Below are positions 1 to 64,000 of a DNA stretch of 64,000 bases, piece by piece. Source of the stretch: Desulfosarcina widdelii (GTDB taxonomy: Bacteria; Desulfobacterota; Desulfobacteria; Desulfobacterales; Desulfosarcinaceae); NCBI RefSeq assembly GCF_009688965.1, contig NZ_AP021875.1:4898001-4962000 (forward strand), written 5' to 3'. The notes beneath the pieces were generated by a model. The model was given only the letters and a program-made list of their open reading frames with translations, had not been told where the DNA came from and made no database searches. A program made the translations under genes and the position numbers. How positions within the stretch are numbered: position 1 is the stretch's first letter; every line of letters starts with the position of its first letter.

Positions 1-2
1 GT

Positions 3-119
3 TTGCCACTTGTGGAAATCATGCTTCCCCGTTCCTTTTTGGTCCCAGATGTGTACCAGTCTGTGACCCAGTTGGTGGAACTGGGGAGATTTACCGATCT
101 CGACCACCAAAAAACATAA
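3..119 (+). CDS. C-terminal end of an unidentified protein (partial)
   Basis: An open frame runs in from the left window edge and stops with TAA at 117-119. About 38 residues are visible, with a normal mix of hydrophobic and charged residues (including the segment LVEIMLPRSFLVPDV). It ends 39 bases before the next start on the same strand, which fits the tail of an upstream gene in one unit. Its start is outside the window and I do not recognise the family. It could be a chance open frame. Confidence 0.3.
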   Translation: MPLVEIMLPRSFLVPDVYQSVTQLVELGRFTDLDHQKT

Positions 120-158
120 TGGAAACAGAAGTTTCCCGATTAGAAAGGACGGTTCAGA

Positions 159-968
159 ATGAACCCGATTACCCATTCGCAGTCCTTTTTCCCGTTTCAA
201 TACGGAAATTTTTCGGAAAGTACAAGCTTCCAGGCGGAACAGACCCGGGCGGGGTTTATTTCTCAGAGTCAGAGCACCGATTTGACCATAACCACCGATG
301 AGGGCGACACGGTGACCCTCAGCCTGGCATTGGCCACGGAAATCAACGCGGGCCTCCATCGCAGCGCATCCTACGAGAACGGCCGGGCCGAATCCACTCA
401 GACGGCATTTTTAGAGTTCTCCGACAGCCAGAGCCTGTCCGTTGAAATCGACGGCAATTTGAGTGCTGAGGAGCAGGAAGACATCCGTGCGGCCATTGAG
501 GTCATCGGTGGCATGATCGACGATTTCCTTTCCGGGGACCTTCAGGAAATGGCTGCCGGCGGTGAACTTCTGAAGGAACTGGATACCGTCGCCAGTCTGG
601 AGGCGGCCTTTTCCTATGAACGGCAGGTGAAGTACGGCGAGCAGCAACGGGTGGAGATCAGCCAGTCCGCCCTTGAGGAAAATCGCGGCAACCATCGTCG
701 CGGGCATGGCCGCCTCCAGCGGTTGATGCAACGGATCGATAAGGTTACGGACGATATGGCCGACCAGGTTCGGGAATTTCGCGGCCGGCGCGATCACTTG
801 GCGGGTTCGATCCGAAACCTTTTCAACCATTATCGCAATGACGAAATGGAAAATGCTCCCGAATCCAGGCTGCGCCAGGAAGTCGTCCAGACCATGCAGT
901 CTGCCTTCGTTCAGAAGATCCAAACGCTTACGGAATCGGCCAGTTTCGAACTCAGCTACACGGCTTGA
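159..968 (+). CDS. uncharacterised protein, 269 aa
   Basis: I do not recognise this family. The start is supported by AAAGGA about eight bases before the ATG. The N-terminal 45 residues are polar and rich in Ser, Gln and Phe, with no signal peptide or membrane segment. Residues about 45-115 look beta-rich (SQSTDLTITTDEGDTVTLSL), followed by an acidic helical stretch containing EEQEDIRAAIEVIGGMIDDF and a charged helical C-terminus ending in a Tyr-Thr-Ala tail. It is probably a soluble cytoplasmic or exported polar protein. The nearest downstream gene is on the opposite strand, so it ends its transcription unit. No function is assigned. Confidence 0.7.
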   Translation: MNPITHSQSFFPFQYGNFSESTSFQAEQTRAGFISQSQSTDLTITTDEGDTVTLSLALATEINAGLHRSASYENGRAESTQTAFLEFSDSQSLSVEIDGNLSAEEQEDIRAAIEVIGGMIDDFLSGDLQEMAAGGELLKELDTVASLEAAFSYERQVKYGEQQRVEISQSALEENRGNHRRGHGRLQRLMQRIDKVTDDMADQVREFRGRRDHLAGSIRNLFNHYRNDEMENAPESRLRQEVVQTMQSAFVQKIQTLTESASFELSYTA

Positions 969-1049
969 TCGCCTGCCTGACAGGCACGAAAAAATAAGTT
1001 TCCGATTTTCGGGAAAAACCTTGATCCGATTGCCGGTGGAGGCTGGCCG

Positions 1050-1244
1050 TCAGGCCGCCTCCCCGCTGCCTCCATCCGTTGGCGCAGGTCCTGCCGACTG
1101 CTTCACGGTTTCATTCACCGCCCGGTAGATGGCCTTGAAGGCATCCGGAAAACCCGTGGGGGAAATCCGCCCAGTTTCAATGAACTTGACCACAATTTCC
1201 TTGCTGGCCCTCAGAATCTGTTCGTCCTGATCCATCTTTCTCAT
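1050..1244 (-). CDS. small conserved-looking protein, 64 aa
   Basis: This short frame reads like a real small protein: an N-terminal helical segment (EQILRASKEIVVKFIETG) followed by SPTGFPDAFKAIYRAV and a Pro/Gly-rich tail. The arrangement of a helix, a Gly-x-Ile-Ser-Pro turn and a second helix recalls the N-terminal part of MucR/Ros-type regulators, but the zinc-finger part of those proteins is absent. It is convergent with the preceding gene and divergent from queF. Codon use resembles its neighbours. The function is unknown, and the MucR resemblance is only a by-eye impression. Confidence 0.5.
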   Translation of the reverse strand: MRKMDQDEQILRASKEIVVKFIETGRISPTGFPDAFKAIYRAVNETVKQSAGPAPTDGGSGEAA

Positions 1245-1429
1245 CGATATCCGCCCTCTAAATCAAAAAAGTAAATATTTCGAACTGTTAACAGGAAGCA
1301 CATCGGAAGTCAACCAGAGCCTTCAAGCCGGCTGCGGTCCGGATAAACGCAGCGCCAACCATAGAACGTTTGACACGCCCGTTGCCATCATTTAATAAAA
1401 AGCTCCAACAAAAAACCATTGGAGCACCG

Positions 1430-1834
1430 ATGAAATCCTACGACCATACCATCCGCTACACCATAGACACACCGAATGTCGTCACCACCGATATGCTCGA
1501 CCCCATCGACTATCATTACAGAGGCAAGCGGGATGTGGTGATTACCATCTCCCAGCCGGAATTTACATCGGTCTGCCCCATGACCGGTCTGCCCGATTTC
1601 GGCACCATCGAGATCCGATACACACCAGATCGTTTCATTGTCGAACTCAAATCGCTGAAATACTATCTCCTGCAGTTTCGCAGTGTGGGCATGTTCTACG
1701 AGCATGTATCCAACCGGATTCTCGATGACCTGGTTCAGGTACTGAAGCCCAAGATGATGGAGGTGACCGGTAAATTCACCTCCCGAGGCGGTTTGACCAC
1801 CCAGGTTTGTGCAACATACGAGGCTGAACCATGA
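1430..1834 (+). CDS. queF: NADPH-dependent 7-cyano-7-deazaguanine reductase (preQ1 synthase)
   Basis: QueF reduces the nitrile preQ0 to the aminomethyl compound preQ1 in queuosine biosynthesis, in the cytoplasm. The 134-residue protein matches the short, unimodular QueF type (T-fold). The nucleophilic Cys49 lies in FTSVCPMTGLPDFG with the proton-donor Asp56 just after it. The substrate-binding Glu and the ELKSLKYY NADPH-binding motif follow near residues 70-80. The ATG at 1430 is preferred over an upstream in-frame start at 1370 because GGAG lies five bases before it and the upstream residues are not conserved-looking. It overlaps the next gene by four bases. No other queuosine genes are in the window. 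Confidence 0.95.
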   Translation: MKSYDHTIRYTIDTPNVVTTDMLDPIDYHYRGKRDVVITISQPEFTSVCPMTGLPDFGTIEIRYTPDRFIVELKSLKYYLLQFRSVGMFYEHVSNRILDDLVQVLKPKMMEVTGKFTSRGGLTTQVCATYEAEP

Positions 1835-2769
1835 TTGCCGCGAGCCGTCTGAAAACCATTCTGCCGGCCCTGTTGGCAGCGGCCCTGCTGATCGCCGGCT
1901 GCGGGATCGCTTCATCTTACAGGCCTGCGCCGCAAAAGACCATCCGTGATTTCTCCGGCAGCGGCAAGTATCTCAAAAAGGTCGGTGTCGTTGCCCTGCT
2001 CAACAATGCCACCCTTGGCGGCCAGCAGGTTCCGGTTTCCTATATGAGGGCTTTTCTGGAAAGCATCAACGCGGAAGCTTCCCATGCCGTTCTGGTTATT
2101 CCGGGCCGGAACGAAGCGTCGCCTTTTTTGATGAATCCACCACGGGCCGCCAACGGGCACCTGAATGTGTTCACGCTCTCCGGTCTGGCACGGCAGGAAG
2201 GCATGAATTTTTTGGTGAGCCCCCTGCTGATGGACGTCCGTTTGCGCACCCGCGATACGGGCTTCTGGTTTTTTAAAGATGTGGCCTACAGCCTCCAGGT
2301 CCAGACCGCCGCAGCCATTTATGACACCATCACCGGAACCCGCCTGGCGCTGGGCACGCTCATCGATGAAGTGGATATCGACGAATACGAAGCCCAAAGA
2401 ATTCGCAATGGAGAGAACGTCATCGTCGATTCACTGGAAGAGGTGGTCGAAGAGATGGGACAATCGCTGGGAGAACGCATGGCCGAGGCCATCAATGAGG
2501 GCAAGTGGCTGGCCTCGGTCGTTGCCCTAAAGGATGGGGCCTGCGTTATCGGTGCCGGAAGCGACGTCGGCGTCGAAACGGGCGACCGGTTTGCCGTGCT
2601 GGACGCCAGCGAGATGCTGACAGGCCTGGATGGGCAGCGCTACGTCGTCCCGGGGGTGAAAATCGGCGAAATCGCCATTGACGGGGTAACCCCCGGCCAG
2701 GCGTCGGGATCACCGGTTTCCGGTGGAACTGTTCCTCCGGTAGGAAGCATTCTGGTCCCGCAAAGTTGA
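1831..2769 (+). CDS. lipoprotein, probably outer-membrane associated, CsgG/FlgT-like architecture
   Basis: A hydrophobic signal segment with the lipobox LLIAGC (Cys24) marks this 312-residue protein as a lipoprotein. The central part (about 45-230) alternates strands and helices in the way seen in CsgG/LpoB-type folds. The C-terminal segment (about 230-312, with VGVETGDRFAVLD and VPGVKIGEIAIDGV) looks like the small beta-barrel found at the end of FlgT-like proteins. The start overlaps the queF stop by four bases (ATGA), so the two are probably co-translated, although no functional link to queuosine is known. Family assignment rests on fold impression only. Confidence 0.75.
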   Translation: MIAASRLKTILPALLAAALLIAGCGIASSYRPAPQKTIRDFSGSGKYLKKVGVVALLNNATLGGQQVPVSYMRAFLESINAEASHAVLVIPGRNEASPFLMNPPRAANGHLNVFTLSGLARQEGMNFLVSPLLMDVRLRTRDTGFWFFKDVAYSLQVQTAAAIYDTITGTRLALGTLIDEVDIDEYEAQRIRNGENVIVDSLEEVVEEMGQSLGERMAEAINEGKWLASVVALKDGACVIGAGSDVGVETGDRFAVLDASEMLTGLDGQRYVVPGVKIGEIAIDGVTPGQASGSPVSGGTVPPVGSILVPQS

Positions 2770-2791
2770 CAGTGCCGTAAAAAGTTCATCT

Positions 2792-3763
2792 TTACAGACC
2801 CGCCCCGATTGATTCAGCGTATTGACCAATCAGATCCATCGCCTCTTGCTCCGAGGCGATGAACCGAATGCTGCTGCGAAACAGCCCGGCGTTGCGCATA
2901 CCCTTCACGAACCAGCACAGTCGGCTGCGCATCATGCGGCAGGCCCGATCTTCCCCGAGATATCGGACCGAATCCCTGAGATAATCCAACATCATGCCGA
3001 TTCGTTGACCATCGGTCGGCGCCTCTGCCGGACAGCCTTGGGCTGCGGCCAGAATCTGCTCGAAAATCATGGGATTGCCGATGGCCGCCCGGCCCACCAT
3101 GACGCCATTGCATCCGGTTTCGGCCAACATCCGCAATGCATCGGCCGGTTCGGTTACGTCCCCGTTGCCGATCACCGGTATGGCAAGGGCTTTTTTGACC
3201 GCCGCGATGATCGACCAGTCGGCCTGCCCCCGAAATCCCTGGGTGGCCGTCCGCGGATGAACGGTAACGGCATCCACCCCGCAATCTTCGGCGAGCCCGG
3301 CAATTTCCAGGGCCTGCTGCCCGGATGGATCCCATCCTGAACGGATTTTGATGGTCAAGGGGATGTCGATGGCCTGGCGCACCGCATCCAGAATGCGTCG
3401 GGTCAGTTGCGGCTCCTTCATCAGAGCCGATCCCGAGTTGCTTTTCAGTATTTTTTTCACTGAACATCCGAAATTGATATCCAGAATGTCCGCGCCGGAG
3501 TCCTGAACAATCCGGGCTGCGTCGGCCATGATCGATGGTTTGGACCCAAAAATCTGTACAGACAGGGGTTTTTCGGCCGGTGCGCTTTCCAGAAGCTGCT
3601 CTGTCTTGCCGGATTTGTAAACCAGGCCGTGGGAACTGATCATCTCCGAGCAGACCAGACCGCAGCCGGCCCGTTTGGCCATCAATCGCAGCGGCAGATT
3701 GGTGATGCCGGCCAGTGGTGCCAGCACGGTGAAGTTGTCCGTTTCGACGGTCCCGATTTTCAT
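2792..3763 (-). CDS. tRNA-dihydrouridine synthase, DusB-like
   Basis: This FMN-dependent enzyme would reduce specific uridines in tRNA to dihydrouridine. The 323-residue protein has the full Dus TIM-barrel pattern: N-terminal LAPLAGITNLPLR, the catalytic Cys100 in DINFGCSVKKILKSNSGSAL, the FMN-phosphate region VIGNGDV near residue 200, and GCNGVMVGRAAIGNP after it. It is most like the DusB/Nifr3 group. In most Dus proteins the Cys is followed by Pro; here it is Ser, a modest deviation. The start overlaps the stop of the upstream DUF1848 gene by four bases, which implies co-translation. Confidence 0.93.
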   Translation of the reverse strand: MKIGTVETDNFTVLAPLAGITNLPLRLMAKRAGCGLVCSEMISSHGLVYKSGKTEQLLESAPAEKPLSVQIFGSKPSIMADAARIVQDSGADILDINFGCSVKKILKSNSGSALMKEPQLTRRILDAVRQAIDIPLTIKIRSGWDPSGQQALEIAGLAEDCGVDAVTVHPRTATQGFRGQADWSIIAAVKKALAIPVIGNGDVTEPADALRMLAETGCNGVMVGRAAIGNPMIFEQILAAAQGCPAEAPTDGQRIGMMLDYLRDSVRYLGEDRACRMMRSRLCWFVKGMRNAGLFRSSIRFIASEQEAMDLIGQYAESIGAGL

Positions 3764-4644
3764 CGCCCGGTCCTCCGGTCACATGCAGGGCTGGCATAGC
3801 AGAACAGGCAGTTGTGGTGGCAGGGGTGCAGGCTGTATGATCCGATGTCTACGGAAACGGTGCATTGGCATCCTGCGGTTTTGCGCTGGCCCAGATCCCT
3901 GCGAAGGGATAGGCTGCCGCCATGCACGGCCATGATCCGTTTTGCCGAAATACAGGTGGCCGGACCGATGGCACAGTCCGGAGGAAGCGCCTCCAGAATC
4001 TCATTTTCGCAGCACAGGGCAAGCCGAATGCCCAAAGGGGAGAGGGTCGCCGCCATGTCGGCAGCGATTTTCACTTTTTCGGCCATGGACGGGTTCAGGA
4101 AGGTCAGCCGCCGCCCCGTTCGCCGAGCGATTTTCCGGTAATGGTCCATGAAGCTGCTGATACAGATATCGATGCCGCATTTGCCGGCTGCTGCGGCAAT
4201 TATTTGGAAATCTTGAAGATTGTCCCGGATGTCGCCGTCGTTTGTGCGGTAGTGGCAGATGGGATCGAAACGCCACTGGACCGTTGCCGCGCCGAACCGT
4301 TTGCAAAGTTGCCGAAGCTGGTCGAGCCGCTCATCCAGGCTGGGCACTGCCGGTTCGAGGAGCCTTGAGCGCGAGTTGACGGTGAAGTTGAAAAACAGGT
4401 GGTACCCCATGGCCCGAAGCTTTTCTCCGTATCCGTGTTCCAGGAACAGGCCGAAGTTTTTGGACCAGAACACCATGGTATGGATCCGCTCAGGGGAGAC
4501 ATCCACTGTTCGAACCTGCTGGTTGAAGGGGTTGACCACCTCGATGGCGCCCCGCTTCACCCGGTCCATGAACCAGGGCATGTAGAACGCGGGAATGTCC
4601 GTCCGCCTGGATATGGACAGGATCTGTTTCAACTCCGGTTTCAT
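3760..4644 (-). CDS. DUF1848 family protein with C-terminal cysteine cluster
   Basis: The protein carries the DUF1848 signatures: ISRRTDIPAF near the N-terminus, NPFNQQVRTVDVSPE, VFWSKN, and a C-terminal cysteine cluster (CQCTVSVDIGSY then CHHNCLFCYASPAC) spaced to hold an iron-sulfur cluster. The family is related in look to radical SAM and spore photoproduct lyase-like proteins, but its reaction is not established. I place the start at the ATG at 4644, which has AGGTGG seven bases upstream; a GTG at 4674 would add ten residues. It overlaps the dihydrouridine synthase gene, which hints at a nucleic-acid-related role, but that is inference. Confidence 0.85.
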   Translation of the reverse strand: MKPELKQILSISRRTDIPAFYMPWFMDRVKRGAIEVVNPFNQQVRTVDVSPERIHTMVFWSKNFGLFLEHGYGEKLRAMGYHLFFNFTVNSRSRLLEPAVPSLDERLDQLRQLCKRFGAATVQWRFDPICHYRTNDGDIRDNLQDFQIIAAAAGKCGIDICISSFMDHYRKIARRTGRRLTFLNPSMAEKVKIAADMAATLSPLGIRLALCCENEILEALPPDCAIGPATCISAKRIMAVHGGSLSLRRDLGQRKTAGCQCTVSVDIGSYSLHPCHHNCLFCYASPACDRRTGR

Positions 4645-4743
4645 GGTCGAACCACCTGCGAGAGGTGACGTCACCCCGAAAAAAGGACAACCTTCCGGGG
4701 ATGCCGTGGATATCGGACCTGTCGGCCCATTATTAGCCGAGCG

Positions 4744-5085
4744 CTAACGTTTGCGTTTGTCCTTCAATGAGATCACCGTGGCCTTTTCGTCGTGCGGTGG
4801 AGACGATGGCTCGACGCCGTCTTCGTCGGAATCGGCCTCTTCCGGCAGGGCGTCGGGACAGACCACTTTTTCCAGACGCATGCGTTTGCCGTTCATGGTA
4901 AATTCGTCTCCCATGATATAGCGATCCCGCAGAATCCAGGTGACCACCTGGAGGGGAAGTTGGAGCATCAGCAGCTTGACATGGTACCAGTCTGGCTTGC
5001 TGTCCGGAAGAATTTCTTCGATGCGGGCGAAACTCAGGGGCTGATCCTCGAAATAGATCAATACGATATCGTTTTCTGCGGCCAT
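4744..5085 (-). CDS. uncharacterised protein, 113 aa
   Basis: The protein has an N-terminal strand-rich part (DIVLIYFEDQPLSFARIEEI, then WYHVKLLMLQLPLQVVTWIL) and an acidic, probably disordered C-terminal tail ending in Lys/Arg. The ATG at 5085 is chosen because AAGGA sits seven bases before it; a start at 5112 is also possible. The pattern suggests a small soluble barrel domain, but I do not recognise a named family. It is divergent from the metallohydrolase gene at 5320. Confidence 0.7.
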   Translation of the reverse strand: MAAENDIVLIYFEDQPLSFARIEEILPDSKPDWYHVKLLMLQLPLQVVTWILRDRYIMGDEFTMNGKRMRLEKVVCPDALPEEADSDEDGVEPSSPPHDEKATVISLKDKRKR

Positions 5086-5319
5086 ACAAGATTCCTTTGT
5101 CATTGTTATCATTGGGCTCCTGTATAGGTGGCAACGGGGATGGTGTCAACAGGGTAACGTGAAGCCGGCGAACGCATTGACGTGCAGGAGCATATGTCCT
5201 AAATTGATGAGTATCAACGGAGTACGCTCTCGATTTTAGTCGATGCCATGATCGATCCGTTTTCGTATTCGGCAACGAATCGATTTTGCCGTCTCACCTT
5301 TGAAAAAGGAACTCGAACG

Positions 5320-6066
5320 ATGACCCAATATCGCATTCACCCCATCGTCATGGGCACCAAGCAGTTCGACAAGGGCATGATGACCTACCAGCACGATTAC
5401 GGCAAGCCCTATACCATTCCGATTTACTGCTGGTATCTGGAAGGCGGCCCGCGCAACATCATCGTCGATACGGGCGAAATGAATCCGGTTTGCTCCGCGG
5501 ACCGGGAACAGGCCATTGGCGGGAAAATCTTCCCCTTTGAAGAGGGGCTGGCGCAATTCGGACTGACGCCGGAGCGCATCGATACGGTGATTCACACCCA
5601 TCTGCACAACGACCATTGCGAGAACGACTACAAATGCAGCAACGCGGAAATTTTTGTTCACCCCAAAGAACTGGACCATATCCACAACCCGCACCCGCTG
5701 GATTTCAGATATGTGGAAGACTATATCGAAGATGTGGAGGAGAACGGACAGATTCGACTCGTCGAGACCGATGGTGAGATCGCCGATGGAATCCGGGTGA
5801 TGCACACGCCGGTCCATACCGAAGGCGGCCTGACCGTGCTGGTGGAAACGGCCGGCGGTACGGCAGCCATCACCGGCTTTTGCGTGATCAACGAAAACTT
5901 TTTTCCGCCCAAACAGATTCGGGCCATGGAAATGGAGGTGATCCCTCCCGGCACTCATGTGAATGCCTATGACGCATACGACATCATGCAAAAGGTAAAG
6001 ACTTGCGCCGATATCCTGCTGCCGCTTCACGAACCTTCCTTCGCCGATGGCCGAACGATTCCCTGA
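5320..6066 (+). CDS. metallo-beta-lactamase-fold hydrolase, lactonase-like
   Basis: The 248-residue protein has the metal-binding HxHxDH motif (His94, His96, Asp98, His99 in THLHNDHC), the preceding IIVDTG strand, a third-site His in HTPVHTEGG near residue 180, and a final conserved His near the C-terminus (LLPLHEPS). This layout resembles AHL-lactonase-like and related MBL hydrolases, which open lactones or cleave thioesters. The substrate cannot be read from the sequence. The ATG at 5320 is preceded by AAAGGA. It stands alone between a divergent gene and a long non-coding stretch. Confidence 0.88.
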   Translation: MTQYRIHPIVMGTKQFDKGMMTYQHDYGKPYTIPIYCWYLEGGPRNIIVDTGEMNPVCSADREQAIGGKIFPFEEGLAQFGLTPERIDTVIHTHLHNDHCENDYKCSNAEIFVHPKELDHIHNPHPLDFRYVEDYIEDVEENGQIRLVETDGEIADGIRVMHTPVHTEGGLTVLVETAGGTAAITGFCVINENFFPPKQIRAMEMEVIPPGTHVNAYDAYDIMQKVKTCADILLPLHEPSFADGRTIP

Positions 6067-6388
6067 CTGAATATTCATTCATCATTATTCAAAAGTTGAA
6101 TCTCGCGATTCGGATGACATCCGGCTGTTTTGCACCGGCTCATTTTATCCGAACAATCGTCAATCATTAATTTTTTAAAAAGCTTGTGGCCTGAGAGCAG
6201 TAGCAGGAATTTTTTTCCGGCAGACGAATGCGTTCCGAAAGATGTGAATTTAAATTCATTCAATTGCTTGGGGATCATACTTATGGGTACCCTGGATGTT
6301 CCGGATAGGGGGTTTTCCCGCATGATCCCGTTTTAAAAGGGTAATATAAATATAGGCACCGCAATACGCCGTGGCGGTCTTTTAAGGC
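6067..6388. other. intergenic stretch without a recognisable gene
   Basis: This stretch follows the hydrolase stop and precedes the fadN promoter. It is more AT-rich than its surroundings and holds only short frames without a convincing ribosome-binding site. Just after the stop codon is a partial palindrome (TGAATATTCATTCA at about 6067-6080) that resembles half of the FadR-type site further downstream; I do not claim it as an operator. Confidence 0.5.
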
Positions 6389-6416
6389 TTGACAGGGGGG
6401 TGCTTCCTTGATAAAT
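6389..6416 (+). promoter_or_regulatory. sigma70-like promoter of fadN-fadA
   Basis: A perfect TTGACA -35 box (6389-6394) is followed by a -10-like ATAAAT at 6411-6416, with a 16-base spacer. A register shifted by one base is also possible. The -10 box abuts and overlaps the FadR-type palindrome at 6416-6433, so a bound repressor would block RNA polymerase. The transcript would carry a leader of about 340 bases before the fadN start. Confidence 0.6.
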
Positions 6417-6434
6417 GAATGAGCGTTCATTCAT
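6415..6434. promoter_or_regulatory. FadR-type (TetR family) operator
   Basis: The palindrome TGAATGA-GCGT-TCATTCA at 6416-6433 extends by one base pair on each side. Its half-sites and four-base spacing match the consensus I recall for the TetR-family fatty-acid repressor FadR of Bacillus (TGAATGA-N4-TCATTCA), which controls fadN-fadA-fadE there. Here it overlaps the predicted -10 region of a fadN-fadA unit. The repressor gene itself is not adjacent. Confidence 0.7.
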
Positions 6435-6765
6435 AAAGGGTTTCATTTTCGCTCAACCTTGTCCGGTTCCATCGAGGCCTTGGTTATCAACAAAGTCCAT
6501 AACTGTATCCAGAATCCAGCATTGTGTCCGGGATCTTGTGTGGGCCGGGCAGGGTAGAGCGAATCCAAATCCTTTTTCGGTTCCGGCCTCAGCGTTGGCC
6601 ATCCCGGTATCGGGGAGCGCTGGAAGCGAATTGCCCGACGGAACCCGCATAGAGATGGGTTTCCGCAGGGTTCCGTATTGTGAGCGCCTATCCATCCCAT
6701 GGATAAGCTATTTGTAAGCGGAAATATGGCCTGAACAAGGCAACTTCAATTTGCAGGAGGGTATT
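6435..6765 (+). other. long 5' leader of fadN with one short palindrome
   Basis: About 330 bases separate the operator from the fadN start. No gene with a ribosome-binding site is evident. A short inverted repeat, TATCCAT-CCC-ATGGATA at 6689-6705, could form a seven-pair hairpin about 60 bases before the start codon. No recognisable riboswitch was found. Confidence 0.4.
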
Positions 6766-9171
6766 ATGACCAGAAAAATCAGGAAGGCAGCGGTCATCGG
6801 AAGCGGTGTCATGGGCGGCGGCATTGCGGCGCTTCTGGCCAGTGCCGGTGTGAAAACGCTGTTGCTGGACATCGTTCCGTTCGATCTCAAGGACGAGGAG
6901 AAAAGTGACCCGGTCGCCAGGAATCGGATCGCCAAAGCCGGAATGGATACGGTTCTCATGTCCCGGCCGGCGTTGCTCATGCAGCCCAAGGATGCCGATC
7001 TGATTTCCATCGGAAACCTTGAGGATGACTTCGACAAACTGGCCGAATGCGACTGGATCGTGGAAGTGGTGGTCGAGAATCTGAAGATCAAGCAGGAATT
7101 GCTCAAACGCATCGAACCGGTGAAAAAGCCGGGCGCCATCGTTTCTTCGAACACCTCCGGCATTCCGCTGAAGAGCATGAGTGAAGGTCTCGGCGCCGAA
7201 TTCAAACAGCATTTTCTGGGAACCCATTTTTTCAATCCTGTCCGCTACATGAAGCTTTTGGAAATCATCCCCGGAGAAGATACCCTTCCCGAGGTTTTGG
7301 ATTTCATGGCCGACTACGGCGAGCGTGTCCTGGGCAAAGGTATCGTCTGGGCCAAGGACACCCCCAATTTCGTGGGCAACCGCATCGGCGTCCAGGGCAT
7401 GGTCAAAACCATGCAGCTGATGCTGGAAGACGGCATGACGATTCCCGAGGTCGACGCCCTGTTCGGCCCTGCCATGGGCCGCCCCAAAACCGCCATGTTC
7501 AAGACAGCCGATCTGGTCGGCCTGGACACCCTGGCCCACGTGGCCAAGAATACCTATGACCTGGTTGCCGACGACGAGGCCCGGGACGATTTCGTCATGC
7601 CCGAATTCGTGGGCAAGATGATCGAAGGCAAAATGCTGGGGAAAAAGACCAAGGGCGGCTTCTATAAAACCGATCTGACCCCAGAATGGAAAAAAATCCG
7701 CAAGGTCATCGATCCGGCAACCATGGAACATGGCGAGTACGGCAAGGTGGAACTGCCCTGCCTATCCGCCGCCAAGGCCGCCAAGACCCTGCCCGAGAAG
7801 ATGAAGGCCGTGGTCTACGGAGACGACAAGGGCGCCAAGTTCGCCTGGAAGGCGATCTCCGCCAACCTGATCTACGCAGCCAACCGGATTCCGGAAATCT
7901 CCGATACCATCGTCGAGATCGACAATGCCATGAAATGGGGTTTCAACCTCGAGATGGGCCCCTTCGAGACCTGGGATGCCATCGGCGTGAAAGAGTCTGT
8001 GGCCAAAATGGAAGCCGACGGACTTACCGTTCCCGAATCCGTCAAAGCCATGCTGGCCGCCGGTAACGACAATTTCTACAAAATGGAAAACGGCAAGCCC
8101 TATTTTTACGATTTTGCCGCCTCCGCCTACCAGCCGGTAAAAATCAGCGACAATATCATTTCCCTGGCCGGCCTCAAGGCCGACAGCAAAACCGTCAAGA
8201 GCTGCGACTCCGCCTCCCTGGTGGATCTCGGCGACGGTGTTTTCTGCTGTGAGTTCCACACCAAGATGAATGCGTTAAACGGCGAATTGATTACCTTCAT
8301 GGGTGAGGCCTTGGAATATGTGGACGCCAACGGCGTCGGCATGGTTCTTGGCAACCAGGCCGGCGGCATGCCTGGAGCGTTTTCGGCCGGTGCCGATCTG
8401 ACTCAGGTCGCCATGGCAGCGAAAGAAAACCAGCTCGATCAGGTGGAAGCCATGATCCATGAACTTCACAGGGTCGTACAGCTCGAAAAGTACTCGCCTT
8501 TCCCGGTGGTGGCCGCACCCTTCGGCCTGGCGCTGGGCGGTGGATGCGAAGTCTGCCTGGCCGCAGACCGGATCGTGGCTCATTCGGAGCTTTACATGGG
8601 GCTGGTGGAAATCGGCGTGGGACTGCTGCCCGGCGGCGGTGGCTGCCTCAACCTGTGGAAGAAAATGACCTGCGATATTCCCGCACCTGTGACGGACGTG
8701 GATCTGGCCAAGTTCTTCGTTCCGACCTTCATGGCCATTGCCATGGCCAAAGTCTCCATGTCGGCCGCCGAAGCCCGCGCCAACGGCTTCCTCGGCCCCA
8801 AGGATCGCATCGTGTTCAACCGTGACTATCTCATCGGGGAAGCCAAGAAAGAGGTCCTCAAGATGGTCGATGAAGGCTACGCACCGCCGGTACGACGCCC
8901 CATCAAGGTCTTCGGCGCCGCGGCCCAGGGCATGATCGCCGCCGAGCTGTTCAACATGCAGTCGGCCAAGTACGTCAGCGAATACGACGTGTTTTTGGCC
9001 AAACGGATCGCAACCGTGATCAGCGGCGGCGATGTGCGCACCAACAGCTTTGTGGATGAAGAGGTGATTCTCAACCTGGAAAGAGAAACGTTTATCGATT
9101 TCCTGAAAGAGGAAAAGACCCTTGCCAGGATCGAGCACATGCTGACTACCGGCAAGCCCCTGAGAAATTAA
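6766..9171 (+). CDS. fadN: 3-hydroxyacyl-CoA dehydrogenase / enoyl-CoA hydratase (FadN type)
   Basis: This bifunctional enzyme hydrates enoyl-CoA and oxidises 3-hydroxyacyl-CoA in beta-oxidation. The 801-residue protein has the dehydrogenase first: the NAD-binding loop GSGVMGGGIAALLASAG near residue 12, and the catalytic His/Glu in HFFNPVRYMKLLEIIPG near residue 155. The crotonase-fold domain lies in the C-terminal half, with both catalytic Glu residues visible in GGGCEVCLAAD and MGLVEIGVG. This order is that of Bacillus FadN rather than E. coli FadB, where the hydratase comes first. The ATG at 6766 has AGGAGG upstream. It is followed after 15 bases by the thiolase gene. Confidence 0.93.
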   Translation: MTRKIRKAAVIGSGVMGGGIAALLASAGVKTLLLDIVPFDLKDEEKSDPVARNRIAKAGMDTVLMSRPALLMQPKDADLISIGNLEDDFDKLAECDWIVEVVVENLKIKQELLKRIEPVKKPGAIVSSNTSGIPLKSMSEGLGAEFKQHFLGTHFFNPVRYMKLLEIIPGEDTLPEVLDFMADYGERVLGKGIVWAKDTPNFVGNRIGVQGMVKTMQLMLEDGMTIPEVDALFGPAMGRPKTAMFKTADLVGLDTLAHVAKNTYDLVADDEARDDFVMPEFVGKMIEGKMLGKKTKGGFYKTDLTPEWKKIRKVIDPATMEHGEYGKVELPCLSAAKAAKTLPEKMKAVVYGDDKGAKFAWKAISANLIYAANRIPEISDTIVEIDNAMKWGFNLEMGPFETWDAIGVKESVAKMEADGLTVPESVKAMLAAGNDNFYKMENGKPYFYDFAASAYQPVKISDNIISLAGLKADSKTVKSCDSASLVDLGDGVFCCEFHTKMNALNGELITFMGEALEYVDANGVGMVLGNQAGGMPGAFSAGADLTQVAMAAKENQLDQVEAMIHELHRVVQLEKYSPFPVVAAPFGLALGGGCEVCLAADRIVAHSELYMGLVEIGVGLLPGGGGCLNLWKKMTCDIPAPVTDVDLAKFFVPTFMAIAMAKVSMSAAEARANGFLGPKDRIVFNRDYLIGEAKKEVLKMVDEGYAPPVRRPIKVFGAAAQGMIAAELFNMQSAKYVSEYDVFLAKRIATVISGGDVRTNSFVDEEVILNLERETFIDFLKEEKTLARIEHMLTTGKPLRN

Positions 9172-9186
9172 AAAGGAGGACCCACA

Positions 9187-10371
9187 ATGAGAGATGCATA
9201 TATCGTTTCGTCCGTCAGGACACCCGGATGCCGGCGCGGCAAAGGGGCTTTGAAAGATACCCGCCCCGAGGATCTGCTCTCCTTCATCATGAAGGCTGCG
9301 GTCGAAAAAGCCGGCTCCATCGAACCCAAGGATATCGACGATGTCATGATCGGCTGCTCCTTTCCCGAGGCGGAACAGGGACTCAACATCGGCCGGCTGG
9401 CTAACCAGATCGCCGGCTTTCCCATCACCGTTTCCGGCGCTACCGTCAACCGCTTCTGCTCCTCCGGCCTGGAAGCCATTGCTCTGGCCTCTCTGCGGGT
9501 CATGGCCGGCTGGTCTGAAATGACCTTGGGCGGCGGCGTGGAATCCATGACTTACGTTCCCATGGGCGGCAATCTGCCCCGCCCTCATCCCGAACATTGC
9601 AGGGCCCAGGCGGATCTGTACTGCTCCATGGGCATCACCGCGGAGAACGTGGCCAACCGTTACAACGTCACACGCGAGGACCAGGACGCCTTTGCCTACG
9701 AATCACAGATGAAGGCCACCAAGGCCCAGAAGGAAGGCCTGTTCACCGAGATCGTACCCACACCGGCGGCCAAGTTCGTCCTTCAGGAAAACGGCACCTA
9801 TAAAAAGGAAACCTTCCTTCAGGATTTCGACGACGGCGTTCGCGCCACCACGACTCTGGAGGGATTGGCCAAACTGCGGGCCGTATTCGCCGCCGGAGGA
9901 TCGGTCACCGCCGGCAATTCCTCCCAAACCACTGACGGAGCGGCAACCAGCATTATTGCCAGCGAAAAAGCCGTCAAGAAATTTGGTCTCAAGCCTATCG
10001 CCAAGCTGAAGATGTACACCACCGTAGGCTGCGAGCCGGATGAAATGGGCGTGGGGCCTCGTTATGCCATTCCCAAGCTGTTGGATCTGGCCGGCATGAA
10101 GACCAGCGACATCGGCCTTTGGGAAATCAACGAGGCCTTTGCTTCCCAGGCCCTCTACTGCATCCGCGAGCTGGGCCTCGAGAACAGCATGGATATCATC
10201 AACATCAACGGCGGCGCCATCGCCCTGGGCCACCCCTTGGGATGCACCGGCGCCAAACTTTGCGCCACCCTGTTGGCCAACATGCAGCGCAAGGGCGTCA
10301 AGTACGGTGTGGAGTCCATGTGCATCGGCGGCGGCATGGGAGCCGCGGCACTTTTCGAGCTTTGCGACTAA
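9187..10371 (+). CDS. fadA: acetyl-CoA acyltransferase (3-ketoacyl-CoA thiolase)
   Basis: The thiolase cleaves 3-ketoacyl-CoA with CoA to acetyl-CoA and a shortened acyl-CoA, the last step of beta-oxidation. The 394-residue length is standard. The nucleophilic Cys lies in [12 protein letters not shown] near residue 90, the His in [16 protein letters not shown] near residue 350, and the second Cys in [10 protein letters not shown] near residue 380. AAGGAGG precedes the ATG. It is co-transcribed with fadN and followed by a strong terminator. No acyl-CoA dehydrogenase gene follows, so the first oxidation step must be encoded elsewhere. Confidence 0.95.
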
Positions 10372-10411
10372 ACCATTTGATATAAAAAGAAAAAAACAAA
10401 TATAATCGTAT

Positions 10412-10456
10412 AAAAATCAATCAGGCTGCCTTTTTCGGGCGGCCTGATTGATTTTT
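10412..10456. terminator. bidirectional-looking intrinsic terminator after fadA
   Basis: The arms AAAAATCAATCAGGC (10412-10426) and GCCTGATTGATTTTT (10442-10456) form a perfect 15-pair stem that can extend inward by a few more pairs. A run of T lies at the 3' end in both orientations. It lies 40 bases after the fadA stop. Confidence 0.85.
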
Positions 10457-10522
10457 AAGGTTTGCATGTTCGGAAGACCTGTGATAGTTGCAAAATTGTT
10501 CGATCCAAAAAGGAATCTCGTA

Positions 10523-10603
10523 ATGCTTCTCTCAGCAGGCACAAACGCATTTTATTTCGGTTATTATTTTTATTTCAGCCGAGGTGCGCCTGTGGTTCGC
10601 TGA
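10523..10603 (+). CDS. aromatic leader peptide of the DAHP synthase attenuator, 26 aa
   Basis: This short frame starts with ATG, preceded by AAGGA at eight bases, and encodes 26 residues. Nine consecutive codons, 10550-10576, read F-Y-F-G-Y-Y-F-Y-F: four Phe and four Tyr, followed by S-R-G-A-P and a TGA stop at 10601-10603. This is the hallmark of amino-acid leader peptides such as PheL and PheM of enteric bacteria. The end of the frame overlaps the 5' strand of a possible antiterminator (10588-10597). Scarcity of charged Phe- or Tyr-tRNA would stall the ribosome and let downstream transcription continue. A possible promoter (TTGCAT and GATAGT) lies at about 10467-10495. Confidence 0.85.
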   Translation: MLLSAGTNAFYFGYYFYFSRGAPVVR

Positions 10604-10639
10604 TTTTTTGATAACAAGGAAAGCGTAAAAGCCGCAGGC
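10588..10639 (+). promoter_or_regulatory. antiterminator pairing of the DAHP synthase attenuator
   Basis: Segment GCCTGTGGTT (10588-10597, inside the last codons of the leader peptide) can pair over all ten positions, with two G-U pairs, with AGCCGCAGGC (10630-10639), which is the 5' arm of the following terminator. The two structures are therefore mutually exclusive. A protector hairpin around 10576-10602 (CAGC with GCTG, AGG with CCT) could form when the ribosome finishes the leader peptide, freeing the terminator arm. Confidence 0.75.
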
Positions 10640-10660
10640 AAAAAAGCCTGCGGCTTTTTT
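10627..10660 (+). terminator. attenuator terminator upstream of the DAHP synthase gene
   Basis: The arms AAAAGCCGCAGGC and GCCTGCGGCTTTT form a 13-pair stem with a six-A loop, followed by a T-run. It lies 24 bases after the leader-peptide stop and 41 bases before the DAHP synthase start. It is therefore placed to stop transcription before the gene and not to end a preceding one, which already has its own terminator at 10412-10456. Confidence 0.88.
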
Positions 10661-10700
10661 ATTTGTGAAACACCATTGAAAACCGGAAAGGAGCATCGGC

Positions 10701-11792
10701 ATGCAAAAGACCTATGACATTCGCGTAGCGAAATTCGAACCGCTGATTTCACCCGCTCAACTGAAGGAAGATCTTCCCCTGACCGAAGCGTCCTATGGCA
10801 CGGTGGTGGAAGGGCGCAAGGCGATTGCCGACATCCTGGAGGGAAAGGATTCCCGGATGCTGGTGATTACCGGCCCCTGCTCCATCCACGACGAGGCGGC
10901 GGCCATGGATTACGCCCGACGGCTGCGCGAATTGAGCGCAAGGGTTGCGGAAACCATGCTGCTGGTCATGCGGGTTTATTTCGAAAAACCGCGCACCAAT
11001 GTGGGGTGGAAGGGTCTGATCAACGATCCCCGGTTGGACGGGAGCTACGATATCAACGCCGGGCTGAAGCGGGCGCGCCACCTTTTGCTGGACATTACCG
11101 ACATGGGTCTGCCTACCGCCACCGAACTGCTGGACCCCATCGTTCCCCAGTACATTGCCGGACTGGTCTGCTGGGCCGCTATCGGCGCGCGCACCACCGA
11201 ATCCCAGACCCACCGGGAGATGGCCAGCGGCCTTTCCATGCCGGTCGGCTTCAAGAACTGTACGGACGGCGACCTGTCCACAGCGGTCAATGCCATGATC
11301 GCCGCCGGATCGCCCCAGCATTTTCTGGGCATCGATCCCGACGGAAAGTCTTGCAGCGTTACCACTACCGGCAATCCTCACGCCCATCTGGTGCTGCGCG
11401 GCGGAAGCCGTCCCAATTACGATTCGGTCAGCATCGGCGAAGCCCGGGGGATACTGGAAGATAAAGGGGTGGCCCGGGCGATCATGGTCGATTGTTCCCA
11501 TGGCAATTCCAGAAAAAACCACGCCCTTCAGGCCTCGGTCTGGCAGGATGTCATCAACCAGCGTCTGGACGGCAACGATGCCATTATCGGCATGATGCTG
11601 GAGAGCAATCTCGAGGCAGGCAATCAGAAAAACACGGGGGATTTGCAGGCTTTGCAATACGGGGTGTCCATTACCGATGCCTGCATCGATTGGGAAACGA
11701 CCGAACGATTGATTTTATCGGCCCATGAGCAGTTGGTCGGCACGACTGAGTCCGATGGGGGCAACTTTTCCGGTCGATATAAAGTCGCCTAG
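10701..11792 (+). CDS. 3-deoxy-7-phosphoheptulonate (DAHP) synthase, class I AroFGH type
   Basis: The enzyme condenses phosphoenolpyruvate with erythrose 4-phosphate, the entry step of the shikimate pathway. The 363-residue protein shows GPCSIHD near residue 60, RVYFEKPRTNVGWKG near 95, PTATELLDP near 140, and the metal-binding region VDCSHGNSRK near 265. Length and N-terminal extension fit the feedback-regulated AroF/AroG/AroH group; which amino acid inhibits it cannot be read from sequence. AAAGGAG precedes the ATG. Upstream lies an attenuator rich in Phe and Tyr codons, pointing to control by those amino acids. Its stop overlaps the convergent gene's stop. Confidence 0.95.
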   Translation: MQKTYDIRVAKFEPLISPAQLKEDLPLTEASYGTVVEGRKAIADILEGKDSRMLVITGPCSIHDEAAAMDYARRLRELSARVAETMLLVMRVYFEKPRTNVGWKGLINDPRLDGSYDINAGLKRARHLLLDITDMGLPTATELLDPIVPQYIAGLVCWAAIGARTTESQTHREMASGLSMPVGFKNCTDGDLSTAVNAMIAAGSPQHFLGIDPDGKSCSVTTTGNPHAHLVLRGGSRPNYDSVSIGEARGILEDKGVARAIMVDCSHGNSRKNHALQASVWQDVINQRLDGNDAIIGMMLESNLEAGNQKNTGDLQALQYGVSITDACIDWETTERLILSAHEQLVGTTESDGGNFSGRYKVA

Positions 11793-12226
11793 CGCACGAC
11801 ACCGCCATGGGATTCGATCATGGTCCTCAGGCTCACGAAGTTGGCGCGGACGGTTACCATCTGCAGCCAGATACCGGCAACTTCGAATCCGTTTCTGGAC
11901 TGGCGGATGTCGACCTTGAACGGGTAGGGATACTGGCGGTCGATTTCGGGAATAATGATGTCGAAGCGGATCGATCCATCCTGGCGCCCCTTGTAGGTGA
12001 AAATGCGGTTGCCGATATTCACTTGTTTGCCCAGCTCGAGGACACGCGTCTCTTTGGAAAAACCGATACTGGCGGTATCGGTTTTCGGCAAGGTCATTTT
12101 GCGGCCGAAAAAAGTGGTTGGATCCACATTGCCGGTGGTCAGATAGATTAACGAGGCGCTGAACATGATGCCCACGACGCCAAAGAAAAGAATGACAACC
12201 CACTTATATGCTTGTGTGCTTTCCAT
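11789..12226 (-). CDS. small membrane-anchored protein, 145 aa
   Basis: One N-terminal membrane helix (residues about 9-30, WVVILFFGVVGIMFSASLIYL) is followed by a predicted extracytoplasmic domain with alternating strands (GNRIFTYKGRQDGSIRFDIIIPE). There is no lipobox. AGGAG lies five bases before the ATG. I do not recognise the family. Its stop codon overlaps that of the convergent DAHP synthase gene, with no terminator between, so transcripts from both sides may run into each other. Confidence 0.7.
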   Translation of the reverse strand: MESTQAYKWVVILFFGVVGIMFSASLIYLTTGNVDPTTFFGRKMTLPKTDTASIGFSKETRVLELGKQVNIGNRIFTYKGRQDGSIRFDIIIPEIDRQYPYPFKVDIRQSRNGFEVAGIWLQMVTVRANFVSLRTMIESHGGVVR

Positions 12227-12558
12227 GGCAACTCCTGAGGAAAAGCGGTCTTGCCTGCTCCCGGGGGTGGTTTGGCGCCAACACCCCTCGGCGACAATTT
12301 TTAGAAGGTTTGTACAAATGTACTTATTAATGTATAATTTGTCAAATAGAAGTTTTTTATGAAAAGGTATTCATTTGATATTTTAAAAATTAAATAATTC
12401 TTGGGTGAACCTTAATGTACGGAATGTTCTTTTGACCGAAGAGGCGAACGCATCAATCCCATATTGCATTATTCGGCCATTCGGGGCTGAATATGAAGAA
12501 AAAACGAAGCGAGTGATCACTCTATGCCGTTTGGCCGGGCATCGACACAATCAACGGT
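12227..12558. other. AT-rich intergenic stretch without a gene
   Basis: This stretch separates the small membrane protein gene from the LysE-like gene, both on the minus strand. It is AT-rich near 12300-12420, as expected for promoter DNA. An imperfect eight-pair hairpin (12471-12492) has no T-run. I see no RNA gene or coding frame. Confidence 0.5.
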
Positions 12559-13194
12559 TCAGGAGATGAGCTTCCGGACTCCGGAAAATGCGAAGAGGAA
12601 TGAGAAGGCGATAAGAAAGAGGGCACAGGTGCCGATGAGAATGCGGTAGCTGCGGTCGGACAGCAATTTGCGGCCTTTCCAGACCGCCGTGCTTACGGCG
12701 GCATACCAGAACAGGTCCCCCAAAATGTGGCCGCTGAAAAAGGCCACCACCCCCATAATGCCGGCATCCATGCTGTGCAGAATGTATCCCAACCCGATGG
12801 TGGCCCACCAGATGCTCCAGTAGGGGTTGGCCAGGCTCATCAAAATGCCGGAAAGAATCAGGTTTTTGCCCTCGGCGTTATCTCCGGCTGTGGTCAGAAC
12901 CATGGTCGGCAGGGATTTTAGCATGCCGACGCCCATCCAGAGCAATACAGCCGAACCGGCCAGGGCGATGACGATAAAGACCGGCTTCATCTTCAGCACA
13001 GGAGCCAGGCCCATGAGCAGGGCCAGCACCAGTGCAAGTTCCAAAACACCATGGCCGACAATTAAAAGCGGGCCGGTCATCATTCCCCGCCGGGGGCTTT
13101 CGCTGATAGTGATTGTCAGCAGCGGTCCCGGCATGACGGCGCCGGAGAGTGCGACGATAAAAGAGGTTACAAACAGGGTGATAAACAGGGACAT
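12559..13194 (-). CDS. LysE/RhtB-family translocator
   Basis: The family exports amino acids or related small molecules across the inner membrane. The 211-residue protein has about six hydrophobic segments and the N-terminal family pattern GAVMPGPLLTITISESPRRG, and the later ANPYWSIWW corresponds to the conserved Asn-Pro region of LysE-like exporters. The substrate is unknown. It is the last gene of a tight minus-strand run, 14 bases after the DUF4126 gene. Confidence 0.85.
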   Translation of the reverse strand: MSLFITLFVTSFIVALSGAVMPGPLLTITISESPRRGMMTGPLLIVGHGVLELALVLALLMGLAPVLKMKPVFIVIALAGSAVLLWMGVGMLKSLPTMVLTTAGDNAEGKNLILSGILMSLANPYWSIWWATIGLGYILHSMDAGIMGVVAFFSGHILGDLFWYAAVSTAVWKGRKLLSDRSYRILIGTCALFLIAFSFLFAFSGVRKLIS

Positions 13195-13208
13195 GGTGTC
13201 TGCTTCAA

Positions 13209-13838
13209 TCAGGTCAACGGCGGCGGTGCCTGCCGGGGAGAAAATAGCTGTTTGATTTTAGCGGCCAGCATTTTTATCCCCATCCACAGTTTGGGGAGCA
13301 GCCAGATCAACAGCAGGATGAACAGGACCAGCAGGACGATGAAAAACCAGGGATGGTTCACCGCCGTCCAGATGCCGCCGATGACCATGATGTCTTCCAC
13401 GATGGAAGCGGTCCAGTTGGTGAACGGTTCCGGGGAGGCGTTGATCAGCAGCCGGGAGCCGGCTTTGGCGCCGTGGGTACCGGCGGCCAGCGTGCCGCCG
13501 AGCAGCGCAGCGGCCAGACTGACTGCTGGGTTGATGTCCCCGACGGCGCCGGCGGCCAGAAGGGCGCCTGCGGGGATGCGGATGAAAGTGTGAATCGTGT
13601 CCCAGCCCGTGTCCACGCCGGGCATTTTGTCGGCAACGAACTCCACGGCAAACATCAGGCAGGCGGCGCCAATGACCAGCGGGTTGGCCAGAATCTGCAA
13701 ATCCGGCGGCAGGGTCATGTTGCCGGTGGCGCCCAGGATGCCCAAGGTGGCGATGGCCGCGTAGAGGTTGATGCCGGCGGCCCAGGCCGCCCCCATGGTC
13801 AGGGCGATGATGTCGGTGATTTCGTTGACTTGTTCCAT
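13209..13838 (-). CDS. DUF4126 family membrane protein
   Basis: Four to five hydrophobic segments and the glycine-rich N-terminal region (MGAAWAAGINLYAAIATLGILG), followed by FVADKMPGVDTGWDTIHTFI, are characteristic of DUF4126. The C-terminal half holds a long membrane helix (FFIVLLVLFILLLIWLLPKL) and a basic tail. The family has no assigned function. It lies between yihY and the LysE-like gene. Confidence 0.85.
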   Translation of the reverse strand: MEQVNEITDIIALTMGAAWAAGINLYAAIATLGILGATGNMTLPPDLQILANPLVIGAACLMFAVEFVADKMPGVDTGWDTIHTFIRIPAGALLAAGAVGDINPAVSLAAALLGGTLAAGTHGAKAGSRLLINASPEPFTNWTASIVEDIMVIGGIWTAVNHPWFFIVLLVLFILLLIWLLPKLWMGIKMLAAKIKQLFSPRQAPPPLT

Positions 13839-13887
13839 CGTCGATCTTCTCCGGAGAAAAGGGCTTGCAACGGATTTTTGCGATCCA

Positions 13888-15222
13888 TCACAAGTTTTTA
13901 ATCAAACGGTTGGCGTCGGAACACTCCGACACGGATCGTAACTCCGTCAGGGTCGCGGACAGGGCCTCCATTTCCTGAAGGCGGGGCAACGGCCCGTTGT
14001 TCTGCCCCACATCGTCCAGGGCCGCCACCACATCGTTGACGGTGAGACTGCCAATATCCCGGGCCGGCTGCAACGCCGGGTCTCCGTTGGACGGGTCTTC
14101 GATTCGCACCAGGATGTTTCCTTTTACCAGAAGATCGGACAGGCTGTCCACCAGGGCTGGAGAAAGGGCCAGCGAATCGGCAATCTGATCGGTGGTCTGG
14201 GCCGGCTTGCCTTTTTGAAACAAGCTCACGACATGGCGGCAGATGGCCAGGGCCAAAAGCCGGGTCCGGGCCATGCTCATTTTTCGTCCGCCATCGGAGC
14301 CGTCCATGTGATCTGCATTCTGGTAACCATGGGAAATTTCCGCACCCACCAGGACGATGATCCAGCTTATCTGCAGCCACAGCAGGAACATGGGCAGGGC
14401 GGCGAAGCTCCCGTAAATGGCGTTGTACTTGGACACCAGAAACTGAAAATAAATGTAGGCCCCCTGAACGATCTGGTAGGCGCTGCCGGCGATGAAGCCG
14501 GCTAAAAGTGCGCCGTCAAAGCGCACCCGGGTATTGGGCATGATGATATAGACCAGGGTAAATAAAATCCAGATGAGGGCGTAGGGCAGCAGTTTAAGGC
14601 CAACGGTAATGGCCGTGCCCGCCACCTCCGTCATTCCGAAGCGGCCGGACATGGCCGTGACCTGATGCGTGATAAAAACGGTAACGCTGCCGGACATGAT
14701 CACCAGCACCGGACAGATCAGCGTGATGGTGACATAGTCGCTCAGTTTTCGGATAAACGGGCGTGAACGAACGTTCCAGATATGGTTGAATGAACTTTCG
14801 ATATTGCCCAGCACTTTGATGACGGACCAGATGAGAACCACGATGCCGATGCCGGCGATCATGCCGCCTTTCGTGTTTTCCAGCATGTTCTGGGCAAAAC
14901 CGATGATTCTCTGGACCACCTCCTGCTGGGCGGCGAATTGCTCAAGCAGTTCCTGCTGAAGCCTTTTTTCGAACCCGAAGCCTTTGGCGATGCCGAAGGC
15001 CATGGCGGCGACAGGGACAATCGAGAGCAGCGTGAAAAAGGTCAGGGCTGAAGCGCGCAGGGTCCCTTGATGGCGTGCAAAGCCCCGAACCGAAAGAACC
15101 ATTGTGCGCACCAGCCGGATCGGCAGCCACTTGAGGGCTGAATAGTCCCGGCGCTCTGCCTGCCAGAGGGTCGTGGTGAAAAATGCTGTCAGCCGGTTCA
15201 ATGGCGTCCTGGTTTTTTCCAT
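13888..15222 (-). CDS. YihY/BrkB family membrane protein with C-terminal winged-helix-like region
   Basis: The N-terminal 300 residues match the YihY/BrkB family: RASALTFFTLLSIVPVAA near residue 60, then five to six membrane helices, with ISWIIVLVGAEISHGYQ at the end of the membrane part. The C-terminal 130 residues form a soluble region with a helix-turn-helix-like pattern (TTDQIADSLALSPALVDSLSDLLVKGNILVRIED), an arrangement seen in the longer members of this family. The molecular function is unsettled. It starts 15 bases after the ettA stop, so it probably belongs to the same transcript. Confidence 0.88.
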   Translation of the reverse strand: MEKTRTPLNRLTAFFTTTLWQAERRDYSALKWLPIRLVRTMVLSVRGFARHQGTLRASALTFFTLLSIVPVAAMAFGIAKGFGFEKRLQQELLEQFAAQQEVVQRIIGFAQNMLENTKGGMIAGIGIVVLIWSVIKVLGNIESSFNHIWNVRSRPFIRKLSDYVTITLICPVLVIMSGSVTVFITHQVTAMSGRFGMTEVAGTAITVGLKLLPYALIWILFTLVYIIMPNTRVRFDGALLAGFIAGSAYQIVQGAYIYFQFLVSKYNAIYGSFAALPMFLLWLQISWIIVLVGAEISHGYQNADHMDGSDGGRKMSMARTRLLALAICRHVVSLFQKGKPAQTTDQIADSLALSPALVDSLSDLLVKGNILVRIEDPSNGDPALQPARDIGSLTVNDVVAALDDVGQNNGPLPRLQEMEALSATLTELRSVSECSDANRLIKNL

Positions 15223-15237
15223 GTCCGTTTCCAGGGG

Positions 15238-16920
15238 TTAACGGGTCAACTGCCTGTACTTGATGCGATGCGGCTGGTCGGCGGCGGTGCCAAGCCGCTT
15301 TTTTCGGTCTTTTTCGTAGTCGGAATAGTTGCCTTCGAACCAGACCGCCCGGCTGTCGCCTTCAAAGGCCAGGATGTGGGTGGCGATGCGGTCCAGAAAC
15401 CAGCGGTCGTGGCTGATCACCACGGCGCAGCCGCCGAAATTCTCCAGGGCCTCTTCCAGGGCGCGCATGGTGTTGACGTCCAGATCGTTGGTCGGTTCGT
15501 CCAGCAGCAGTACATTGGCGCCGGATTTGAGCATGCGGGCCAGATGCACCCGGTTGCGCTCGCCACCGGAAAGCACGCCGACCTTTTTCTGCTGGTCGCT
15601 GCCGGAGAAGTTAAAGCGGGCCACGTAAGCCCGGGAGTTGACCTGGCGGTCGCCCAGTTGGATGGTATCGTTGCCGTCGGAAATCATCTCCCAGATATTT
15701 TTCTCCGGGTCGAGTACGTCCCGGCTCTGGTCCACGTAGGCCATGCGGACCGTTTCGCCGGTGGCGATGGCCCCTTTGTCCGGTTGCTCCTGGCCGGTAA
15801 TCATTCGAAACAACGTCGTTTTTCCGGCGCCGTTCGGTCCGATGACGCCCACGATGCCGCCGGGAGGCAGACGAAAGCTCATGTCTTCCACCAGCAGCTT
15901 CTCCCCGTACGCCTTGGACACTCCCTCGGCTTCGATGACGACATTGCCCAGCCGGGGACCGGGAGGAATATAGATCTCCAGTTCCTTGGCCAGCCGCTCG
16001 CTCTCCTGCCCCAGCAATTTTTCGTAGGCCGAGATGCGCGCCTTGGACTTGGCCCGACGTCCCTTGGGCGCCATGCGAATCCACTCCAGTTCCCGTTGAA
16101 GGGTTTTCTGGCGATCGGATTCGGATTTCTCCTCTTTGGCCAGGCGGTTTTGTTTCTGCTCCAGCCAGGAACTGTAGTTGCCTTTCCAGGGAATGCCATG
16201 GCCCCGGTCCAGCTCCAGAATCCAGCCGGCCACGTTGTCTAAGAAATAGCGGTCGTGGGTAACGGCGATGATGGTGCCGGCATACTGCTGCAGATGCTGC
16301 TCCAGCCAGGCCACGGATTCGGCGTCCAAATGGTTGGTAGGCTCGTCCAGCAAAAGGATGTCCGGCTTTTTCAGCAGCAGGCGGCACAGGGCCACCCGGC
16401 GCCGCTCGCCGCCGGAGACCACGTTGACCGGCGTATCGGCCGGCGGACAGCGCAGGGCGTCCATGGCCATTTCCAGGCGGGCGTCCAGATCCCAGGCATC
16501 CAGGGCGTCGAGTTTGTCCTGGACCTCGCCCTGGCGCTGGATCAGCTTGTCCATCTCGTCGTCGGACATGGGCTCGGCGAACCGCTCGTTGATCCGGTTG
16601 AATTCTTCCATCAGATCCACGGTTTCCTGAACGCCTTCCTGAACGATTTCGCGAACGGTTTTGGTTTCGTCCACCAGCGGTTCCTGTTCCAGATAACCGA
16701 TGGTGTATCCCTTGGACAGGATGGTTTCGCCGTTGAACTCGGTGTCCACGCCGGCCATGATTTTCAGCAGGGTGCTCTTCCCGCTTCCGTTGAGCCCCAG
16801 CACGCCGATTTTCGCGCCGTAAAAGTAGCTCAGGGAGATGTCCTTGATGACCGGTTTTTTATCGTAGAACTTGCTGACACGGATCATGGAATAGATGACT
16901 TTATTGGGATCGGTACTCAT
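15238..16920 (-). CDS. ettA: energy-dependent translational throttle protein EttA (ABC-F ATPase)
   Basis: EttA binds the ribosomal E site and gates entry into elongation according to the ATP/ADP ratio. The 560-residue protein has two ABC domains with Walker A motifs GLNGSGKST and GPNGAGKTT, signature motifs [12 protein letters not shown] and [12 protein letters not shown], and Walker [13 protein letters not shown] and [12 protein letters not shown]. Between them lies the EttA arm/linker with [18 protein letters not shown]. Length and linker match EttA better than other ABC-F groups. The ATG at 16920 is chosen over a longer frame because family alignment begins there. It heads the run with yihY, DUF4126 and the LysE-like gene. 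Confidence 0.95.
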
Positions 16921-17272
16921 GGTTCGTTTTTCCTGTTTATAGAAATGGTTAGGGAGATAGCAGAACGGTGTTGGCCCCGGTGTCCGCAGGCCCGGCAAAT
17001 CCAGGTAGCCGACTAACTGGTCGATTATTCAACGATAATCCGAAGAAAGTCAAATGCGGATTTCGTTTGGCGCAGCTTTGGATTTGGGCAGGAAATTGGA
17101 TTTTTTAGAACCGGGGTATCCGGCTCAAAAACTACTCTGCTACACTTGATAAATTCGTAATAAGTGTCCGGCTCGTCATGCCGGACTTGGTCCGGCATCC
17201 AGAACATATTGAAATCACAATATTTAGACGCAAGAAAACCAACACGTGCCGGCCGACCTGGTGCGGCATTCG
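16921..17272. other. intergenic stretch upstream of ettA with a repeat
   Basis: This region between the OleA-like gene and ettA, both minus strand, contains one half-copy of the 70-bp palindromic repeat (about 17171-17210) and no coding frame with a ribosome-binding site. The rest is expected to hold the ettA promoter, which I could not locate with confidence. Confidence 0.5.
17171..17210. repeat. short palindromic repeat, REP-like family copy 1 (half element)
   Basis: A perfect nine-pair hairpin, ATGCCGGAC-TTG-GTCCGGCAT (17178-17198), is followed by CCAGAAC. The same sequence begins the copies at 29731 and 59221, but the second half (CTGG..CCGGC..GCCGG) is missing here. Confidence 0.75.
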
Positions 17273-18301
17273 CTACCAGGCTACGCTCATCATGGAGCAG
17301 TTGAGCCCGCTGCCGATGCCCATCAACGCAACGTGATGGCCCGCTTGAATGCGGCCGGAATCGGCGGCCTGGCTCAAGGTAATGGGCACCGCCGCAGGTC
17401 CGATGTTGCCCAGGGTCGGAAAATTGAGATGATGCTTTTCCGGCGTCAATCCCAGTTTTTCGTTGAGTACGTCCATGTTGCGCTGGCTGACCTGATGGGG
17501 CATGTAGGCGTCGATTTCGGCATCGCTCCAATTGGACAGGGTGCTGCAGGCCAGTTCCCAGGTTTTTTTTGCCAATTCAACGCCGAAGATCAGAACCTTG
17601 GAGGCATCGGCGGTCATGTAGGTCCGCTGGCCCAGGCAAAGCCGGCTGTGCCGGGTGGCCGCCCGGGTCACCGATCCTTTGACCGCATGGCCCGATGTGG
17701 CCAGGTCCTTGCGGCAGACGATCATGGCCACCGCTCCCGATCCCAGGGTCAGGGTGGCGAACTGCTCTCGAAAAGATTCGGCCGTGGCGTCTGGTTTCTG
17801 CAAACGATCGATGGTGGACTCGACCACTTCCCGTGAATTCTCGCCGTCCACGATAAGGCCATAGTCCAACACGCCGGCGTCGATCATCAATCCTACACTG
17901 GAAATGGCATTTACGAATCCCAAACAGGCGTTGCCCACGTCGTAGTTGATGCAGTGGTCGGCCAGCCCCAGGTTGCCGTGCACCAGGCTGGCCACGGAAG
18001 GCTCGATGTAATCCTTGGATACCGAGGTGCTGATCAAACAGCCGATGGCATCCCGCGAAATACCGGATTTGGCCAGGACTTTCTCGGCGGCCAGGGTGGC
18101 CACGTCGCTGGCCTGCTGATCGGCATCCCAGAAGCGTCGTTCGCGAATACCGGAGAGTCCTTCGATCAGTCCGGGCTTGATTCCGATTCGCTCCATGGTT
18201 CCGGCCAACTGGGATTCGATTTCAGCGGAGGTGACAATGGTGGACGGCAGTGCGCATTCCACGGCTTCTATGGCGACATTTTGAAAAAAGATGGGTTTCA
18301 T
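17273..18301 (-). CDS. OleA-like 3-oxoacyl synthase (thiolase-fold condensing enzyme)
   Basis: OleA joins two fatty acyl-CoAs head to head by Claisen condensation, giving a beta-keto acid that leads to long-chain olefins or ketones. The 342-residue protein resembles OleA along its whole length and more than FabH: nucleophilic Cys126 in VGNACLGF, His269 in MPHQV, Asn299 in GNIGPAAVP, and Glu100 in SKDYIEPS. That Glu corresponds to the catalytic base (Glu117) of Xanthomonas OleA, which FabH lacks. AAAGGA precedes the ATG at 18301. No oleB, oleC or oleD gene is in the window, so the product may be a ketone or a free beta-keto acid. It is divergent from a MaoC-ligase-TetR unit. Confidence 0.85.
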   Translation of the reverse strand: MKPIFFQNVAIEAVECALPSTIVTSAEIESQLAGTMERIGIKPGLIEGLSGIRERRFWDADQQASDVATLAAEKVLAKSGISRDAIGCLISTSVSKDYIEPSVASLVHGNLGLADHCINYDVGNACLGFVNAISSVGLMIDAGVLDYGLIVDGENSREVVESTIDRLQKPDATAESFREQFATLTLGSGAVAMIVCRKDLATSGHAVKGSVTRAATRHSRLCLGQRTYMTADASKVLIFGVELAKKTWELACSTLSNWSDAEIDAYMPHQVSQRNMDVLNEKLGLTPEKHHLNFPTLGNIGPAAVPITLSQAADSGRIQAGHHVALMGIGSGLNCSMMSVAW

Positions 18302-18478
18302 GCTTTTCCTTTCAATCCATCCAAAACCATCGGTATCGTAAAAAGGCACCGTTTCTACCGTCCCGGTTCATAGCATGGTTGTACAAGGGAAACAAACAAT
18401 CCGCGTTGAATGGGAAGGATCGAAAATCGTTTTTCGGCAGGCCTTCCACCTATGGGACATTCCGGATCGCTTAAATAA

Positions 18479-18493
18479 TAAAACAATGTTTTA
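18479..18493. promoter_or_regulatory. operator-like palindrome, site 1
   Basis: TAAAACA-A-TGTTTTA is a perfect palindrome around one central base. A second copy with the same arms lies at 18510-18524; the centres are 31 bp apart, about three helical turns, so dimers could sit on the same DNA face. The TetR gene at 21208 is the obvious candidate regulator. Confidence 0.7.
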
Positions 18494-18497
18494 ATAA

Positions 18498-18526
18498 TTG
18501 ACATCCAAATAAAACATTGTTTTATA
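18498..18526 (+). promoter_or_regulatory. sigma70-like promoter of the MaoC-ligase-TetR unit
   Basis: TTGACA (18498-18503) and TTTATA (18521-18526) are separated by 17 bases. The palindrome at 18510-18524 occupies the spacer and -10 region, so its occupancy should repress the promoter. The start codon of the first gene is about 75 bases downstream. Confidence 0.65.
18510..18524. promoter_or_regulatory. operator-like palindrome, site 2
   Basis: TAAAACA-T-TGTTTTA has the same arms as site 1 and differs only in the central base. It extends by one more pair on each side. It lies between the -35 and -10 boxes of the rightward promoter. Confidence 0.7.
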
Positions 18527-18600
18527 GATATGAAGATCGTGCCTTGCCCGGATCGGCCGGATGGATTCAATGACCCCCTTCAAAGAATAGTGAACCGCTC

Positions 18601-19482
18601 ATGAAGATCGATTCTAGCTACGTCGGCACGCCATTGAAAATGTACGAAACAGCTGTCTTTCCTCGTGACACGATGAATTTCGCCGCCGCCATCGCGGACC
18701 ACAACCCGCTCTATTTCGACGACGAACGCGACGGGGGGCCCGTCGCCCACTCCATGCACAGCGTTGCCGTGACCTGGCCCATATTGGAGCATATCGACGC
18801 ATACATCGATCTGAATTCGTTTCCTCGGGAAATCCTGTTGACCCAGGTTCATTACAGCGAGCACCTGATCCTGCATCGGCTGATGGTTCCCGGGGACCAA
18901 CTGAAGATAGACGGGCAAATCGCTGCTATCGTTCCCCACCGGGCAGGCACCCACATGATCATTCGCCTTTCGGCGCGCGACGCCTGCGACGAACCGGTCT
19001 TCACGGAATATATCGGTGCCCTGATGCGCGGCGTCACCTGCACGGACCCGGGCCGCGGCGCGGACACGATTCCGGAGTTGCCGGCGGAAGCGGCCGGACC
19101 GCCCTTTTCATGGGAATCGTCCATGACCATCGACCCCCTGCTGCCCTATGTCTACGACGGCTGTACCCGCATCCATTTTCCCATTCATACCTCCCGCAAG
19201 TTCGCCCGGCAGGTGGGCCTGCCGGATATCATTCTCCAGGGTACGGCCACCCTGTCACTGGCCGTCAAAGAGATCGTCAACCGGGAAGCGGCCTCCGACC
19301 CGCGGCAGCTCCGATCCATCTCCTGCCGTTTTACCGGAATGGTGATGCCGGGCGAAACCATCGTCCTGCAGGTGAACAGTAGCGACCACCACGGAAATGT
19401 TCGTTTTCAGGTACGAAACAGCCAGGGCCGGTTGGCGATCAGCAACGGCCATATCCAACTCAACCGACAGGAGGCCCCGTGA
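18601..19482 (+). CDS. MaoC-like double hot-dog protein with altered hydratase motif
   Basis: The 293-residue protein looks like two hot-dog units. The first holds the hydratase-2 motif region A-D-H-N-P-L-Y: Asp33 is in the place of the catalytic Asp, but the catalytic His expected five residues later is Tyr38. The second unit (about 180-290) has FARQVGLPDIILQGTATLSLA, where GF..PILHG is usual, with Gln in place of His. It may still act on acyl-CoA but may not be a classical (R)-enoyl-CoA hydratase. No strong ribosome-binding site is seen before the ATG. It overlaps the ligase gene by four bases. Confidence 0.75.
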   Translation: MKIDSSYVGTPLKMYETAVFPRDTMNFAAAIADHNPLYFDDERDGGPVAHSMHSVAVTWPILEHIDAYIDLNSFPREILLTQVHYSEHLILHRLMVPGDQLKIDGQIAAIVPHRAGTHMIIRLSARDACDEPVFTEYIGALMRGVTCTDPGRGADTIPELPAEAAGPPFSWESSMTIDPLLPYVYDGCTRIHFPIHTSRKFARQVGLPDIILQGTATLSLAVKEIVNREAASDPRQLRSISCRFTGMVMPGETIVLQVNSSDHHGNVRFQVRNSQGRLAISNGHIQLNRQEAP

Positions 19483-21188
19483 ACGCCATGAAAGAGCTGC
19501 CGCTGTTGAACGACTATATCGACTACTGGGCTGAGCGGAAACCGGACCAGGCGGCCATGATCCAGCACGAAGACGGCAAGACCGTATCTTACAGGCAATT
19601 CCGGACCTTCATCGACTACTTCGCCCTTCGCCTGCTGGACATGGGCATCCAAAAAGGCGACCGGGTGGCGACGCAGCTGGTACTGGTTCCGGAGCACGTC
19701 ATGTTGATGTACGCCTGCTTCAAAATCGGCGCGATCATCGCCCCCCTGGACTTGAGACTGAAGAAGGAGGAGGTTGTCCGCGACATCAACAAGATCGCGC
19801 CCAAGGCCTTCTTCTTCCTCGGCAACACGCCGGTCACCGATTTTCGTGAAATCGGCCGGGCGGTCAAAGCCTCCTGTCCCGGCGTCGACCACCTGGTACA
19901 ATTCACCCCCGATCCGAAGCCAGGAGATATCATCGAGGGCGCCATCGGCATAACAGAGATGATGAGAAAAGGACGCCTGATCCGGCTGAAACTCGCCGAC
20001 CTGTTCCTCGGGCGCCTGAAGAAAGCCTGCGCGCATATCGATGCCCGCACCCCGGCCCTGATCATTTACACCACCGGCACCACCGGGGAGCCGAAGCCGG
20101 CCGTGCTCTGTCACAAAAACATCATCGTCCAGAACCGGATCCTCGAACGGGGCGTCGGCCTGGCCGATCCCGACGACGGCCCGGCCTACGTCACCCTCAT
20201 CAATCTTCCCCCAAGCCATGTCGGCTGTGTGACCGAAACGATGATGACCACTTTCTTCAAGGGCGGTACGGCGGTCCTGCTGCGAATCTTCGACGTGGAA
20301 GCCACCCTGGCGGCGATCGAGAAGCACAACGTGACACTCCTGGGCCAGATCCCCACCCAGTTTCGCATGCTGTGGAACCACCCCGACTATTCATCCTACG
20401 ACCTCTCCAGCCTGAAATATGTTGCCTATGCCGGTTCAGCCGGCGATACGGCCTTCCTTACACGGCTGTCGGTCATGGCCCCCGCCTTCGGCACTGGCCT
20501 CGGTATGACTGAAAATGCCGGTTTTGCCACATTTACGCCGCCGGGCATCTCCGTCGAGGAGATGGCGGGTCAGGTAGGGAGGGCCTTTCCCGATCTGGCC
20601 GACGTCACCATCCGCCGGCCCATGACCCCGGATGGCCGTGCCGGTGAGGAAATGCCCATCGGAGAGACCGGTGAGATCTGCTACCATCCGCCCATTGTCT
20701 TCCTGGGATATTTCAACCAACCGGAGGAAACGGCCAGGGCAATTTCAAAAGAGGGGATTCTCTACACCGGCGACCTGGGATACTTCAAGGATATGGGCAG
20801 CTACCAGGCGCTCTACCTTTCGGGCCGGCGCAAGTTCGTCATCAAGCAGAAAGGCTACAATGTCTTCCCCAATGAAGTGGAAGAACACATCGCACGGCTC
20901 GACGGGGTGAGCATGGTGGATGTCATCGGCGTCAAACACGCCCTGTTCGATGAGGGGATTTTCGCTTTCGTTCGCCTGCAACCGGGGGCGGAGCTGACGG
21001 CCGATCAACTCATGGACCACTGCAAAGCGATTGCCGCCTATAAACGGCCGCAGCACATTGAAATATGGCCCCACGACAAGGAGTTTCCGTTGACCCGCAG
21101 CGCCAAAATCGACAAACTGCAACTGGCCGACATGGCGGCAGATGTCGTCGAACGCCTTAGACAAGCGGGAAGATGGGACGCCGCATAA
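19479..21188 (+). CDS. AMP-dependent acyl-CoA ligase (ANL superfamily)
   Basis: The protein would activate a carboxylic acid, probably medium or long chain, to its acyl-CoA. The 569 residues include the P-loop-like motif YTTGTTGEPKPAV near residue 195, the A5 region GLGMTENAG near 345, the A7 motif YTGDLGYF near 430, the hinge GRRKFVIKQKGYNVFPNEVEEHI near 450, and the catalytic Lys region TRSAKIDKL near 540. It differs from OleC, which would be the expected ole partner. A GTG start four bases after AGGAGG is chosen; an ATG nine bases later is the alternative. Its genes overlap on the left and the TetR gene follows within 19 bases. Confidence 0.9.
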   Translation: MNAMKELPLLNDYIDYWAERKPDQAAMIQHEDGKTVSYRQFRTFIDYFALRLLDMGIQKGDRVATQLVLVPEHVMLMYACFKIGAIIAPLDLRLKKEEVVRDINKIAPKAFFFLGNTPVTDFREIGRAVKASCPGVDHLVQFTPDPKPGDIIEGAIGITEMMRKGRLIRLKLADLFLGRLKKACAHIDARTPALIIYTTGTTGEPKPAVLCHKNIIVQNRILERGVGLADPDDGPAYVTLINLPPSHVGCVTETMMTTFFKGGTAVLLRIFDVEATLAAIEKHNVTLLGQIPTQFRMLWNHPDYSSYDLSSLKYVAYAGSAGDTAFLTRLSVMAPAFGTGLGMTENAGFATFTPPGISVEEMAGQVGRAFPDLADVTIRRPMTPDGRAGEEMPIGETGEICYHPPIVFLGYFNQPEETARAISKEGILYTGDLGYFKDMGSYQALYLSGRRKFVIKQKGYNVFPNEVEEHIARLDGVSMVDVIGVKHALFDEGIFAFVRLQPGAELTADQLMDHCKAIAAYKRPQHIEIWPHDKEFPLTRSAKIDKLQLADMAADVVERLRQAGRWDAA

Positions 21189-21207
21189 AAAGGGAAGGAT
21201 TTCCCCA

Positions 21208-21795
21208 GTGAAAGACAACATCGCAAGTATCCCCGGCAAACTGAAAGAGAGGCTTTACCCCGCCGTCCTGGCGCTCTTCTTTGATAACGACTTCCACCGG
21301 GTCAACATTCGGGAGATATCCAAGCAGACAGGCGTCAGTTCGGGAACGATCTATAAATATTTTTCCTCCAAAGAAGATCTCATCTTTACCATCCTCGATG
21401 AAAAAATCGCCGAAATCGGAAAAGCCATCACGCTTCACATCGCCGGTCTCGAAGAGATTAAAGAGGTGCTTCGCAAAGTGTTCTGGGTCACCATGGATTT
21501 CTACGACAAGAACCCGGGCGTGGCGGTCACCGCCTTCATCACCGTTCCCACGCGCAGCTGGATGAAAGAGAAAAGCTACCGCGGCGTAGAGCATGCGGCC
21601 CTGCGGGAGTTGCTCGACAAGGCCCGGCAAACGGGCGCCATCGACCCTGCAATCTCAAACCGGCAAATTGTCGACCTCTATTACATGTTCTGCTACCGGC
21701 AGATCCATCAATGGTATTACTTCGGCATGAAGCGGAAACTGGTCGACACCATCCCCGAGTTCTTCGAGTTGTTCTGGAAAGCGGTCCAGCCCTGA
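21208..21795 (+). CDS. TetR-family transcriptional regulator
   Basis: The 195-residue protein has the N-terminal TetR helix-turn-helix (VNIREISKQTGVSSGTIYKYFSSKEDLIF, residues about 30-60) and a helical ligand-binding C-terminal domain. A GTG start at 21208 is chosen because AAGGA lies eight bases before it; longer starts would overlap the ligase gene. Encoded at the end of the unit whose promoter carries two palindromes, it is the likely autoregulated repressor of that unit and of the divergent OleA-like gene, probably responding to an acyl-CoA. The ligand is inferred from context only. Confidence 0.88.
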   Translation: MKDNIASIPGKLKERLYPAVLALFFDNDFHRVNIREISKQTGVSSGTIYKYFSSKEDLIFTILDEKIAEIGKAITLHIAGLEEIKEVLRKVFWVTMDFYDKNPGVAVTAFITVPTRSWMKEKSYRGVEHAALRELLDKARQTGAIDPAISNRQIVDLYYMFCYRQIHQWYYFGMKRKLVDTIPEFFELFWKAVQP

Positions 21796-21891
21796 ATGAT
21801 AAAAACCTGGCCCTGCTGGTTCGGGAAAACGGATCATTGAAACGGATGGCCGCTACCGGTGGAAGTGAACCCGGCTGTTGCAAGGGGCGAC

Positions 21892-23775
21892 TCAGGCATG
21901 AACGGCGGGCTCGTCGAATCGACACCGGAGGACAAGCATTTCATCTTCCTTACCGGTTTCGATTTGATACGGCAGCTTTTCGAAAAGACGGATCATGCCC
22001 TGGTTTTCGGGTGCGGTATAGGCATAAAGACCGGCGATTCCATTGCTTCGAGCGCCTTCGGCGAGCTTTTCCTGAATCAGGCCCCCCAACCCTTTGTGCT
22101 GCCATTTTCCGGAGATCGAATAGGCGACTTCGGCCATGTTGACAGCCGGATCGAGAAGGTATTCTCCGATGCCGATCACACGGCCAAAACCGGATTCGCC
22201 CACCACGGCAACGATGGTCAGGTTGTTGATGTAATCCACCTGGGACACCTTCTCCGCCTCCTGGCCGTTGAAGCGCTCTTTGCGATGAAAAAAACGGGCG
22301 ACGACATCATCGGGGTCCAGGTTGTAGAAGTGCTCCTGGATGCGGCGGGCATCCACCGGTTTGGCCGGCCGGATGGTGACCGCTTCTCCGTCGATTTCGA
22401 GCATTTTTTCCAGGCGTAGCGGATAGACGCCGGTAATGGTCCCTTTTTGAAGCTGCTCAATGGCCAAAAGGCCCATGCGCCGGGCATGGCTGAAGAGTTC
22501 ATCGCGAAAATCGGGATGGGCGATGCTGATCAAGGCCAGGGCGCGCTCCTGAAGGCTCTTTCCGAAAAGATTGACAACGCCGTACTCGGTGCAGATGTAA
22601 TTGACGTCGCTACGGGGAACGACCACGGCCGTGTCGTCCAACATCGGTACGATGCGGCTTTTTTTGCCCTGCATGGTGGTGGCCGGAAGGAGCAGAAGCG
22701 ATTTGCCGCCTTCGCTCATGGCCGCGCCGCGGATGAAGTCGACCATTCCGGTGATTCCGGAAAAGTGATTGTAGGGCAGGGCATCGGCCGCTACCTGGCC
22801 GGTCAGATCGACGGCCATGGCTACGTTGATCGCCACCATCTTGTTGTGCCGGGAGATGATGGCCCCGTCGTTGACATAATCCGACGGGTGAAACTCGATC
22901 ACGGGATTGTCGTTGATGAATTCGTACAGGTTTTCGGAGCCCACGGCGCTGCTGGCCACGATTTTGCCGTCATTGAATCCCTTGCGGCGATTGGTGATTA
23001 CGCCCCGCGAGAAAAGGTGCATGACGGGGTCGGTAATATATTGGGTATGAACGCCCAGATCGTTCTTGTCCTTCATGGCCGCCAGGGTAGCTTTGGGCGT
23101 CGTGCCGGGTCCGATCTGGATCGTCGATCCGTCGTCGATGAGGCGGGCGATCAATTGCGCGATGGTGTCGGCGGCGTTGGAATCGGGGGTGGTGCCCAGG
23201 GTGATCAGGGGTTCCTCATACTCCACGAACAGGTCGACATCGTCCACATGAAGGAAGCTGCGGCCCAATACACGCGGCATGCGCGGGTTGACCTGGGCAA
23301 TCACCAGGTCGGCGGACAAAGCGGCGGCAAGGGTGATGTCCACCGCAACCCCCAGGCTCAGGCAGCCGAAATCGTCCGGCGGTGTGGTCTGGATCAGGGC
23401 CACATGGATGGGCATCCGTCGGCTCTTAAACAGCTTGGGTACCGCCGAAAGGTTCATGGGCGTGATGAAGCGGCTGTGGCGGGCAATGGCTTTGGGTTTG
23501 GCCGAACCGGAATAGAATTGGCGAATATTGAGGCTGCTGCCCCTGCTCTTGTTGGCGATCAGGGTCAGGGGCGTCGTTTCCAGGGACATGAGGCGAACGA
23601 TCTCCAGGTCGGCCAGGTCGGCCGATGCATTGGAGAGCACCCGCACCAGATGTTGGGGCTCGCCGCACGACGAACCGATGAACACGCGTTGGCCCGGCCG
23701 GATCCGTCCGATAGCCTCGGTCGCCTTGCAGGTTTTCTTGACGTAATCGTCGGCCCAGTATGAAGGTTCGCCCAT
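21892..23775 (-). CDS. acetyl-CoA hydrolase/CoA-transferase fused to a GNAT acetyltransferase
   Basis: Residues about 1-440 form a two-part CoA-transferase of the 4-hydroxybutyrate/acetate CoA-transferase type: GPGTTPKATLAA near 225, and the catalytic Glu in CTEYGVVNLFGKS near 405. Residues about 455-620 form a GNAT domain (VTIRPAKPVDARRIQEHFY, then VAYSISGKWQHKGLGGLIQ, containing the acetyl-CoA-binding loop). The enzyme would move CoA between short acyl groups; the GNAT part might acetylate the same or another protein. The 627-residue length is explained by the fusion. No clear ribosome-binding site is seen, and an inverted-repeat element begins 13 bases upstream. Confidence 0.88.
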   Translation of the reverse strand: MGEPSYWADDYVKKTCKATEAIGRIRPGQRVFIGSSCGEPQHLVRVLSNASADLADLEIVRLMSLETTPLTLIANKSRGSSLNIRQFYSGSAKPKAIARHSRFITPMNLSAVPKLFKSRRMPIHVALIQTTPPDDFGCLSLGVAVDITLAAALSADLVIAQVNPRMPRVLGRSFLHVDDVDLFVEYEEPLITLGTTPDSNAADTIAQLIARLIDDGSTIQIGPGTTPKATLAAMKDKNDLGVHTQYITDPVMHLFSRGVITNRRKGFNDGKIVASSAVGSENLYEFINDNPVIEFHPSDYVNDGAIISRHNKMVAINVAMAVDLTGQVAADALPYNHFSGITGMVDFIRGAAMSEGGKSLLLLPATTMQGKKSRIVPMLDDTAVVVPRSDVNYICTEYGVVNLFGKSLQERALALISIAHPDFRDELFSHARRMGLLAIEQLQKGTITGVYPLRLEKMLEIDGEAVTIRPAKPVDARRIQEHFYNLDPDDVVARFFHRKERFNGQEAEKVSQVDYINNLTIVAVVGESGFGRVIGIGEYLLDPAVNMAEVAYSISGKWQHKGLGGLIQEKLAEGARSNGIAGLYAYTAPENQGMIRLFEKLPYQIETGKEDEMLVLRCRFDEPAVHA

Positions 23776-23787
23776 GGATTTATTTTT

Positions 23788-23912
23788 GACGGCTTCGTAA
23801 AAAGCCCGATATCGGCGTTACGCTTCGTCCCTCGTCAGTGCGGAGTACGTTTTGGTACGCCTCTTTCCTCGGGACTCGCAAGCCTTGATCTCGACCTTTT
23901 TACAAAGCCGTC
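23788..23912. repeat. 125-bp inverted-repeat element
   Basis: The element begins with GACGGCTTCGTAAAAAG (23788-23804) and ends with the reverse complement, CTTTTTACAAAGCCGTC (23896-23912); 16 of 17 positions match. The interior has a smaller inverted repeat (GTAC..GTAC near 23846-23858). It encodes nothing and looks like a non-autonomous, miniature mobile element or large palindromic repeat. It separates two minus-strand genes of acyl-CoA metabolism. Confidence 0.75.
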
Positions 23913-23960
23913 TATGAAAAACGACTTTTTACGCGCAACATTGTTTGGCCTCAAAAAAAA

Positions 23961-25487
23961 TCAGGAGTTGCCGGGCTGCTTGCCCCCATAACGCTGTTTG
24001 ACCGCTTCGCGATCAATGGCACCGTCTTTTTCCGGAAGCGATTCCACGAAATCGACATATTGCGGTTTCTTGTACCGGGCAATGCGCTGGCCTACAAATT
24101 CGATCAACTCCCCGGCCGTGACCGACTGGCCCGGTGCGCATACACAGACCGCCTTAATGGCCTCTTTCCATTTGGGATCGGGTATTCCGAACACCACGGT
24201 CTGCGACACCGCCGGATGTTCCAGGATGACCTTCTCCACCTCGGCCGGGTAAACGTTCTCGCCGCCGGGTTTGATCAACTCCTTTTCCGGCTTGCGACCA
24301 GCATACCATAAAAAGCCCTTTTCGTCGAAGCGGCCCAAATCGCCGGTGTGGTGCCTGCCGTTGCGAAAGGTCTGGTCGTTGTCTTTGTCCAGATTCCAAT
24401 ATCCCTTGAACACCATGGGGCCCTGCAGGGTGATTTCACCCGCCTGGCCAGGCGGCACCGGGTTGTCCGCATCGTCCACGAGTTCCACTCGCCCCAGCGG
24501 GATGGCGCGTCCGGCCGAACCGGGGCAGTCGTCGTAGCGGCCCATGGTGGTCAGGCAGGACGTCTCCGTCTGGCCGTACATCACATAAAAACAGCCGCCG
24601 GTGGTTTTCCGGTAGCGTTCGATGGTTTCGGGCGTATCCAGGCCCATGACCGCCCGCAACGACGAGATATCGGCCCCGTTTTTCTCGCCGGCGTCAAGAA
24701 TGGATCCAAGGATGGGTGAGAAGTCGAAAAGAAGGGATGCCTTGTGTGCGGCGATCAGGTCGACGGCCTTGTCCGCATCGAATTTGGCCATATTGATATT
24801 CAACGCCCCGGCATGGAAGGCACAGACCGCCATGAACAGCCCGGCAACATGGAAAAGCGGCAGCAGATTCAGGTGCACGTCGTCCGGAGATAGATTGAAG
24901 CAATGGTTCAGGTGCAGACTGGCACACAGCAAATTGGCATGGCTGAGCAAGGCGCCGCGCGGCCTTCCGGCTACGGCGGCCGTGTGGATGATCACCAGGC
25001 CGTCGTTTGCCGACACCGGTTCTCCGGAAAAGGGAGCGTCATCCAGTAAATCGTCGAAGGCGTCCAGAGGGCCGTTATCGGTCAGGTTGATGAATCGATC
25101 AACCGAGGGGAGTCGATCGCGCAGGCTTGTGATCGTCTCCCCGAATTCGTTGTCTGCGAACACCATTTTCGGTGTGCAGTCGTCGAGGTTGAAGGCCACC
25201 TCGTTTTCGGACAGACGCCAGTTGACTGCGACCACAATGGCCCCCAAAGCAGCGGCGGCCCCATACAGCGTGAAGAAGGCGAGACTGTTTTTCCCCACCA
25301 CACCGATGCGATCTCCGGAACGGATGCCTGCCTTTTGCAAACCGGCGGCCAGACAGTCCACCTGGGTTTTGAACGCTGAGAAATCAGTGGTGGCGCCGGT
25401 TTCCGCCTCGAACCATGCCGGTTTGCCGTCATAACAAACTGCGTTGCGATGGATCAGATCATAAAAGGTAAAGTCGTAAAGCCCCAT
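23961..25487 (-). CDS. AMP-dependent acyl-CoA ligase
   Basis: This 508-residue ANL enzyme would activate a carboxylic acid to its CoA thioester. It has the A5-region MYGQTETSCLTTMGRYD near 295, the A7 motif HTGDLGRFDEKGF near 390, and the hinge/A8 segment GRKPEKELIKPGGENVYPAEVE near 410. The usual A3 loop (T-S-G-T-T-G) is degenerate: HTAAVAGRPRGALLSH near residue 172 keeps only part of it. That may lower activity or mark a special subgroup. It sits upstream of the CoA-transferase gene, separated by the inverted-repeat element. Confidence 0.87.
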   Translation of the reverse strand: MGLYDFTFYDLIHRNAVCYDGKPAWFEAETGATTDFSAFKTQVDCLAAGLQKAGIRSGDRIGVVGKNSLAFFTLYGAAAALGAIVVAVNWRLSENEVAFNLDDCTPKMVFADNEFGETITSLRDRLPSVDRFINLTDNGPLDAFDDLLDDAPFSGEPVSANDGLVIIHTAAVAGRPRGALLSHANLLCASLHLNHCFNLSPDDVHLNLLPLFHVAGLFMAVCAFHAGALNINMAKFDADKAVDLIAAHKASLLFDFSPILGSILDAGEKNGADISSLRAVMGLDTPETIERYRKTTGGCFYVMYGQTETSCLTTMGRYDDCPGSAGRAIPLGRVELVDDADNPVPPGQAGEITLQGPMVFKGYWNLDKDNDQTFRNGRHHTGDLGRFDEKGFLWYAGRKPEKELIKPGGENVYPAEVEKVILEHPAVSQTVVFGIPDPKWKEAIKAVCVCAPGQSVTAGELIEFVGQRIARYKKPQYVDFVESLPEKDGAIDREAVKQRYGGKQPGNS

Positions 25488-25729
25488 GTGCTACTCCGGA
25501 AATGCTGCTTTTTACGAGTTCGTCAACGTTGTATTGTTTTAATGGATTACAGCAGGAACGCTTTCGTGAGAACGATATCCACCCTTCTTTCGAAACCGGC
25601 ACGTTGAACAACAAACGGGCGCATTCGAAAATTAACCGTTGCGTATGAATGGATTCTGGCTGTCCCGATGCATCGGCGCTCCCATTTAAACGTTCTCGAT
25701 GGGTTTGCCGATGCATCATTGAAACGGTC

Positions 25730-26326
25730 TCAGGGAAAGGTCGCCTCGAACGTGGACACCTTGACCAGACTGTCGGCCTTGAAGACGGCAGCACCGCCGC
25801 TGACGGTAACCGGGACTTCGTAATTCGGTATGCCGGTCCACCATTTCTCCAGGGCCGCCCAGGCGTTGGTCCCTTTTTCCTTGAGCTTGAAGCCGCCGGT
25901 CACCAGCAGGCTCAACAGCGACTGCCGGACGTCGAAGTGGGCATGAACAAGCACCTGGTTGGTCATTCCCGGCGGGATCCACTGGGTCGCATGGGTGCTG
26001 ACCGTATTGAGTTCGAACTCTTCGAACAGAACGGAAAATTTCAGGCTTTCCATCTGCACGGGAAACGGATTGGGGTTTTCCACGTTAAAGGTGAAGGCCA
26101 GGTCCAGGGGGGCGCCGACATTGTCCGGCTTGCCCTTGGTGGGTTCGACCTTGTTTGAAAAATACCAGTATCCGAAGGCATGGGCCACTTCCATATTGTC
26201 CAGGGTGACCACCGGCGCCTGGAAATTGCTCTCGGTCGGTTTGGCCGCCATCCCGGCACATCCCGAAAAAAAGGCCACGACAAACAGGATGCTCAAGAAT
26301 CTCAACAGTACTCTCTTTTTACACAT
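25730..26326 (-). CDS. LEA14-like (water-stress/hypersensitive-response domain) lipoprotein
   Basis: The signal peptide ends in the lipobox AFFSGC (Cys23 from the ATG at 26326), and AGGGGGAG precedes that ATG. The remaining 175 residues show the beta-rich WHy/LEA14 pattern: VTLDNMEVAHAFG, then AFTFNVENPNPFPVQMESLKF with the Asn-Pro-Asn hallmark, and a second hydrophobic strand set. Proteins of this family are usually periplasm-facing and of unclear function. It lies 47 bases after livF on the same strand, so it may be the last gene of the transporter operon. Confidence 0.82.
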   Translation of the reverse strand: MCKKRVLLRFLSILFVVAFFSGCAGMAAKPTESNFQAPVVTLDNMEVAHAFGYWYFSNKVEPTKGKPDNVGAPLDLAFTFNVENPNPFPVQMESLKFSVLFEEFELNTVSTHATQWIPPGMTNQVLVHAHFDVRQSLLSLLVTGGFKLKEKGTNAWAALEKWWTGIPNYEVPVTVSGGAAVFKADSLVKVSTFEATFP

Positions 26327-26373
26327 GTTCTCCCCCTTTATATATGAGAGTGAGATGTTTTTTAAATTGGTTT

Positions 26374-27186
26374 TTAGGCAAGCCACCTCTTTCTGCGCTT
26401 ATAGTGTTTGACGTCTCGAAAACTCTTCCTGCCTCCAAAATCGGTCATACCGAGGTAGAAATCCTTGATGTCCGGATTTTCGCGCAGTTTTTCGGCCGAA
26501 TCGTCCATGACGATGCGTCCGGTTTCCATGACGTAGGCATGGGGTGCCACATTGAGGGCCAGCTTGGCGTTCTGCTCAACCAGCAGGATGGAGATTTTCT
26601 CGTCACGATTGAGCTGTTGGATGATGTTGAAAATCTCATGAATCAGCAACGGCGCCAGGCCCATGGAGGGTTCATCCAGCAGGATCAGCTTTGGGCTGGT
26701 CATCAGCGCCCGGCCGACGACGGTCATCTGCTGCTCACCGCCGCTGATGAATCCGGCTGTCTCGTTGCGTTTTTCCTTCAGGCGCGGGAAATAGTGGTAG
26801 ACCATTTCCAGCCCCTCCTTGATGGAGCGGCCGTGCTTTTTCATGTGGGCGCCGACCTTGAGATTTTGTTCGACGGTCAGGTGCTCGAACACCCGGCGGC
26901 CTTCGATCACCTGCACGATCCCCATCTTGGCGATCTTCTCGGCCCCCAACTTGTCGATGCGCTGGCCCATGAACTCGATGGAGCCGTCGGTAACCGCTCC
27001 GTCCTCGTGCTTCAGCAGGCCCGAAATCGCCTTCAAAGTCGTGCTTTTTCCGGCACCGTTGGCGCCCAGAAGGGCGACGATGCCGCCCTCGGGAACCTCG
27101 ATGGAGACGCCTTTCACCACAAGGATCACTTCGTGGTATTTGACTTCAATGTTGTTAATCTTCAGGATCGTATTCTCTTCGGACAA
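26374..27186 (-). CDS. livF: branched-chain-type ABC transporter ATP-binding protein
   Basis: The 270-residue protein is of the LivF type, with Walker A GANGAGKST near residue 40, signature FISGGEQQMTVVGRAL near 145, and Walker B LILLDEPSMGLAP near 165. A basic C-terminal extension of about 20 residues follows the usual end. The start appears to be TTG, seven bases after GGGAGGG. It would energise LivH/LivM together with LivG. The name follows the family; the transported compound need not be a branched-chain amino acid. Confidence 0.92.
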   Translation of the reverse strand: MSEENTILKINNIEVKYHEVILVVKGVSIEVPEGGIVALLGANGAGKSTTLKAISGLLKHEDGAVTDGSIEFMGQRIDKLGAEKIAKMGIVQVIEGRRVFEHLTVEQNLKVGAHMKKHGRSIKEGLEMVYHYFPRLKEKRNETAGFISGGEQQMTVVGRALMTSPKLILLDEPSMGLAPLLIHEIFNIIQQLNRDEKISILLVEQNAKLALNVAPHAYVMETGRIVMDDSAEKLRENPDIKDFYLGMTDFGGRKSFRDVKHYKRRKRWLA

Positions 27187-27214
27187 AATGGTACCCTCCC
27201 GTAGGATGCCGGTT

Positions 27215-28462
27215 TTACCAACCCAGCCACTCTTTTTCCCACTTTTCCGGCCATCTTTTTTTCAAGTCGACCGCATCGATGAGCGTGAACGCGCCGTTTT
27301 TGTATTCGTAGATCTTGGCTTCGCTCTGGGAGCGATGATCCGTGGGGGTGAAAGTCGCCGGTGCGACGCCCAGTCCGACCTCGAATCCTTTCATGGTTTC
27401 GAAACCCTTTTTCAGGATGCCTTCGCCGCTCAGATCGCCGGCCTTGTCGGCCCGTTTCAAGGCCTCGGCCAGTCCGAGAGCGTTGGCCCACGCCTGGACG
27501 GTGTGAATGGTTCTCTTTTCCTGGGGAATTCCCGGGTTGTACTTCTTGGCGTATTCGACCACTTTGTCCATCAGCTTCACATCCAGCCCGTAAAATGCCC
27601 AGGGAGCACACCCGATGGCGCCTTCGGCTGCCTTGCCGGCCAGTCTGGGAAGGTTTTCGTCAAACCCCCAGCATTTGATCAGGTTGTCCGCACCAAGTCC
27701 AAGTGCGTAGGCATCGCGCAGGGTGGCCGCGACCGACATCACCGTATTGGTGTGCAGCACCACGTCCGGCTTGAACTCTTTCAGGGATAGAATCTGGCTC
27801 TTGGTGTCGATGGCGAACAGGGAAACGTCCTGATCGGGTCCGATGTCAAAGCCGAGGATGGTGGCCTGGTCCTTGGCGGCCTTGATGGAAGAACTGGAAA
27901 ACGGCGAAGCGAACATGTAGCACATGGCGATGCGGGGTTTCCGTTTGCCGTAGTCCGGGTTGTTGGGCCACTTTTTGTCGAACCAGGATGTAATCAGTCC
28001 CCGGGACTGGGTCGAATAGTCGGTGGAGAAGAACAGGTTGTAGGGGGTTTTCGTGGGATCGCACAGGTGGCCGGAATAAGAGGCCGACACATAAGGGATC
28101 TTGTCCTTGGCTACCGTCGGCGCCAGCGCCTCGGTATCTCCGGTGCCCCAGCCCAGGATCGCCGCGCATTTCAACCGTTTGAACAGGTTATATTTGGTCA
28201 GCGCTTCGGGAATGCGGTATCCGTAATCAAACTGATACAGTTTGATTTTTTTGCCGTTGATGCCTCCCGTATCGTTGATGTAGTGAATCGCCTCGGCGAT
28301 TCCCAGGGCATAGTCCTTGCCGACATCGGACGTGGCACCTGTCATGTCGTTGAGCGCCCCGATCTTGATATCCGCTGCCCCCGCAAAGGGTGAAAAACCC
28401 AAAAACAGCACCGTAATCGTTGCCAAGATAAAAACTTTGGCCCAAACATGTTTCGTGTTCAT
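27215..28462 (-). CDS. ABC transporter periplasmic substrate-binding protein, LivK-like
   Basis: A cleavable signal peptide (residues about 1-29, ending near PFAGAADIKIG) is followed by a type-I periplasmic binding fold of about 385 residues, with GALNDMTGATSDVGKDYALG at the start of the mature protein and KIKLYQFDYGYRIPEAL after it. This is the ligand-binding component of the transporter encoded around it. Paralogues in anaerobes bind amino acids, aromatic acids or other carboxylates; the neighbouring CoA ligase favours a carboxylate. AGGGGAGG precedes the ATG. Confidence 0.9.
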   Translation of the reverse strand: MNTKHVWAKVFILATITVLFLGFSPFAGAADIKIGALNDMTGATSDVGKDYALGIAEAIHYINDTGGINGKKIKLYQFDYGYRIPEALTKYNLFKRLKCAAILGWGTGDTEALAPTVAKDKIPYVSASYSGHLCDPTKTPYNLFFSTDYSTQSRGLITSWFDKKWPNNPDYGKRKPRIAMCYMFASPFSSSSIKAAKDQATILGFDIGPDQDVSLFAIDTKSQILSLKEFKPDVVLHTNTVMSVAATLRDAYALGLGADNLIKCWGFDENLPRLAGKAAEGAIGCAPWAFYGLDVKLMDKVVEYAKKYNPGIPQEKRTIHTVQAWANALGLAEALKRADKAGDLSGEGILKKGFETMKGFEVGLGVAPATFTPTDHRSQSEAKIYEYKNGAFTLIDAVDLKKRWPEKWEKEWLGW

Positions 28463-28576
28463 CGTCCTCCCCTTTCATTCAAAGCTTGGCTGTAAAGAAA
28501 CCCCGATCCTCCTGCCTGCTGAATCACCTCCTCGTTTGCTTCGGTTTGCCGATTTGCAGCCGGTTCTTGCAAGCGG

Positions 28577-29677
28577 CTAATAGGAAAACGGCCACAGGTT
28601 GAAATAGTTTTTGCTCTGCCACCAGCGGTAGGCCAACCCGTTGGGTTCGAAAATCATGAATATACAGATGGCCAGACCGAAGGCGGCTTCCTTGATGAAC
28701 AGAAAGTCCATCAGCAGTTTCGGAAAAGTGTCCGCCAGCGGCATGACGGCCAGCTGGAGGGCCTCCATGATCACCACCATGAATATGGAGCCGAAGATCG
28801 CCCCATGCACGGAACCGACCCCGCCGATGAGGATCACACCCACCAGCCACAGGGACCAGAACCATGGAAAATGCTCGGGGCTGATGGCGGCCAGGTTGCT
28901 GATCCAGAACGCACCGGCGATACCGCCGATGGCGCCGGCCACGAAAAACGCCAGCAGCTTGTACTTGATGACATTGATGCCCATCACTTCAGCGGAGATG
29001 TCGTTGTCCCGGATGGCCACCCAGGCCCTGCCGGCCCGCGAACGGAGAAGATTCACCACCGCGACGACGCAGGCGATCACCAGAACGAGCATCATGAAAT
29101 AGACTTTCAGGTCGCTGTCGATCACCCAGGGACCGACCTTGATGGTTCCCGGAGGCAGGGAAAATGCCTGGCCCCGGCCGCCGATCTGGCTGATGTACTG
29201 GGTGATGATAAAATCGACGGTAATGAACTGGGCTGCCATGGTGGTCAGAATCAGGTAAAAGCCTTTGACCCGGGCCGACGGCAGGCCGAACAGGACGCTC
29301 CAGATCCCTGCGACGAAGGCTGCGATAACGATACTTGCGGGATAGGCCAGTCCCCACTGCATCATCCAGGCCGGCCATGGAAACTCCAGGATCAGCAGCG
29401 TGCTGGTGTAGGCGCCCACCGCCAGAAAAGCGGCGTGCCCCAGGGTGACCTGACCGCAGAACCCGATGAGCAGTTGGACGCCCAGCGCCCCCAAAATGGT
29501 GTATCCGATCTGATTGCAGACGCTGAGACCATAGGAATCCGCGAAAAAAGGAATCACGAAGAACAGGATGACGGCCAGCAGGACCATTTTGCCGCGGATG
29601 AATTTGGTCTGCCACCAAGCATGATCCTGTGCATAGGTTTCATGATACACTCCGCAGGGAAGCCAGGTTGTCGACAT
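28577..29677 (-). CDS. livM: branched-chain-type ABC transporter permease
   Basis: The 366-residue membrane protein has about nine to ten hydrophobic segments and the LivM patterns GFCGQVTLGHAAFLAVGAYTS near residue 90 and RAGRAWVAIRDNDISAEVMGINVIKYKL near 215, the coupling-helix region that contacts the ATPases. It pairs with LivH to form the channel. TAGGAG lies six bases before the ATG. The gap to livH upstream is 320 bases and contains two repeats. Confidence 0.92.
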   Translation of the reverse strand: MSTTWLPCGVYHETYAQDHAWWQTKFIRGKMVLLAVILFFVIPFFADSYGLSVCNQIGYTILGALGVQLLIGFCGQVTLGHAAFLAVGAYTSTLLILEFPWPAWMMQWGLAYPASIVIAAFVAGIWSVLFGLPSARVKGFYLILTTMAAQFITVDFIITQYISQIGGRGQAFSLPPGTIKVGPWVIDSDLKVYFMMLVLVIACVVAVVNLLRSRAGRAWVAIRDNDISAEVMGINVIKYKLLAFFVAGAIGGIAGAFWISNLAAISPEHFPWFWSLWLVGVILIGGVGSVHGAIFGSIFMVVIMEALQLAVMPLADTFPKLLMDFLFIKEAAFGLAICIFMIFEPNGLAYRWWQSKNYFNLWPFSY

Positions 29678-29730
29678 AAAGGACTCCTATTTAATGAATT
29701 TGGTCTTGGACTCGTTTAACTTTGCAGAGG

Positions 29731-29803
29731 CGTCATGTCGGACTTGATCCGGAATCCAGAACCTGTCGCATTGGCTGGATTCCGGCTTTCGCCGGAATGA
29801 CGG
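29731..29803. repeat. short palindromic repeat, REP-like family copy 2
   Basis: The element starts CGTCATGTCGGACTTGATCC and ends TTCGCCGGAATGACGG, so its ends are near-perfect inverted repeats (CGTCAT..ATGACG). It is about 73 bp and contains two inner hairpins. The same layout is seen at 59221-59292, and half of it at 17171-17210. Confidence 0.8.
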
Positions 29804-29862
29804 GAAAAGGAAAATTTGTCGATTCCCAAACCCCTAAAAATTGGTTTATTGTAATTGGCGTC

Positions 29863-29990
29863 TGTCCGAAAATAGGCCAATTGGTTCGAGATCAAGGCTT
29901 TCGAAAAATTTTACCGGAGACATATAGTTGATATTTCGAGGATAAAATTTTTCGTATAACGCAGATATCGGGGCAATTGGACATTTTTGG
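29863..29990. repeat. 130-bp palindromic repeat, family copy A
   Basis: The centre holds inverted arms, CGAAAAATTTTACC (about 29901-29914) and GGATAAAATTTTTCG (about 29940-29954), around a variable loop (ACATATAGTTGATATTTC). The outer ends (CCGAAAATAGGCCAATTGG and CAATTGGACATTTTTGG) are also imperfect inverted repeats. Copies B (48000-48128, inverted) and C (53698-53829) share the whole length. Confidence 0.85.
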
Positions 29991-29997
29991 ATGATCA

Positions 29998-30882
29998 CTA
30001 CACTCTTTCGATCCGCTCCCATCCCCATAGCCCATAAGGCTTGAAAAGCAGAAAGATTGCCATGAAGACAAACGGTGCGATTTCCTTGACGGCCCCCGGA
30101 AAATAGCGGTCCAGATAGGCACCGCACAGATTCTGCAGCACGCCGATAATGATGCCGCCGACAATGGCGCCGGGCACGGAATTGAGGCCGCCCAGCACTA
30201 CGGCGGGCAGCACCAGCAGACCGAGATAGCCGACGGAGATGTTCAGGCCGTTGATATTGCCAAGCAGTGTGCCGCCTACACCGGCAGCCATGAAAGCGAT
30301 GGCCCAGGCCGTCGCATAGACGAAGCGGGCGCTGACCCCCACGGAAAGCGCGGCCATCTCATCGTCCGCCGTGGCCTGCATGGCCAGGCCCCAGCGGGTG
30401 TATTTAAAGAAGCAGACGAAAACGACCAGCAGGATCATGGCGGCGATAAAACTCCACAGGTAAACCTGCCCGATGATCAAAGGGCCGACGTGGATCGGCT
30501 CGATGGAGAAGACCGGCGGGTCAAAGACCCGCGTATCGGTGCCCCAGATGAATTCGACGGTGCCCTTGAAGAAAAAGGAGAGTCCCACGGTCACCATGAT
30601 GACCGTCAGCACCGGTTCGCCGATCAGTTTGTCCAGAAAAATGCGTTCGGTCAGGATGCCCAGAACAAACCCGATGATCAGCGAAAAGGCCAGGGCCAGC
30701 AAAAAGGGCACGCCCATGGAATAAAAGCTGAGCGACACATAGGCGCCGATGAGCGTCATCTCCCCCATGGCAAGGTTCAGCACCCCGGAGCATTTGTAAA
30801 TCAGCACCCATCCCAGGGCCACCAGGGCGTAAATCCCGCCCACCATGATGCCTGTCGTGATCGTCATGAAAAACAGTTCCAT
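29998..30882 (-). CDS. livH: branched-chain-type ABC transporter permease
   Basis: The 294-residue protein has about eight hydrophobic segments and LivH-type motifs: GGIYALVALGWVLIYKCSGVLNLAMGE near the N-terminus and MQATADDEMAALSVGVSARFVYA near residue 180. It starts five bases after the CoA ligase stop, and its ribosome-binding site (GAGGAA) overlaps that gene's end. This is one half of the membrane channel. Confidence 0.92.
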   Translation of the reverse strand: MELFFMTITTGIMVGGIYALVALGWVLIYKCSGVLNLAMGEMTLIGAYVSLSFYSMGVPFLLALAFSLIIGFVLGILTERIFLDKLIGEPVLTVIMVTVGLSFFFKGTVEFIWGTDTRVFDPPVFSIEPIHVGPLIIGQVYLWSFIAAMILLVVFVCFFKYTRWGLAMQATADDEMAALSVGVSARFVYATAWAIAFMAAGVGGTLLGNINGLNISVGYLGLLVLPAVVLGGLNSVPGAIVGGIIIGVLQNLCGAYLDRYFPGAVKEIAPFVFMAIFLLFKPYGLWGWERIERV

Positions 30883-30887
30883 TGATC

Positions 30888-32828
30888 TTATTCCTCAAGG
30901 TGAATGATTGTCATATCGGTTTTGATGTGGGCCTCGCGGCCGTCTTCGTATTTGATCGTGGTGTCGATATGCACGCTGTCGCTATCCGCATAGAGGGCCT
31001 CGACGATTTCCTGGTAGCGCTTCTCCACGAAGGCGCGGCGAAGTTTGCGGGTGCGGGTCAACTCGTCGTCGTCCGCATCGAATTCTTTATAAAGATTGGT
31101 AAATTTGGCCACTTTGGCCGCATCGGGAAGATCCTTGTTGGCCTGGCGGATCTGGTTTTCCACCAACTGGTAAACTTCCGGCTTCTGGGACAGTTCCTGG
31201 TAGCTGGTGTAATTGAGCTTTTTCTCGTCGGCCCATTTGCCGACCACATTGTAGTCGATGCACAGTACCGCAGTGATGTAGTCTTTTTTATCGCCGATCA
31301 CCCAGGAATCCCGGATGTAGGGGCTGAACTTCAAACGGGTTTCCAGGTATTGGGGAGAAAAGGGCTTTCCGTCCCTCAAGGTGAAGACGTCCTTGGTACG
31401 GTCGAAGACCACCAGATGGCCGTCGTCGTCGATAAACCCCTTGTCGTCGGAGTGGAGCCACCCGTCCACCAGGGCTTCTTCCGTGGCCTCCGGGTTCTTG
31501 TAGTAGCCGAGGAAGACGGACGAACTGCGGGTGATGATCTCCCCGTCCTCGGTGATCTTGATCTCGGTGCCGGGGATGGGATGCCCGACGGTATCGAACT
31601 TGATGTCTCCGTCCCGATGAACCACCGAGATGCCGGCCACTTCGGTCTGACCGTAGATTTGCTTGAGGTTGACCCCCAGGGCGTGAAAAAAGCGAAAATG
31701 ATCGGGCCCCATGGCCGCCCCGCCGGTATAGGCATGCCGTACCCGGGAGAGCCCCAGGTGATCCTTGAGTTTCTTCTGAACGGTCACATAGGCGAGCCAT
31801 TCGAGGGCTTTCCAGTAGAAGGGTACCGGCTTTTTCTTGAATTTCAGATCGGCTACGTAATAGCCGATCTTGGCGGAGAGATTGAAAAGATGACGCTTGG
31901 TCCAACTGGCGTCCAGGTGCTTGACCTGAACCGACCGGGTCATCTGTTCGTACATGCGCGGGGGGGCGAACATCACGTGGGGGCCGATTTCACGGATGTT
32001 CTCCTGGGCGGTTTCCGGCTCCTCGGGAAAATTGAGGGTATAGCCGATCTGCAGTCCGCAGGAGATGGACATCATCTGCTCGCCGATCCAGGCAAAAGGC
32101 AGGTAGGAAACGTAGTCGTCCGTGTCGTAGCAGGGGTCCACGGCCATCAGGTGCTGACCCATGGTGAGCATGTTGTTGTGGGAGAGAAGTGCGCCCTTGG
32201 GCAGCGAAGTGGTTCCCGAGGTGTAAAAAAGCAGGGCGACATCATCCCCGTGTCCCCGGTCGATCATTTTTTCGAAAAGGTCGGGCTGTTCTTTTTCGAG
32301 TTGCCGGCCCCTGTCCATGACCGCCTTGAAGCTGGTCAGATAATCCTGGTGATAGTTGCGCATCCCCTTGGGATCGTCCCAGATGACATTTTTCAGCTTG
32401 GGGCACTCGTTGATGATGGAGATGGCTTTGTCCACCTCCTCCTGCCCCTCTCCGAACAGGAATTTGGTATCCGAATGGTCGAGGATATATTTGACTTCGT
32501 CGATGAGACAATCCTGGAACAGCCATACCGCCACTCCGCCGGCGCAAAGGGTGGCCATTTCGGCCCAAAGGCCCTCGGGGCGGTTGTCGCCGATCATGGC
32601 GACCTTGTCGCCCGGCTCCAGTCCCATGTGAATCAGGCCCAGGCTGAGGTACTTGACGTTGTCGAAATAGTCCTGCCAGGTGATGGGCCGCCAGAGGCCG
32701 AACTCTTTTTCCCGCATGGCCACCCGGTTTTCGCCGTATCGCTGGGCCTGTTGGTAGAACAGCTTCTGAATGGTCAATTCCCTGGTAATTTCCACACTAC
32801 CGGTCTCCGTATTATGCGCGTGTTGCAT
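30888..32828 (-). CDS. long-chain-type acyl-CoA synthetase inside the transporter operon
   Basis: The 646-residue ANL protein is of the large FAA1-like type, with FYTSGTTSLPKGALLSH near residue 195, IYGQTEVAGISVVHRDG near 385, LHSDDKGFIDDDGHLVV near 460, and a long C-terminal domain. It would convert an imported or endogenous acid to its CoA ester. The ATG at 32828 has AGAGG six bases upstream and overlaps the end of livG by 17 bases, so expression is tied to the transporter. Placing the ligase between livG and livH strongly suggests coupled uptake and activation of one substrate. Confidence 0.92.
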   Translation of the reverse strand: MQHAHNTETGSVEITRELTIQKLFYQQAQRYGENRVAMREKEFGLWRPITWQDYFDNVKYLSLGLIHMGLEPGDKVAMIGDNRPEGLWAEMATLCAGGVAVWLFQDCLIDEVKYILDHSDTKFLFGEGQEEVDKAISIINECPKLKNVIWDDPKGMRNYHQDYLTSFKAVMDRGRQLEKEQPDLFEKMIDRGHGDDVALLFYTSGTTSLPKGALLSHNNMLTMGQHLMAVDPCYDTDDYVSYLPFAWIGEQMMSISCGLQIGYTLNFPEEPETAQENIREIGPHVMFAPPRMYEQMTRSVQVKHLDASWTKRHLFNLSAKIGYYVADLKFKKKPVPFYWKALEWLAYVTVQKKLKDHLGLSRVRHAYTGGAAMGPDHFRFFHALGVNLKQIYGQTEVAGISVVHRDGDIKFDTVGHPIPGTEIKITEDGEIITRSSSVFLGYYKNPEATEEALVDGWLHSDDKGFIDDDGHLVVFDRTKDVFTLRDGKPFSPQYLETRLKFSPYIRDSWVIGDKKDYITAVLCIDYNVVGKWADEKKLNYTSYQELSQKPEVYQLVENQIRQANKDLPDAAKVAKFTNLYKEFDADDDELTRTRKLRRAFVEKRYQEIVEALYADSDSVHIDTTIKYEDGREAHIKTDMTIIHLEE

Positions 32829-33633
32829 ACAGATCCTCTTCACCCAGATAGGCTTTGATCACTTCCGGATTGTTCTGAACTTCCTCCGGGGTGCCATCCA
32901 TGATCATATTTCCGAAATTCAGAACGAACACCCGATTGGACAGGTCCATCACGACGCCCATGTCGTGCTCGACCAGCAGGCAGGTCACCCGCCACCGTTT
33001 TTCTTCGTTCACATCGAGGATAAAGCGGGCCATATCCTCGACCTCTTCAAGGTTGAGACCGGCCAGCGGTTCGTCCAGAATGAGCAATTCTGGTTCCAAC
33101 GCCAGGGCCCGGCCCAGTTCGACACGTTTTTGCAGGCCATAGGGGAGCATGCCGACCGGTTTGTGGCGGATCTGTTCGATCTCCAGCAGGTCGATGATTT
33201 CCTCCTCGATGAAGGTCCGGTGTTCGATCTCCTCTTTCTTGGTTTTGCCCAGATAGAGGGCGCCGTTCAAAATACCCGAGCGATAGTGGACATGCCGGCC
33301 CAGCCGGATGTTGTCCAGCACGGTCATGCCGCCGAAAACCTCAACCTTCTGAAACGTGCGGGCCATGCCCAGCTTGGCCCGCTCATAGGGCTTGAGCGAA
33401 TTGATGGAACGGCCCCTGTAGCGGATAGCGCCCTTTTGGGGGCGGTAAAGGCCGCTGATAATGTTCATCATTACCGTCTTGCCGGCCCCGTTTGGCCCGA
33501 TAACAGAATGAATCTCACCTTTTCGGATGGTCAGATCGATCCCGGACAGGGCCGCCACTTTTCCAAAATGCATGTGGATGCCTTCAAGCTCGAGAAGGGC
33601 CTCCCCTTCTTTGATCTCATCTGCGTTTCCCAA
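32812..33633 (-). CDS. livG: branched-chain-type ABC transporter ATP-binding protein
   Basis: The 273-residue LivG-type ATPase has Walker [13 protein letters not shown] (Val replaces the usual Ser/Thr after GKT) near residue 43, the long LivG insertion (RLGRHVHYRSGILNGAL), a signature region LPYGLQKRVELGRAL near 160, and Walker B LLILDEPLAGLN near 180. The start appears to be TTG, seven bases after GGAGG. It is the first gene of the transporter operon. Confidence 0.9.
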   Translation of the reverse strand: MGNADEIKEGEALLELEGIHMHFGKVAALSGIDLTIRKGEIHSVIGPNGAGKTVMMNIISGLYRPQKGAIRYRGRSINSLKPYERAKLGMARTFQKVEVFGGMTVLDNIRLGRHVHYRSGILNGALYLGKTKKEEIEHRTFIEEEIIDLLEIEQIRHKPVGMLPYGLQKRVELGRALALEPELLILDEPLAGLNLEEVEDMARFILDVNEEKRWRVTCLLVEHDMGVVMDLSNRVFVLNFGNMIMDGTPEEVQNNPEVIKAYLGEEDLYATRA

Positions 33634-33731
33634 CAGCGCGCCTCCATTTTCAAAGGTCTGACAGGATTAAACTTGCGGTGGAATAAGAAATTGAATTCTG
33701 TTCATAAGATGATTGCGTCTTCCATGATTGT

Positions 33732-33761
33732 GTTAAACACCGGTTTGCGGCGTTCTGTCAA
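33732..33761 (-). promoter_or_regulatory. candidate sigma70-like promoter of the liv operon
   Basis: On the minus strand TTGACA (33761-33756) is followed after 18 bases by TTTAAC (33737-33732), roughly 100 bases before the livG start. The -35 box is perfect and the -10 box weak. Confidence 0.4.
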
Positions 33762-33780
33762 GTTGATAAAATAGCGGGTA

Positions 33781-33803
33781 AGTAGTGGGGAAAAACCACT
33801 ACT
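33781..33803 (-). terminator. hairpin at the end of the GAF-PAS-LuxR gene
   Basis: AGTAGTGG and CCACTACT form an eight-pair stem with a seven-base loop. It overlaps the stop codon of the GAF-PAS-LuxR gene (minus strand). No good T-run follows, so terminator function is only a possibility. Confidence 0.35.
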
Positions 33804-35316
33804 CCTCGTAGGACAAGAGATGGGTCCTGAGATTGATTTTTTTGTTTTTCAGCCCGAGCTTGGTTCGGATATGGTGCCGGTGGAACAGAACAGTATTCTT
33901 TGAAATCAATAACAATTCGGCAATTTCTTTATTGGTCTTGCCTTCTTTGATGAGATTGGCCACGCGGATCTCCGCAGGCGTGAAATTCAGGTATCGGGAA
34001 GAGAGCTTGCTGATAAACGGCGAAATGATATTGTCGAGATTGGACTGCATAATTTCGATCAATGTCTGCTGATGGGGCTCCAGACGCCCCCGCTTCAAGC
34101 GCATCAGGTAGGGCGTGACCAGTTCCTTGACACTGGAAAGAACGTTTTCCTGCATTTCGCGTTTGTCTTCTTCCCGTTTTTTCAGCAGCACCCGCAGTGC
34201 CGTGTTCACCTCTTCGAGATGGTCGGACTGGGCTCGCAAGGCCGCTTCCGCCCGCTTGCGCTCCTCGATCTGCTGTTTCAGGCGGCGGTTCGCGTCGGCC
34301 AGTTCCGCCGTTCGCTCCTGAACGAGTTCTTCCAGCTGGTCATGGTACTGCTGGAGGGCCTCTTCCGCCTTTTTACGGTCGCTGATATCGCGAAGGGTGA
34401 CGATGTTGCCCGTCGGCCGGCCGTTTTGATCCTGAAACAGGGTGGAGCTGATCTGGACGTCCAGCACCTGGCCGTTTTTGGCCAGGCGTTTGGTTTCGAA
34501 CATGGTGATCTTACCGCCGCTGAGCATGCGGTCGATGGCGGCCTTGGTTTCCGGCCAGCACTCTTCCGGAACGAAATCGATCTGTTTGCCCAGCAATTCG
34601 TGCCGAGAGCGACCGAAGGTCTGTTCGAAGGCGGGGTTGATATAGGTCGCGATGCCCTGCATGTTGTAAACCACGATGGGATCCGGGGAGGACTCGAGAA
34701 AAGACCGGTACATCTGTTCGCTCTCACGGATGCGGGCTTCCGCTTTTTTCCGTTCGGCCAGTTCCCGGGTGACCGTGCTGTAGAGAGTGGCTTTTTCCAG
34801 TGCCAGCAGGGCCAGGGCGGCAAAGCGTTCCAGGGCTGTGACGTCTTCTTCGTCGAACTGCCGACCGGGTTCGACATGGGCCAGACCGATGACCCCCTGA
34901 ACCTGACGATCGGATTTCAGCGGAATGCCGACGATGCACCGCAAGCGATCCAGAGACGGATCGTGCAGGCGTCCCGGCCAGTTGCGGTAGTCGCTGACCA
35001 GTTGGGGGCTTTCCGTCTTCCAGACCGTCCCGCCCATCCCCTGGCCCTTGCGCACGGCCAACCCCAGTTGCCCGGCGAAAAGTCCCTTGCCCACGCGCAT
35101 TTCCATCACCTGGGCCTCGGGTGAAAGCAGGTAGATATAACCATGGGCCGTACCGGTGAGATCGGCCGCCCTTTCGATGATCGTTTCGAGCAGTTCTTCG
35201 GTGTCGATCTTGTCGAGAAGCCCCAGAGCGGTTTCATGCAGCGCCCGCAAAGACGCATTTTGGCGCTCGACGGCAGGGTCTGCGGAATTTGGAGTGAAAC
35301 CGGGCTGAAGTGGCAT
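33799..35316 (-). CDS. GAF-PAS regulator with LuxR-type DNA-binding domain
   Basis: The 505-residue protein contains an N-terminal GAF domain (about 20-180), a PAS domain (about 200-325, with DPIVVYNMQGIATYINPAF), a coiled coil (about 335-410), and a C-terminal LuxR helix-turn-helix (FTPAEIRVANLIKEGKTNKEIAELLLISKNTV, about 445-505). It has no receiver or histidine-kinase domain, so it would sense a ligand directly and bind DNA. The start at 35316 is supported by GGAGG; a longer start at 35385 exists. Its PAS domain closely resembles that of the histidine kinase at 54509. It is divergent from ptsH. Confidence 0.85.
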   Translation of the reverse strand: MPLQPGFTPNSADPAVERQNASLRALHETALGLLDKIDTEELLETIIERAADLTGTAHGYIYLLSPEAQVMEMRVGKGLFAGQLGLAVRKGQGMGGTVWKTESPQLVSDYRNWPGRLHDPSLDRLRCIVGIPLKSDRQVQGVIGLAHVEPGRQFDEEDVTALERFAALALLALEKATLYSTVTRELAERKKAEARIRESEQMYRSFLESSPDPIVVYNMQGIATYINPAFEQTFGRSRHELLGKQIDFVPEECWPETKAAIDRMLSGGKITMFETKRLAKNGQVLDVQISSTLFQDQNGRPTGNIVTLRDISDRKKAEEALQQYHDQLEELVQERTAELADANRRLKQQIEERKRAEAALRAQSDHLEEVNTALRVLLKKREEDKREMQENVLSSVKELVTPYLMRLKRGRLEPHQQTLIEIMQSNLDNIISPFISKLSSRYLNFTPAEIRVANLIKEGKTNKEIAELLLISKNTVLFHRHHIRTKLGLKNKKINLRTHLLSYEE

Positions 35317-35543
35317 TGGGCCTCCGGGTGAACCGAACGGCACGTTCAGACAAGGATTGAATGGACAGGGGTGATCCGTTGGCACAACGTCGAACGATCA
35401 CCGCCTTTTCGGTCAAACGGCGATCCTTTTCCAATAACATTGCAACGGGAACGCGTACCCTGTCGGCTGAAGTTTGTATATCCTGCTTGAATTTAAAAAT
35501 AATCAGCGTATCCACAAGGCCGGGTGTTGTCAATGTTTACGCG

Positions 35544-35572
35544 TTGACATCGTCCTTGCAGGTTGGTAAATA
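35544..35572 (+). promoter_or_regulatory. sigma70-like promoter upstream of ptsH
   Basis: TTGACA (35544-35549) and TAAATA (35567-35572) are separated by exactly 17 bases, close to consensus. Transcription would start near 35579, about 120 bases before the ptsH start. Confidence 0.65.
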
Positions 35573-35585
35573 AATACGTTTCAGT

Positions 35586-35614
35586 AAAGGGAGAGTTCCC
35601 TTTTTTTGTTTTTT
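35586..35614 (+). terminator. terminator-like hairpin in the ptsH leader
   Basis: AAAGGGA and TCCCTTT pair around a four-base loop and are followed by a T-rich run (TTTTTTTGTTTTTT within 35601-35614). It lies only about ten bases after the predicted transcription start, so it could act as an early attenuator or produce a very short RNA. Confidence 0.5.
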
Positions 35615-35697
35615 GGAACGCCGGCAGAACGATTCGACCGTCGCTCTTTCGAATTCGTTGCGGCGCGGGGGTCGGTTTTCCACAACGGTTGTACATC

Positions 35698-35976
35698 ATG
35701 GATGACATTAAATCCAGAACCTTGATCATTGTCAATGACCTGGGACTGCATGCCAGGTCGGCGGCCAAACTGGCCAAACTGGCCGAAGGGGCCGGCAAAG
35801 GGGTTTGGATCCAGAAAAACGGTGAAACGGCGGATGCCACGTCCATGCTGGACATCATGACACTGGCCTGCCCCAAAGGAACTGAAATTACCGTCCGTAT
35901 TGAAGACGAAGCGGATATGGACACACTGGACCGCATCGCCGCGTTGATTCGTTCCGGGTTTGGAGAAGATTCATAA
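35698..35976 (+). CDS. ptsH: HPr family phosphocarrier protein
   Basis: HPr passes a phosphoryl group from enzyme I to sugar permeases or regulatory partners. The 92-residue protein has the active His18 in DLGLHARSAAKLAK and Ser49 in ATSMLDIMTLAC at the place of the regulatory serine. The assigned ATG lacks a good ribosome-binding site, but the family alignment begins there. It is directly followed by ptsI without a gap. No sugar-specific EII genes are near, so the pair may serve regulation. Confidence 0.92.
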   Translation: MDDIKSRTLIIVNDLGLHARSAAKLAKLAEGAGKGVWIQKNGETADATSMLDIMTLACPKGTEITVRIEDEADMDTLDRIAALIRSGFGEDS

Positions 35977-37755
35977 ATGAAAGATCAGGACGCCACCGAA
36001 GTCATCCTCAGAGGTATCGGCGGATCCCCGGGGATCTGCATCGGCAAAGCATATCTCGTGGACAAAGAGGGCGTGGACGTCGTTAAACAATACGTGCTCC
36101 GGGAGGAAGCCGTGCCCGCCGAAGTGGGGCGCTTTAAGACAGCGGTCAAAAAAGCCCAGGAGGCGCTGCGCCGGATTATCGACGAAACGCCCGAAGAGTT
36201 TCGCCAGCATGCCCAGATTCTGGAAACCCACACGGTCCTGCTGGAAGACAAATTGCTGTACGACCGAACCATCGAAGTGATCGAAAAAGAAAAGGTCAAT
36301 GCCGAATGGGCGCTCAAGAAGGTGGTCTCCCTGGTCAAGCCCATGTTCGAGAACATGTCCGACGACTACCTCAAGCAGCGGGCCGAAGACATCACCCATG
36401 TGTCGGATCGCATCATGGAAAATCTGGTGGGTGCGGATCAGGTGAATATCGCCCACATCGACAAGCGGGTGATCCTGGTGGCGCGGGACCTGAGCCCGGC
36501 GGAAACCAGCCAGATTCAGCTCGAGCGGATCAAGGGATTCGTCACCAATCGCGGCGGGCGGGCGTCCCACACCAGCATCATTGCCCAGACCCTCCAGATT
36601 CCTGCTGTTTTGGGTGTTGGCAATGCCACCATGGAAATAAAAAACGACGATATTATCATTGTGGACGGCAAGGCCGGCATCGTCGTGGTCAACCCGACCG
36701 AGCAGACCTTGCTGGAAACCGAGGAGCGCCGGGAACGTTACGAAATTCAGAAGGCGTTGATGGTCCGTAAAAGCCACCTGCCCGCCCAGACCGAGGACGG
36801 CATACGCATCCCGGTGATGGGCAACATCGAGCTTCCCGAAGAGGTCGTCTCGGTGCTGGACCACGGCGGTGACGGCATCGGGTTGTACCGGACGGAGTTT
36901 CAATATCTCAGTCGGCCGGATTTTCCCGGTGAAGATGTCCTTTTCGAAAATTACAAAGACGTGATCGACGTGATGGGGGATCGCCCGGTAACCATCCGGA
37001 CCCTGGACATCAACGGCGACAAGGCGGTGAATTATATCCGCGACACCCGGGAACTCAACCCGGCGCTGGGGCTCAGGGCGATCCGGTATTGTCTGAAAAA
37101 ACCCGAAATTTTCAAAACCCAGTTGCGCGCCATCTTAAGAGCTGCCGCCTATGGCAACGTCCGGATCCTCATCCCCATGATTTCGGGGATAGCGGAGGTC
37201 GAGCAGGCCATGGCGATGCTGGACGAGGCGGCCGACAGCCTGATACGGCAGGGGTTTGCTTACAAGCGGGACGTCCCCGTCGGAATCATGATCGAAGTCC
37301 CTTCAGCCGTGATCACCGCAGACATCCTGGCGGAAAAGGTCGATTTTTTCAGCATCGGCACCAACGACCTGATCCAGTATACCCTGGCCATCGACCGCAA
37401 CAACCGGCATGTGGCCCACCTACACCAGCCGCTGCACCCGGCCATCTTGTGGATGATCAAGCGAACCTGCGATGCGGCCAGGGCCAAGGGCATCCAGACA
37501 TACATGTGCGGTGAGATGGCCGCAGAACCTCTCTTTGCACCCATTTTGCTGGGGCTGGGCGTGGATGAACTGAGCATGAACCCCCAGGCCATCCCCATGG
37601 TAAAAGACGCCATTCGGTCGATCAATACCGAAAATGTCGCACCTTTCATCGAAAAGGCAATGACCATGACCACCTGCGCAGCGGTCCAGGAACTGTTGGA
37701 ACGTTCCTTCGGTGAAGCGGTCGGGAGGCTCGAACCCGACCTTGAGGAGCTATAG
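35977..37755 (+). CDS. ptsI: phosphoenolpyruvate-protein phosphotransferase (PTS enzyme I)
   Basis: Enzyme I takes phosphate from phosphoenolpyruvate and gives it to HPr. The 592-residue length is usual for the type without an N-terminal GAF domain. The phosphorylated His198 lies in [14 protein letters not shown], the PEP-binding region shows [12 protein letters not shown] near 310, [16 protein letters not shown] near 462, and the Cys of [11 protein letters not shown] near 507. The start codon immediately follows the ptsH stop. Confidence 0.96.
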
Positions 37756-37757
37756 CC

Positions 37758-38219
37758 GTGGGCAATCATCGCATCAAGCTGGTGGCCGAAAACCGCAAGG
37801 CCCGTCACGATTACATTATCGAGGACCGCTATGAAGCCGGGATCGTGCTGGTGGGCACCGAGGTGAAATCCCTGAGAATGGGCAAGGCCAACCTCAAGGA
37901 TTCCTACGCCCGGATCAAAAACGGAGAGGTCTTCGTCTACCAGATGCATATCGGCGCCTACCCGTTTGCCTATTACAACAACCACGATCCACTGCGTCCG
38001 CGAAAACTTCTGCTGCACCGGCACGAAATCAAAAAGCTCTACGGCAAGGTCAATGAAAAGGGATACGCGCTCATTCCGTTGAAACTCTATTTCAAAGAAG
38101 GCAAGGCCAAGCTCGATCTGGCACTGGCCAGGGGCAAGCAGAGCCATGACAAACGGGAAACCATTCGGCGACGCGACCAGAAGCGGGAACTGGATCGGGA
38201 ACGCAAAAACAATCGTTAA
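37758..38219 (+). CDS. smpB: SsrA (tmRNA)-binding protein SmpB
   Basis: SmpB carries tmRNA to stalled ribosomes. The 153-residue protein has the full pattern: [37 protein letters not shown]-like contact region ([15 protein letters not shown]), [11 protein letters not shown], and the basic tail with [19 protein letters not shown]. It starts with GTG after GAGGAG, two bases after ptsI. Confidence 0.97.
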
Positions 38220-38226
38220 CGCCGAA

Positions 38227-38817
38227 ATGAAGGGTATTTCCGGTATTCGTAAATCGTACCGGGATTTTCCGGCAGGAGCGCCCCTGGCGACCATGAAATC
38301 AACGCGTATCCCTTACAAGAAAAAACCCCCGGTGTTCACGGGCCCCAGGGCGCGGTTCGCCCAGATGCTGGTTCGGCTTCGCCAGTTGGAGGGCAACCCG
38401 CATCACCTTGCCCTGGGAATGGCGGTGGGCATTTTTGTTTCCATCATGCCCATCATTCCGTTTCAAACCCTTATCGCCGTTGGCCTGGCTTTTATCGTTC
38501 GGGGAAGCAAATCGGCGGCGTTTCTGGGCACCTGGTTGAGCAACCCATTGACCATACCGTTGGTCTATTATGTCAATTACAAATTGGGGTGTTTTTTGCT
38601 GGGCTACCAGGCCACCTTGAACAACATCGCTTTCGACTCGTTATCCCAGCTGATGGAACTGGGGGTCGAGGTATTCATGGCCATGATGGTCGGCGGTGCT
38701 GTGATCGGCGCGTTGTTGGGTGTGGTGACCTATTTTCTGACCTTACGCGGTTTTATTATTCTCCGGCGCCAGTCTCGTCACACGAGAAAAGCGGCAGGAC
38801 CGGGAGTCGGGTCGTGA
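38227..38817 (+). CDS. DUF2062 family membrane protein
   Basis: The 196-residue protein has the DUF2062 core: LRQLEGNPHHLALGMAVGIFVSIMPIIPFQTLIAVGLA, then a second hydrophobic pair with SNPLTIPLVYYVNYKLG and a last helix pair near the C-terminus. Function is unknown. The start is uncertain: an ATG at 38227 or at 38293 is possible and neither has a strong ribosome-binding site. It overlaps rsmA by four bases. Confidence 0.85.
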   Translation: MKGISGIRKSYRDFPAGAPLATMKSTRIPYKKKPPVFTGPRARFAQMLVRLRQLEGNPHHLALGMAVGIFVSIMPIIPFQTLIAVGLAFIVRGSKSAAFLGTWLSNPLTIPLVYYVNYKLGCFLLGYQATLNNIAFDSLSQLMELGVEVFMAMMVGGAVIGALLGVVTYFLTLRGFIILRRQSRHTRKAAGPGVGS

Positions 38818-39680
38818 CTTCTCCGCGGGCCCTGCTCACCGCCTGGAACATCCGGGCGAAAAAGCAGTTGGGCCAGAATTTTCTCAACGATCCCAACCTG
38901 GCCCGAGCCATTGTCGAAAAGGCCGGCTTGAACAGCGACGACGTGGTGCTGGAGATCGGCCCCGGCCTGGGGGCCATCACCGTTCCGGCGGCCAAGGCTG
39001 CCCGCCGGGTCATCGCCGTGGACAAAGATGGCCGTATCATCGATCTGCTGCACACGGAGTTGATGGCCGCCGGCATCCACAACGTCGAAATCCGGGAGGC
39101 GGACATTCTGCGGGTGGACCTGGCCTCTATCCATCGGGATGCCAGCCGGCAGCTGGTGGTGATGGGCAACCTGCCCTACAATATTTCATCTCAGGTCGTT
39201 GTGCAGTTGATCCACGCCAGACGCTGCGTGGACAGGGCGGTACTCATGCTCCAGAAAGAGATGGCCCAGCGTATCTGTGCGGAGCCGGGATCGAGGGACT
39301 ATGGCCGCCTGTCCGTGATGCTGGGATATTGCGCCCAAACGCAAGTTTTGATGCCGGTGCGGGCATCCCTCTTTTTCCCGGCCCCCAAGATCGACTCCAC
39401 GGTTATCGGCATCCGGTTTGCCGACCCGCCGCCCGTTCGTGCCGACGATGAGGGGCTGTTGTTTCGGGTGATCAAAGCCGCCTTTGGCAAACGGAGAAAA
39501 ACGCTGCGCAACGCATTGTCCCAAAGCGAGCTGAAGCTGGATGCCGCCACCTGCCAGCGGCTCCTGACCGAAGCGCAAATCGATCCCATGCGACGGGCGG
39601 AAACCCTTAGCGTGCCAGGATTTGTCCGCTTGAGCAATACCATCGGCAACCATTGCCGCCTAACGGAAAAGGGCCCTTAA
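38814..39680 (+). CDS. rsmA: 16S rRNA (adenine-N6,N6)-dimethyltransferase RsmA (KsgA)
   Basis: RsmA dimethylates A1518 and A1519 near the end of 16S rRNA during small-subunit maturation. The 288-residue protein has KKQLGQNFLNDP near residue 17, the SAM-binding motif VLEIGPGLGAIT near 44, the catalytic NLPYN (motif IV) near 118, and FFPAPKIDSTVI near 185. It starts with GTG overlapping the DUF2062 stop (GTGA), with GGGAG upstream. Confidence 0.96.
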   Translation: MTSPRALLTAWNIRAKKQLGQNFLNDPNLARAIVEKAGLNSDDVVLEIGPGLGAITVPAAKAARRVIAVDKDGRIIDLLHTELMAAGIHNVEIREADILRVDLASIHRDASRQLVVMGNLPYNISSQVVVQLIHARRCVDRAVLMLQKEMAQRICAEPGSRDYGRLSVMLGYCAQTQVLMPVRASLFFPAPKIDSTVIGIRFADPPPVRADDEGLLFRVIKAAFGKRRKTLRNALSQSELKLDAATCQRLLTEAQIDPMRRAETLSVPGFVRLSNTIGNHCRLTEKGP

Positions 39681-39681
39681 T

Positions 39682-40257
39682 ATGCGCAAGTACAGAATCT
39701 TATTGGTCGACGACGATCCATTCATTCTGACCGGCATCGGCAAGGATCTCGAAAGCAGCGGCTACGACGTTACACCGGCAAAGAGCGGGGAGCGAGCCAT
39801 CGAACTGATGGAAAGCGGTCATTTCGATATGGTGATAACGGATCTGGTGATGGGCCGCATCGACGGCATCGAGGTGCTCAAGACGGCCAAGGCCAAAAAT
39901 CCGCAAACCATGGTTCTCATTCTCACCGGCTATGGGGACATGGCGTCGGCCATTGATGCCCTCAGGCTGGACGCCGACGATTACCTCCTCAAACCCTGCG
40001 AACCCGACGAGTTGAAGCTGCGGGTGGCCAGCTATTTCGAACGCCTCGAGTTGAAGCGCAAGCTCAAGCTTTACGAAACGATACTGCCCGTCTGCTGTGT
40101 CTGTAAAAAAATCCGTGATGACGGCGGTCGCGAGCCGGGCACCGGAAAGTGGATGACCGTAGAAAATTACATCTGGCGGAAGGCAGGGATCGCCCCTACC
40201 TCAACCTATTGTCCCGAATGTGCCGCCGCCACCAAGAAAGAGATCGGCATCGCATAG
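39682..40257 (+). CDS. response regulator with C-terminal zinc-finger-like Cys pairs
   Basis: Residues about 1-120 form a CheY-like receiver with phosphoacceptor Asp54 and Lys104. After a helical linker, the last 60 residues hold two Cys pairs, Cys138/Cys141 in CCVCKKIRDD and Cys177/Cys180 in STYCPEC, spaced for a metal-binding knuckle. Similar C-terminal modules are frequent on signalling proteins of this phylum, with unknown partners. It has no DNA-binding domain or kinase nearby. It begins two bases after rsmA. Confidence 0.88.
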   Translation: MRKYRILLVDDDPFILTGIGKDLESSGYDVTPAKSGERAIELMESGHFDMVITDLVMGRIDGIEVLKTAKAKNPQTMVLILTGYGDMASAIDALRLDADDYLLKPCEPDELKLRVASYFERLELKRKLKLYETILPVCCVCKKIRDDGGREPGTGKWMTVENYIWRKAGIAPTSTYCPECAAATKKEIGIA

Positions 40258-40317
40258 ATCCGAAGGACGGCTCCGGTAGTTTTGCTCCAACCCTTGATTC
40301 CACCCGTATCTTATATT

Positions 40318-41037
40318 TCAATCCTTAGTGTCGATTTCGATTGCCTGCACGATGATTTCTCTGTCGTCGATCCGCCAGCGAACGTTGACGTTGTATAGCC
40401 GAAGACCGAATTCTTCGCGGTCGGTGTGCTGGTCCACATAAGCGGGCCGGGGATCGGCCCCCAGCACCTGCTCGAGCAGTTCTTCGAAACCGGGATGCGT
40501 CTTTTCCAGTTCCGTGAGGGCTTTTTTTGCCGTCGGGCACCAGGCGACCGGGAGATCGTTTTTTGGCGGCCGGTCGGCGAATCCGCCGCAGGCCCGGGGA
40601 ATGGCATCGGCATAGGGCAGGTACGGTTTGATGTCCAGCACCGGCGTCTGGTCCAGCAGATCGATGCCGGACAGTTCCAGCAGCAGCTTGCCGTTTTGCC
40701 GGCGGATGCCCTCCAGAGACACGGCGGACATGCCGATGGGATTGGGGCGGAACCCGGAACGGGTGGCAAAGACGCCGGTCCGCCGGTTGCCCCCCAGGCG
40801 GGGCGGACGAACGGTCGGTCGCCATTTTCCTGCGGGAATACCGTGGAAGACAAAAAGAACCCACAGATGAGAGAATTCATCCAGATCCCTGAAGGCTTCG
40901 TCATGGTCATAGGGTGAGAAGACCTCCAGCATGGCCCGGGCAGCGGTCACCAGCCCCGGCTGCCGGGGAATGCCGAATTTTTCGGTGAAGCATGAACGGA
41001 TCACGCCGATGGGATGATAAGTAAAATCCGGTTCCAT
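40318..41037 (-). CDS. trmO: tRNA (adenine37-N6)-methyltransferase TrmO (TsaA)
   Basis: TrmO methylates N6 of threonylcarbamoyl-adenosine 37 in tRNA. The 239-residue protein has the single-sheet beta-barrel family pattern: HPIGVIRSCFTEKFGIPRQPG near the start, LDEFSHLWVLFVFHGI near residue 55, VRPPRLGGNRRTGVFATRSGFRPNPIG near 80, and IDLLDQTPVLDIKPYLPYAD near 130. AAAGGAGG precedes the ATG. It is convergent with the response regulator gene. Confidence 0.93.
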   Translation of the reverse strand: MEPDFTYHPIGVIRSCFTEKFGIPRQPGLVTAARAMLEVFSPYDHDEAFRDLDEFSHLWVLFVFHGIPAGKWRPTVRPPRLGGNRRTGVFATRSGFRPNPIGMSAVSLEGIRRQNGKLLLELSGIDLLDQTPVLDIKPYLPYADAIPRACGGFADRPPKNDLPVAWCPTAKKALTELEKTHPGFEELLEQVLGADPRPAYVDQHTDREEFGLRLYNVNVRWRIDDREIIVQAIEIDTKD

Positions 41038-41287
41038 GGGCCTCCTTTACGATTTTTCCGATTTCATACTGTCAGGAATAAGCGCCGGCGTTCCCGGCGG
41101 TCTTGCCGGTGATGTTTTTTGGGACGATATCACACCTTACGATTCAAAAACAGCGGTCCGGCAGGCAGCCAAAATCTCCTTGACAGTCCGTCGCCCCTCA
41201 TTCAGAATTTGGATGAAAACGTTCTTATCGGTATTCGCCAACGGTTGTCATAAAAATATCGAAACAATATGAAAAGGGAGAACCATT

Positions 41288-41959
41288 ATGTTTAATGCGG
41301 AAAGACTTCTCGGCGGCCTGATTCGCAGCAGCACACGAGGCAGCCGCGGCGGGCTCGGCGGTCTGGTGTCAAGTGGCGCGGCCCTTGGCGCTTTGGGGGT
41401 CGCCATGGAAGCGTTTGAGCATTTCGTGAGCAAACCCAAGAATGTCGGGACCCCGCCAGCGGTGCCCGGCTCTCCACCGTCCATGCCCGGCGCCCCACAG
41501 CCGCCCCCGCCGACACCGGGCGGTCCGTCGTCGTCGCCTCCGCCGCCTCCCATGCCGGGCCAGGCCGCCGCGCCGCCCCCACTTTCGCCATCTTCCGGCA
41601 AAGCGCCCGACAACGCGGATGCGGTGCTTCTGATTCGGGCCATGATCGCCGCCGCCAACGCCGATGGCACCATCGACGAAACGGAGCGCAACGCGATTCT
41701 AGAGCGACTGAGAACCGTCGACCTGTCACCCGAGGAGCAGGCCTTTGTCACCCAAGAACTGTTCTCACCGGCGGATCTGGACACCATTGTCGCCGGCGTC
41801 CATTCTTCGGAACTGGCCCGCCAGGTGTATGCCGTTTCGCTGATGGCCATCGAGGTAGATACGGATCGGGAGCGGCAATACATGCAAAACCTGGCCAACC
41901 GGATGAATCTCGACGGCCAGACGGTGGAGCAAATCGAGCGCAGCCTGGAACTAGAATAA
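41288..41959 (+). CDS. DUF533 (YebE/TerB-like) protein with Pro-rich linker
   Basis: The N-terminal 50 residues are Gly-rich with a possible membrane-seeking helix (GLGGLVSSGAALGALGVAMEAFEHF). A Pro-rich linker (about 55-105) follows, then a helical TerB-like domain (VLLIRAMIAAANADGTIDETERNAIL with an acidic DxDGxID-type loop) typical of DUF533. Family members occur in envelope stress contexts, but the function is unknown. A possible promoter -35 box (TTGACA at 41180-41185) lies upstream. It is 13 bases before the AIM24-like gene. Confidence 0.87.
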   Translation: MFNAERLLGGLIRSSTRGSRGGLGGLVSSGAALGALGVAMEAFEHFVSKPKNVGTPPAVPGSPPSMPGAPQPPPPTPGGPSSSPPPPPMPGQAAAPPPLSPSSGKAPDNADAVLLIRAMIAAANADGTIDETERNAILERLRTVDLSPEEQAFVTQELFSPADLDTIVAGVHSSELARQVYAVSLMAIEVDTDRERQYMQNLANRMNLDGQTVEQIERSLELE

Positions 41960-41972
41960 GGAGGACTCCAAC

Positions 41973-42983
41973 ATGACCCAATGGTATCTGAGTGTTGACG
42001 GCAATCAGGTGGGCCCCATGGACCTTGCTCAGGCCGTGGCCCAGGCCCGACAGAATCCCAACGGCCATGCCTGGCGGGAGGGGTTTGCCGACTGGCAGCC
42101 CATTGCCAGCATCGACGAACTCAATCCGTTACCCGGTGCTCCGGTACCGGCGCCACCGCCGGCCGCCGTCCGATCGGGAGCCGATGAAATCGATTATAAA
42201 ATTTTCGGGGCAGAGATGCAATTCGTAGAAGTGGAACTGGATCCCGGCGAGAGTGCCGTGGCGGAAGCCGGTGCCATGATGTACAAGGGTAGTCAGGTGG
42301 ACATGCAGACGGTCTTCGGAGACGGGTCGGCACCTTCCGGAGGTGGTGGGGGGGGGTTCATGGACAAGCTGGTGGGCGCCGGCAAACGGCTGATTACCGG
42401 TGAAAGCCTCTTCATGACGGTATTCACCCACACGGGGCAGGGTAAGGCCCACGTGGCCTTCGGAGCCCCCTATCCGGGCAATATCATTCCCGTGCCCCTG
42501 ACCAGCGTCAACGGCTGCCTGATCTGCCAGAAAGACAGCTTTCTTTGCGCGGCCAAGGGCGTTTCCATCGGAATCCACATGCAGAAGAAAATTCTCACCG
42601 GCTTGTTCGGCGGCGAGGGATTCATCATGCAGAAGCTGGAAGGCGACGGCATGGTTTTCGTGCACGCCGGCGGTACCGTAGTGGAGCGCCAGCTTCAGCA
42701 AGGCGAGGTGCTGGATGTGGACACCGGATGCATCGTGGCTCTGGAACAGAGCGTGCATTTCGACATCCGCCAGGCGGGCAACATCAAGACGGCCCTGTTC
42801 GGAGGGGAAGGTCTCTTTTTTGCCACACTCCACGGACCGGGCAAGATATGGCTTCAGTCTCTGCCGTTCTCGCGTTTGGCCGGGCGCATGCTTCAGGCGG
42901 CACCGCAAAAGGGCGGCAGCCGCGGTGAAGGCTCGCTGCTGGGCTCCCTCGGCGGATTGCTCGACGGGGACAACCGTTTCTAG
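41973..42983 (+). CDS. GYF_2-like domain fused to an AIM24/TIGR00266-family protein
   Basis: Residues 1-50 look like a GYF_2 domain (QWYLSVDGNQVGPMDLAQAVAQA, ending with DWQPIASIDEL). From about residue 75 to 320 the protein matches the AIM24/TIGR00266 family, a trimeric-looking beta-barrel with repeated strands (FGAEMQFVEVELDPGESAVAEAGAMM; GTVVERQLQQGEVLDVDTGCIVALE). A Gly-rich stretch lies near residue 125. The function is not established. It is probably co-transcribed with the DUF533 gene and both may act at the envelope. Confidence 0.85.
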   Translation: MTQWYLSVDGNQVGPMDLAQAVAQARQNPNGHAWREGFADWQPIASIDELNPLPGAPVPAPPPAAVRSGADEIDYKIFGAEMQFVEVELDPGESAVAEAGAMMYKGSQVDMQTVFGDGSAPSGGGGGGFMDKLVGAGKRLITGESLFMTVFTHTGQGKAHVAFGAPYPGNIIPVPLTSVNGCLICQKDSFLCAAKGVSIGIHMQKKILTGLFGGEGFIMQKLEGDGMVFVHAGGTVVERQLQQGEVLDVDTGCIVALEQSVHFDIRQAGNIKTALFGGEGLFFATLHGPGKIWLQSLPFSRLAGRMLQAAPQKGGSRGEGSLLGSLGGLLDGDNRF

Positions 42984-43062
42984 TATTGCCACCCGGCGGC
43001 TTGACTCCCCAAAGAGTGCCATTTTGGTAGAGATCGGATTGACGTCGATAGAAGATTAATAA

Positions 43063-43094
43063 AGGGCCGGGCACAGTGCGCTGTGCCCGGCCCT
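43063..43094. terminator. strong hairpin between convergent genes
   Basis: AGGGCCGGGCACAG and CTGTGCCCGGCCCT form a perfect 14-pair stem with a four-base loop (TGCG). T-runs are weak on both sides (TTTATT on the minus strand). Its place between convergent genes suggests termination for both. Confidence 0.65.
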
Positions 43095-43124
43095 AATATT
43101 GTTCTGCCCATAATGGGATGTTGC

Positions 43125-44780
43125 CTATTTCGAAAACAACCCTTTGTAGGTCTGCCGCATATCCCGTTTCAAGATTTTTCCAGTGGGCGTTTTGGGAAGT
43201 GCATCGATGAACACCACCTTTTTGGGTACCTTGAAAGCCGCCAGGTTCTCCCGGCATAAGGCAACGATTTCATCTTCGGTGATCGTTTCGCCGGCCCGGC
43301 AAACCACAACGGCCGTCACCGCCTCCACCCACTTGGCGTGGTCCAAGCCGATTACGGCCACTTCTTCCACCCGCTGGTCCTGGTAGATCACTTCTTCCAC
43401 TTCCCGGGTGGAGACATTCTCGCCGCCGGTTTTGATCATGTCCTTTTTGCGGTCCACCACCGAAATATAGCGATCCTCGTCCAGAACGCCAATATCTCCG
43501 GAGTGAAACCATCCGCCTTTCATGGCCTCTTCGGTCTTCTCAGGGTCCTTGAAATACATGATCATGGCGTGGGGGCCCTTGCCGCAGATTTCACCGGGCG
43601 TTCCGACGGTTTCAATGGGATTGCCCGTTTCGTCTTCCAGTCGGGTTTCCATGTTCAGGCCGCCCATACCGGCGGAGCCCAGCTTGGTCATGGCGTCTTC
43701 GGCCTTGAGGATGGTGTGGTACGGCGCCAGTTCGGTCTGGCCATAGTAATTGTAAATCTTGGCTCCCGGCAGCCGCTTGAGCATCTCCTTGAGAACTTCC
43801 ACCGGCATGATGGATGCGCCGTAATAGCATTTTTTAAGCCTCGAAAGGTCAAATTTGTCAAAATCCGGATGGCGCAGCATGCCGATCCAGACCGTGGGCG
43901 GGGCAAAAAACATGGTGGCCCGGTTTTCGGCGATGGATTTCAGGATCTCGCCGATATCCGGTGCGATCAGGATGTTGGTCCCACCCACCCAGAAAATTGG
44001 ATTCATGAACACGTCCCGCTGGGCGCAGTGGTAGATGGGAAGGGCATTGACACTGATGTCGTCCGAATCGTATCGGCCGTCGATGATGGCGCCCATGTAC
44101 TGGGCCATAAGGGCCTGGTTGCTGATGATGACGCCCTTGGGGAGCGATTCCGTGCCGCTGGTGTAGGTCATCTGGCAGGGATCCTCGATGTGAAGCAGAA
44201 CACCGGGCTCATCGTCGGGAAAGGCCTTGTACCAGGTCTCGAAATCCTTGAATCGGTCGTCGGGCGGGGCCTGGCCGGCCATGTCGTCGGACCAGATCAG
44301 GGTGTCGACGGATTTCATCTCGTCCAGCACGTCGACGACCAGTTCGTACAGGGCGTCTTCCACGATAAAGACCCGGCTTTCGGAATGATCGATGCAGTAG
44401 GAAATGTCTTTGCCTCTCAACAGATAGTTGATGGCCAGGTAGACCGCACCGATTTTGCAGCAGCCCAGCCAGGTGAGAACATGGTGGCGGGTGTTGTGGG
44501 CTAAAATGGCCACCCGGTCGTATTTTTTGACGCCCAGATCCAGCAGGGCGTTGGCCACCCGGTTGCTTTCCGATTCCAGTTCCCGGTAGGTCAGGGATGT
44601 TTTACCGAAAATGAGCGCCTTTTTATCCGGGTAGTGATAAGCACTCCTGCGGATCATGTCTGCGATGACCCACCGGTTCACCCGGTTGTAGCGATCCATG
44701 AGAAAATCGAGATTCTCTTCGTTCAGAACGTTGAATCTCGATTTGTCCGCCGCCGATAAGGATGGTGCGTTTCCAGACAT
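43125..44780 (-). CDS. AMP-dependent acyl-CoA ligase
   Basis: The 551-residue ANL enzyme has the nucleotide-binding motif TYTSGTESLPKGVIISN near residue 185 (Glu in place of the usual second Thr), YNYYGQTELAPYHTI near 330, FHSGDIGVLDEDRYISVVDRKKDMIKTGGENV near 420-450, and PKTPTGKILKRDMRQ at the C-terminus with the catalytic Lys. It resembles fatty-acyl/cyclohexane-carboxylate-type ligases; the substrate is not readable. The ATG at 44780 has GAGAGGG upstream. It starts 44 bases after the hydrolase gene. Confidence 0.92.
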   Translation of the reverse strand: MSGNAPSLSAADKSRFNVLNEENLDFLMDRYNRVNRWVIADMIRRSAYHYPDKKALIFGKTSLTYRELESESNRVANALLDLGVKKYDRVAILAHNTRHHVLTWLGCCKIGAVYLAINYLLRGKDISYCIDHSESRVFIVEDALYELVVDVLDEMKSVDTLIWSDDMAGQAPPDDRFKDFETWYKAFPDDEPGVLLHIEDPCQMTYTSGTESLPKGVIISNQALMAQYMGAIIDGRYDSDDISVNALPIYHCAQRDVFMNPIFWVGGTNILIAPDIGEILKSIAENRATMFFAPPTVWIGMLRHPDFDKFDLSRLKKCYYGASIMPVEVLKEMLKRLPGAKIYNYYGQTELAPYHTILKAEDAMTKLGSAGMGGLNMETRLEDETGNPIETVGTPGEICGKGPHAMIMYFKDPEKTEEAMKGGWFHSGDIGVLDEDRYISVVDRKKDMIKTGGENVSTREVEEVIYQDQRVEEVAVIGLDHAKWVEAVTAVVVCRAGETITEDEIVALCRENLAAFKVPKKVVFIDALPKTPTGKILKRDMRQTYKGLFSK

Positions 44781-44824
44781 GGAACCCTCTCTTTCTCCTA
44801 AAAAGATTGAAAACGGAACGCGCT

Positions 44825-45844
44825 TCAGGCGACCTTTAGGAAGGCCTCCATCATTACCTTCTCGTACCAGCCGTTCAACCGCCATCCCTCCAGAAAACCG
44901 TTGTGTCCGCCATAGGGCTGGACCAACAGGCGGGTAGCGTCGCTGGTGTGCAGATCGTAAAAATCCTCTACGGGAATGATGGGGTCGTCTTTGGCGGTGA
45001 TGATGATGGTGGGTACGTTTATTGTGGCAAGATCGCCGTCGAGCAGGGTGTAGCCTTTAAAGTACTCCCGGGCACTGCCGTATTCGCTGTAGCGGGCCAG
45101 CAGTCGCTCGGTCATTTCGCGAATGTTGTCGACATCCATCAGGGAAGAAAAGTCGTAGCGGCCCGGATAGAGCCCCTGTTTGACAGACAAGGATCGGCGC
45201 CACTTCTTGAGGAAATATTTCAGGATCAGCCGGGTGTCGTCGATGCGGTCGGTGGCTTTGTCCGGATCGATAACCGGACTGACGCTGACCACCTGTTTCA
45301 GGTTTTCGATGGGCTCCTGCGCGCATTTGCGGGCGATGCGCAACGCAAAGTTGCCTCCCAGGGAGAAGCCGGCCAGAAAAACCGGTTTGCCTTCCTCCGC
45401 AGCGCAGATCTGGCGCACGGCGTCGAATACTTCGTCCAGCAGCACCGCGTAGAAGAGGCCGGTGTTGAGGTGATGGCTGGGGCCGTGGTCGCGCAGGTTC
45501 AACCGGAAAACGTCAAATCCCTGATTGTAAAGAAAACGGCCCGTGGTGCGGATGTAGGTTGAATTCGAACTGCCTTCCCAACCGTGGATGAGAATTGCCA
45601 GACCCTTATTGTGGGGGCGGGGCTGCCGGCTGACATAACCCAGCAGGCGCACCCCTTCTGCGGTGGTGAGAACGACCTCATGGGCCACATCGACCATGGG
45701 GTTTTTCCCCAGGGCCCGCAGCTTGGCACTGGCCAGAACGGTCTGGATGCCGGTCGGCTTGAGAAAAAACGGCGGATTCAGGTCGGCGCAGGTCGGGAAA
45801 AGGGGCTCCTTTGTCGATTGCTCTGATCGGTTCACAGGGATCAT
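44825..45844 (-). CDS. alpha/beta hydrolase, YheT-like esterase
   Basis: The 339-residue protein has the YheT-like layout: [19 protein letters not shown] near residue 95, the nucleophile elbow [13 protein letters not shown] near 165 (G-x-S-x-G), Asp in the [13 protein letters not shown] region near 290, and the final His in [11 protein letters not shown] near 315. It would cleave carboxyl esters or thioesters. The ATG overlaps the stop of the zinc-ribbon gene (ATGA). The CoA ligase follows closely, so it may release the acid that the ligase activates. Confidence 0.9.
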
Positions 45845-46110
45845 GCGTTCAGCTTCTTTAAGGCCTGGGCCATTTCTTCTTCTGTAATTTTTTTCAGCAT
45901 CCGCTGGGTGCAGCGCGGGCATCGGGTTCCGGAAAGATCCTCCTTGGTGCGGGTGAGATGGCCGCAATTCATACACTGCCAGGGATCGCCGGCACTTTTG
46001 TCCCGGGCCGTGGCGCTGATCAGTGGTGCCATGCAGCCGGTTGCCGTTACCATGGCGCCCACTGCCAGGATGGCGGTCATCAGGTATTTGAAAAATCCCC
46101 GTCGGTCCAT
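45841..46110 (-). CDS. Tat-type lipoprotein with rubredoxin-like zinc ribbon
   Basis: The 89-residue protein begins with a twin-arginine motif (DRRGFFK) and a hydrophobic stretch ending in the lipobox TATGC (Cys26). It then has a zinc-ribbon or rubredoxin-like module with Cys46/Cys49 and Cys64/Cys67. This suggests export in folded form and attachment to the membrane's outer face. The second ATG (46110) is chosen because GGAGG lies four bases before it. It overlaps the hydrolase gene by four bases. A role in electron transfer or in metal binding is possible. Confidence 0.8.
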
Positions 46111-46345
46111 TGCGTCCTCCATTTTTGTTTTAAAGTGTAGAACAATACCAGTACGGAAATTTAACAGTCAAGGTCATTTTGACTGTCTTTTCGATAGATT
46201 TGGCTTCAGCATTTCTATTGACAGAAACATACGATGCGGCGTAAAACCGAGGTCGTTTTCGTACCGGCACCCATTTCGGCAGCAACGACCTGCTTTTCCC
46301 GGCATGGCGCCGGACCTTTCTATCGATCACCAAGGAGGAACGTGT

Positions 46346-47722
46346 ATGCAAACCAAGAGCTTTGTTTTGCCCAAGAACGAGATCCCCAGAAAATGGTACA
46401 ATATTTTGGCCGACATCAAGATGAATCCACCTTTGGGACCCGACGGAAAGCCCGTGAGCCCCGATATGCTGGCGCCGGTTTTTCCCATGAACCTGATCGA
46501 ACAGGAGGTCAGCTCCGAGCGCTGGATCGACATTCCCGAAGCGGTTCTGGACGTTCTTTCCATCTGGCGGCCGGCGCCCCTGACCCGGGCCACGGCCTTC
46601 GAGAAGGCCCTGGGTACACCGGCAAAGATTTATTTCAAAAACGAGGGCATGAGCCCGCCGGGCAGCCACAAGCCCAACACTGCCGTACCCCAGGCCTATT
46701 ACAACAAGGTTTTCGGCATCGATAACATTACCACCGAGACCGGTGCCGGACAGTGGGGCAGCGCGCTGTCCTTTGCCTGCGCCCAGTACGGATTGACCTG
46801 CAAGGTGTTCATGGTGCGCATCAGCTTCGATCAGAAGCCTTACCGCAAAGCCATGATGCAGACCTGGGGCGGCCATTGCATTGCCTCGCCCAGCAGCGAG
46901 ACCAAGGCCGGCCGCGAGGCCCTGGAAAAAGATCCTGACACGCCCGGCAGCCTGGGCATCGCCATCTCCGAAGCCGTGGAAGCGGCGGTGGGCGACACCA
47001 GCGGCAAGACGCGCTATTCGCTGGGCAGCGTGCTCAACCACGTGATGCTGCACCAGACCATCATCGGACTCGAAGCCAAAAAACAGTTCGAAATGGCCGG
47101 CGACTATCCGGACATCATCATCGGCTGTGCCGGCGGGGGCAGCAACTTCGCCGGACTGGCCTTCCCCTTTGTCCTGGATAAAATGAACGGCAAACCCATC
47201 GAGATCTATCCCGTGGAGCCCAAAGCCTGCCCCACCATGACCCGGGCCCCCTTTGCCTATGACCACGGCGACACGGCCGGGTACACGCCGCTTTTGCCCA
47301 TGCACAGTCTGGGGCACAATTTCGTGCCCGCGCCCATCCACGCCGGCGGCCTGCGCTACCACGGCATGGCGCCCACCGTCAGCCAACTGGTCAACGAAGG
47401 ACTGCTGACGCCCAAATCCGTCGGCCAGATGGCGGCATACGAGGCCGGCGTTTTGTGGGCCAGGACCGAGGGATTCATTCCGGCGCCCGAAACCACCAGC
47501 GCCATCGCCCAGGTGGTGAAAGAAGCCCGCAAGGCCAAGGAAGAGGGAAAAGAGAAGACCATCGTGTTCAGCTTCAGCGGCCACGGCCTGCTGGATCTGG
47601 GCGCCTATGAAAAGTACCTTGCCGGTGAGTTGTCCGACTTCACGCTGGAGGATGCCGAAATCGAAAAGTCTACTGAAATTCTCAAGAATTACCCCACGCC
47701 CGAGACGATCAGGAGCCGGTGA
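46346..47722 (+). CDS. TrpB2-type tryptophan synthase beta-like protein
   Basis: The 458-residue PLP enzyme belongs to the TrpB2 group, which often stands without TrpA. The PLP-binding Lys109 lies in [11 protein letters not shown], the phosphate-binding loop is [10 protein letters not shown] near 260, and ETGAGQWG follows the Lys as in TrpB. It would make tryptophan from serine and indole, or act on a related indole salvage step. AAGGAGG precedes the ATG at 46346; a much longer upstream frame lacks support. The next gene overlaps its stop. Confidence 0.92.
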
Positions 47723-47988
47723 TGGATGCAGATGCGCTGGAGCGGCGCTGCCCGCGGCTGGGCGGCGACGTCTCATTCGGTTATTGCAAGATCTGTGAAG
47801 AGGGAAAATCTCCCTGCTTCAAGGTGTTCGACTGTTGGTGGGAGCGTTTCGATGTGGTGGCCCATATGCAGGCCTGCCTGTCGCCGGAGGCCTTCGAGGC
47901 GCTGTCCACCCATCGATCCCCGCCCGCCAAGGTCGCCAGTCTGGTGGATTTGATCCGCCAGGCCCAGGAGCGGGCTGCGCAGGACTGA
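47722..47988 (+). CDS. small Cys-rich protein coupled to trpB2
   Basis: The 88-residue protein has five cysteines in its first 40 residues (RRCPRLGGDVSFGYCKICEE, then PCFKVFDCWWERF), a spacing that could hold a metal or iron-sulfur site, followed by a helical tail. The ATG overlaps the trpB2 stop by one base and has AGGAG six bases upstream; a GTG three bases earlier is the alternative. I do not recognise a named family. A tie to TrpB2 is suggested only by position. Confidence 0.75.
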   Translation: MDADALERRCPRLGGDVSFGYCKICEEGKSPCFKVFDCWWERFDVVAHMQACLSPEAFEALSTHRSPPAKVASLVDLIRQAQERAAQD

Positions 47989-47999
47989 TCAGTGCCCAA

Positions 48000-48128
48000 C
48001 CAGAAATGGCCAATTTGCCCGATATCTTTGTTGCGCGAAAAATTTTATCCTCGAAATATCAACCATATGTCTGCGGTAAAATTTTTCGTGCGCCTTGATC
48101 TCGACCAAATTTGCCTATTTCTTGATGG
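48000..48128. repeat. 130-bp palindromic repeat, family copy B (inverted)
   Basis: On the complementary strand this copy reads through the same order as copies A and C: outer end CAAGAAATAGGCAAATTTGG, then GAGATCAAGGC, arm CGAAAAATTTTACC, CAGACATATGGTTGATATTTC, arm GGATAAAATTTTTCG, AGATATCGGGC, and the outer end CCATTTCTGG. It starts 12 bases after the stop of the Cys-rich gene. Confidence 0.85.
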
Positions 48129-48179
48129 GCACAAGTTAACCGTAAAGTCTGGTTTAAGCTGAAAATTGAAAAATAATGG

Positions 48180-48824
48180 TTAAATGCTCCCCCGAATTAG
48201 AGCAGCAACTGCAGCCGTGACCGATTCGGCAAAGTCGGGTTCAAGGACCGTCAGGTTTTGCTTTTTGATGATCTTGCTGATGTGTGGAGGATGGCTTGCA
48301 AACTGCCAGAGACCGGTGATCAGAGAGATGATCCACAGGGTAATTTCCGCGCCTTTTTCTTTTGACGTGCCGGGAAAGCTCGCAGAAAATATTTCGCCGG
48401 ACGCTTTCAGCAGTCCGGCGCTGGCTATTTTCGCCCGGATTAGGGCCTCATCGCCGATGTTTTCCTCTATCACGCTTTTTGCGATGCTGCTCATCATCAG
48501 GACATCGGGATTTTTAATCACATGGTTGGTAAAAACCCGGGCAATCTCTTCAGCAGTAAGCTGGCCCTTCCTTTCTTTTACCGGAGCGATGCTGGATTCG
48601 AACCACTCCGCAACTTTCTGAAGGTACAGCACCAGAAAGATCTCTTCCTTGGTTTTAAAATAGAGGTACACCGTGCCCTTGGACATTCCGGCCTTGCCGG
48701 CGATGCCTGAGACCGTGGGCAACAGACCGCCCTTTTGCTTGAACAGCCGCCATGCCGTATTAAGGATTTTGGTCCTTCTCTTCAGCTTATCTTCTTCGCT
48801 TATGGCTCTTTTTTTAATGACCAT
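48180..48824 (-). CDS. TetR-family transcriptional regulator
   Basis: The 214-residue protein has a TetR helix-turn-helix (PTVSGIAGKAGMSKGTVYLYFKTKEEIF, residues about 36-65) and a helical C-terminal domain. It is divergent from the aldo/keto reductase gene, and three palindromes of one type lie between them, so it probably represses itself and the reductase. The ligand is unknown. GGGAG precedes the ATG. Confidence 0.9.
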   Translation of the reverse strand: MVIKKRAISEEDKLKRRTKILNTAWRLFKQKGGLLPTVSGIAGKAGMSKGTVYLYFKTKEEIFLVLYLQKVAEWFESSIAPVKERKGQLTAEEIARVFTNHVIKNPDVLMMSSIAKSVIEENIGDEALIRAKIASAGLLKASGEIFSASFPGTSKEKGAEITLWIISLITGLWQFASHPPHISKIIKKQNLTVLEPDFAESVTAAVAALIRGSI

Positions 48825-48883
48825 GGTGTTCTCCCATAGTTGTATTAGCCCTTACCAGAAGCATTTTCAACAAAAACATTAAC

Positions 48884-48896
48884 TGACCAATGGTCA
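48884..48896. promoter_or_regulatory. operator-like palindrome, triple array site 1
   Basis: TGACC-AAT-GGTCA is a perfect palindrome around three bases. Sites 2 and 3 follow with centres 29 and 27 bp further on. Confidence 0.7.
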
Positions 48897-48909
48897 TTTA
48901 ATTCTTTAC

Positions 48910-48928
48910 AACTGACCTTTGGTCAGTT
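48910..48928. promoter_or_regulatory. operator-like palindrome, triple array site 2
   Basis: AACTGACC-TTT-GGTCAGTT is the longest perfect palindrome of the three (eight pairs) and probably the tightest site. Confidence 0.75.
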
Positions 48929-48938
48929 AAATATATTG

Positions 48939-48953
48939 CTGACCAGCGGTCAG
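48939..48953. promoter_or_regulatory. operator-like palindrome, triple array site 3
   Basis: CTGACC-AGC-GGTCAG shares the arms of site 2. It ends 41 bases before the aldo/keto reductase start codon. Confidence 0.7.
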
Positions 48954-48994
48954 TTGTTTTGCCGTCCCGACGATTATTCAAAAAGGAGGTTGCA

Positions 48995-50242
48995 ATGCTT
49001 TACCGAAAAATTCCCAAGACAGGCGACCGTTTGTCCATATTGGGCTTTGGCTGCATGCGCCTGCCCCAGAAGAAGGGGAGGCCGGGCGAAGGAAAGATCG
49101 ACGAAGAACGCGCTACCCAACAGGTGCGACACGCCATTGACCGGGGTGTGAATTACCTGGACACGGCCATGCCTTATCATGTGGGTGGAAGCGAAGCATT
49201 TCTGGGCCGTGCGTTGGCGGACGGATACCGGCAAAAAGTGAAGCTGGCAACCAAGCAGCCCCACTGGCTGGTGAAAAACCGGCAGGACATGGACAAAATT
49301 TTAAACACGCAGTTGAAGAATCTGCGTACCGAAACCATCGATTACTACCTGATCCACAACATGTGGGCGGAGAACTGGGAACGGCTTCTTAAACTGGATG
49401 TTATCGATTTTTTGGATAAAGCCAAAGCCGACGGACGGATTGGCAATGCCGGGTTTTCATGCCACGCGCCGCTTGAAGAATTCAAAGTGATTGTGGACGG
49501 ATATGACTGGACCTTCTGCCAGATCCAGTACAATTTTATGGACGAAAATCACCAGGCGGGAACCGAAGGGCTGAAGTACGCCGCGGCCAGGAATCTGGGC
49601 CTTATCATCATGGAGCCCCTGCGCGGGGGCAACCTTGTGGGCAAAGTCCCCGGCCGGGTGCAGGAGATATGGGATGAAGCGCAGGTTAAACGCTCACCGG
49701 CGGAGTGGGCCCTGCGATGGGTTTGGGACCATCCGGAGGTAACGGTCGTGTTGTCGGGAATGAACGAGGAGGATCATATTGAGGAAAACCTCGCTATTGC
49801 GGAAGACGCCCGGCCCGACACCCTGACGGCAGACGAGCTTGCGCTGTACGCGCGGGTGGAAAAGACTTACAGGGAACTGATGAAGGCCCCCAGCACCGGC
49901 TGCCATTACTGCATGCCCTGTCCAAAGGGGGTGGATATTCCCGGCTGTTTCGACTGCTACAACCGATACAGCATGTATAACGATCCATCGGCATTGCTGC
50001 TTTATATCATGCACATGACGGATATCAAAAACGAAAAACCCTCTCTGGCGTCTCAGTGCGTGGCGTGCGGGAAATGCATGGAGAAATGCCCCCAGGCGCT
50101 GCCGATACCCGACTTGCTCGATGAGGTGGCCGACTCTCTTGAAGGCCGTCAGTTTCAGATCATGAAACGCCTGATTGCCGTCTTTTTCACCTTTCAGCGG
50201 TGGGGATCGCTGATGAAATCGTGGCGGGTCCGGCGGAGGTGA
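48995..50242 (+). CDS. aldo/keto reductase with C-terminal iron-sulfur cysteine motifs
   Basis: The first 290 residues form an aldo/keto reductase barrel: LGFGCMRLP near residue 15, DTAMPYHVGGSE with the catalytic Tyr near 55, and KLATKQPHW with the Lys near 80. The C-terminal 110 residues add cysteine motifs: CHYCMPCPKGVDIPGCFDC and a ferredoxin-like CVACGKCMEKCP. This fusion is a known family type in anaerobes, with the cluster possibly passing electrons to the substrate site. AAGGAGG precedes the ATG. It is controlled, by inference, from the three palindromes upstream. Confidence 0.9.
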   Translation: MLYRKIPKTGDRLSILGFGCMRLPQKKGRPGEGKIDEERATQQVRHAIDRGVNYLDTAMPYHVGGSEAFLGRALADGYRQKVKLATKQPHWLVKNRQDMDKILNTQLKNLRTETIDYYLIHNMWAENWERLLKLDVIDFLDKAKADGRIGNAGFSCHAPLEEFKVIVDGYDWTFCQIQYNFMDENHQAGTEGLKYAAARNLGLIIMEPLRGGNLVGKVPGRVQEIWDEAQVKRSPAEWALRWVWDHPEVTVVLSGMNEEDHIEENLAIAEDARPDTLTADELALYARVEKTYRELMKAPSTGCHYCMPCPKGVDIPGCFDCYNRYSMYNDPSALLLYIMHMTDIKNEKPSLASQCVACGKCMEKCPQALPIPDLLDEVADSLEGRQFQIMKRLIAVFFTFQRWGSLMKSWRVRRR

Positions 50243-50341
50243 CTGGAGGCAGCATGAACCATTCATGCGTAAAAGATGACGATATGAAAGAAAGAAACAG
50301 CAACCGAACCGGGTTTAAACTCCGTATTTGAAGAGCTGAAT

Positions 50342-50381
50342 AAAAAAGGATGGCGTCCGCAACTGGATGCCATCCTTTTTT
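50342..50381. terminator. bidirectional intrinsic terminator
   Basis: AAAAAAGGATGGC and GCCATCCTTTTTT pair around a GC-containing loop that itself pairs TCC with GGA. T-runs flank both sides, so it can end both the aldo/keto reductase transcript and the convergent permease transcript. Confidence 0.85.
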
Positions 50382-50406
50382 ATCGCTTTATTGTCTAAAA
50401 CACGGT

Positions 50407-51762
50407 TCAGGAAGATGTCTCATCGGCGAACGAGAAGAGTTTTCTCTCCATGAGGATATGCAGCAGGATGCCGATACCCAGCCCCCAAGCGGCGCCGTGC
50501 ATGGCCAGGACAATGGCCATGGTGCCGGCAACGCCCAGTTCCGCCGGATTCTCGATCTGTTTGAACGCGGTAATGATGCACAGGTAGCCGGTGACCACCA
50601 GGGTCAAAGACAAACCGATGGGAAGGAAGGGTTTGAAGAAGCTGACCAGCGGCAGGATAAACAGCGCCAGGAATCCGGCGATCCAGAAGGTTCCGCTGCC
50701 GCTGAAAATGGAGTCCATTGCCTGCCGGCCCTGGCGGTAGCGGTCCGCCACCGTGGCGGTTACCGCCGTCCAGATGGGTCCCGCCAAACCCGGATAAGGA
50801 GCCAGGAACGCGTGCAACACGTTGCGCACGCCGGTTACCAGATGGATGCGGTCGACATCCGTATCCACCTTCTCGTCAGCACGCGTTTCGGCCGAGGCGC
50901 TGTTTACCAGCACCGTGCCGACAATGACGTCGCCGAAGGCAATGATATAGGCAATGATGGCGGTGGGCAAGGCCTTGGCAAAAAGATCCGGGCCCGGGAA
51001 CCCGACAGTAAAGGGAAGGTAGTGCCACATTTCCTTGAAGGCCGGAACCGTAATGCCGAATTGAATATCGGGGACCGGATACTCCTTGACCAGCATTCCG
51101 ATGCCGATGGCCAGGATCATGGCGGGGACCATGCCGTATTTTCCTAAAAGCTTGGCAAATCCGTTTTTCTGTCGCAGCTTTAAAAATGAGACCGAGAAGA
51201 GCATGTAGAAGCAGATCAGCGAGCCCAGTCCGATGGCGATGGGGGTGTTGGGGATGCGTCCACCCATCTTCAGTTCTCCCATGAACGCCGCAACCCCTGC
51301 TCCCAGCAGGATGCCCGCTTTTATGGAGGGCGGTACGTTTTTGACCACTTTACTGCTCAGTTTGGTGACGCCAAGCAGAAGAAAGATCGTGGCAACCAGC
51401 AACTGGAGAGCAACCAGCGCCTGGATGGCCTCGGGGCCGGGTTCGAACTGAGACAGATACAGCAGCACCACGGGAATGGCCGGCGTGATCCAACCGGGAA
51501 CCATGGGTACGCCCAAAAACGCCGGCAGCATGAACCCGACGCCGCAGACAAACACATAGGCCAGGGCCACTTCATAGGGCAGTCCCAGATGCTTTTCGAG
51601 CAGGGGAATCATGGCCAGGCTCACCACAAAGAGGATCATGGCCTGAACGAACTCCACCCATTCCCAACTGTAGTGGATCAGGGGCAGTCTTATTTTGAAA
51701 GGACCCAGCGGCCAGTACGGTTGTTCTTCTCCTTCGTTTCGTTGGTACATGGAAAACGCCAT
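50407..51762 (-). CDS. NCS2/SLC23-like membrane permease
   Basis: The 451-residue protein has about 12 hydrophobic segments and motifs that recall the xanthine/uracil permease superfamily, such as FVCGVGFMLPAFLGVPMVPGWITPAIPVVLLY near residue 75, KAGILLGAGVAAFMG near 150, and IIAFGDVIVGTVLVNSASAETRADEK near 270. The substrate is not readable and may be an organic acid. It follows the CoA ligase gene after 102 bases on the same strand, which suggests uptake coupled to activation. Confidence 0.8.
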   Translation of the reverse strand: MAFSMYQRNEGEEQPYWPLGPFKIRLPLIHYSWEWVEFVQAMILFVVSLAMIPLLEKHLGLPYEVALAYVFVCGVGFMLPAFLGVPMVPGWITPAIPVVLLYLSQFEPGPEAIQALVALQLLVATIFLLLGVTKLSSKVVKNVPPSIKAGILLGAGVAAFMGELKMGGRIPNTPIAIGLGSLICFYMLFSVSFLKLRQKNGFAKLLGKYGMVPAMILAIGIGMLVKEYPVPDIQFGITVPAFKEMWHYLPFTVGFPGPDLFAKALPTAIIAYIIAFGDVIVGTVLVNSASAETRADEKVDTDVDRIHLVTGVRNVLHAFLAPYPGLAGPIWTAVTATVADRYRQGRQAMDSIFSGSGTFWIAGFLALFILPLVSFFKPFLPIGLSLTLVVTGYLCIITAFKQIENPAELGVAGTMAIVLAMHGAAWGLGIGILLHILMERKLFSFADETSS

Positions 51763-51864
51763 TTTCAGCCTCCTGAAAGTTAGGTGTTAATGAGCCTAAA
51801 CTCCGGTAGTCGGTACTGTTATTCGATCCGGGTGAGAAAAAAACCTGCCGGTTGTCCGAGGCGG

Positions 51865-53475
51865 TCAGTTCACCATGCGATCCCTGCCGGCCCATTCTTT
51901 TTCCCGCAATTTGAACTTTTGGATCTTGCCGGTGGCGGTTTTCGGCAGTTCGCCGAATTCGACGTATTTGGGGGCCTTGAAGCGCGCCAGGTTTTCCTTG
52001 CAGAAGGCGATGATATCCTCGGCCGTCGGAGAGCTGTTGGATTTGGCGACCACGAAGGCCTTGGGAACCTCTCCCCATTTGGTGTCGGGAACCGGAACGA
52101 CGGCGACTTCGAGAATATCGGGATGGCGGTAGAGAACGTTTTCCACCTCGACGGTGGAGATGTTCTCACCGCCGCTGATAATGATGTCTTTTTTGCGATC
52201 CATGATCTGGATGTAATTGTCCGGATGCATCACGGCCAGGTCTCCACTGTGGAACCAGCCGCCCTTGAAGGCGGTTTCGGTGGCCTCCGGATCATTGTAA
52301 TAGCCAAGCATGACGTTGTTGCCGCGCATGACGATTTCTCCCATGGTCCGGCCGTCGCGGGGAACCGGCTGCATGGTTTCCGGGTTGACGACATCCATGT
52401 ACTGGGCGACGATATAGGGTACACCCTGGCGGGACTTGAGCTGGGACCGCTCATCAGCCGAAAGGTTGTCCCATTGGGTTTGCCACTGGCATACGCTGTG
52501 GGGACCGAAGACCTCGGTCAATCCGTAGGTCTGGGTGATGTTGGCGCCGATGCTTTCCATGTTCTGGATGACCGTGGGCGCAGGAGGCGCACCGGCCGTC
52601 ATGATTTCGAGCTTTTTCTTCAGTTGGATGCTGTTCTCGGTGGCGTAGGTCGACATGCCGATGAGGATGGTGGGGGCGGCGCAAAGGTGGGTCACCCCTT
52701 CCTCGCCCACAATTTTGAAGATCTCTTCCGGAACGACTTTGCGCAGGCAGACGTGGGTGGCCCCCAGGGCCGTGATGCCCCAGGTGAAGCACCAACCGTT
52801 GCAGTGAAACATGGGCAGGGTCCACAGGTAAACGGAATTGGCGCTGGTTCCGAACTCGAGCTGTTCTCCAATGGCGTTGAGATAGGCGCCGCGGTGATGG
52901 TACATGACGCCTTTGGGCAGTCCGGTCGTGCCGCTGGTGTAGTTGATGGTGGCGATCTGGCGTTCGTTGTCCACCTCTATCGCCACCGGCGAGGGATCGC
53001 CCCCGGCCAGAAATTCTTCGTATTCCGGTCCGTCCAGCGGCATTTCGTCACTGACGTCGCAGATATTCACCACGGTATGGACTTTTTTCAGTTGGGACAG
53101 AACAGGCCCGATCAATCCGGCGAACTCGTTGTCCACAAACAATGCCTTGGCATCCGAATGGTTGACGATGTATGCGATTTCGTTGGCCGACAGGCGAATG
53201 TTGATGCTCACCAGGGCCGCGCCGATCATGGGGACCGCGTAGTGGGCTTCCAGCATGGGGGGCGTATTGGGGCAGATAAACGCCACCTTGTCGCCCTTGC
53301 CGATTCCTTTGGCTTTCAGGGCGCTGGCCAACCGGTTGACCCGCTCGTAAAACTGGCGGTAGGTGCGCCGCGTGTCCCCGTAAATCACGGCCTCCTTTTG
53401 AGGAAACACCTCGGCGCTGCGCAGCAGGAATTTTACCGGGCTGAGAACATCGTAGTTGACGGAGGATTCACTCAT
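51865..53475 (-). CDS. AMP-dependent acyl-CoA ligase (long/medium chain type)
   Basis: The 536-residue ANL enzyme has INYTSGTTGLPKGVMYHHRG near residue 175, QTYGLTEVFGPHSVCQW near 315, HSGDLAVMHPDNYIQIMDRKKDIIISGGENIS near 400-430, and KTATGKIQKFKLR at the C-terminus with the catalytic Lys. It resembles the short FadD-like ligases that include AlkK-type enzymes. AAAGGAAAG precedes the ATG. It forms a probable two-gene unit with the permease. Confidence 0.93.
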   Translation of the reverse strand: MSESSVNYDVLSPVKFLLRSAEVFPQKEAVIYGDTRRTYRQFYERVNRLASALKAKGIGKGDKVAFICPNTPPMLEAHYAVPMIGAALVSINIRLSANEIAYIVNHSDAKALFVDNEFAGLIGPVLSQLKKVHTVVNICDVSDEMPLDGPEYEEFLAGGDPSPVAIEVDNERQIATINYTSGTTGLPKGVMYHHRGAYLNAIGEQLEFGTSANSVYLWTLPMFHCNGWCFTWGITALGATHVCLRKVVPEEIFKIVGEEGVTHLCAAPTILIGMSTYATENSIQLKKKLEIMTAGAPPAPTVIQNMESIGANITQTYGLTEVFGPHSVCQWQTQWDNLSADERSQLKSRQGVPYIVAQYMDVVNPETMQPVPRDGRTMGEIVMRGNNVMLGYYNDPEATETAFKGGWFHSGDLAVMHPDNYIQIMDRKKDIIISGGENISTVEVENVLYRHPDILEVAVVPVPDTKWGEVPKAFVVAKSNSSPTAEDIIAFCKENLARFKAPKYVEFGELPKTATGKIQKFKLREKEWAGRDRMVN

Positions 53476-53841
53476 GGCTTCTTTCCTTTTCTTGAGATGA
53501 ATGAACTAAATAAATGAGGGATTAAGAGATGAATGATATTTATGCGCAGGGGCGAGAGAAAACAATCGGGTGAGAACGGATTTTGATATTGCCACCGATC
53601 TGAAGGGATCTAATCTTTTAACCTACAGGAAAATAGGTCCGGAAAAACAATAATTGGAAAAAGGCAGCATCCGGGGGGACAGCGGCGAATTCGTTCGTGT
53701 CCGTTCAGAAATAGTCAAATTGGTTTGAGATCAAGGCTTTCGAAAAATTTTTCCGGAGGTATATGGGTTGATATTCCGAGGGAAAATTTTTCGTATAACG
53801 CAGATATCGGACTAATTGGGCATTTATGGATGGACACGATG
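53476..53841. other. intergenic region upstream of the ligase, with repeat copy C
   Basis: The first part contains two direct copies of GAGATGAATGA (53494-53504 and 53526-53536), 32 bp apart, in the expected promoter region of the ligase. The rest is taken up by repeat copy C. No gene is evident. Confidence 0.5.
53698..53829. repeat. 130-bp palindromic repeat, family copy C
   Basis: Same order as copy A: GAGATCAAGGCTTTCGAAAA, a degenerate arm TTTTTCC, GGAGGTATATGGGTTGATAT, arm GGAAAATTTTTCG, TATAACGCAGATATCGG and an AATTGGGCATTTATGG end. It starts after the ligase promoter region and ends 12 bases before the response regulator's stop. Confidence 0.85.
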
Positions 53842-54504
53842 TTATTTTGACGTTTTTTGCAGCCAATAAACGGCAACCTTGACCAGTTCGGTGTAATGCT
53901 TGAGATTGAGCTTCTCTTTGATCCGTTCCCGGTAGGTGCCGATGGTCTTGATGCTCAGTTTCATGCGGCTGGCGATCTCGCGGGTCGACATGCCTTCGCC
54001 GATGTAGCGAAAGACTTCAAGCTCCCTTCCGGTCAACTGGTCCAGGGGCGAGGTGTCGACCGGAGCGTTGGGGGACATCAAGCGTTGAAACACTTTTTCC
54101 TTGACCTTGTCGCTGGCGTAAAGTTTGCCGTCGAGCACCTGGTGAATGGCCTCCACTGCAACGGGAATGGCTTCCTGCTTCATCAGATAGCCCCGTGCAC
54201 CGGCCAGAAGCGCCCGCTCGGCGTAAAGCGATTCGTCGTACATGGACACCACCAGTACGGGCAACCCCTGGAACCGGCTGCTGATATCCTGGATCAGATC
54301 GATGCCGCTGCTTTCTTTGAGGGAAATGTCGGCAATGACCAGGTCGGGTTGAAGCGCTTTAATGGCGCGGATCGCTTTTTTGTGGGTATCCTCGCTGCCG
54401 CAGACCACCAGGTCCTCGGCCTTGTTGATCAGTTCGCTCATCCCCAGGCAAAAAATCGGGTGATCGTCGACAATGAGAATTTTTTTTCGCCGTTCGGTCG
54501 CCAT
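53842..54504 (-). CDS. NarL/FixJ-type response regulator
   Basis: The 220-residue protein has a receiver domain (phosphoacceptor Asp59 in LVIADISLKE; Lys in YLMKQEAIP near 110) and a LuxR helix-turn-helix (LTGRELEVFRYIGEGMSTREIASRMKLSIKTI, about 155-215). It is the likely partner of the histidine kinase encoded just upstream; the kinase stop is only four bases before this start. The ATG at 54504 is chosen over an upstream TTG. The regulon is unknown. Confidence 0.93.
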   Translation of the reverse strand: MATERRKKILIVDDHPIFCLGMSELINKAEDLVVCGSEDTHKKAIRAIKALQPDLVIADISLKESSGIDLIQDISSRFQGLPVLVVSMYDESLYAERALLAGARGYLMKQEAIPVAVEAIHQVLDGKLYASDKVKEKVFQRLMSPNAPVDTSPLDQLTGRELEVFRYIGEGMSTREIASRMKLSIKTIGTYRERIKEKLNLKHYTELVKVAVYWLQKTSK

Positions 54505-54508
54505 GTAC

Positions 54509-56707
54509 TTATAGTCCTTCGCTGACAAAGGGCGCTGTTTTCAAAAAAACGTCAATGGCAGTGCCCGTTTCGCTATTGCTGTCGATGCGAAACGTTGCCT
54601 GAATAATTTTGGCACGGTACTGCATGATTTGCAAACCGATTCCACCCGATTTCATCTCTTTGGGCAACCCTTTGCCATTGTCGACCACTTTCAGGTGGAT
54701 GCGGCCATCCTCCCTGAGCAGATGAATCTCGATCCGGTCGGCTTCCGCGTGTTTGACCGCATTTTGAATGGCTTCCTGAGCGATGTAGTAGAGATGGGTG
54801 GCCACGGTATTGTCCGCCACGACGACCTGATCGTCGCCCTTGAACCTGCAGTCAGTGGCAAAGACCGCTTCGGTTTGCCGGGCGACGTCTTCCAGAGCGG
54901 CGTTCAGTCCGTGTGCAACCAGATGAACCGGGCAAAGCCCCCGGGAAAGGGTGCGGGCCTTTTCGGTGGCCGATTCCATCAGATCGACCACCTTCTGGGC
55001 CAGGGGAACATCCGGTGAAGCACATTCGCGGAGGTTTTCGGCCAGTACGGTGTTCAACCCATGAATCCCGATCAAATGCGGGCATAGATCGTCGTGCAGG
55101 TCCTGGCCGATGCGGCGTCGGACCTGGTCGCCGATGTCCATCACCTGCTGCTGGAGTTGCTGGGACAGGGTGACGTCCCTGAGGATGATGACGCTTCCTT
55201 CCAGTTCCCCCCTGCGATTTCGGAAGGTGGCCCCGCTGATGCTGACATCCACGATGCGCCCGCTTTTGTTGTAGCGCCGTGTGGGGACGCTGGACAGGGT
55301 CTCGCCGGCGATCATGGTGGCGATCATGCGATGGGTTTCCTCCCAGTTTTCCTCGGGGACAAAGTGGTCCATTTTATGACCGAGGCAGGATTCCAGGGGC
55401 CATCCAAAAATTTTCGTGAAGGCCGGATTAAAGTAGGTAACCAGGCCCTGCATGTCATAGACGACAATGGGGTCGGGAGCAGCCTCCATGACGGACCGGT
55501 AGCGCGCTTCGCTCTCTTTTAACGCCTCTTCGACCTGGCGCCGCTGGTCCATCTGTTTTTCCAGGTCGTTGCGGTAGGCTTCGATGCGGTCCGCAAAGCG
55601 ATTGTAGTAAAGGGCCAACTGGCCCATCTCGTCTTCGGACGCGGGAACCATGCGCGAAGAAAAATCCCCCGTCATCATGAGATTGAAATGGTGAATCAGG
55701 TTTTTCAACGGCCGGGTGATGGAACTGCTGATCTTAAACGAGATGGGAAGCAGCAGCAGAAAGGTCAACACCGCCGTTGCCAGGATCATGCTGCGGATCG
55801 TCCGCAAGGGGGCGTAAAATTCGTCCAGATAGCTGCAGGCCCCCACGATCCAGTCAAATTCGGGAATATGGTCGAACATGACCAGCTTGTACCTGGCTTT
55901 ACTTTCGTCGGGATTCTTCCACGGATAGCTTATTTTTCCGGATTTCTCGTGCTGCATTTGAACCAGGTACTGGTTGGGCAGATCGTCGCTTTCCAGTATG
56001 TTGACCCCCTGGATTTTGGGATGGATGATGGCCTTGCCGTTTCCATCGATGACAAAGGAATATCCGGTTTCTCCAAAACGCATTTCCAGAACGCTTTTCT
56101 CGAAATCTTCCACATTGACCAGGCTCATGAACTCGCTGCGGTAGCTGGAGACCGAAACGATCCAATCCCAGGGTTCGAAATAAAGCATATACAGGGCCTT
56201 GGGCCTGGCGTCGGACTCGCCCGGATTTTTCCAGTCATACTCCACATACCCCTTTTTCCTGGCCATCTGGGTCCTGACGAAGGCAAAATCGGCAACATTG
56301 GCCGAAAGAAGCTCCTGTCGGGGATGAAGGGTCACATTCCCGGCACTGTCGAGGCAGTAGATATATCCCGAGTCCCCGATCTTCTGGGCCAGCAAAAGGG
56401 GGGTGACGGTTTCCTTGGCCTGGCTTTCGGAAAGGTTCCCTTTTTGCTGCAGGTCGTAATAGTGCCGGATGATATCGATGTTTTTCTCGGCCACGGCCCG
56501 CAGATGATTCTTGATCGAAACGGAAACGGACGTGCGCACAAGATTCTGGATGGAGCGGGTCGTATTGTTCAACTCGTTTTCCAGGCTGACCGTCAATTGA
56601 TTGCGAACGAAGAAATAGATGAAAGCGCTGCCCATGGAGATGGAAAGAATCAGGACCAGGCTGTAACCGAACAGCAATTTGTGCCGAATGCGGATTTTTT
56701 TAAACAT
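54509..56707 (-). CDS. membrane histidine kinase with tandem Cache domains, HAMP and PAS
   Basis: The 732-residue protein has membrane helices at about 10-33 and 305-327 that flank a periplasmic part with two similar Cache units: GDSGYIYCLDSAGNVTLHP and GETGYSFVIDGNGKAIIHP begin corresponding strands, and KNPGESDARPKALYMLYFEPWDWIV pairs with KNPDESKARYKLVMFDHIPEFDWIV. HAMP (about 328-380), a coiled coil and PAS (about 400-510) follow. The kinase core is of the NarX/DegS type, with phosphorylated His538 in GQDLHDDLCPHL and the ATP-binding region HLYYIAQEAIQNAVKHA and DNGKGLP. The start is at 56707. It would sense a small periplasmic organic ligand. Confidence 0.92.
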   Translation of the reverse strand: MFKKIRIRHKLLFGYSLVLILSISMGSAFIYFFVRNQLTVSLENELNNTTRSIQNLVRTSVSVSIKNHLRAVAEKNIDIIRHYYDLQQKGNLSESQAKETVTPLLLAQKIGDSGYIYCLDSAGNVTLHPRQELLSANVADFAFVRTQMARKKGYVEYDWKNPGESDARPKALYMLYFEPWDWIVSVSSYRSEFMSLVNVEDFEKSVLEMRFGETGYSFVIDGNGKAIIHPKIQGVNILESDDLPNQYLVQMQHEKSGKISYPWKNPDESKARYKLVMFDHIPEFDWIVGACSYLDEFYAPLRTIRSMILATAVLTFLLLLPISFKISSSITRPLKNLIHHFNLMMTGDFSSRMVPASEDEMGQLALYYNRFADRIEAYRNDLEKQMDQRRQVEEALKESEARYRSVMEAAPDPIVVYDMQGLVTYFNPAFTKIFGWPLESCLGHKMDHFVPEENWEETHRMIATMIAGETLSSVPTRRYNKSGRIVDVSISGATFRNRRGELEGSVIILRDVTLSQQLQQQVMDIGDQVRRRIGQDLHDDLCPHLIGIHGLNTVLAENLRECASPDVPLAQKVVDLMESATEKARTLSRGLCPVHLVAHGLNAALEDVARQTEAVFATDCRFKGDDQVVVADNTVATHLYYIAQEAIQNAVKHAEADRIEIHLLREDGRIHLKVVDNGKGLPKEMKSGGIGLQIMQYRAKIIQATFRIDSNSETGTAIDVFLKTAPFVSEGL

Positions 56708-57019
56708 GGCGGTCTTGTCTCTTTTATAAGCGGGTATACGGAAGTTATCCCGATACGATGGTGGTTTTGGATAGCACGCCACCCTCGGGCACTCAATTGG
56801 TTTTTTTCGGAAGGGGCGTGCGTGCGAAGAGACGGAAAAATAGAGGAAAGGCGGAAAATCAAGTGGTATATAGAACCTGTCATTGCTTTGCCCAGACCAG
56901 GCTGAATGCTGGATCCGGCTAACCGGCATGGACGAATCGATCCGTTTGACAAACCGGCAACCCCGGTGAGCGGCCGCCCTCTTTTTTGTTCAGCAGTCTC
57001 TGTAAATACCGACCTTTGA
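56708..57019. other. intergenic stretch upstream of the histidine kinase
   Basis: The kinase frame stays open upstream of its ATG, but the extra residues are not domain-like. I see no RNA gene, terminator or ribosome-binding site for another gene here. The TPR pseudogene begins at its right end. Confidence 0.4.
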
Positions 57020-57337
57020 GACGGGATTTGTAAGGCTATCCGCCTTAATCCAGTTACACCTATAACTTACCTAAATATGTTAGCATGGGCCTATTTTCAT
57101 AATGAACAGTATGAAGAAGCGATACCGCTATGGAATAAGATTATAGAGCTTAATCCCGATTATCTCTTTGCGTATCAAATGTCAGGTGATGAGATCAAAG
57201 CACGTGAATCTGTTGTTGAAATTTTAAGGATTAAACCAGCTTACTCTATGGAATGGGTAAAAAAATTGACTATTAAAAATGACGAACGTAAAAAGCGCAT
57301 AGTTGAGGCATATCGCAAGGCTGGAATCCCGGAGTAG
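57020..57337 (+). pseudogene. remnant of a TPR-repeat protein
   Basis: The open frame, which has no start codon at its left end and follows a stop codon, encodes tetratricopeptide-like helices: KAIRLNPVTPITYLNMLAWA, then YFHNEQYEEAIPLWNKIIEL, then KARESVVEILRIKP and a tail ending RKAGIPE. This matches the C-terminal end of TPR proteins such as those fused to class III adenylate cyclases. The N-terminus is gone, and about 15 residues seem missing between LFAYQM and SGDEIKARE. The DNA is clearly more AT-rich than its surroundings, so it is probably transferred DNA in decay. Confidence 0.7.
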
Positions 57338-57511
57338 CAACTGTAAAAAGCTCCCATTAATGCAGGGTTTGCAATTCTAAAACCTGTTATACCTCCAACG
57401 ATCCTGCGATAATCCTTAAGATCGCCGAACGCCTCCGTTTTGGGCATGTTCCCGCGCAATTACGATTTTCTATGGTCTTCAGCCTTAATGGATAGCGGCA
57501 AGGGGACGGGG

Positions 57512-58402
57512 TTATGGCTGCTTGTCGGAGTACATCTCTCCGGCGTGGTAGGAACTTCTCACGAAAGGGCCAGAGGCGACTTTGTCGAAGCCGATTTCCA
57601 GGGCGACCCGGCGCCAGCGGTCGAAGGCTTCCGGCGGTACAAACTCGACCACGGGCAGATGGTTTGCGGTGGGTTGCAGGTACTGGCCGATGGTCAGCAT
57701 GCGGCAGCCGGTGGCGTGAATGTCGGCGATGGCCTGCCGGACCTCGTCCTCCGATTCGCCCAAACCCAGCATAATGCCGGACTTGGCCGGGATGGCCGAA
57801 TCGATCTGTTTGACGCGGGCCAGCAGATCCAGGGAACGGCGGTAGTCGGCTTCAGGGCGAACCGTCGGGTAAAGGCGCGCGACGGTTTCCATGTTGTGGT
57901 TGAGCACCTCTGGGCGGGCGGCCATGACGGTTTCCAGGGCCTTCCGGTCACCCTGAAAATCCGGAATGAGAACTTCCACCTGAACGCCGGTGATCTTTTC
58001 CTTCAGGGCGCGGATGGTGGCGGAAAAATGAGCGGCCCCACCGTCCGGCAGGTCGTCCCGGGTCACCGAGGTAACGACCACGTAGCGCAGCTTCATGTCG
58101 GCGGCGGCTTGGGCCACTCGCCGGGGTTCGTCGGGGTCCAGGGGGCCCGGTTGGCCGCCGTCGATGTTGCAGAAGCGGCAGTTGCGGGTGCAGGTGCCCC
58201 CCATGATCAGAAAGGTGGCCGTGTGGGCGGAGAAGCATTCGAACTGGTTGGGGCAGTTGGCCTCCTGACACACGGTGTGAAGCCGGCCCTTGTCGATCAT
58301 GGACCGGATGCGCTCGTACGCCGGGCCCGATGGAAGTTTTCTTCTCAGCCAGGCAGGCTTGCCGGTGCGGATGGATGTGGGTTTTGGGTTTGTTGAGTTC
58401 AT
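57512..58402 (-). CDS. lipA: lipoyl synthase
   Basis: LipA inserts two sulfurs into protein-bound octanoyl groups, here probably on GcvH. The 296-residue radical SAM protein has the auxiliary cluster Cys45, Cys50 and Cys56 (CQEANCPNQFEC) and the radical SAM CxxxCxxC (Cys71, Cys75, Cys78 in GTCTRNCRFCNI), and its C-terminal RSSYHAGE carries the conserved Ser ligand. The start lacks a ribosome-binding site and lies between two direct 15-base repeats. A longer start at 58483 would overlap lipB. Confidence 0.94.
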   Translation of the reverse strand: MNSTNPKPTSIRTGKPAWLRRKLPSGPAYERIRSMIDKGRLHTVCQEANCPNQFECFSAHTATFLIMGGTCTRNCRFCNIDGGQPGPLDPDEPRRVAQAAADMKLRYVVVTSVTRDDLPDGGAAHFSATIRALKEKITGVQVEVLIPDFQGDRKALETVMAARPEVLNHNMETVARLYPTVRPEADYRRSLDLLARVKQIDSAIPAKSGIMLGLGESEDEVRQAIADIHATGCRMLTIGQYLQPTANHLPVVEFVPPEAFDRWRRVALEIGFDKVASGPFVRSSYHAGEMYSDKQP

Positions 58403-58420
58403 TGAGTTTTGGGTTTGTTG
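58381..58420. repeat. 15-base direct repeat around the lipA start
   Basis: GTTTTGGGTTTGTTG occurs at 58381-58395 and again at 58406-58420, a 25-base period. The lipA ATG (minus strand, 58400-58402) lies in the ten bases between them. Confidence 0.8.
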
Positions 58421-58457
58421 CGTTTGTCGGGTTGAATGGTTTTCCGCTGCCGACTTT

Positions 58458-59156
58458 CTACATCTTGAATGCGATCTTCCCATACAATTGTTCTGCGGGC
58501 AGGGTTGTCAATGAAATTCCGAAAACGACCGACAGGTGCCGGGCCATTTCCCCGCATGCCTCCTCCATGGGAACGGGGCCGCCCATGTGGCGTTCGAAAG
58601 AGGTCATGCGCACCCGGTCGAGGCCGCAGGGATTGATCCAATCGAAGGGTTCCATGTCCGTGTTGACGTTCAGGGCCAGGCCATGGAAGCTGACGCCCCG
58701 GCGGACGGTGATGCCGATGCTGCCCAGTTTGTTGCCGCCCAGCCAGACACCGCGGTTGGCCGGATCGGTACCGGCAGGGATATCCCAGTGGGCGGCGGTG
58801 CGGATCATGGCCTGCTCCAGGCCGGAAACAAAGTCCACCACCTTGATGCGCCGGCGCTTGATGTCGATGATGGGGTAAACCACCAATTGGCCGGGTCCGT
58901 GGTAGGTGATGTTGCCGCCCCGGTCGGTGGGCATCACGGCCACCTTTTTCTCCGAGAGAAAATCGTCCGAGACGCACAGGTTTTCCCGGCCGCCGCGCCG
59001 GCCCAGAGTAAACACCCGGGGGTGTTCCAGGCACAGAATTACGTCGGCCTCCAACCGGCCGGAATTTTTTGATTCGACGACGGCCAGTTGGAGGTCGAGG
59101 GCCTTCTGGTACTTGGTTTCCGGCAGTTCGACCCACCAGCAGGGGATTTCTCGCAT
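58458..59156 (-). CDS. lipB: octanoyl-[GcvH/E2] transferase (lipoate biosynthesis)
   Basis: LipB moves octanoyl from acyl carrier protein to a lysine of lipoyl domains. The 232-residue protein has LEHPRVFTLGRRGG near residue 45, PTDRGGNITYHGPGQLVVYPI near 80, the catalytic Lys in GGNKLGSIGI near 140, and the Cys in NPCGLDRVRMTS near 180. An ATG at 59156 is chosen; a GTG nine codons earlier is possible. It is followed by lipA 55 bases later. Confidence 0.93.
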   Translation of the reverse strand: MREIPCWWVELPETKYQKALDLQLAVVESKNSGRLEADVILCLEHPRVFTLGRRGGRENLCVSDDFLSEKKVAVMPTDRGGNITYHGPGQLVVYPIIDIKRRRIKVVDFVSGLEQAMIRTAAHWDIPAGTDPANRGVWLGGNKLGSIGITVRRGVSFHGLALNVNTDMEPFDWINPCGLDRVRMTSFERHMGGPVPMEEACGEMARHLSVVFGISLTTLPAEQLYGKIAFKM

Positions 59157-59220
59157 CTCTTTTTTCTCAGGTGAATTGGGCACCGTTCAACATTGATAAA
59201 CTCGTAAAATTTACCAGATG

Positions 59221-59292
59221 CGTCATGCCGGACTTGATCCGGTATCCAGAACCCATTGAGATTACTGGACTCCGGCCTACGCCGGAAGGACG
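59221..59292. repeat. short palindromic repeat, REP-like family copy 3
   Basis: CGTCATGCCGGACTTGATCC begins the element and CTGGACTCCGG..GCCGGAAGGACG ends it, matching copy 2 at 29731-29803. Both inner hairpins are present. Confidence 0.8.
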
Positions 59293-59346
59293 AAAAGATG
59301 AGGCTTTCGATTTTTTAAGAGACTGTCAACCTTACCTTAGATACTT

Positions 59347-59390
59347 CCCGGCAATCGCGGGAGCGGCTTCCAGCCGCGATTCGTGCCGGC
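59347..59390. repeat. palindromic hairpin between gcvPB and lipB
   Basis: AATCGCGG (59353-59360) and CCGCGATT (59374-59381) pair, flanked by outer CCGGC/GCCGG arms, around the loop GAGCGGCTTCCAG. It resembles widespread REP-type sequences with a GCGGCTTCCAGCCGCG core. On the plus strand a run of T follows a few bases later. Confidence 0.6.
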
Positions 59391-59426
59391 CCATTTTTTC
59401 GCGGCAAGATGCCGCTATTACGTACG

Positions 59427-60893
59427 TCAACCCTGCAGGCAAGGATGTCTGGCCGCCGCCGTCTCGTCCAGACGACGCACCTTGGGAAACTGGGGCGATT
59501 CGTGCAGACATTCGGGGCACGTCCTGGCTTCCTCGGCGATCTGCTTCAGGGCTTCGATGAACAGGTCAAGCGTCTCCTTGGATTCGGATTCGGTAGGCTC
59601 GATCATGATAGCCCCGCTGACCACCAGCGGGAAGTAGATCGTGGGCGGATGAAATCCATGGTCCATAAGCCGCTTGGCAATGTCCAGGGTGGCCACGTGG
59701 TATTCCTGTTGGTGCTTGTCGGTGAAGACGCACTCGTGCATACAGGGCCGGTCGTAGGGCAGATGATAATGCCCTTTGAGGCTTTCCTTGATATAATTGG
59801 CGTTGAGCACCGCGTACTGGCTGACCTGCTTGAGCTGCCTGCCCAGACTGAGGATATAGCTGTAGGCCCGAACCAGGATGCCGAAGTTGCCGTGAAAGGC
59901 ATGCACCTTGCCCACGGAAAGCGGGCAGTCCTCATCGAGACGATAGCGATCACCGTCTTTTACCACCCGCGGAACGGGGAGAAACGGCTCCAGTTCCTCG
60001 GTTACGCACACCGGGCCGGCACCCGGACCGCCGCCGCCGTGGGGAGTGGAAAAGGTTTTGTGCAGGTTCAGGTGCAACACATCCACTCCGATGTCGCCGA
60101 CATCCACAATTCCCATGATGGCATTCATGTTGGCCCCGTCGCCGTAAACCAGTCCGCCCTTTGCGTGGACGATGTCGGCAACCTGGCGGATATTGCTTTC
60201 GAAGAGCCCCAGGGTGTTGGGATTGGTGATCATGATGCCGGCGGTCTCTTCATCCATCAGATCGGCCACCGTTTCAGGCAGCAGAACGCCGTCCGGTCCG
60301 GATTGGACCGCAACGGGCTTGAAACCGCACAGGGCCGCACTGGCCGGATTGGTGCCGTGGGCAGTGTCCGGGATGAGAACTTTGCTGCGCGGCTTGCCTT
60401 TGTTTTTATGATAGGCGGCGAAAATCAGCATGCCGGTCAGCTCTCCGTGGGAGCCTGCGGCCGGCTGCAGGGTCACGGCCGGCAGTCCGGTGATTTCTCC
60501 CAGAAAATGCTGCAGGTCGAACATGAGGGTCAGGGCGCCCTGGGAGAGGCTTTCCGGCAGCAACGGATGGGCGCCGGCAAATCCGGGAATGGCTGCCTGG
60601 CGCTCGTTGGTTTTGGGGTTGTATTTCATGGTGCAGGAGCCCAGCGGGTACATGCCGCTGTCCACACCGAAGTTCCATTGGGAGAGTTTGGTGAAGTGCC
60701 GGATCACGTCGGGCTCGGACAGGTCCGGGAAATCGGGGCCGTCGCCCACCAGTTTTTCGTCCAGCGGGGCCTTTTCCACGTCGCGGCGGGGCAGGGAGAT
60801 TCCCGTGCGGCCCGGGGAGCCTTTCTCCCAGAGCAGGGGTTCGTTGAAAATCAGGCCGGTGGTTCCCATCTTATCTTTTATTTGGTCTTTCAT
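59427..60893 (-). CDS. gcvPB: glycine dehydrogenase (decarboxylating) subunit 2, P-protein
   Basis: The P-protein decarboxylates glycine and loads aminomethyl on lipoyl-GcvH; this is the PLP-binding subunit of the split form. The 488-residue protein has the PLP Lys in LHLNLHKTFSTPHGGGGPGAGP near residue 270 and YPLGSCTMKYNPK near 85. Its ATG overlaps the gcvPA stop by four bases (ATGA). Confidence 0.96.
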   Translation of the reverse strand: MKDQIKDKMGTTGLIFNEPLLWEKGSPGRTGISLPRRDVEKAPLDEKLVGDGPDFPDLSEPDVIRHFTKLSQWNFGVDSGMYPLGSCTMKYNPKTNERQAAIPGFAGAHPLLPESLSQGALTLMFDLQHFLGEITGLPAVTLQPAAGSHGELTGMLIFAAYHKNKGKPRSKVLIPDTAHGTNPASAALCGFKPVAVQSGPDGVLLPETVADLMDEETAGIMITNPNTLGLFESNIRQVADIVHAKGGLVYGDGANMNAIMGIVDVGDIGVDVLHLNLHKTFSTPHGGGGPGAGPVCVTEELEPFLPVPRVVKDGDRYRLDEDCPLSVGKVHAFHGNFGILVRAYSYILSLGRQLKQVSQYAVLNANYIKESLKGHYHLPYDRPCMHECVFTDKHQQEYHVATLDIAKRLMDHGFHPPTIYFPLVVSGAIMIEPTESESKETLDLFIEALKQIAEEARTCPECLHESPQFPKVRRLDETAAARHPCLQG

Positions 60894-62224
60894 CGGGTCA
60901 CCTCCTTTACCAGGGCATCCAGGTCCTCTTTGGACAGCGTTTCGGTGACGCACATGAGCCAGCAGTCGGCCAGCTCCGGGTAGTAGGGCGCCAGGTTCAA
61001 ACCGGCAACGATCTTCTTTTCCAGCAGGGCCTGCCAGGTATCGGCAAACCCATCGGGAAAACGGACCACGAATTCGTTGAAGGTCGGCGCACTGAACGGC
61101 GAGGCGCATCCGGCGTCGGCCAGGGCGGCTTTGAGATACTCGGCCCGGTCGCGGTTTAGATTCGAAAGTTCACGAATGCCCGTACCGCCCAGGGCCGCCA
61201 TGTACATGGTGGCAGCGGTGGCGCACAGGCCCTGATTGGAACAGATATTGGACGTGGCTTTTTCCCGACGGATATGCTGCTCGCGGGTGGCCAGGGTCAG
61301 CACGAAGCCGGTCTTGCCGTCCTTGTCCGTGGTTTTTCCGATGAGCCGGCCCGGCATGGTGCGCACATATTTCTGGCGGGCGGCGAACATGCCCAAACCG
61401 GGGCCGCCGAAGCTTTGGGGAATGCCCAAGCTCTGGCCTTCGCCGCAGGCGATGTCTGCTCCGCAGGCTCCGGGACTCTTGAGCAGTCCGTAGGCCAAGG
61501 GTTCGCTGAATGCCACCACGAAGAGGGTTTTCGGGTCGGCGTGGATGGTCTGGCCGGCCGCTTCCAGATCCTCGATACAGCCGAAGAAGTTGGGACTTTG
61601 CAGGGCCACACCGGCCAATTCGCCCAGATCGGACAGGCCGGAGAAATCGGTCAGGCCGTCAGCGCCGACGGGCAGTTCGATCACTTCAAAATCCGTGGGC
61701 GCAAAATAGGTCTCGACCACCTTGCGGTACAGGGGGTGCACGGCCCGGGAAACGGCCACCCGCTTGCGGCGGGAGGCCCGGATCGTCATCAGCAGGGCTT
61801 CGGCCAGTCCCGAAGCCCCGTCGTACATGGAGGCGTTGGCCACCTCCATGCCCAGCAGCCGGCAGACCAGGGTCTGGTATTCGTAGATGGTCTGCAGGGT
61901 CCCCTGGCTGATTTCCGGCTGGTAGGGTGTATAGGCGGTGAAGATCTCGCCCCGGAGCAGCAACTGGCGGGTGGTCTCAGGAATGTAATGATTGTAGCTG
62001 CCGGCCCCGAGAAATACCTTATAGGCCGAAGAGGCCCCCATGCCGGCGGCCAGGCGGTCCATGTGCCCGTTGAGTTCCCATTCGGTCAAGGGGTCGGGCA
62101 GGTTCATTTCGTCCTTCCGGCGGCAGTCGTCGGGAATGCTGGAAAAAAGCGCCTCCAGATCCGCCGCGCCCGCCACCTGGAGCATCTGTTGAATGTCTTC
62201 CTGGGTGTGGGGCAGGTATCGCAT
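60890..62224 (-). CDS. gcvPA: glycine dehydrogenase (decarboxylating) subunit 1, P-protein
   Basis: This is the partner subunit of the split P-protein. The 444-residue protein has the family patterns SAYKVFLGAGSYNHYIP near residue 63, ANASMYDGASGLAEALLMT near 130, and RTMPGRLIGKTTDKDGK near 290. AAGGA precedes the ATG. It starts five bases after gcvH. Confidence 0.96.
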   Translation of the reverse strand: MRYLPHTQEDIQQMLQVAGAADLEALFSSIPDDCRRKDEMNLPDPLTEWELNGHMDRLAAGMGASSAYKVFLGAGSYNHYIPETTRQLLLRGEIFTAYTPYQPEISQGTLQTIYEYQTLVCRLLGMEVANASMYDGASGLAEALLMTIRASRRKRVAVSRAVHPLYRKVVETYFAPTDFEVIELPVGADGLTDFSGLSDLGELAGVALQSPNFFGCIEDLEAAGQTIHADPKTLFVVAFSEPLAYGLLKSPGACGADIACGEGQSLGIPQSFGGPGLGMFAARQKYVRTMPGRLIGKTTDKDGKTGFVLTLATREQHIRREKATSNICSNQGLCATAATMYMAALGGTGIRELSNLNRDRAEYLKAALADAGCASPFSAPTFNEFVVRFPDGFADTWQALLEKKIVAGLNLAPYYPELADCWLMCVTETLSKEDLDALVKEVTR

Positions 62225-62229
62225 GGTTG

Positions 62230-62628
62230 CTATCCTTTCAACATTTCGAGGTAGTCGGCCTTGGGTTTGAGGGCGTCGAATTCGCCCGCATCGCTGGCCT
62301 CGATTTCGATCATCCAGCCGCCGTCGTAAGGATCGTTGTTGACCCGCTCGGGTTCGTCGGCCAGGCTTTCGTTGACGGCCGTTACCTTACCGCCCATGGG
62401 CATGTACAGCTCGGATACGGCCTTGACCGACTCCACGGTGCCGAATTCCGCGCCTTTGTCGAAGGTGCTGCCGACCTCGGGCAACTCGACGAAGACGATG
62501 TCGCCCAACTGGTCCTGGGCGTAATCGGAAATGCCGATGCGGACGGTATCGCCATCGGGTTTGGCCCACTCGTGGTCATCGGTGTAGCGAACGTTATCCG
62601 GCAGTTTCAATTCGCTGATCGCTTTCAT
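62230..62628 (-). CDS. gcvH: glycine cleavage system H protein
   Basis: GcvH carries the lipoyl arm that moves between the P, T and L proteins. The 132-residue protein has the lipoyl Lys69 in FGTVESVKAVSELYMPMGG and DHEWAKPDG at the N-terminus. GGGAGG precedes the ATG. It lies between gcvT and gcvPA, with the lipoylation genes lipB and lipA further along on the same strand. Confidence 0.97.
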   Translation of the reverse strand: MKAISELKLPDNVRYTDDHEWAKPDGDTVRIGISDYAQDQLGDIVFVELPEVGSTFDKGAEFGTVESVKAVSELYMPMGGKVTAVNESLADEPERVNNDPYDGGWMIEIEASDAGEFDALKPKADYLEMLKG

Positions 62629-62672
62629 TGATTTCCTCCCTGGTATCGTTGTTGCGATTCAAAGCGCGGCAA

Positions 62673-63953
62673 TTACCGCGACAATAACATTTCTGAAAAT
62701 GGTTTACGGGCGGTGCGGTCGGGGCGTACATCGTCCGTGATGGTGACGGTAATTTTGCGGCGGCTGTCGGCCAGATCCACATGTTCGCCCGGGGACAATT
62801 TCCGATCGACTTTCACAAAGCCGCAGCACAGCCCCCGGGCCTTGAAGGCCTCCGGCCGGTCCGGACTGGCAACGCTGAAAATCCTGCCATCGGCACGTCC
62901 GATGCCCATGTCCGTTGCGCAGGTAAGTACGGTGCCGATGCTGCGGCCGTCGGCATCAAGTACGCGGGATTCTTCGCCGGCCGTTATTTTGCGCAAATCC
63001 TTTCCCACGAAGGCTTGGGTGAAGAGGACTTCGGCGGGATTTTCCAGGGCGGGCCTACCGATGAAATCCTTGGTGAACCCGGTCTGGTCGGCCGTAAAAG
63101 GCAGGGCAAAGGGCCAGGGGTGGTTGATGAACGGCCAGTGGCCGATGTCCTGATGGGAAAGGGGCAGCACGGCGCCGGCCCGCAGGCTGTCCCTTGCGGC
63201 CAGACCGCAGGGTTTGATGCCGTAGGCATAACCGGCGGCAAGCAGGTTTTCCCACAGACTTTCGATTTTATCCGGCGCCAGAAAAATTTCAAAGCCGAAC
63301 TCTCCGGTATAGCCGGTGCGGGACAGCAGGATTGGTGTGCCGTCGTTTAAACGAACGGCATCGGCCACAGGAGAGGCCGGGTCGAAATGTCCCTTGAAGG
63401 AAAAGTAAGGCATGCCGGTAAATACGGCATCCGGATCGGCAAGCAGCGGGGCGAGAATTCTGGCCGCCGCCGGTCCCTGGATGTCCATTTTTCCCAATCG
63501 GTCCGTCAGGTCGACCACTACCGCGTGCCGGCCGCCCCGGTTCTTCTCAAGGTGGTCGGCAATGGCCCCGCCCATGCCGGCATTGACCACCACGAAATAG
63601 CTTTCCGCCGCCATGAAAAAAACGATGGCGTCATCGATGCTGTGGCCTTTTTCGTCCAGAAAGGCGCCGTAGACGGCGCGCCCCGGCCACAGCGGCTTTC
63701 TGGACGGTCCCATACAGGCGTTAAGGTCATTGGTAAAGCAGTGCTGCAGCAGGTCTGATGCATCCGGTCCGGTGACCGTAACGGCCGCCATATGGCTGGT
63801 ATCGAACATGCCGGCCGCGGTGAGGACGGCCAGATGTTCGTCCTTCACTGACGCGTACCACAGGGGCATGTCGTAGCCGCCGAAATCGGCCATGTTGGCG
63901 CCCTGCTTTTTATGCCAACTGTTGAGGGGGGTGGTTTTGATGGTGGTTGGCAT
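62673..63953 (-). CDS. gcvT: aminomethyltransferase (glycine cleavage system T protein)
   Basis: GcvT moves the C1 unit from aminomethyl-lipoyl-GcvH to tetrahydrofolate and releases ammonia. The protein shows NMADFGGYDMPLWYAS and GMFDTSHM near the N-terminus, SRTGYTGEFGFEIFL near residue 215, and GLAARDSLRAGAVLPL near 255. At 426 residues it is about 60 longer than the usual 360-370, with the extra length mostly in the C-terminal half. GATTAGGAGG precedes the ATG. Only 47 bases remain upstream in the window, so a glycine riboswitch cannot be judged. Confidence 0.94.
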   Translation of the reverse strand: MPTTIKTTPLNSWHKKQGANMADFGGYDMPLWYASVKDEHLAVLTAAGMFDTSHMAAVTVTGPDASDLLQHCFTNDLNACMGPSRKPLWPGRAVYGAFLDEKGHSIDDAIVFFMAAESYFVVVNAGMGGAIADHLEKNRGGRHAVVVDLTDRLGKMDIQGPAAARILAPLLADPDAVFTGMPYFSFKGHFDPASPVADAVRLNDGTPILLSRTGYTGEFGFEIFLAPDKIESLWENLLAAGYAYGIKPCGLAARDSLRAGAVLPLSHQDIGHWPFINHPWPFALPFTADQTGFTKDFIGRPALENPAEVLFTQAFVGKDLRKITAGEESRVLDADGRSIGTVLTCATDMGIGRADGRIFSVASPDRPEAFKARGLCCGFVKVDRKLSPGEHVDLADSRRKITVTITDDVRPDRTARKPFSEMLLSR

Positions 63954-64000
63954 GATGCCTCCTAATCAATGCGGTATCTCAAAATATATACGGAACCTTC

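Follow-up and report, generated by a model that had tools for sequence, protein, structure and literature searches.

A probable ribosome-mediated attenuator with a phenylalanine- and tyrosine-rich leader peptide before the DAHP synthase gene of Desulfosarcina widdelii, and similar leaders at the entry step of aromatic biosynthesis

In enteric bacteria, the trp, his, thr and ilv attenuators follow a logic of 1:2, 2:3 and 3:4 pairing, and the thr and ilv leaders read more than one amino acid. The DAHP synthase genes of E. coli are instead controlled by the TyrR and TrpR repressors. The first-pass annotation of the locus described here drew its contrast with this repressor control, but a precedent from C. 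glutamicum was missing from it. There, a leader containing Phe-Tyr-Phe, aroR, precedes aroF (PMC11802643; PMC4046766), and expression is described in a review as responding to Phe and not to Tyr (PMC11802643). Putative attenuators originating from Merino's website are also given in Table 7 of PMC1173090, the part of that source used here, for Desulfovibrio vulgaris, ahead of aroA'-aroB'-aroQ-pheA-aroF-tyrA-trp, and for two Vibrio species, ahead of aroA I-alpha(Y)-tyrA. Thus, as far as these portions of the sources go, attenuation at a DAHP synthase gene or at an operon for ADH synthase (2-amino-3,7-dideoxy-D-threo-hept-6-ulosonate synthase) is not new. In the open PMC literature we found no account that joins both attenuator kinds or describes the leader family, and a term search within PMC2965389 and PMC545781 returned no aromatic leader in the text it covered.

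The locus lies in a window of 64,000 nucleotides (G000:C1:4898001-4962000) of the 7.3-Mb genome of Desulfosarcina widdelii; coordinates refer to this window, and the elements described between 10415 and 11792 are on the + strand. The gene proposed to be regulated (10701-11792) encodes a class I-alpha DAHP synthase of the AroF/G/H type with 363 amino acids, whose score of 473 bits against TIGR00034 (cut-off 173.2) confirms the enzyme named in the first-pass annotation. It is apparently monocistronic, the next ORF (11789-12226) being on the opposite strand. Upstream, a thiolase-like ORF (9187-10371, named from its own sequence) is followed by a terminator-like hairpin (10415-10453) that divides it from the attenuator; a fold of 10415-10462 has 17 pairs and -28.1 kcal/mol (z -7.4, none of 200 shuffles as good). 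Then comes a promoter-like block, TTTGCAT...TGTGATA (10461-10486), a putative promoter of the leader RNA on account of its conservation in the genus, where TGCAT and T[GA]TGnTA occupy the identical position in 9/9 aligned loci. The promoter consensus scanner left this block unflagged and flagged instead a near-consensus sigma-70 match (11/12; 10377-10406) between the thiolase stop codon and the terminator of that gene. This match was rejected as the leader promoter because it precedes the strong hairpin at 10415-10453, and the conserved block was preferred. From the block, transcription would start near 10494 and the short transcript would measure roughly 165-170 nt. A start downstream of 10660, named beforehand as an observation that would speak against an attenuator, is thereby made improbable, as the putative promoter sits upstream of the leader.

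The leader peptide, MLLSAGTNAFYFGYYFYFSRGAPVVR, comprises 26 codons (10523-10603), from an ATG at 10523-10525 to a TGA at 10601-10603, and its type is conserved in relatives. It is preceded by a Shine-Dalgarno-like AAGGA (10510-10514), with AAGG or AGGA also found before the leader in genus relatives, and it carries the regulatory codon run F-Y-F-G-Y-Y-F-Y-F (10550-10576). The motif, the frame and the run had all been described earlier and are present in the sequence. Rarity of the codon run was dropped as evidence by itself, since the Phe/Tyr codon pattern (6 of 7) is not unusual genome-wide, with 12 matches in 7.3 Mb versus 20 for the reversed control; the codon run is insufficient, and the attenuator stands above chance because of its structures and their conservation.

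Three mutually exclusive RNA structures can be drawn at the locus. The intrinsic terminator 3:4 (10627-10661) has a stem at 10627-10658 with 13 pairs, eight of them G-C, and a loop of 6, followed by a T-rich tail; the pair number and the tail agree with the first-pass annotation, which however took the element to 10660, beyond the end of the stem. The piece 10614-10665 folds at -24.3 kcal/mol (z -4.6, 0/200 shuffles as good). In the antiterminator 2:3, segment 2 (10588-10597) pairs with segment 3 (10630-10639), a portion of the terminator 5' arm, and all ten positions are paired as had been claimed, two of them as G-U; the fold of 10585-10645 reaches -24.5 kcal/mol (z -4.5, 1/200 shuffles as good). 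The third structure, not named in the first-pass annotation, is a protector hairpin 1:2 (10532-10603; -24.8 kcal/mol, z -4.2, 0/200 shuffles) which, according to the fold, can sequester segment 2. Its 5' side, segment 1 (10532-10550, with the core at 10536-10543 in the model), is defined by this fold, by the model alignment and by covariation of the core helix. A short hairpin at 10575-10603 taken alone is within chance (z -0.70, 40/200 shuffles). The energies of protector, antiterminator and terminator are nearly equal, which fits the need of a switch.

The last aromatic codon (10574-10576) is separated from segment 2 by 11 nt, so that a ribosome held at the run should leave segment 2 free and one that has gone on to the stop codon should sit on it, the coverage being predicted from the size of the ribosome footprint. 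From the leader, the three exclusive stems, the covariation of the stems and their distribution, we infer a transcription start, ribosome positions, amino acids sensed and a direction of response as follows. RNA polymerase would start near 10494 and a ribosome would load at 10523. With charged Phe-tRNA and Tyr-tRNA in good supply, this ribosome would reach the stop codon and cover segment 2, segments 3 and 4 would pair, and transcription would end near 10661. Under a shortage of charged Phe- or Tyr-tRNA, the ribosome would instead stall within 10550-10576 and cover segment 1, segment 2 would be free to form 2:3, the terminator would be blocked, and the DAHP synthase gene would be transcribed. 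Without translation, the 1:2 hairpin would form and termination would be favoured. The locus shares with attenuators of the trp/phe/his type a leader ORF with a ribosome-binding site, a run of pathway codons, a Rho-independent terminator, an exclusive antiterminator with paired changes (by cells, score and permutation, not by the number of pairs) and a protector hairpin whose 5' side would be covered by the stalled ribosome. It is therefore very probably a ribosome-mediated transcription attenuator of the trp/phe type, with the same leader family at the entry step in relatives and a second copy at pheA-aroE, and the window folds, the ortholog leaders and the covariation all support the attenuator proposed in the first-pass annotation. 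A T-box riboswitch was rejected for lack of an Rfam T-box match, none being found at the gathering score in the window or among the weak matches in 10480-10700. Indeed, an Rfam scan of the window gave no family at its gathering score.

Relatives of the window enzyme were found by protein search in 34/60 near genomes and in 166/389 genomes of the class, some of the matches being weak. An ortholog set of 107 loci was then formed from 30 near-genome loci and 80 class regions, minus the copies L007, L008 and L025. A codon-run score, defined as an open window of 12 codons with at least six Phe, Tyr or Trp codons at most 420 nt upstream, is reached by 97 of the 107. By codon run or covariance model a leader is present at 99, as one locus that passes the score has no match to the model, called R1 (L139), and three below the score do match it (L014, L138, L182). 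Related genomes devoid of Phe/Tyr runs and of alternative stems would have counted against the attenuator; instead, these features are present at 99/107 ortholog loci, and no leader was found at the other eight (L009, L022, L033, L127, L128, L131, L139, L179). The earlier scope of control "in this phylum" is too narrow, since such leaders stand before ADH synthase and pheA as well, and too wide, given the 8/107 loci without one. Among 69 more distant homologs, mostly from other phyla (one, L069, is titled Deltaproteobacteria, and three have short or no upstream sequence), five reach the codon-run score: L047 in Latescibacterota, L067 in Vibrio, L081 in Photobacterium, and L077 and L084 in Mastigocoleus. 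The Latescibacterota DAHP synthase has a leader, YRYFYFYFYYAF, and a terminator with unrelated arms, scores 19.5 bits with R1 and perhaps had an independent origin. The three DAHP synthase paralogs in the window's own genome (L002-L004) have no comparable run (scores 4, 5 and 4) and no R1 match. Some loci show duplications: a second terminator, whose 5' arm often resembles the first, follows the first at L020, L028, L039, L129, L130, L133, L141, L190 and L202, and class I-alpha DAHP synthase genes are in tandem at L133, L134 and G047:C302; for the second copy at L133 and L134 the scan detected no separate aromatic-run leader.

After removal of duplicates there were 98 distinct leader regions, of which L019, L039, L047 and L140 were excluded by hand as atypical, and the remaining 94 were aligned (A1). 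Because the aligned rows are related, the covariation and permutation figures that follow give no clean probability. For the terminator, 93.6% of cells are paired, with 66 double-change cells versus a shuffle mean of 20 and a double change in 9 of the 13 pairs versus a mean of 3.8, and 0/500 shuffles were as high on any measure. For the antiterminator, 79.7% of cells are paired, with 51 double-change cells versus 23.4 (0/500 shuffles) and a covariation score of 0.193 versus 0.150 (0/500); its seven pairs with a double change are not above shuffles (303/500 reach that number), and its pair types are not clearly above them (54/500). The protector core is paired in 76.6% of cells and has 38 double-change cells versus 14.6 (0/500 shuffles); its number of pairs with a double change was reached by 28/500 shuffles, and its pair types are not above chance (158/500). 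When one partner was slid by 1-3 columns, pairing fell to 32-58% for the terminator and antiterminator, the 57.7% of the terminator when shifted by +1 being due to its stretches of T and A, and to 29-38% for the protector. In parallel, the duplex of segment 2 with its own arm averages -18.7 kcal/mol versus -16.5 (sd 0.26) with permuted arms, and 0/2000 permutations did as well. Unguided RNAalifold on the 94 rows predicted the terminator only, as expected for stems that exclude each other.

The model R1 was built solely from A1, and terminators on the reverse strand alone score up to 45 bits with it. It finds a second match in the window's genome (G000:C1:3969290-3969436; 75 bits, E 1.3e-11) with the leader MQRFTTGRFFYFYYFFSEGLPGAR, which has six Phe and three Tyr codons. 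This copy (L237, G000:C1:3966500-3970200) precedes pheA-aroE, which it would control; the pheA product reaches 254 bits as a prephenate dehydratase (cut-off 219), its chorismate mutase part staying below the cut-offs, and the aroE product 265 bits (cut-off 200.2). Weaker matches of 38-50 bits occur elsewhere before tyrS, class I-beta DAHP synthase, a trpE-like gene and pheA. The tyrS leaders (L273, L279 and L282, of the YYYCGYY type; two of the three genes were model-tested) have six or seven Tyr and at most one Phe. The class I-beta leaders (L280, L281, L284) have Phe only, end in RSVHPV or similar and form a separate leader type, and the leader of the trpE-like gene has WWWW, the best models for this gene, which is cut by the locus end, being below their cut-offs. 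As 38-50 bits overlaps the reverse-strand terminator scores, it is the codon runs that speak for the tyrS, I-beta and trpE leaders; the weak matches L275, L287 and L285 come with neither a plausible leader nor a plausible gene. Judged from the sequences, the codon runs fit the controlled gene, the pheA, tyrS, class I-beta and trpE-like leaders each differing accordingly.

The codon content of the DAHP-synthase leaders bears on which amino acids would be read. With six duplicates included in the count, Tyr is present in 104/104 leaders, Phe past position 3 in 97/104 and Trp in 42/104. The distance from the last aromatic codon to the antiterminator core is 8 or 11 nt in 78/94 aligned leaders, a measure that fails in nine rows where the peptide extends past the aligned stop. 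The central codon of the run is TGG in 27 cases, CGG in 7, AGG in 6, GGG in 5, GGT (the codon of the window) in 4, GGC in 4 and others in about 20; the TGG was set aside as proof of Trp sensing, because its two G's are base-paired in the inner hairpin as well and the rows are not independent of each other. Joint sensing of Phe and Tyr by the leader peptide, as put forward in the first-pass annotation, is what we infer from these codons. An attenuator effectively sensing one amino acid, for instance Phe, with Tyr codons tolerated and not read, would resemble C. glutamicum, where Tyr availability is reported as without effect despite the Phe-Tyr-Phe in aroR (PMC11802643, in the part consulted), and it would agree with the general argument in a portion of PMC1183508 that sensitivity depends on where a codon lies with respect to the control site. 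It is nonetheless unlikely, given how constantly both residues appear in the leaders and given that, within the same order, the tyrS leaders go to Tyr and the I-beta leaders to Phe, which makes the mixture specific to the entry step.

The end of the peptide raises another alternative, in which a nascent peptide with a P-x-V-R-stop tail would stall the ribosome on a free aromatic amino acid in the manner of TnaC. The tail is conserved, as Pro lies within the last 8 residues in 86/94 distinct DAHP-synthase leader peptides, but the codons for it make up segment 2 and change in step with the terminator arm, so that its conservation is explained at the RNA level; the tail residues moreover vary (VVR, GVR, VLR, VVC) and the codon runs track the gene product, and such an arrest peptide is highly improbable compared with a leader read through its codons in an attenuator.

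The attenuator leader is not confined to DAHP synthase genes. At E <= 0.01, R1 has matches in 335/389 genomes of the class and 224/395 of the phylum, weak matches included, and in 50 loci read in detail the downstream gene is often ADH synthase, which opens an alternative route to dehydroquinate, with the genes at L238 and L295 passing TIGR01949 at 357.7 and 363.7 bits (cut-off 299.45). Among 19 class loci chosen from R1 matches without a DAHP synthase behind them (L238-L256), 18 have ADH synthase behind the leader and the nineteenth stops at a contig edge. The 150 class matches listed comprise 79 before DAHP synthase, 49 before ADH synthase and 22 unassigned, and 14 of the unassigned ones lie in genomes numbered above those in the ADH-synthase listing, the search for which covered 331 genomes. 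Among the matches listed, strong DAHP synthases occur in 145 genomes, strong ADH synthases in 126, and both in three. A separate alignment of 29 ADH-synthase leaders (A2) shows the same three structures: 89.4% of antiterminator cells are paired, with 5 double-change cells versus 1.8 (5/500 shuffles; 75/500 for pairs), 92.8% of terminator cells (0/500) and 89.7% of protector cells (0/500 on cells and score). Phe and Tyr are present in 29/29 of these leaders and Trp in 19/29. At L288, L292 and L295 the operon order is ADH synthase - DHQ synthase II - pheA, where the second gene of L292 passes the DHQ synthase II model and the other names are by similarity. Further R1-type leaders in the phylum sample stand before genes for chorismate synthase, for a shikimate-kinase-like protein and for class I-beta DAHP synthase. 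One genome that carries class I-alpha DAHP synthase (G744) also has, at L272, a DHQ synthase II gene behind a Phe/Tyr leader, as if the operon had lost ADH synthase. At L231 and L235 such leaders precede an ADP-forming CoA-ligase-like gene (below cut-off, truncated), perhaps for salvage of aromatic acids.

In this setting, the leader RNA could be taken for the product of an independent gene, for a small RNA or a small protein, that lies before the DAHP synthase gene by chance, since it comes with its own putative promoter and strong terminator. This is extremely unlikely, since it stays beside aromatic-pathway genes over many families while the downstream gene changes, and its conserved alternative pairing would have no role. 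The likeness between the two leader groups could also be due to convergence rather than common descent, because leaders of either group are bound to encode aromatic residues and to form pairs with a terminator arm, and the L047 leader with its different arms indicates that such leaders can arise separately. Against this, R1 derives from DAHP-synthase leaders, yet its highest class score among the matches listed (134 bits) belongs to a leader before ADH synthase (MTQNFSGSYYSYFWYYFYNTGLPGVR, L238; compare the DAHP-synthase leader MQRDLSGRRFFYFWYYYFNTGLPGVR, L180), arms and tail (GLPxVR-stop) are the same in both groups although other arms would serve, and the tyrS, I-beta and trpE leaders of the same order have other tails and lower scores; we thus regard convergence as improbable. 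These sequence comparisons suggest that the leaders of DAHP synthase and ADH synthase share an origin and that one enzyme was swapped for the other. At the DAHP-synthase and ADH-synthase loci examined there are no neighbours in common beyond aromatic genes, which leaves an in-place swap of the entry enzyme without support. With moderate confidence we favour a single homologous leader family that governed aromatic entry across the phylum, sensed Phe, Tyr and often Trp through one peptide, and outlasted its enzyme as the step passed between ADH synthase with DHQ synthase II and DAHP synthase; the two copies in the window's lineage, at DAHP synthase and at pheA-aroE, would fit an ancestral operon that was split with duplication of its leader. 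Members of this family would today read Phe and Tyr, and many of them Trp too, and would control the entry step through either DAHP synthase or ADH synthase.

If this is true, a regulatory RNA has been more lasting than the enzyme it controls, and replacement by an unrelated pathway could be traced through a fixed control element. The leaders would also form a comparative set (Phe and Tyr with or without Trp at the entry enzyme, Phe-rich at pheA, Tyr at tyrS, Trp at trpE) in which codons report how each enzyme is tuned, testable in culturable sulfate reducers, and they would offer a practical aid for annotating aromatic-pathway genes in metagenome-assembled genomes.

Compared with known systems, the window uses the same 1:2/2:3/3:4 logic as the enteric trp, his, thr and ilv attenuators, with other codons and other genes. 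It resembles the enteric pheL-pheA and pheM-pheST attenuators in its Phe-rich leader, its terminator and its alternative pairing before aromatic-pathway genes, and it falls outside the Rfam family Phe_leader (RF01859), scoring 21.9 bits versus a gathering score of 55. With aroR of C. glutamicum, as described in the consulted parts of the reports, it shares a leader with Phe-Tyr-Phe before a DAHP synthase gene and a rise in transcription upon stalling at the codons; aroR differs in having three aromatic residues versus eight here, in belonging to another phylum and in being reported as responsive to Phe only. Table 7 of PMC1173090 comes close in predicting an attenuator before ADH synthase (aroA') in a related member of the phylum and others before DAHP synthase, its entries being given without a leader peptide, a cross-species comparison or a link between both kinds of gene. 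The part of interest here is one leader family at the entry step ahead of two different enzymes.
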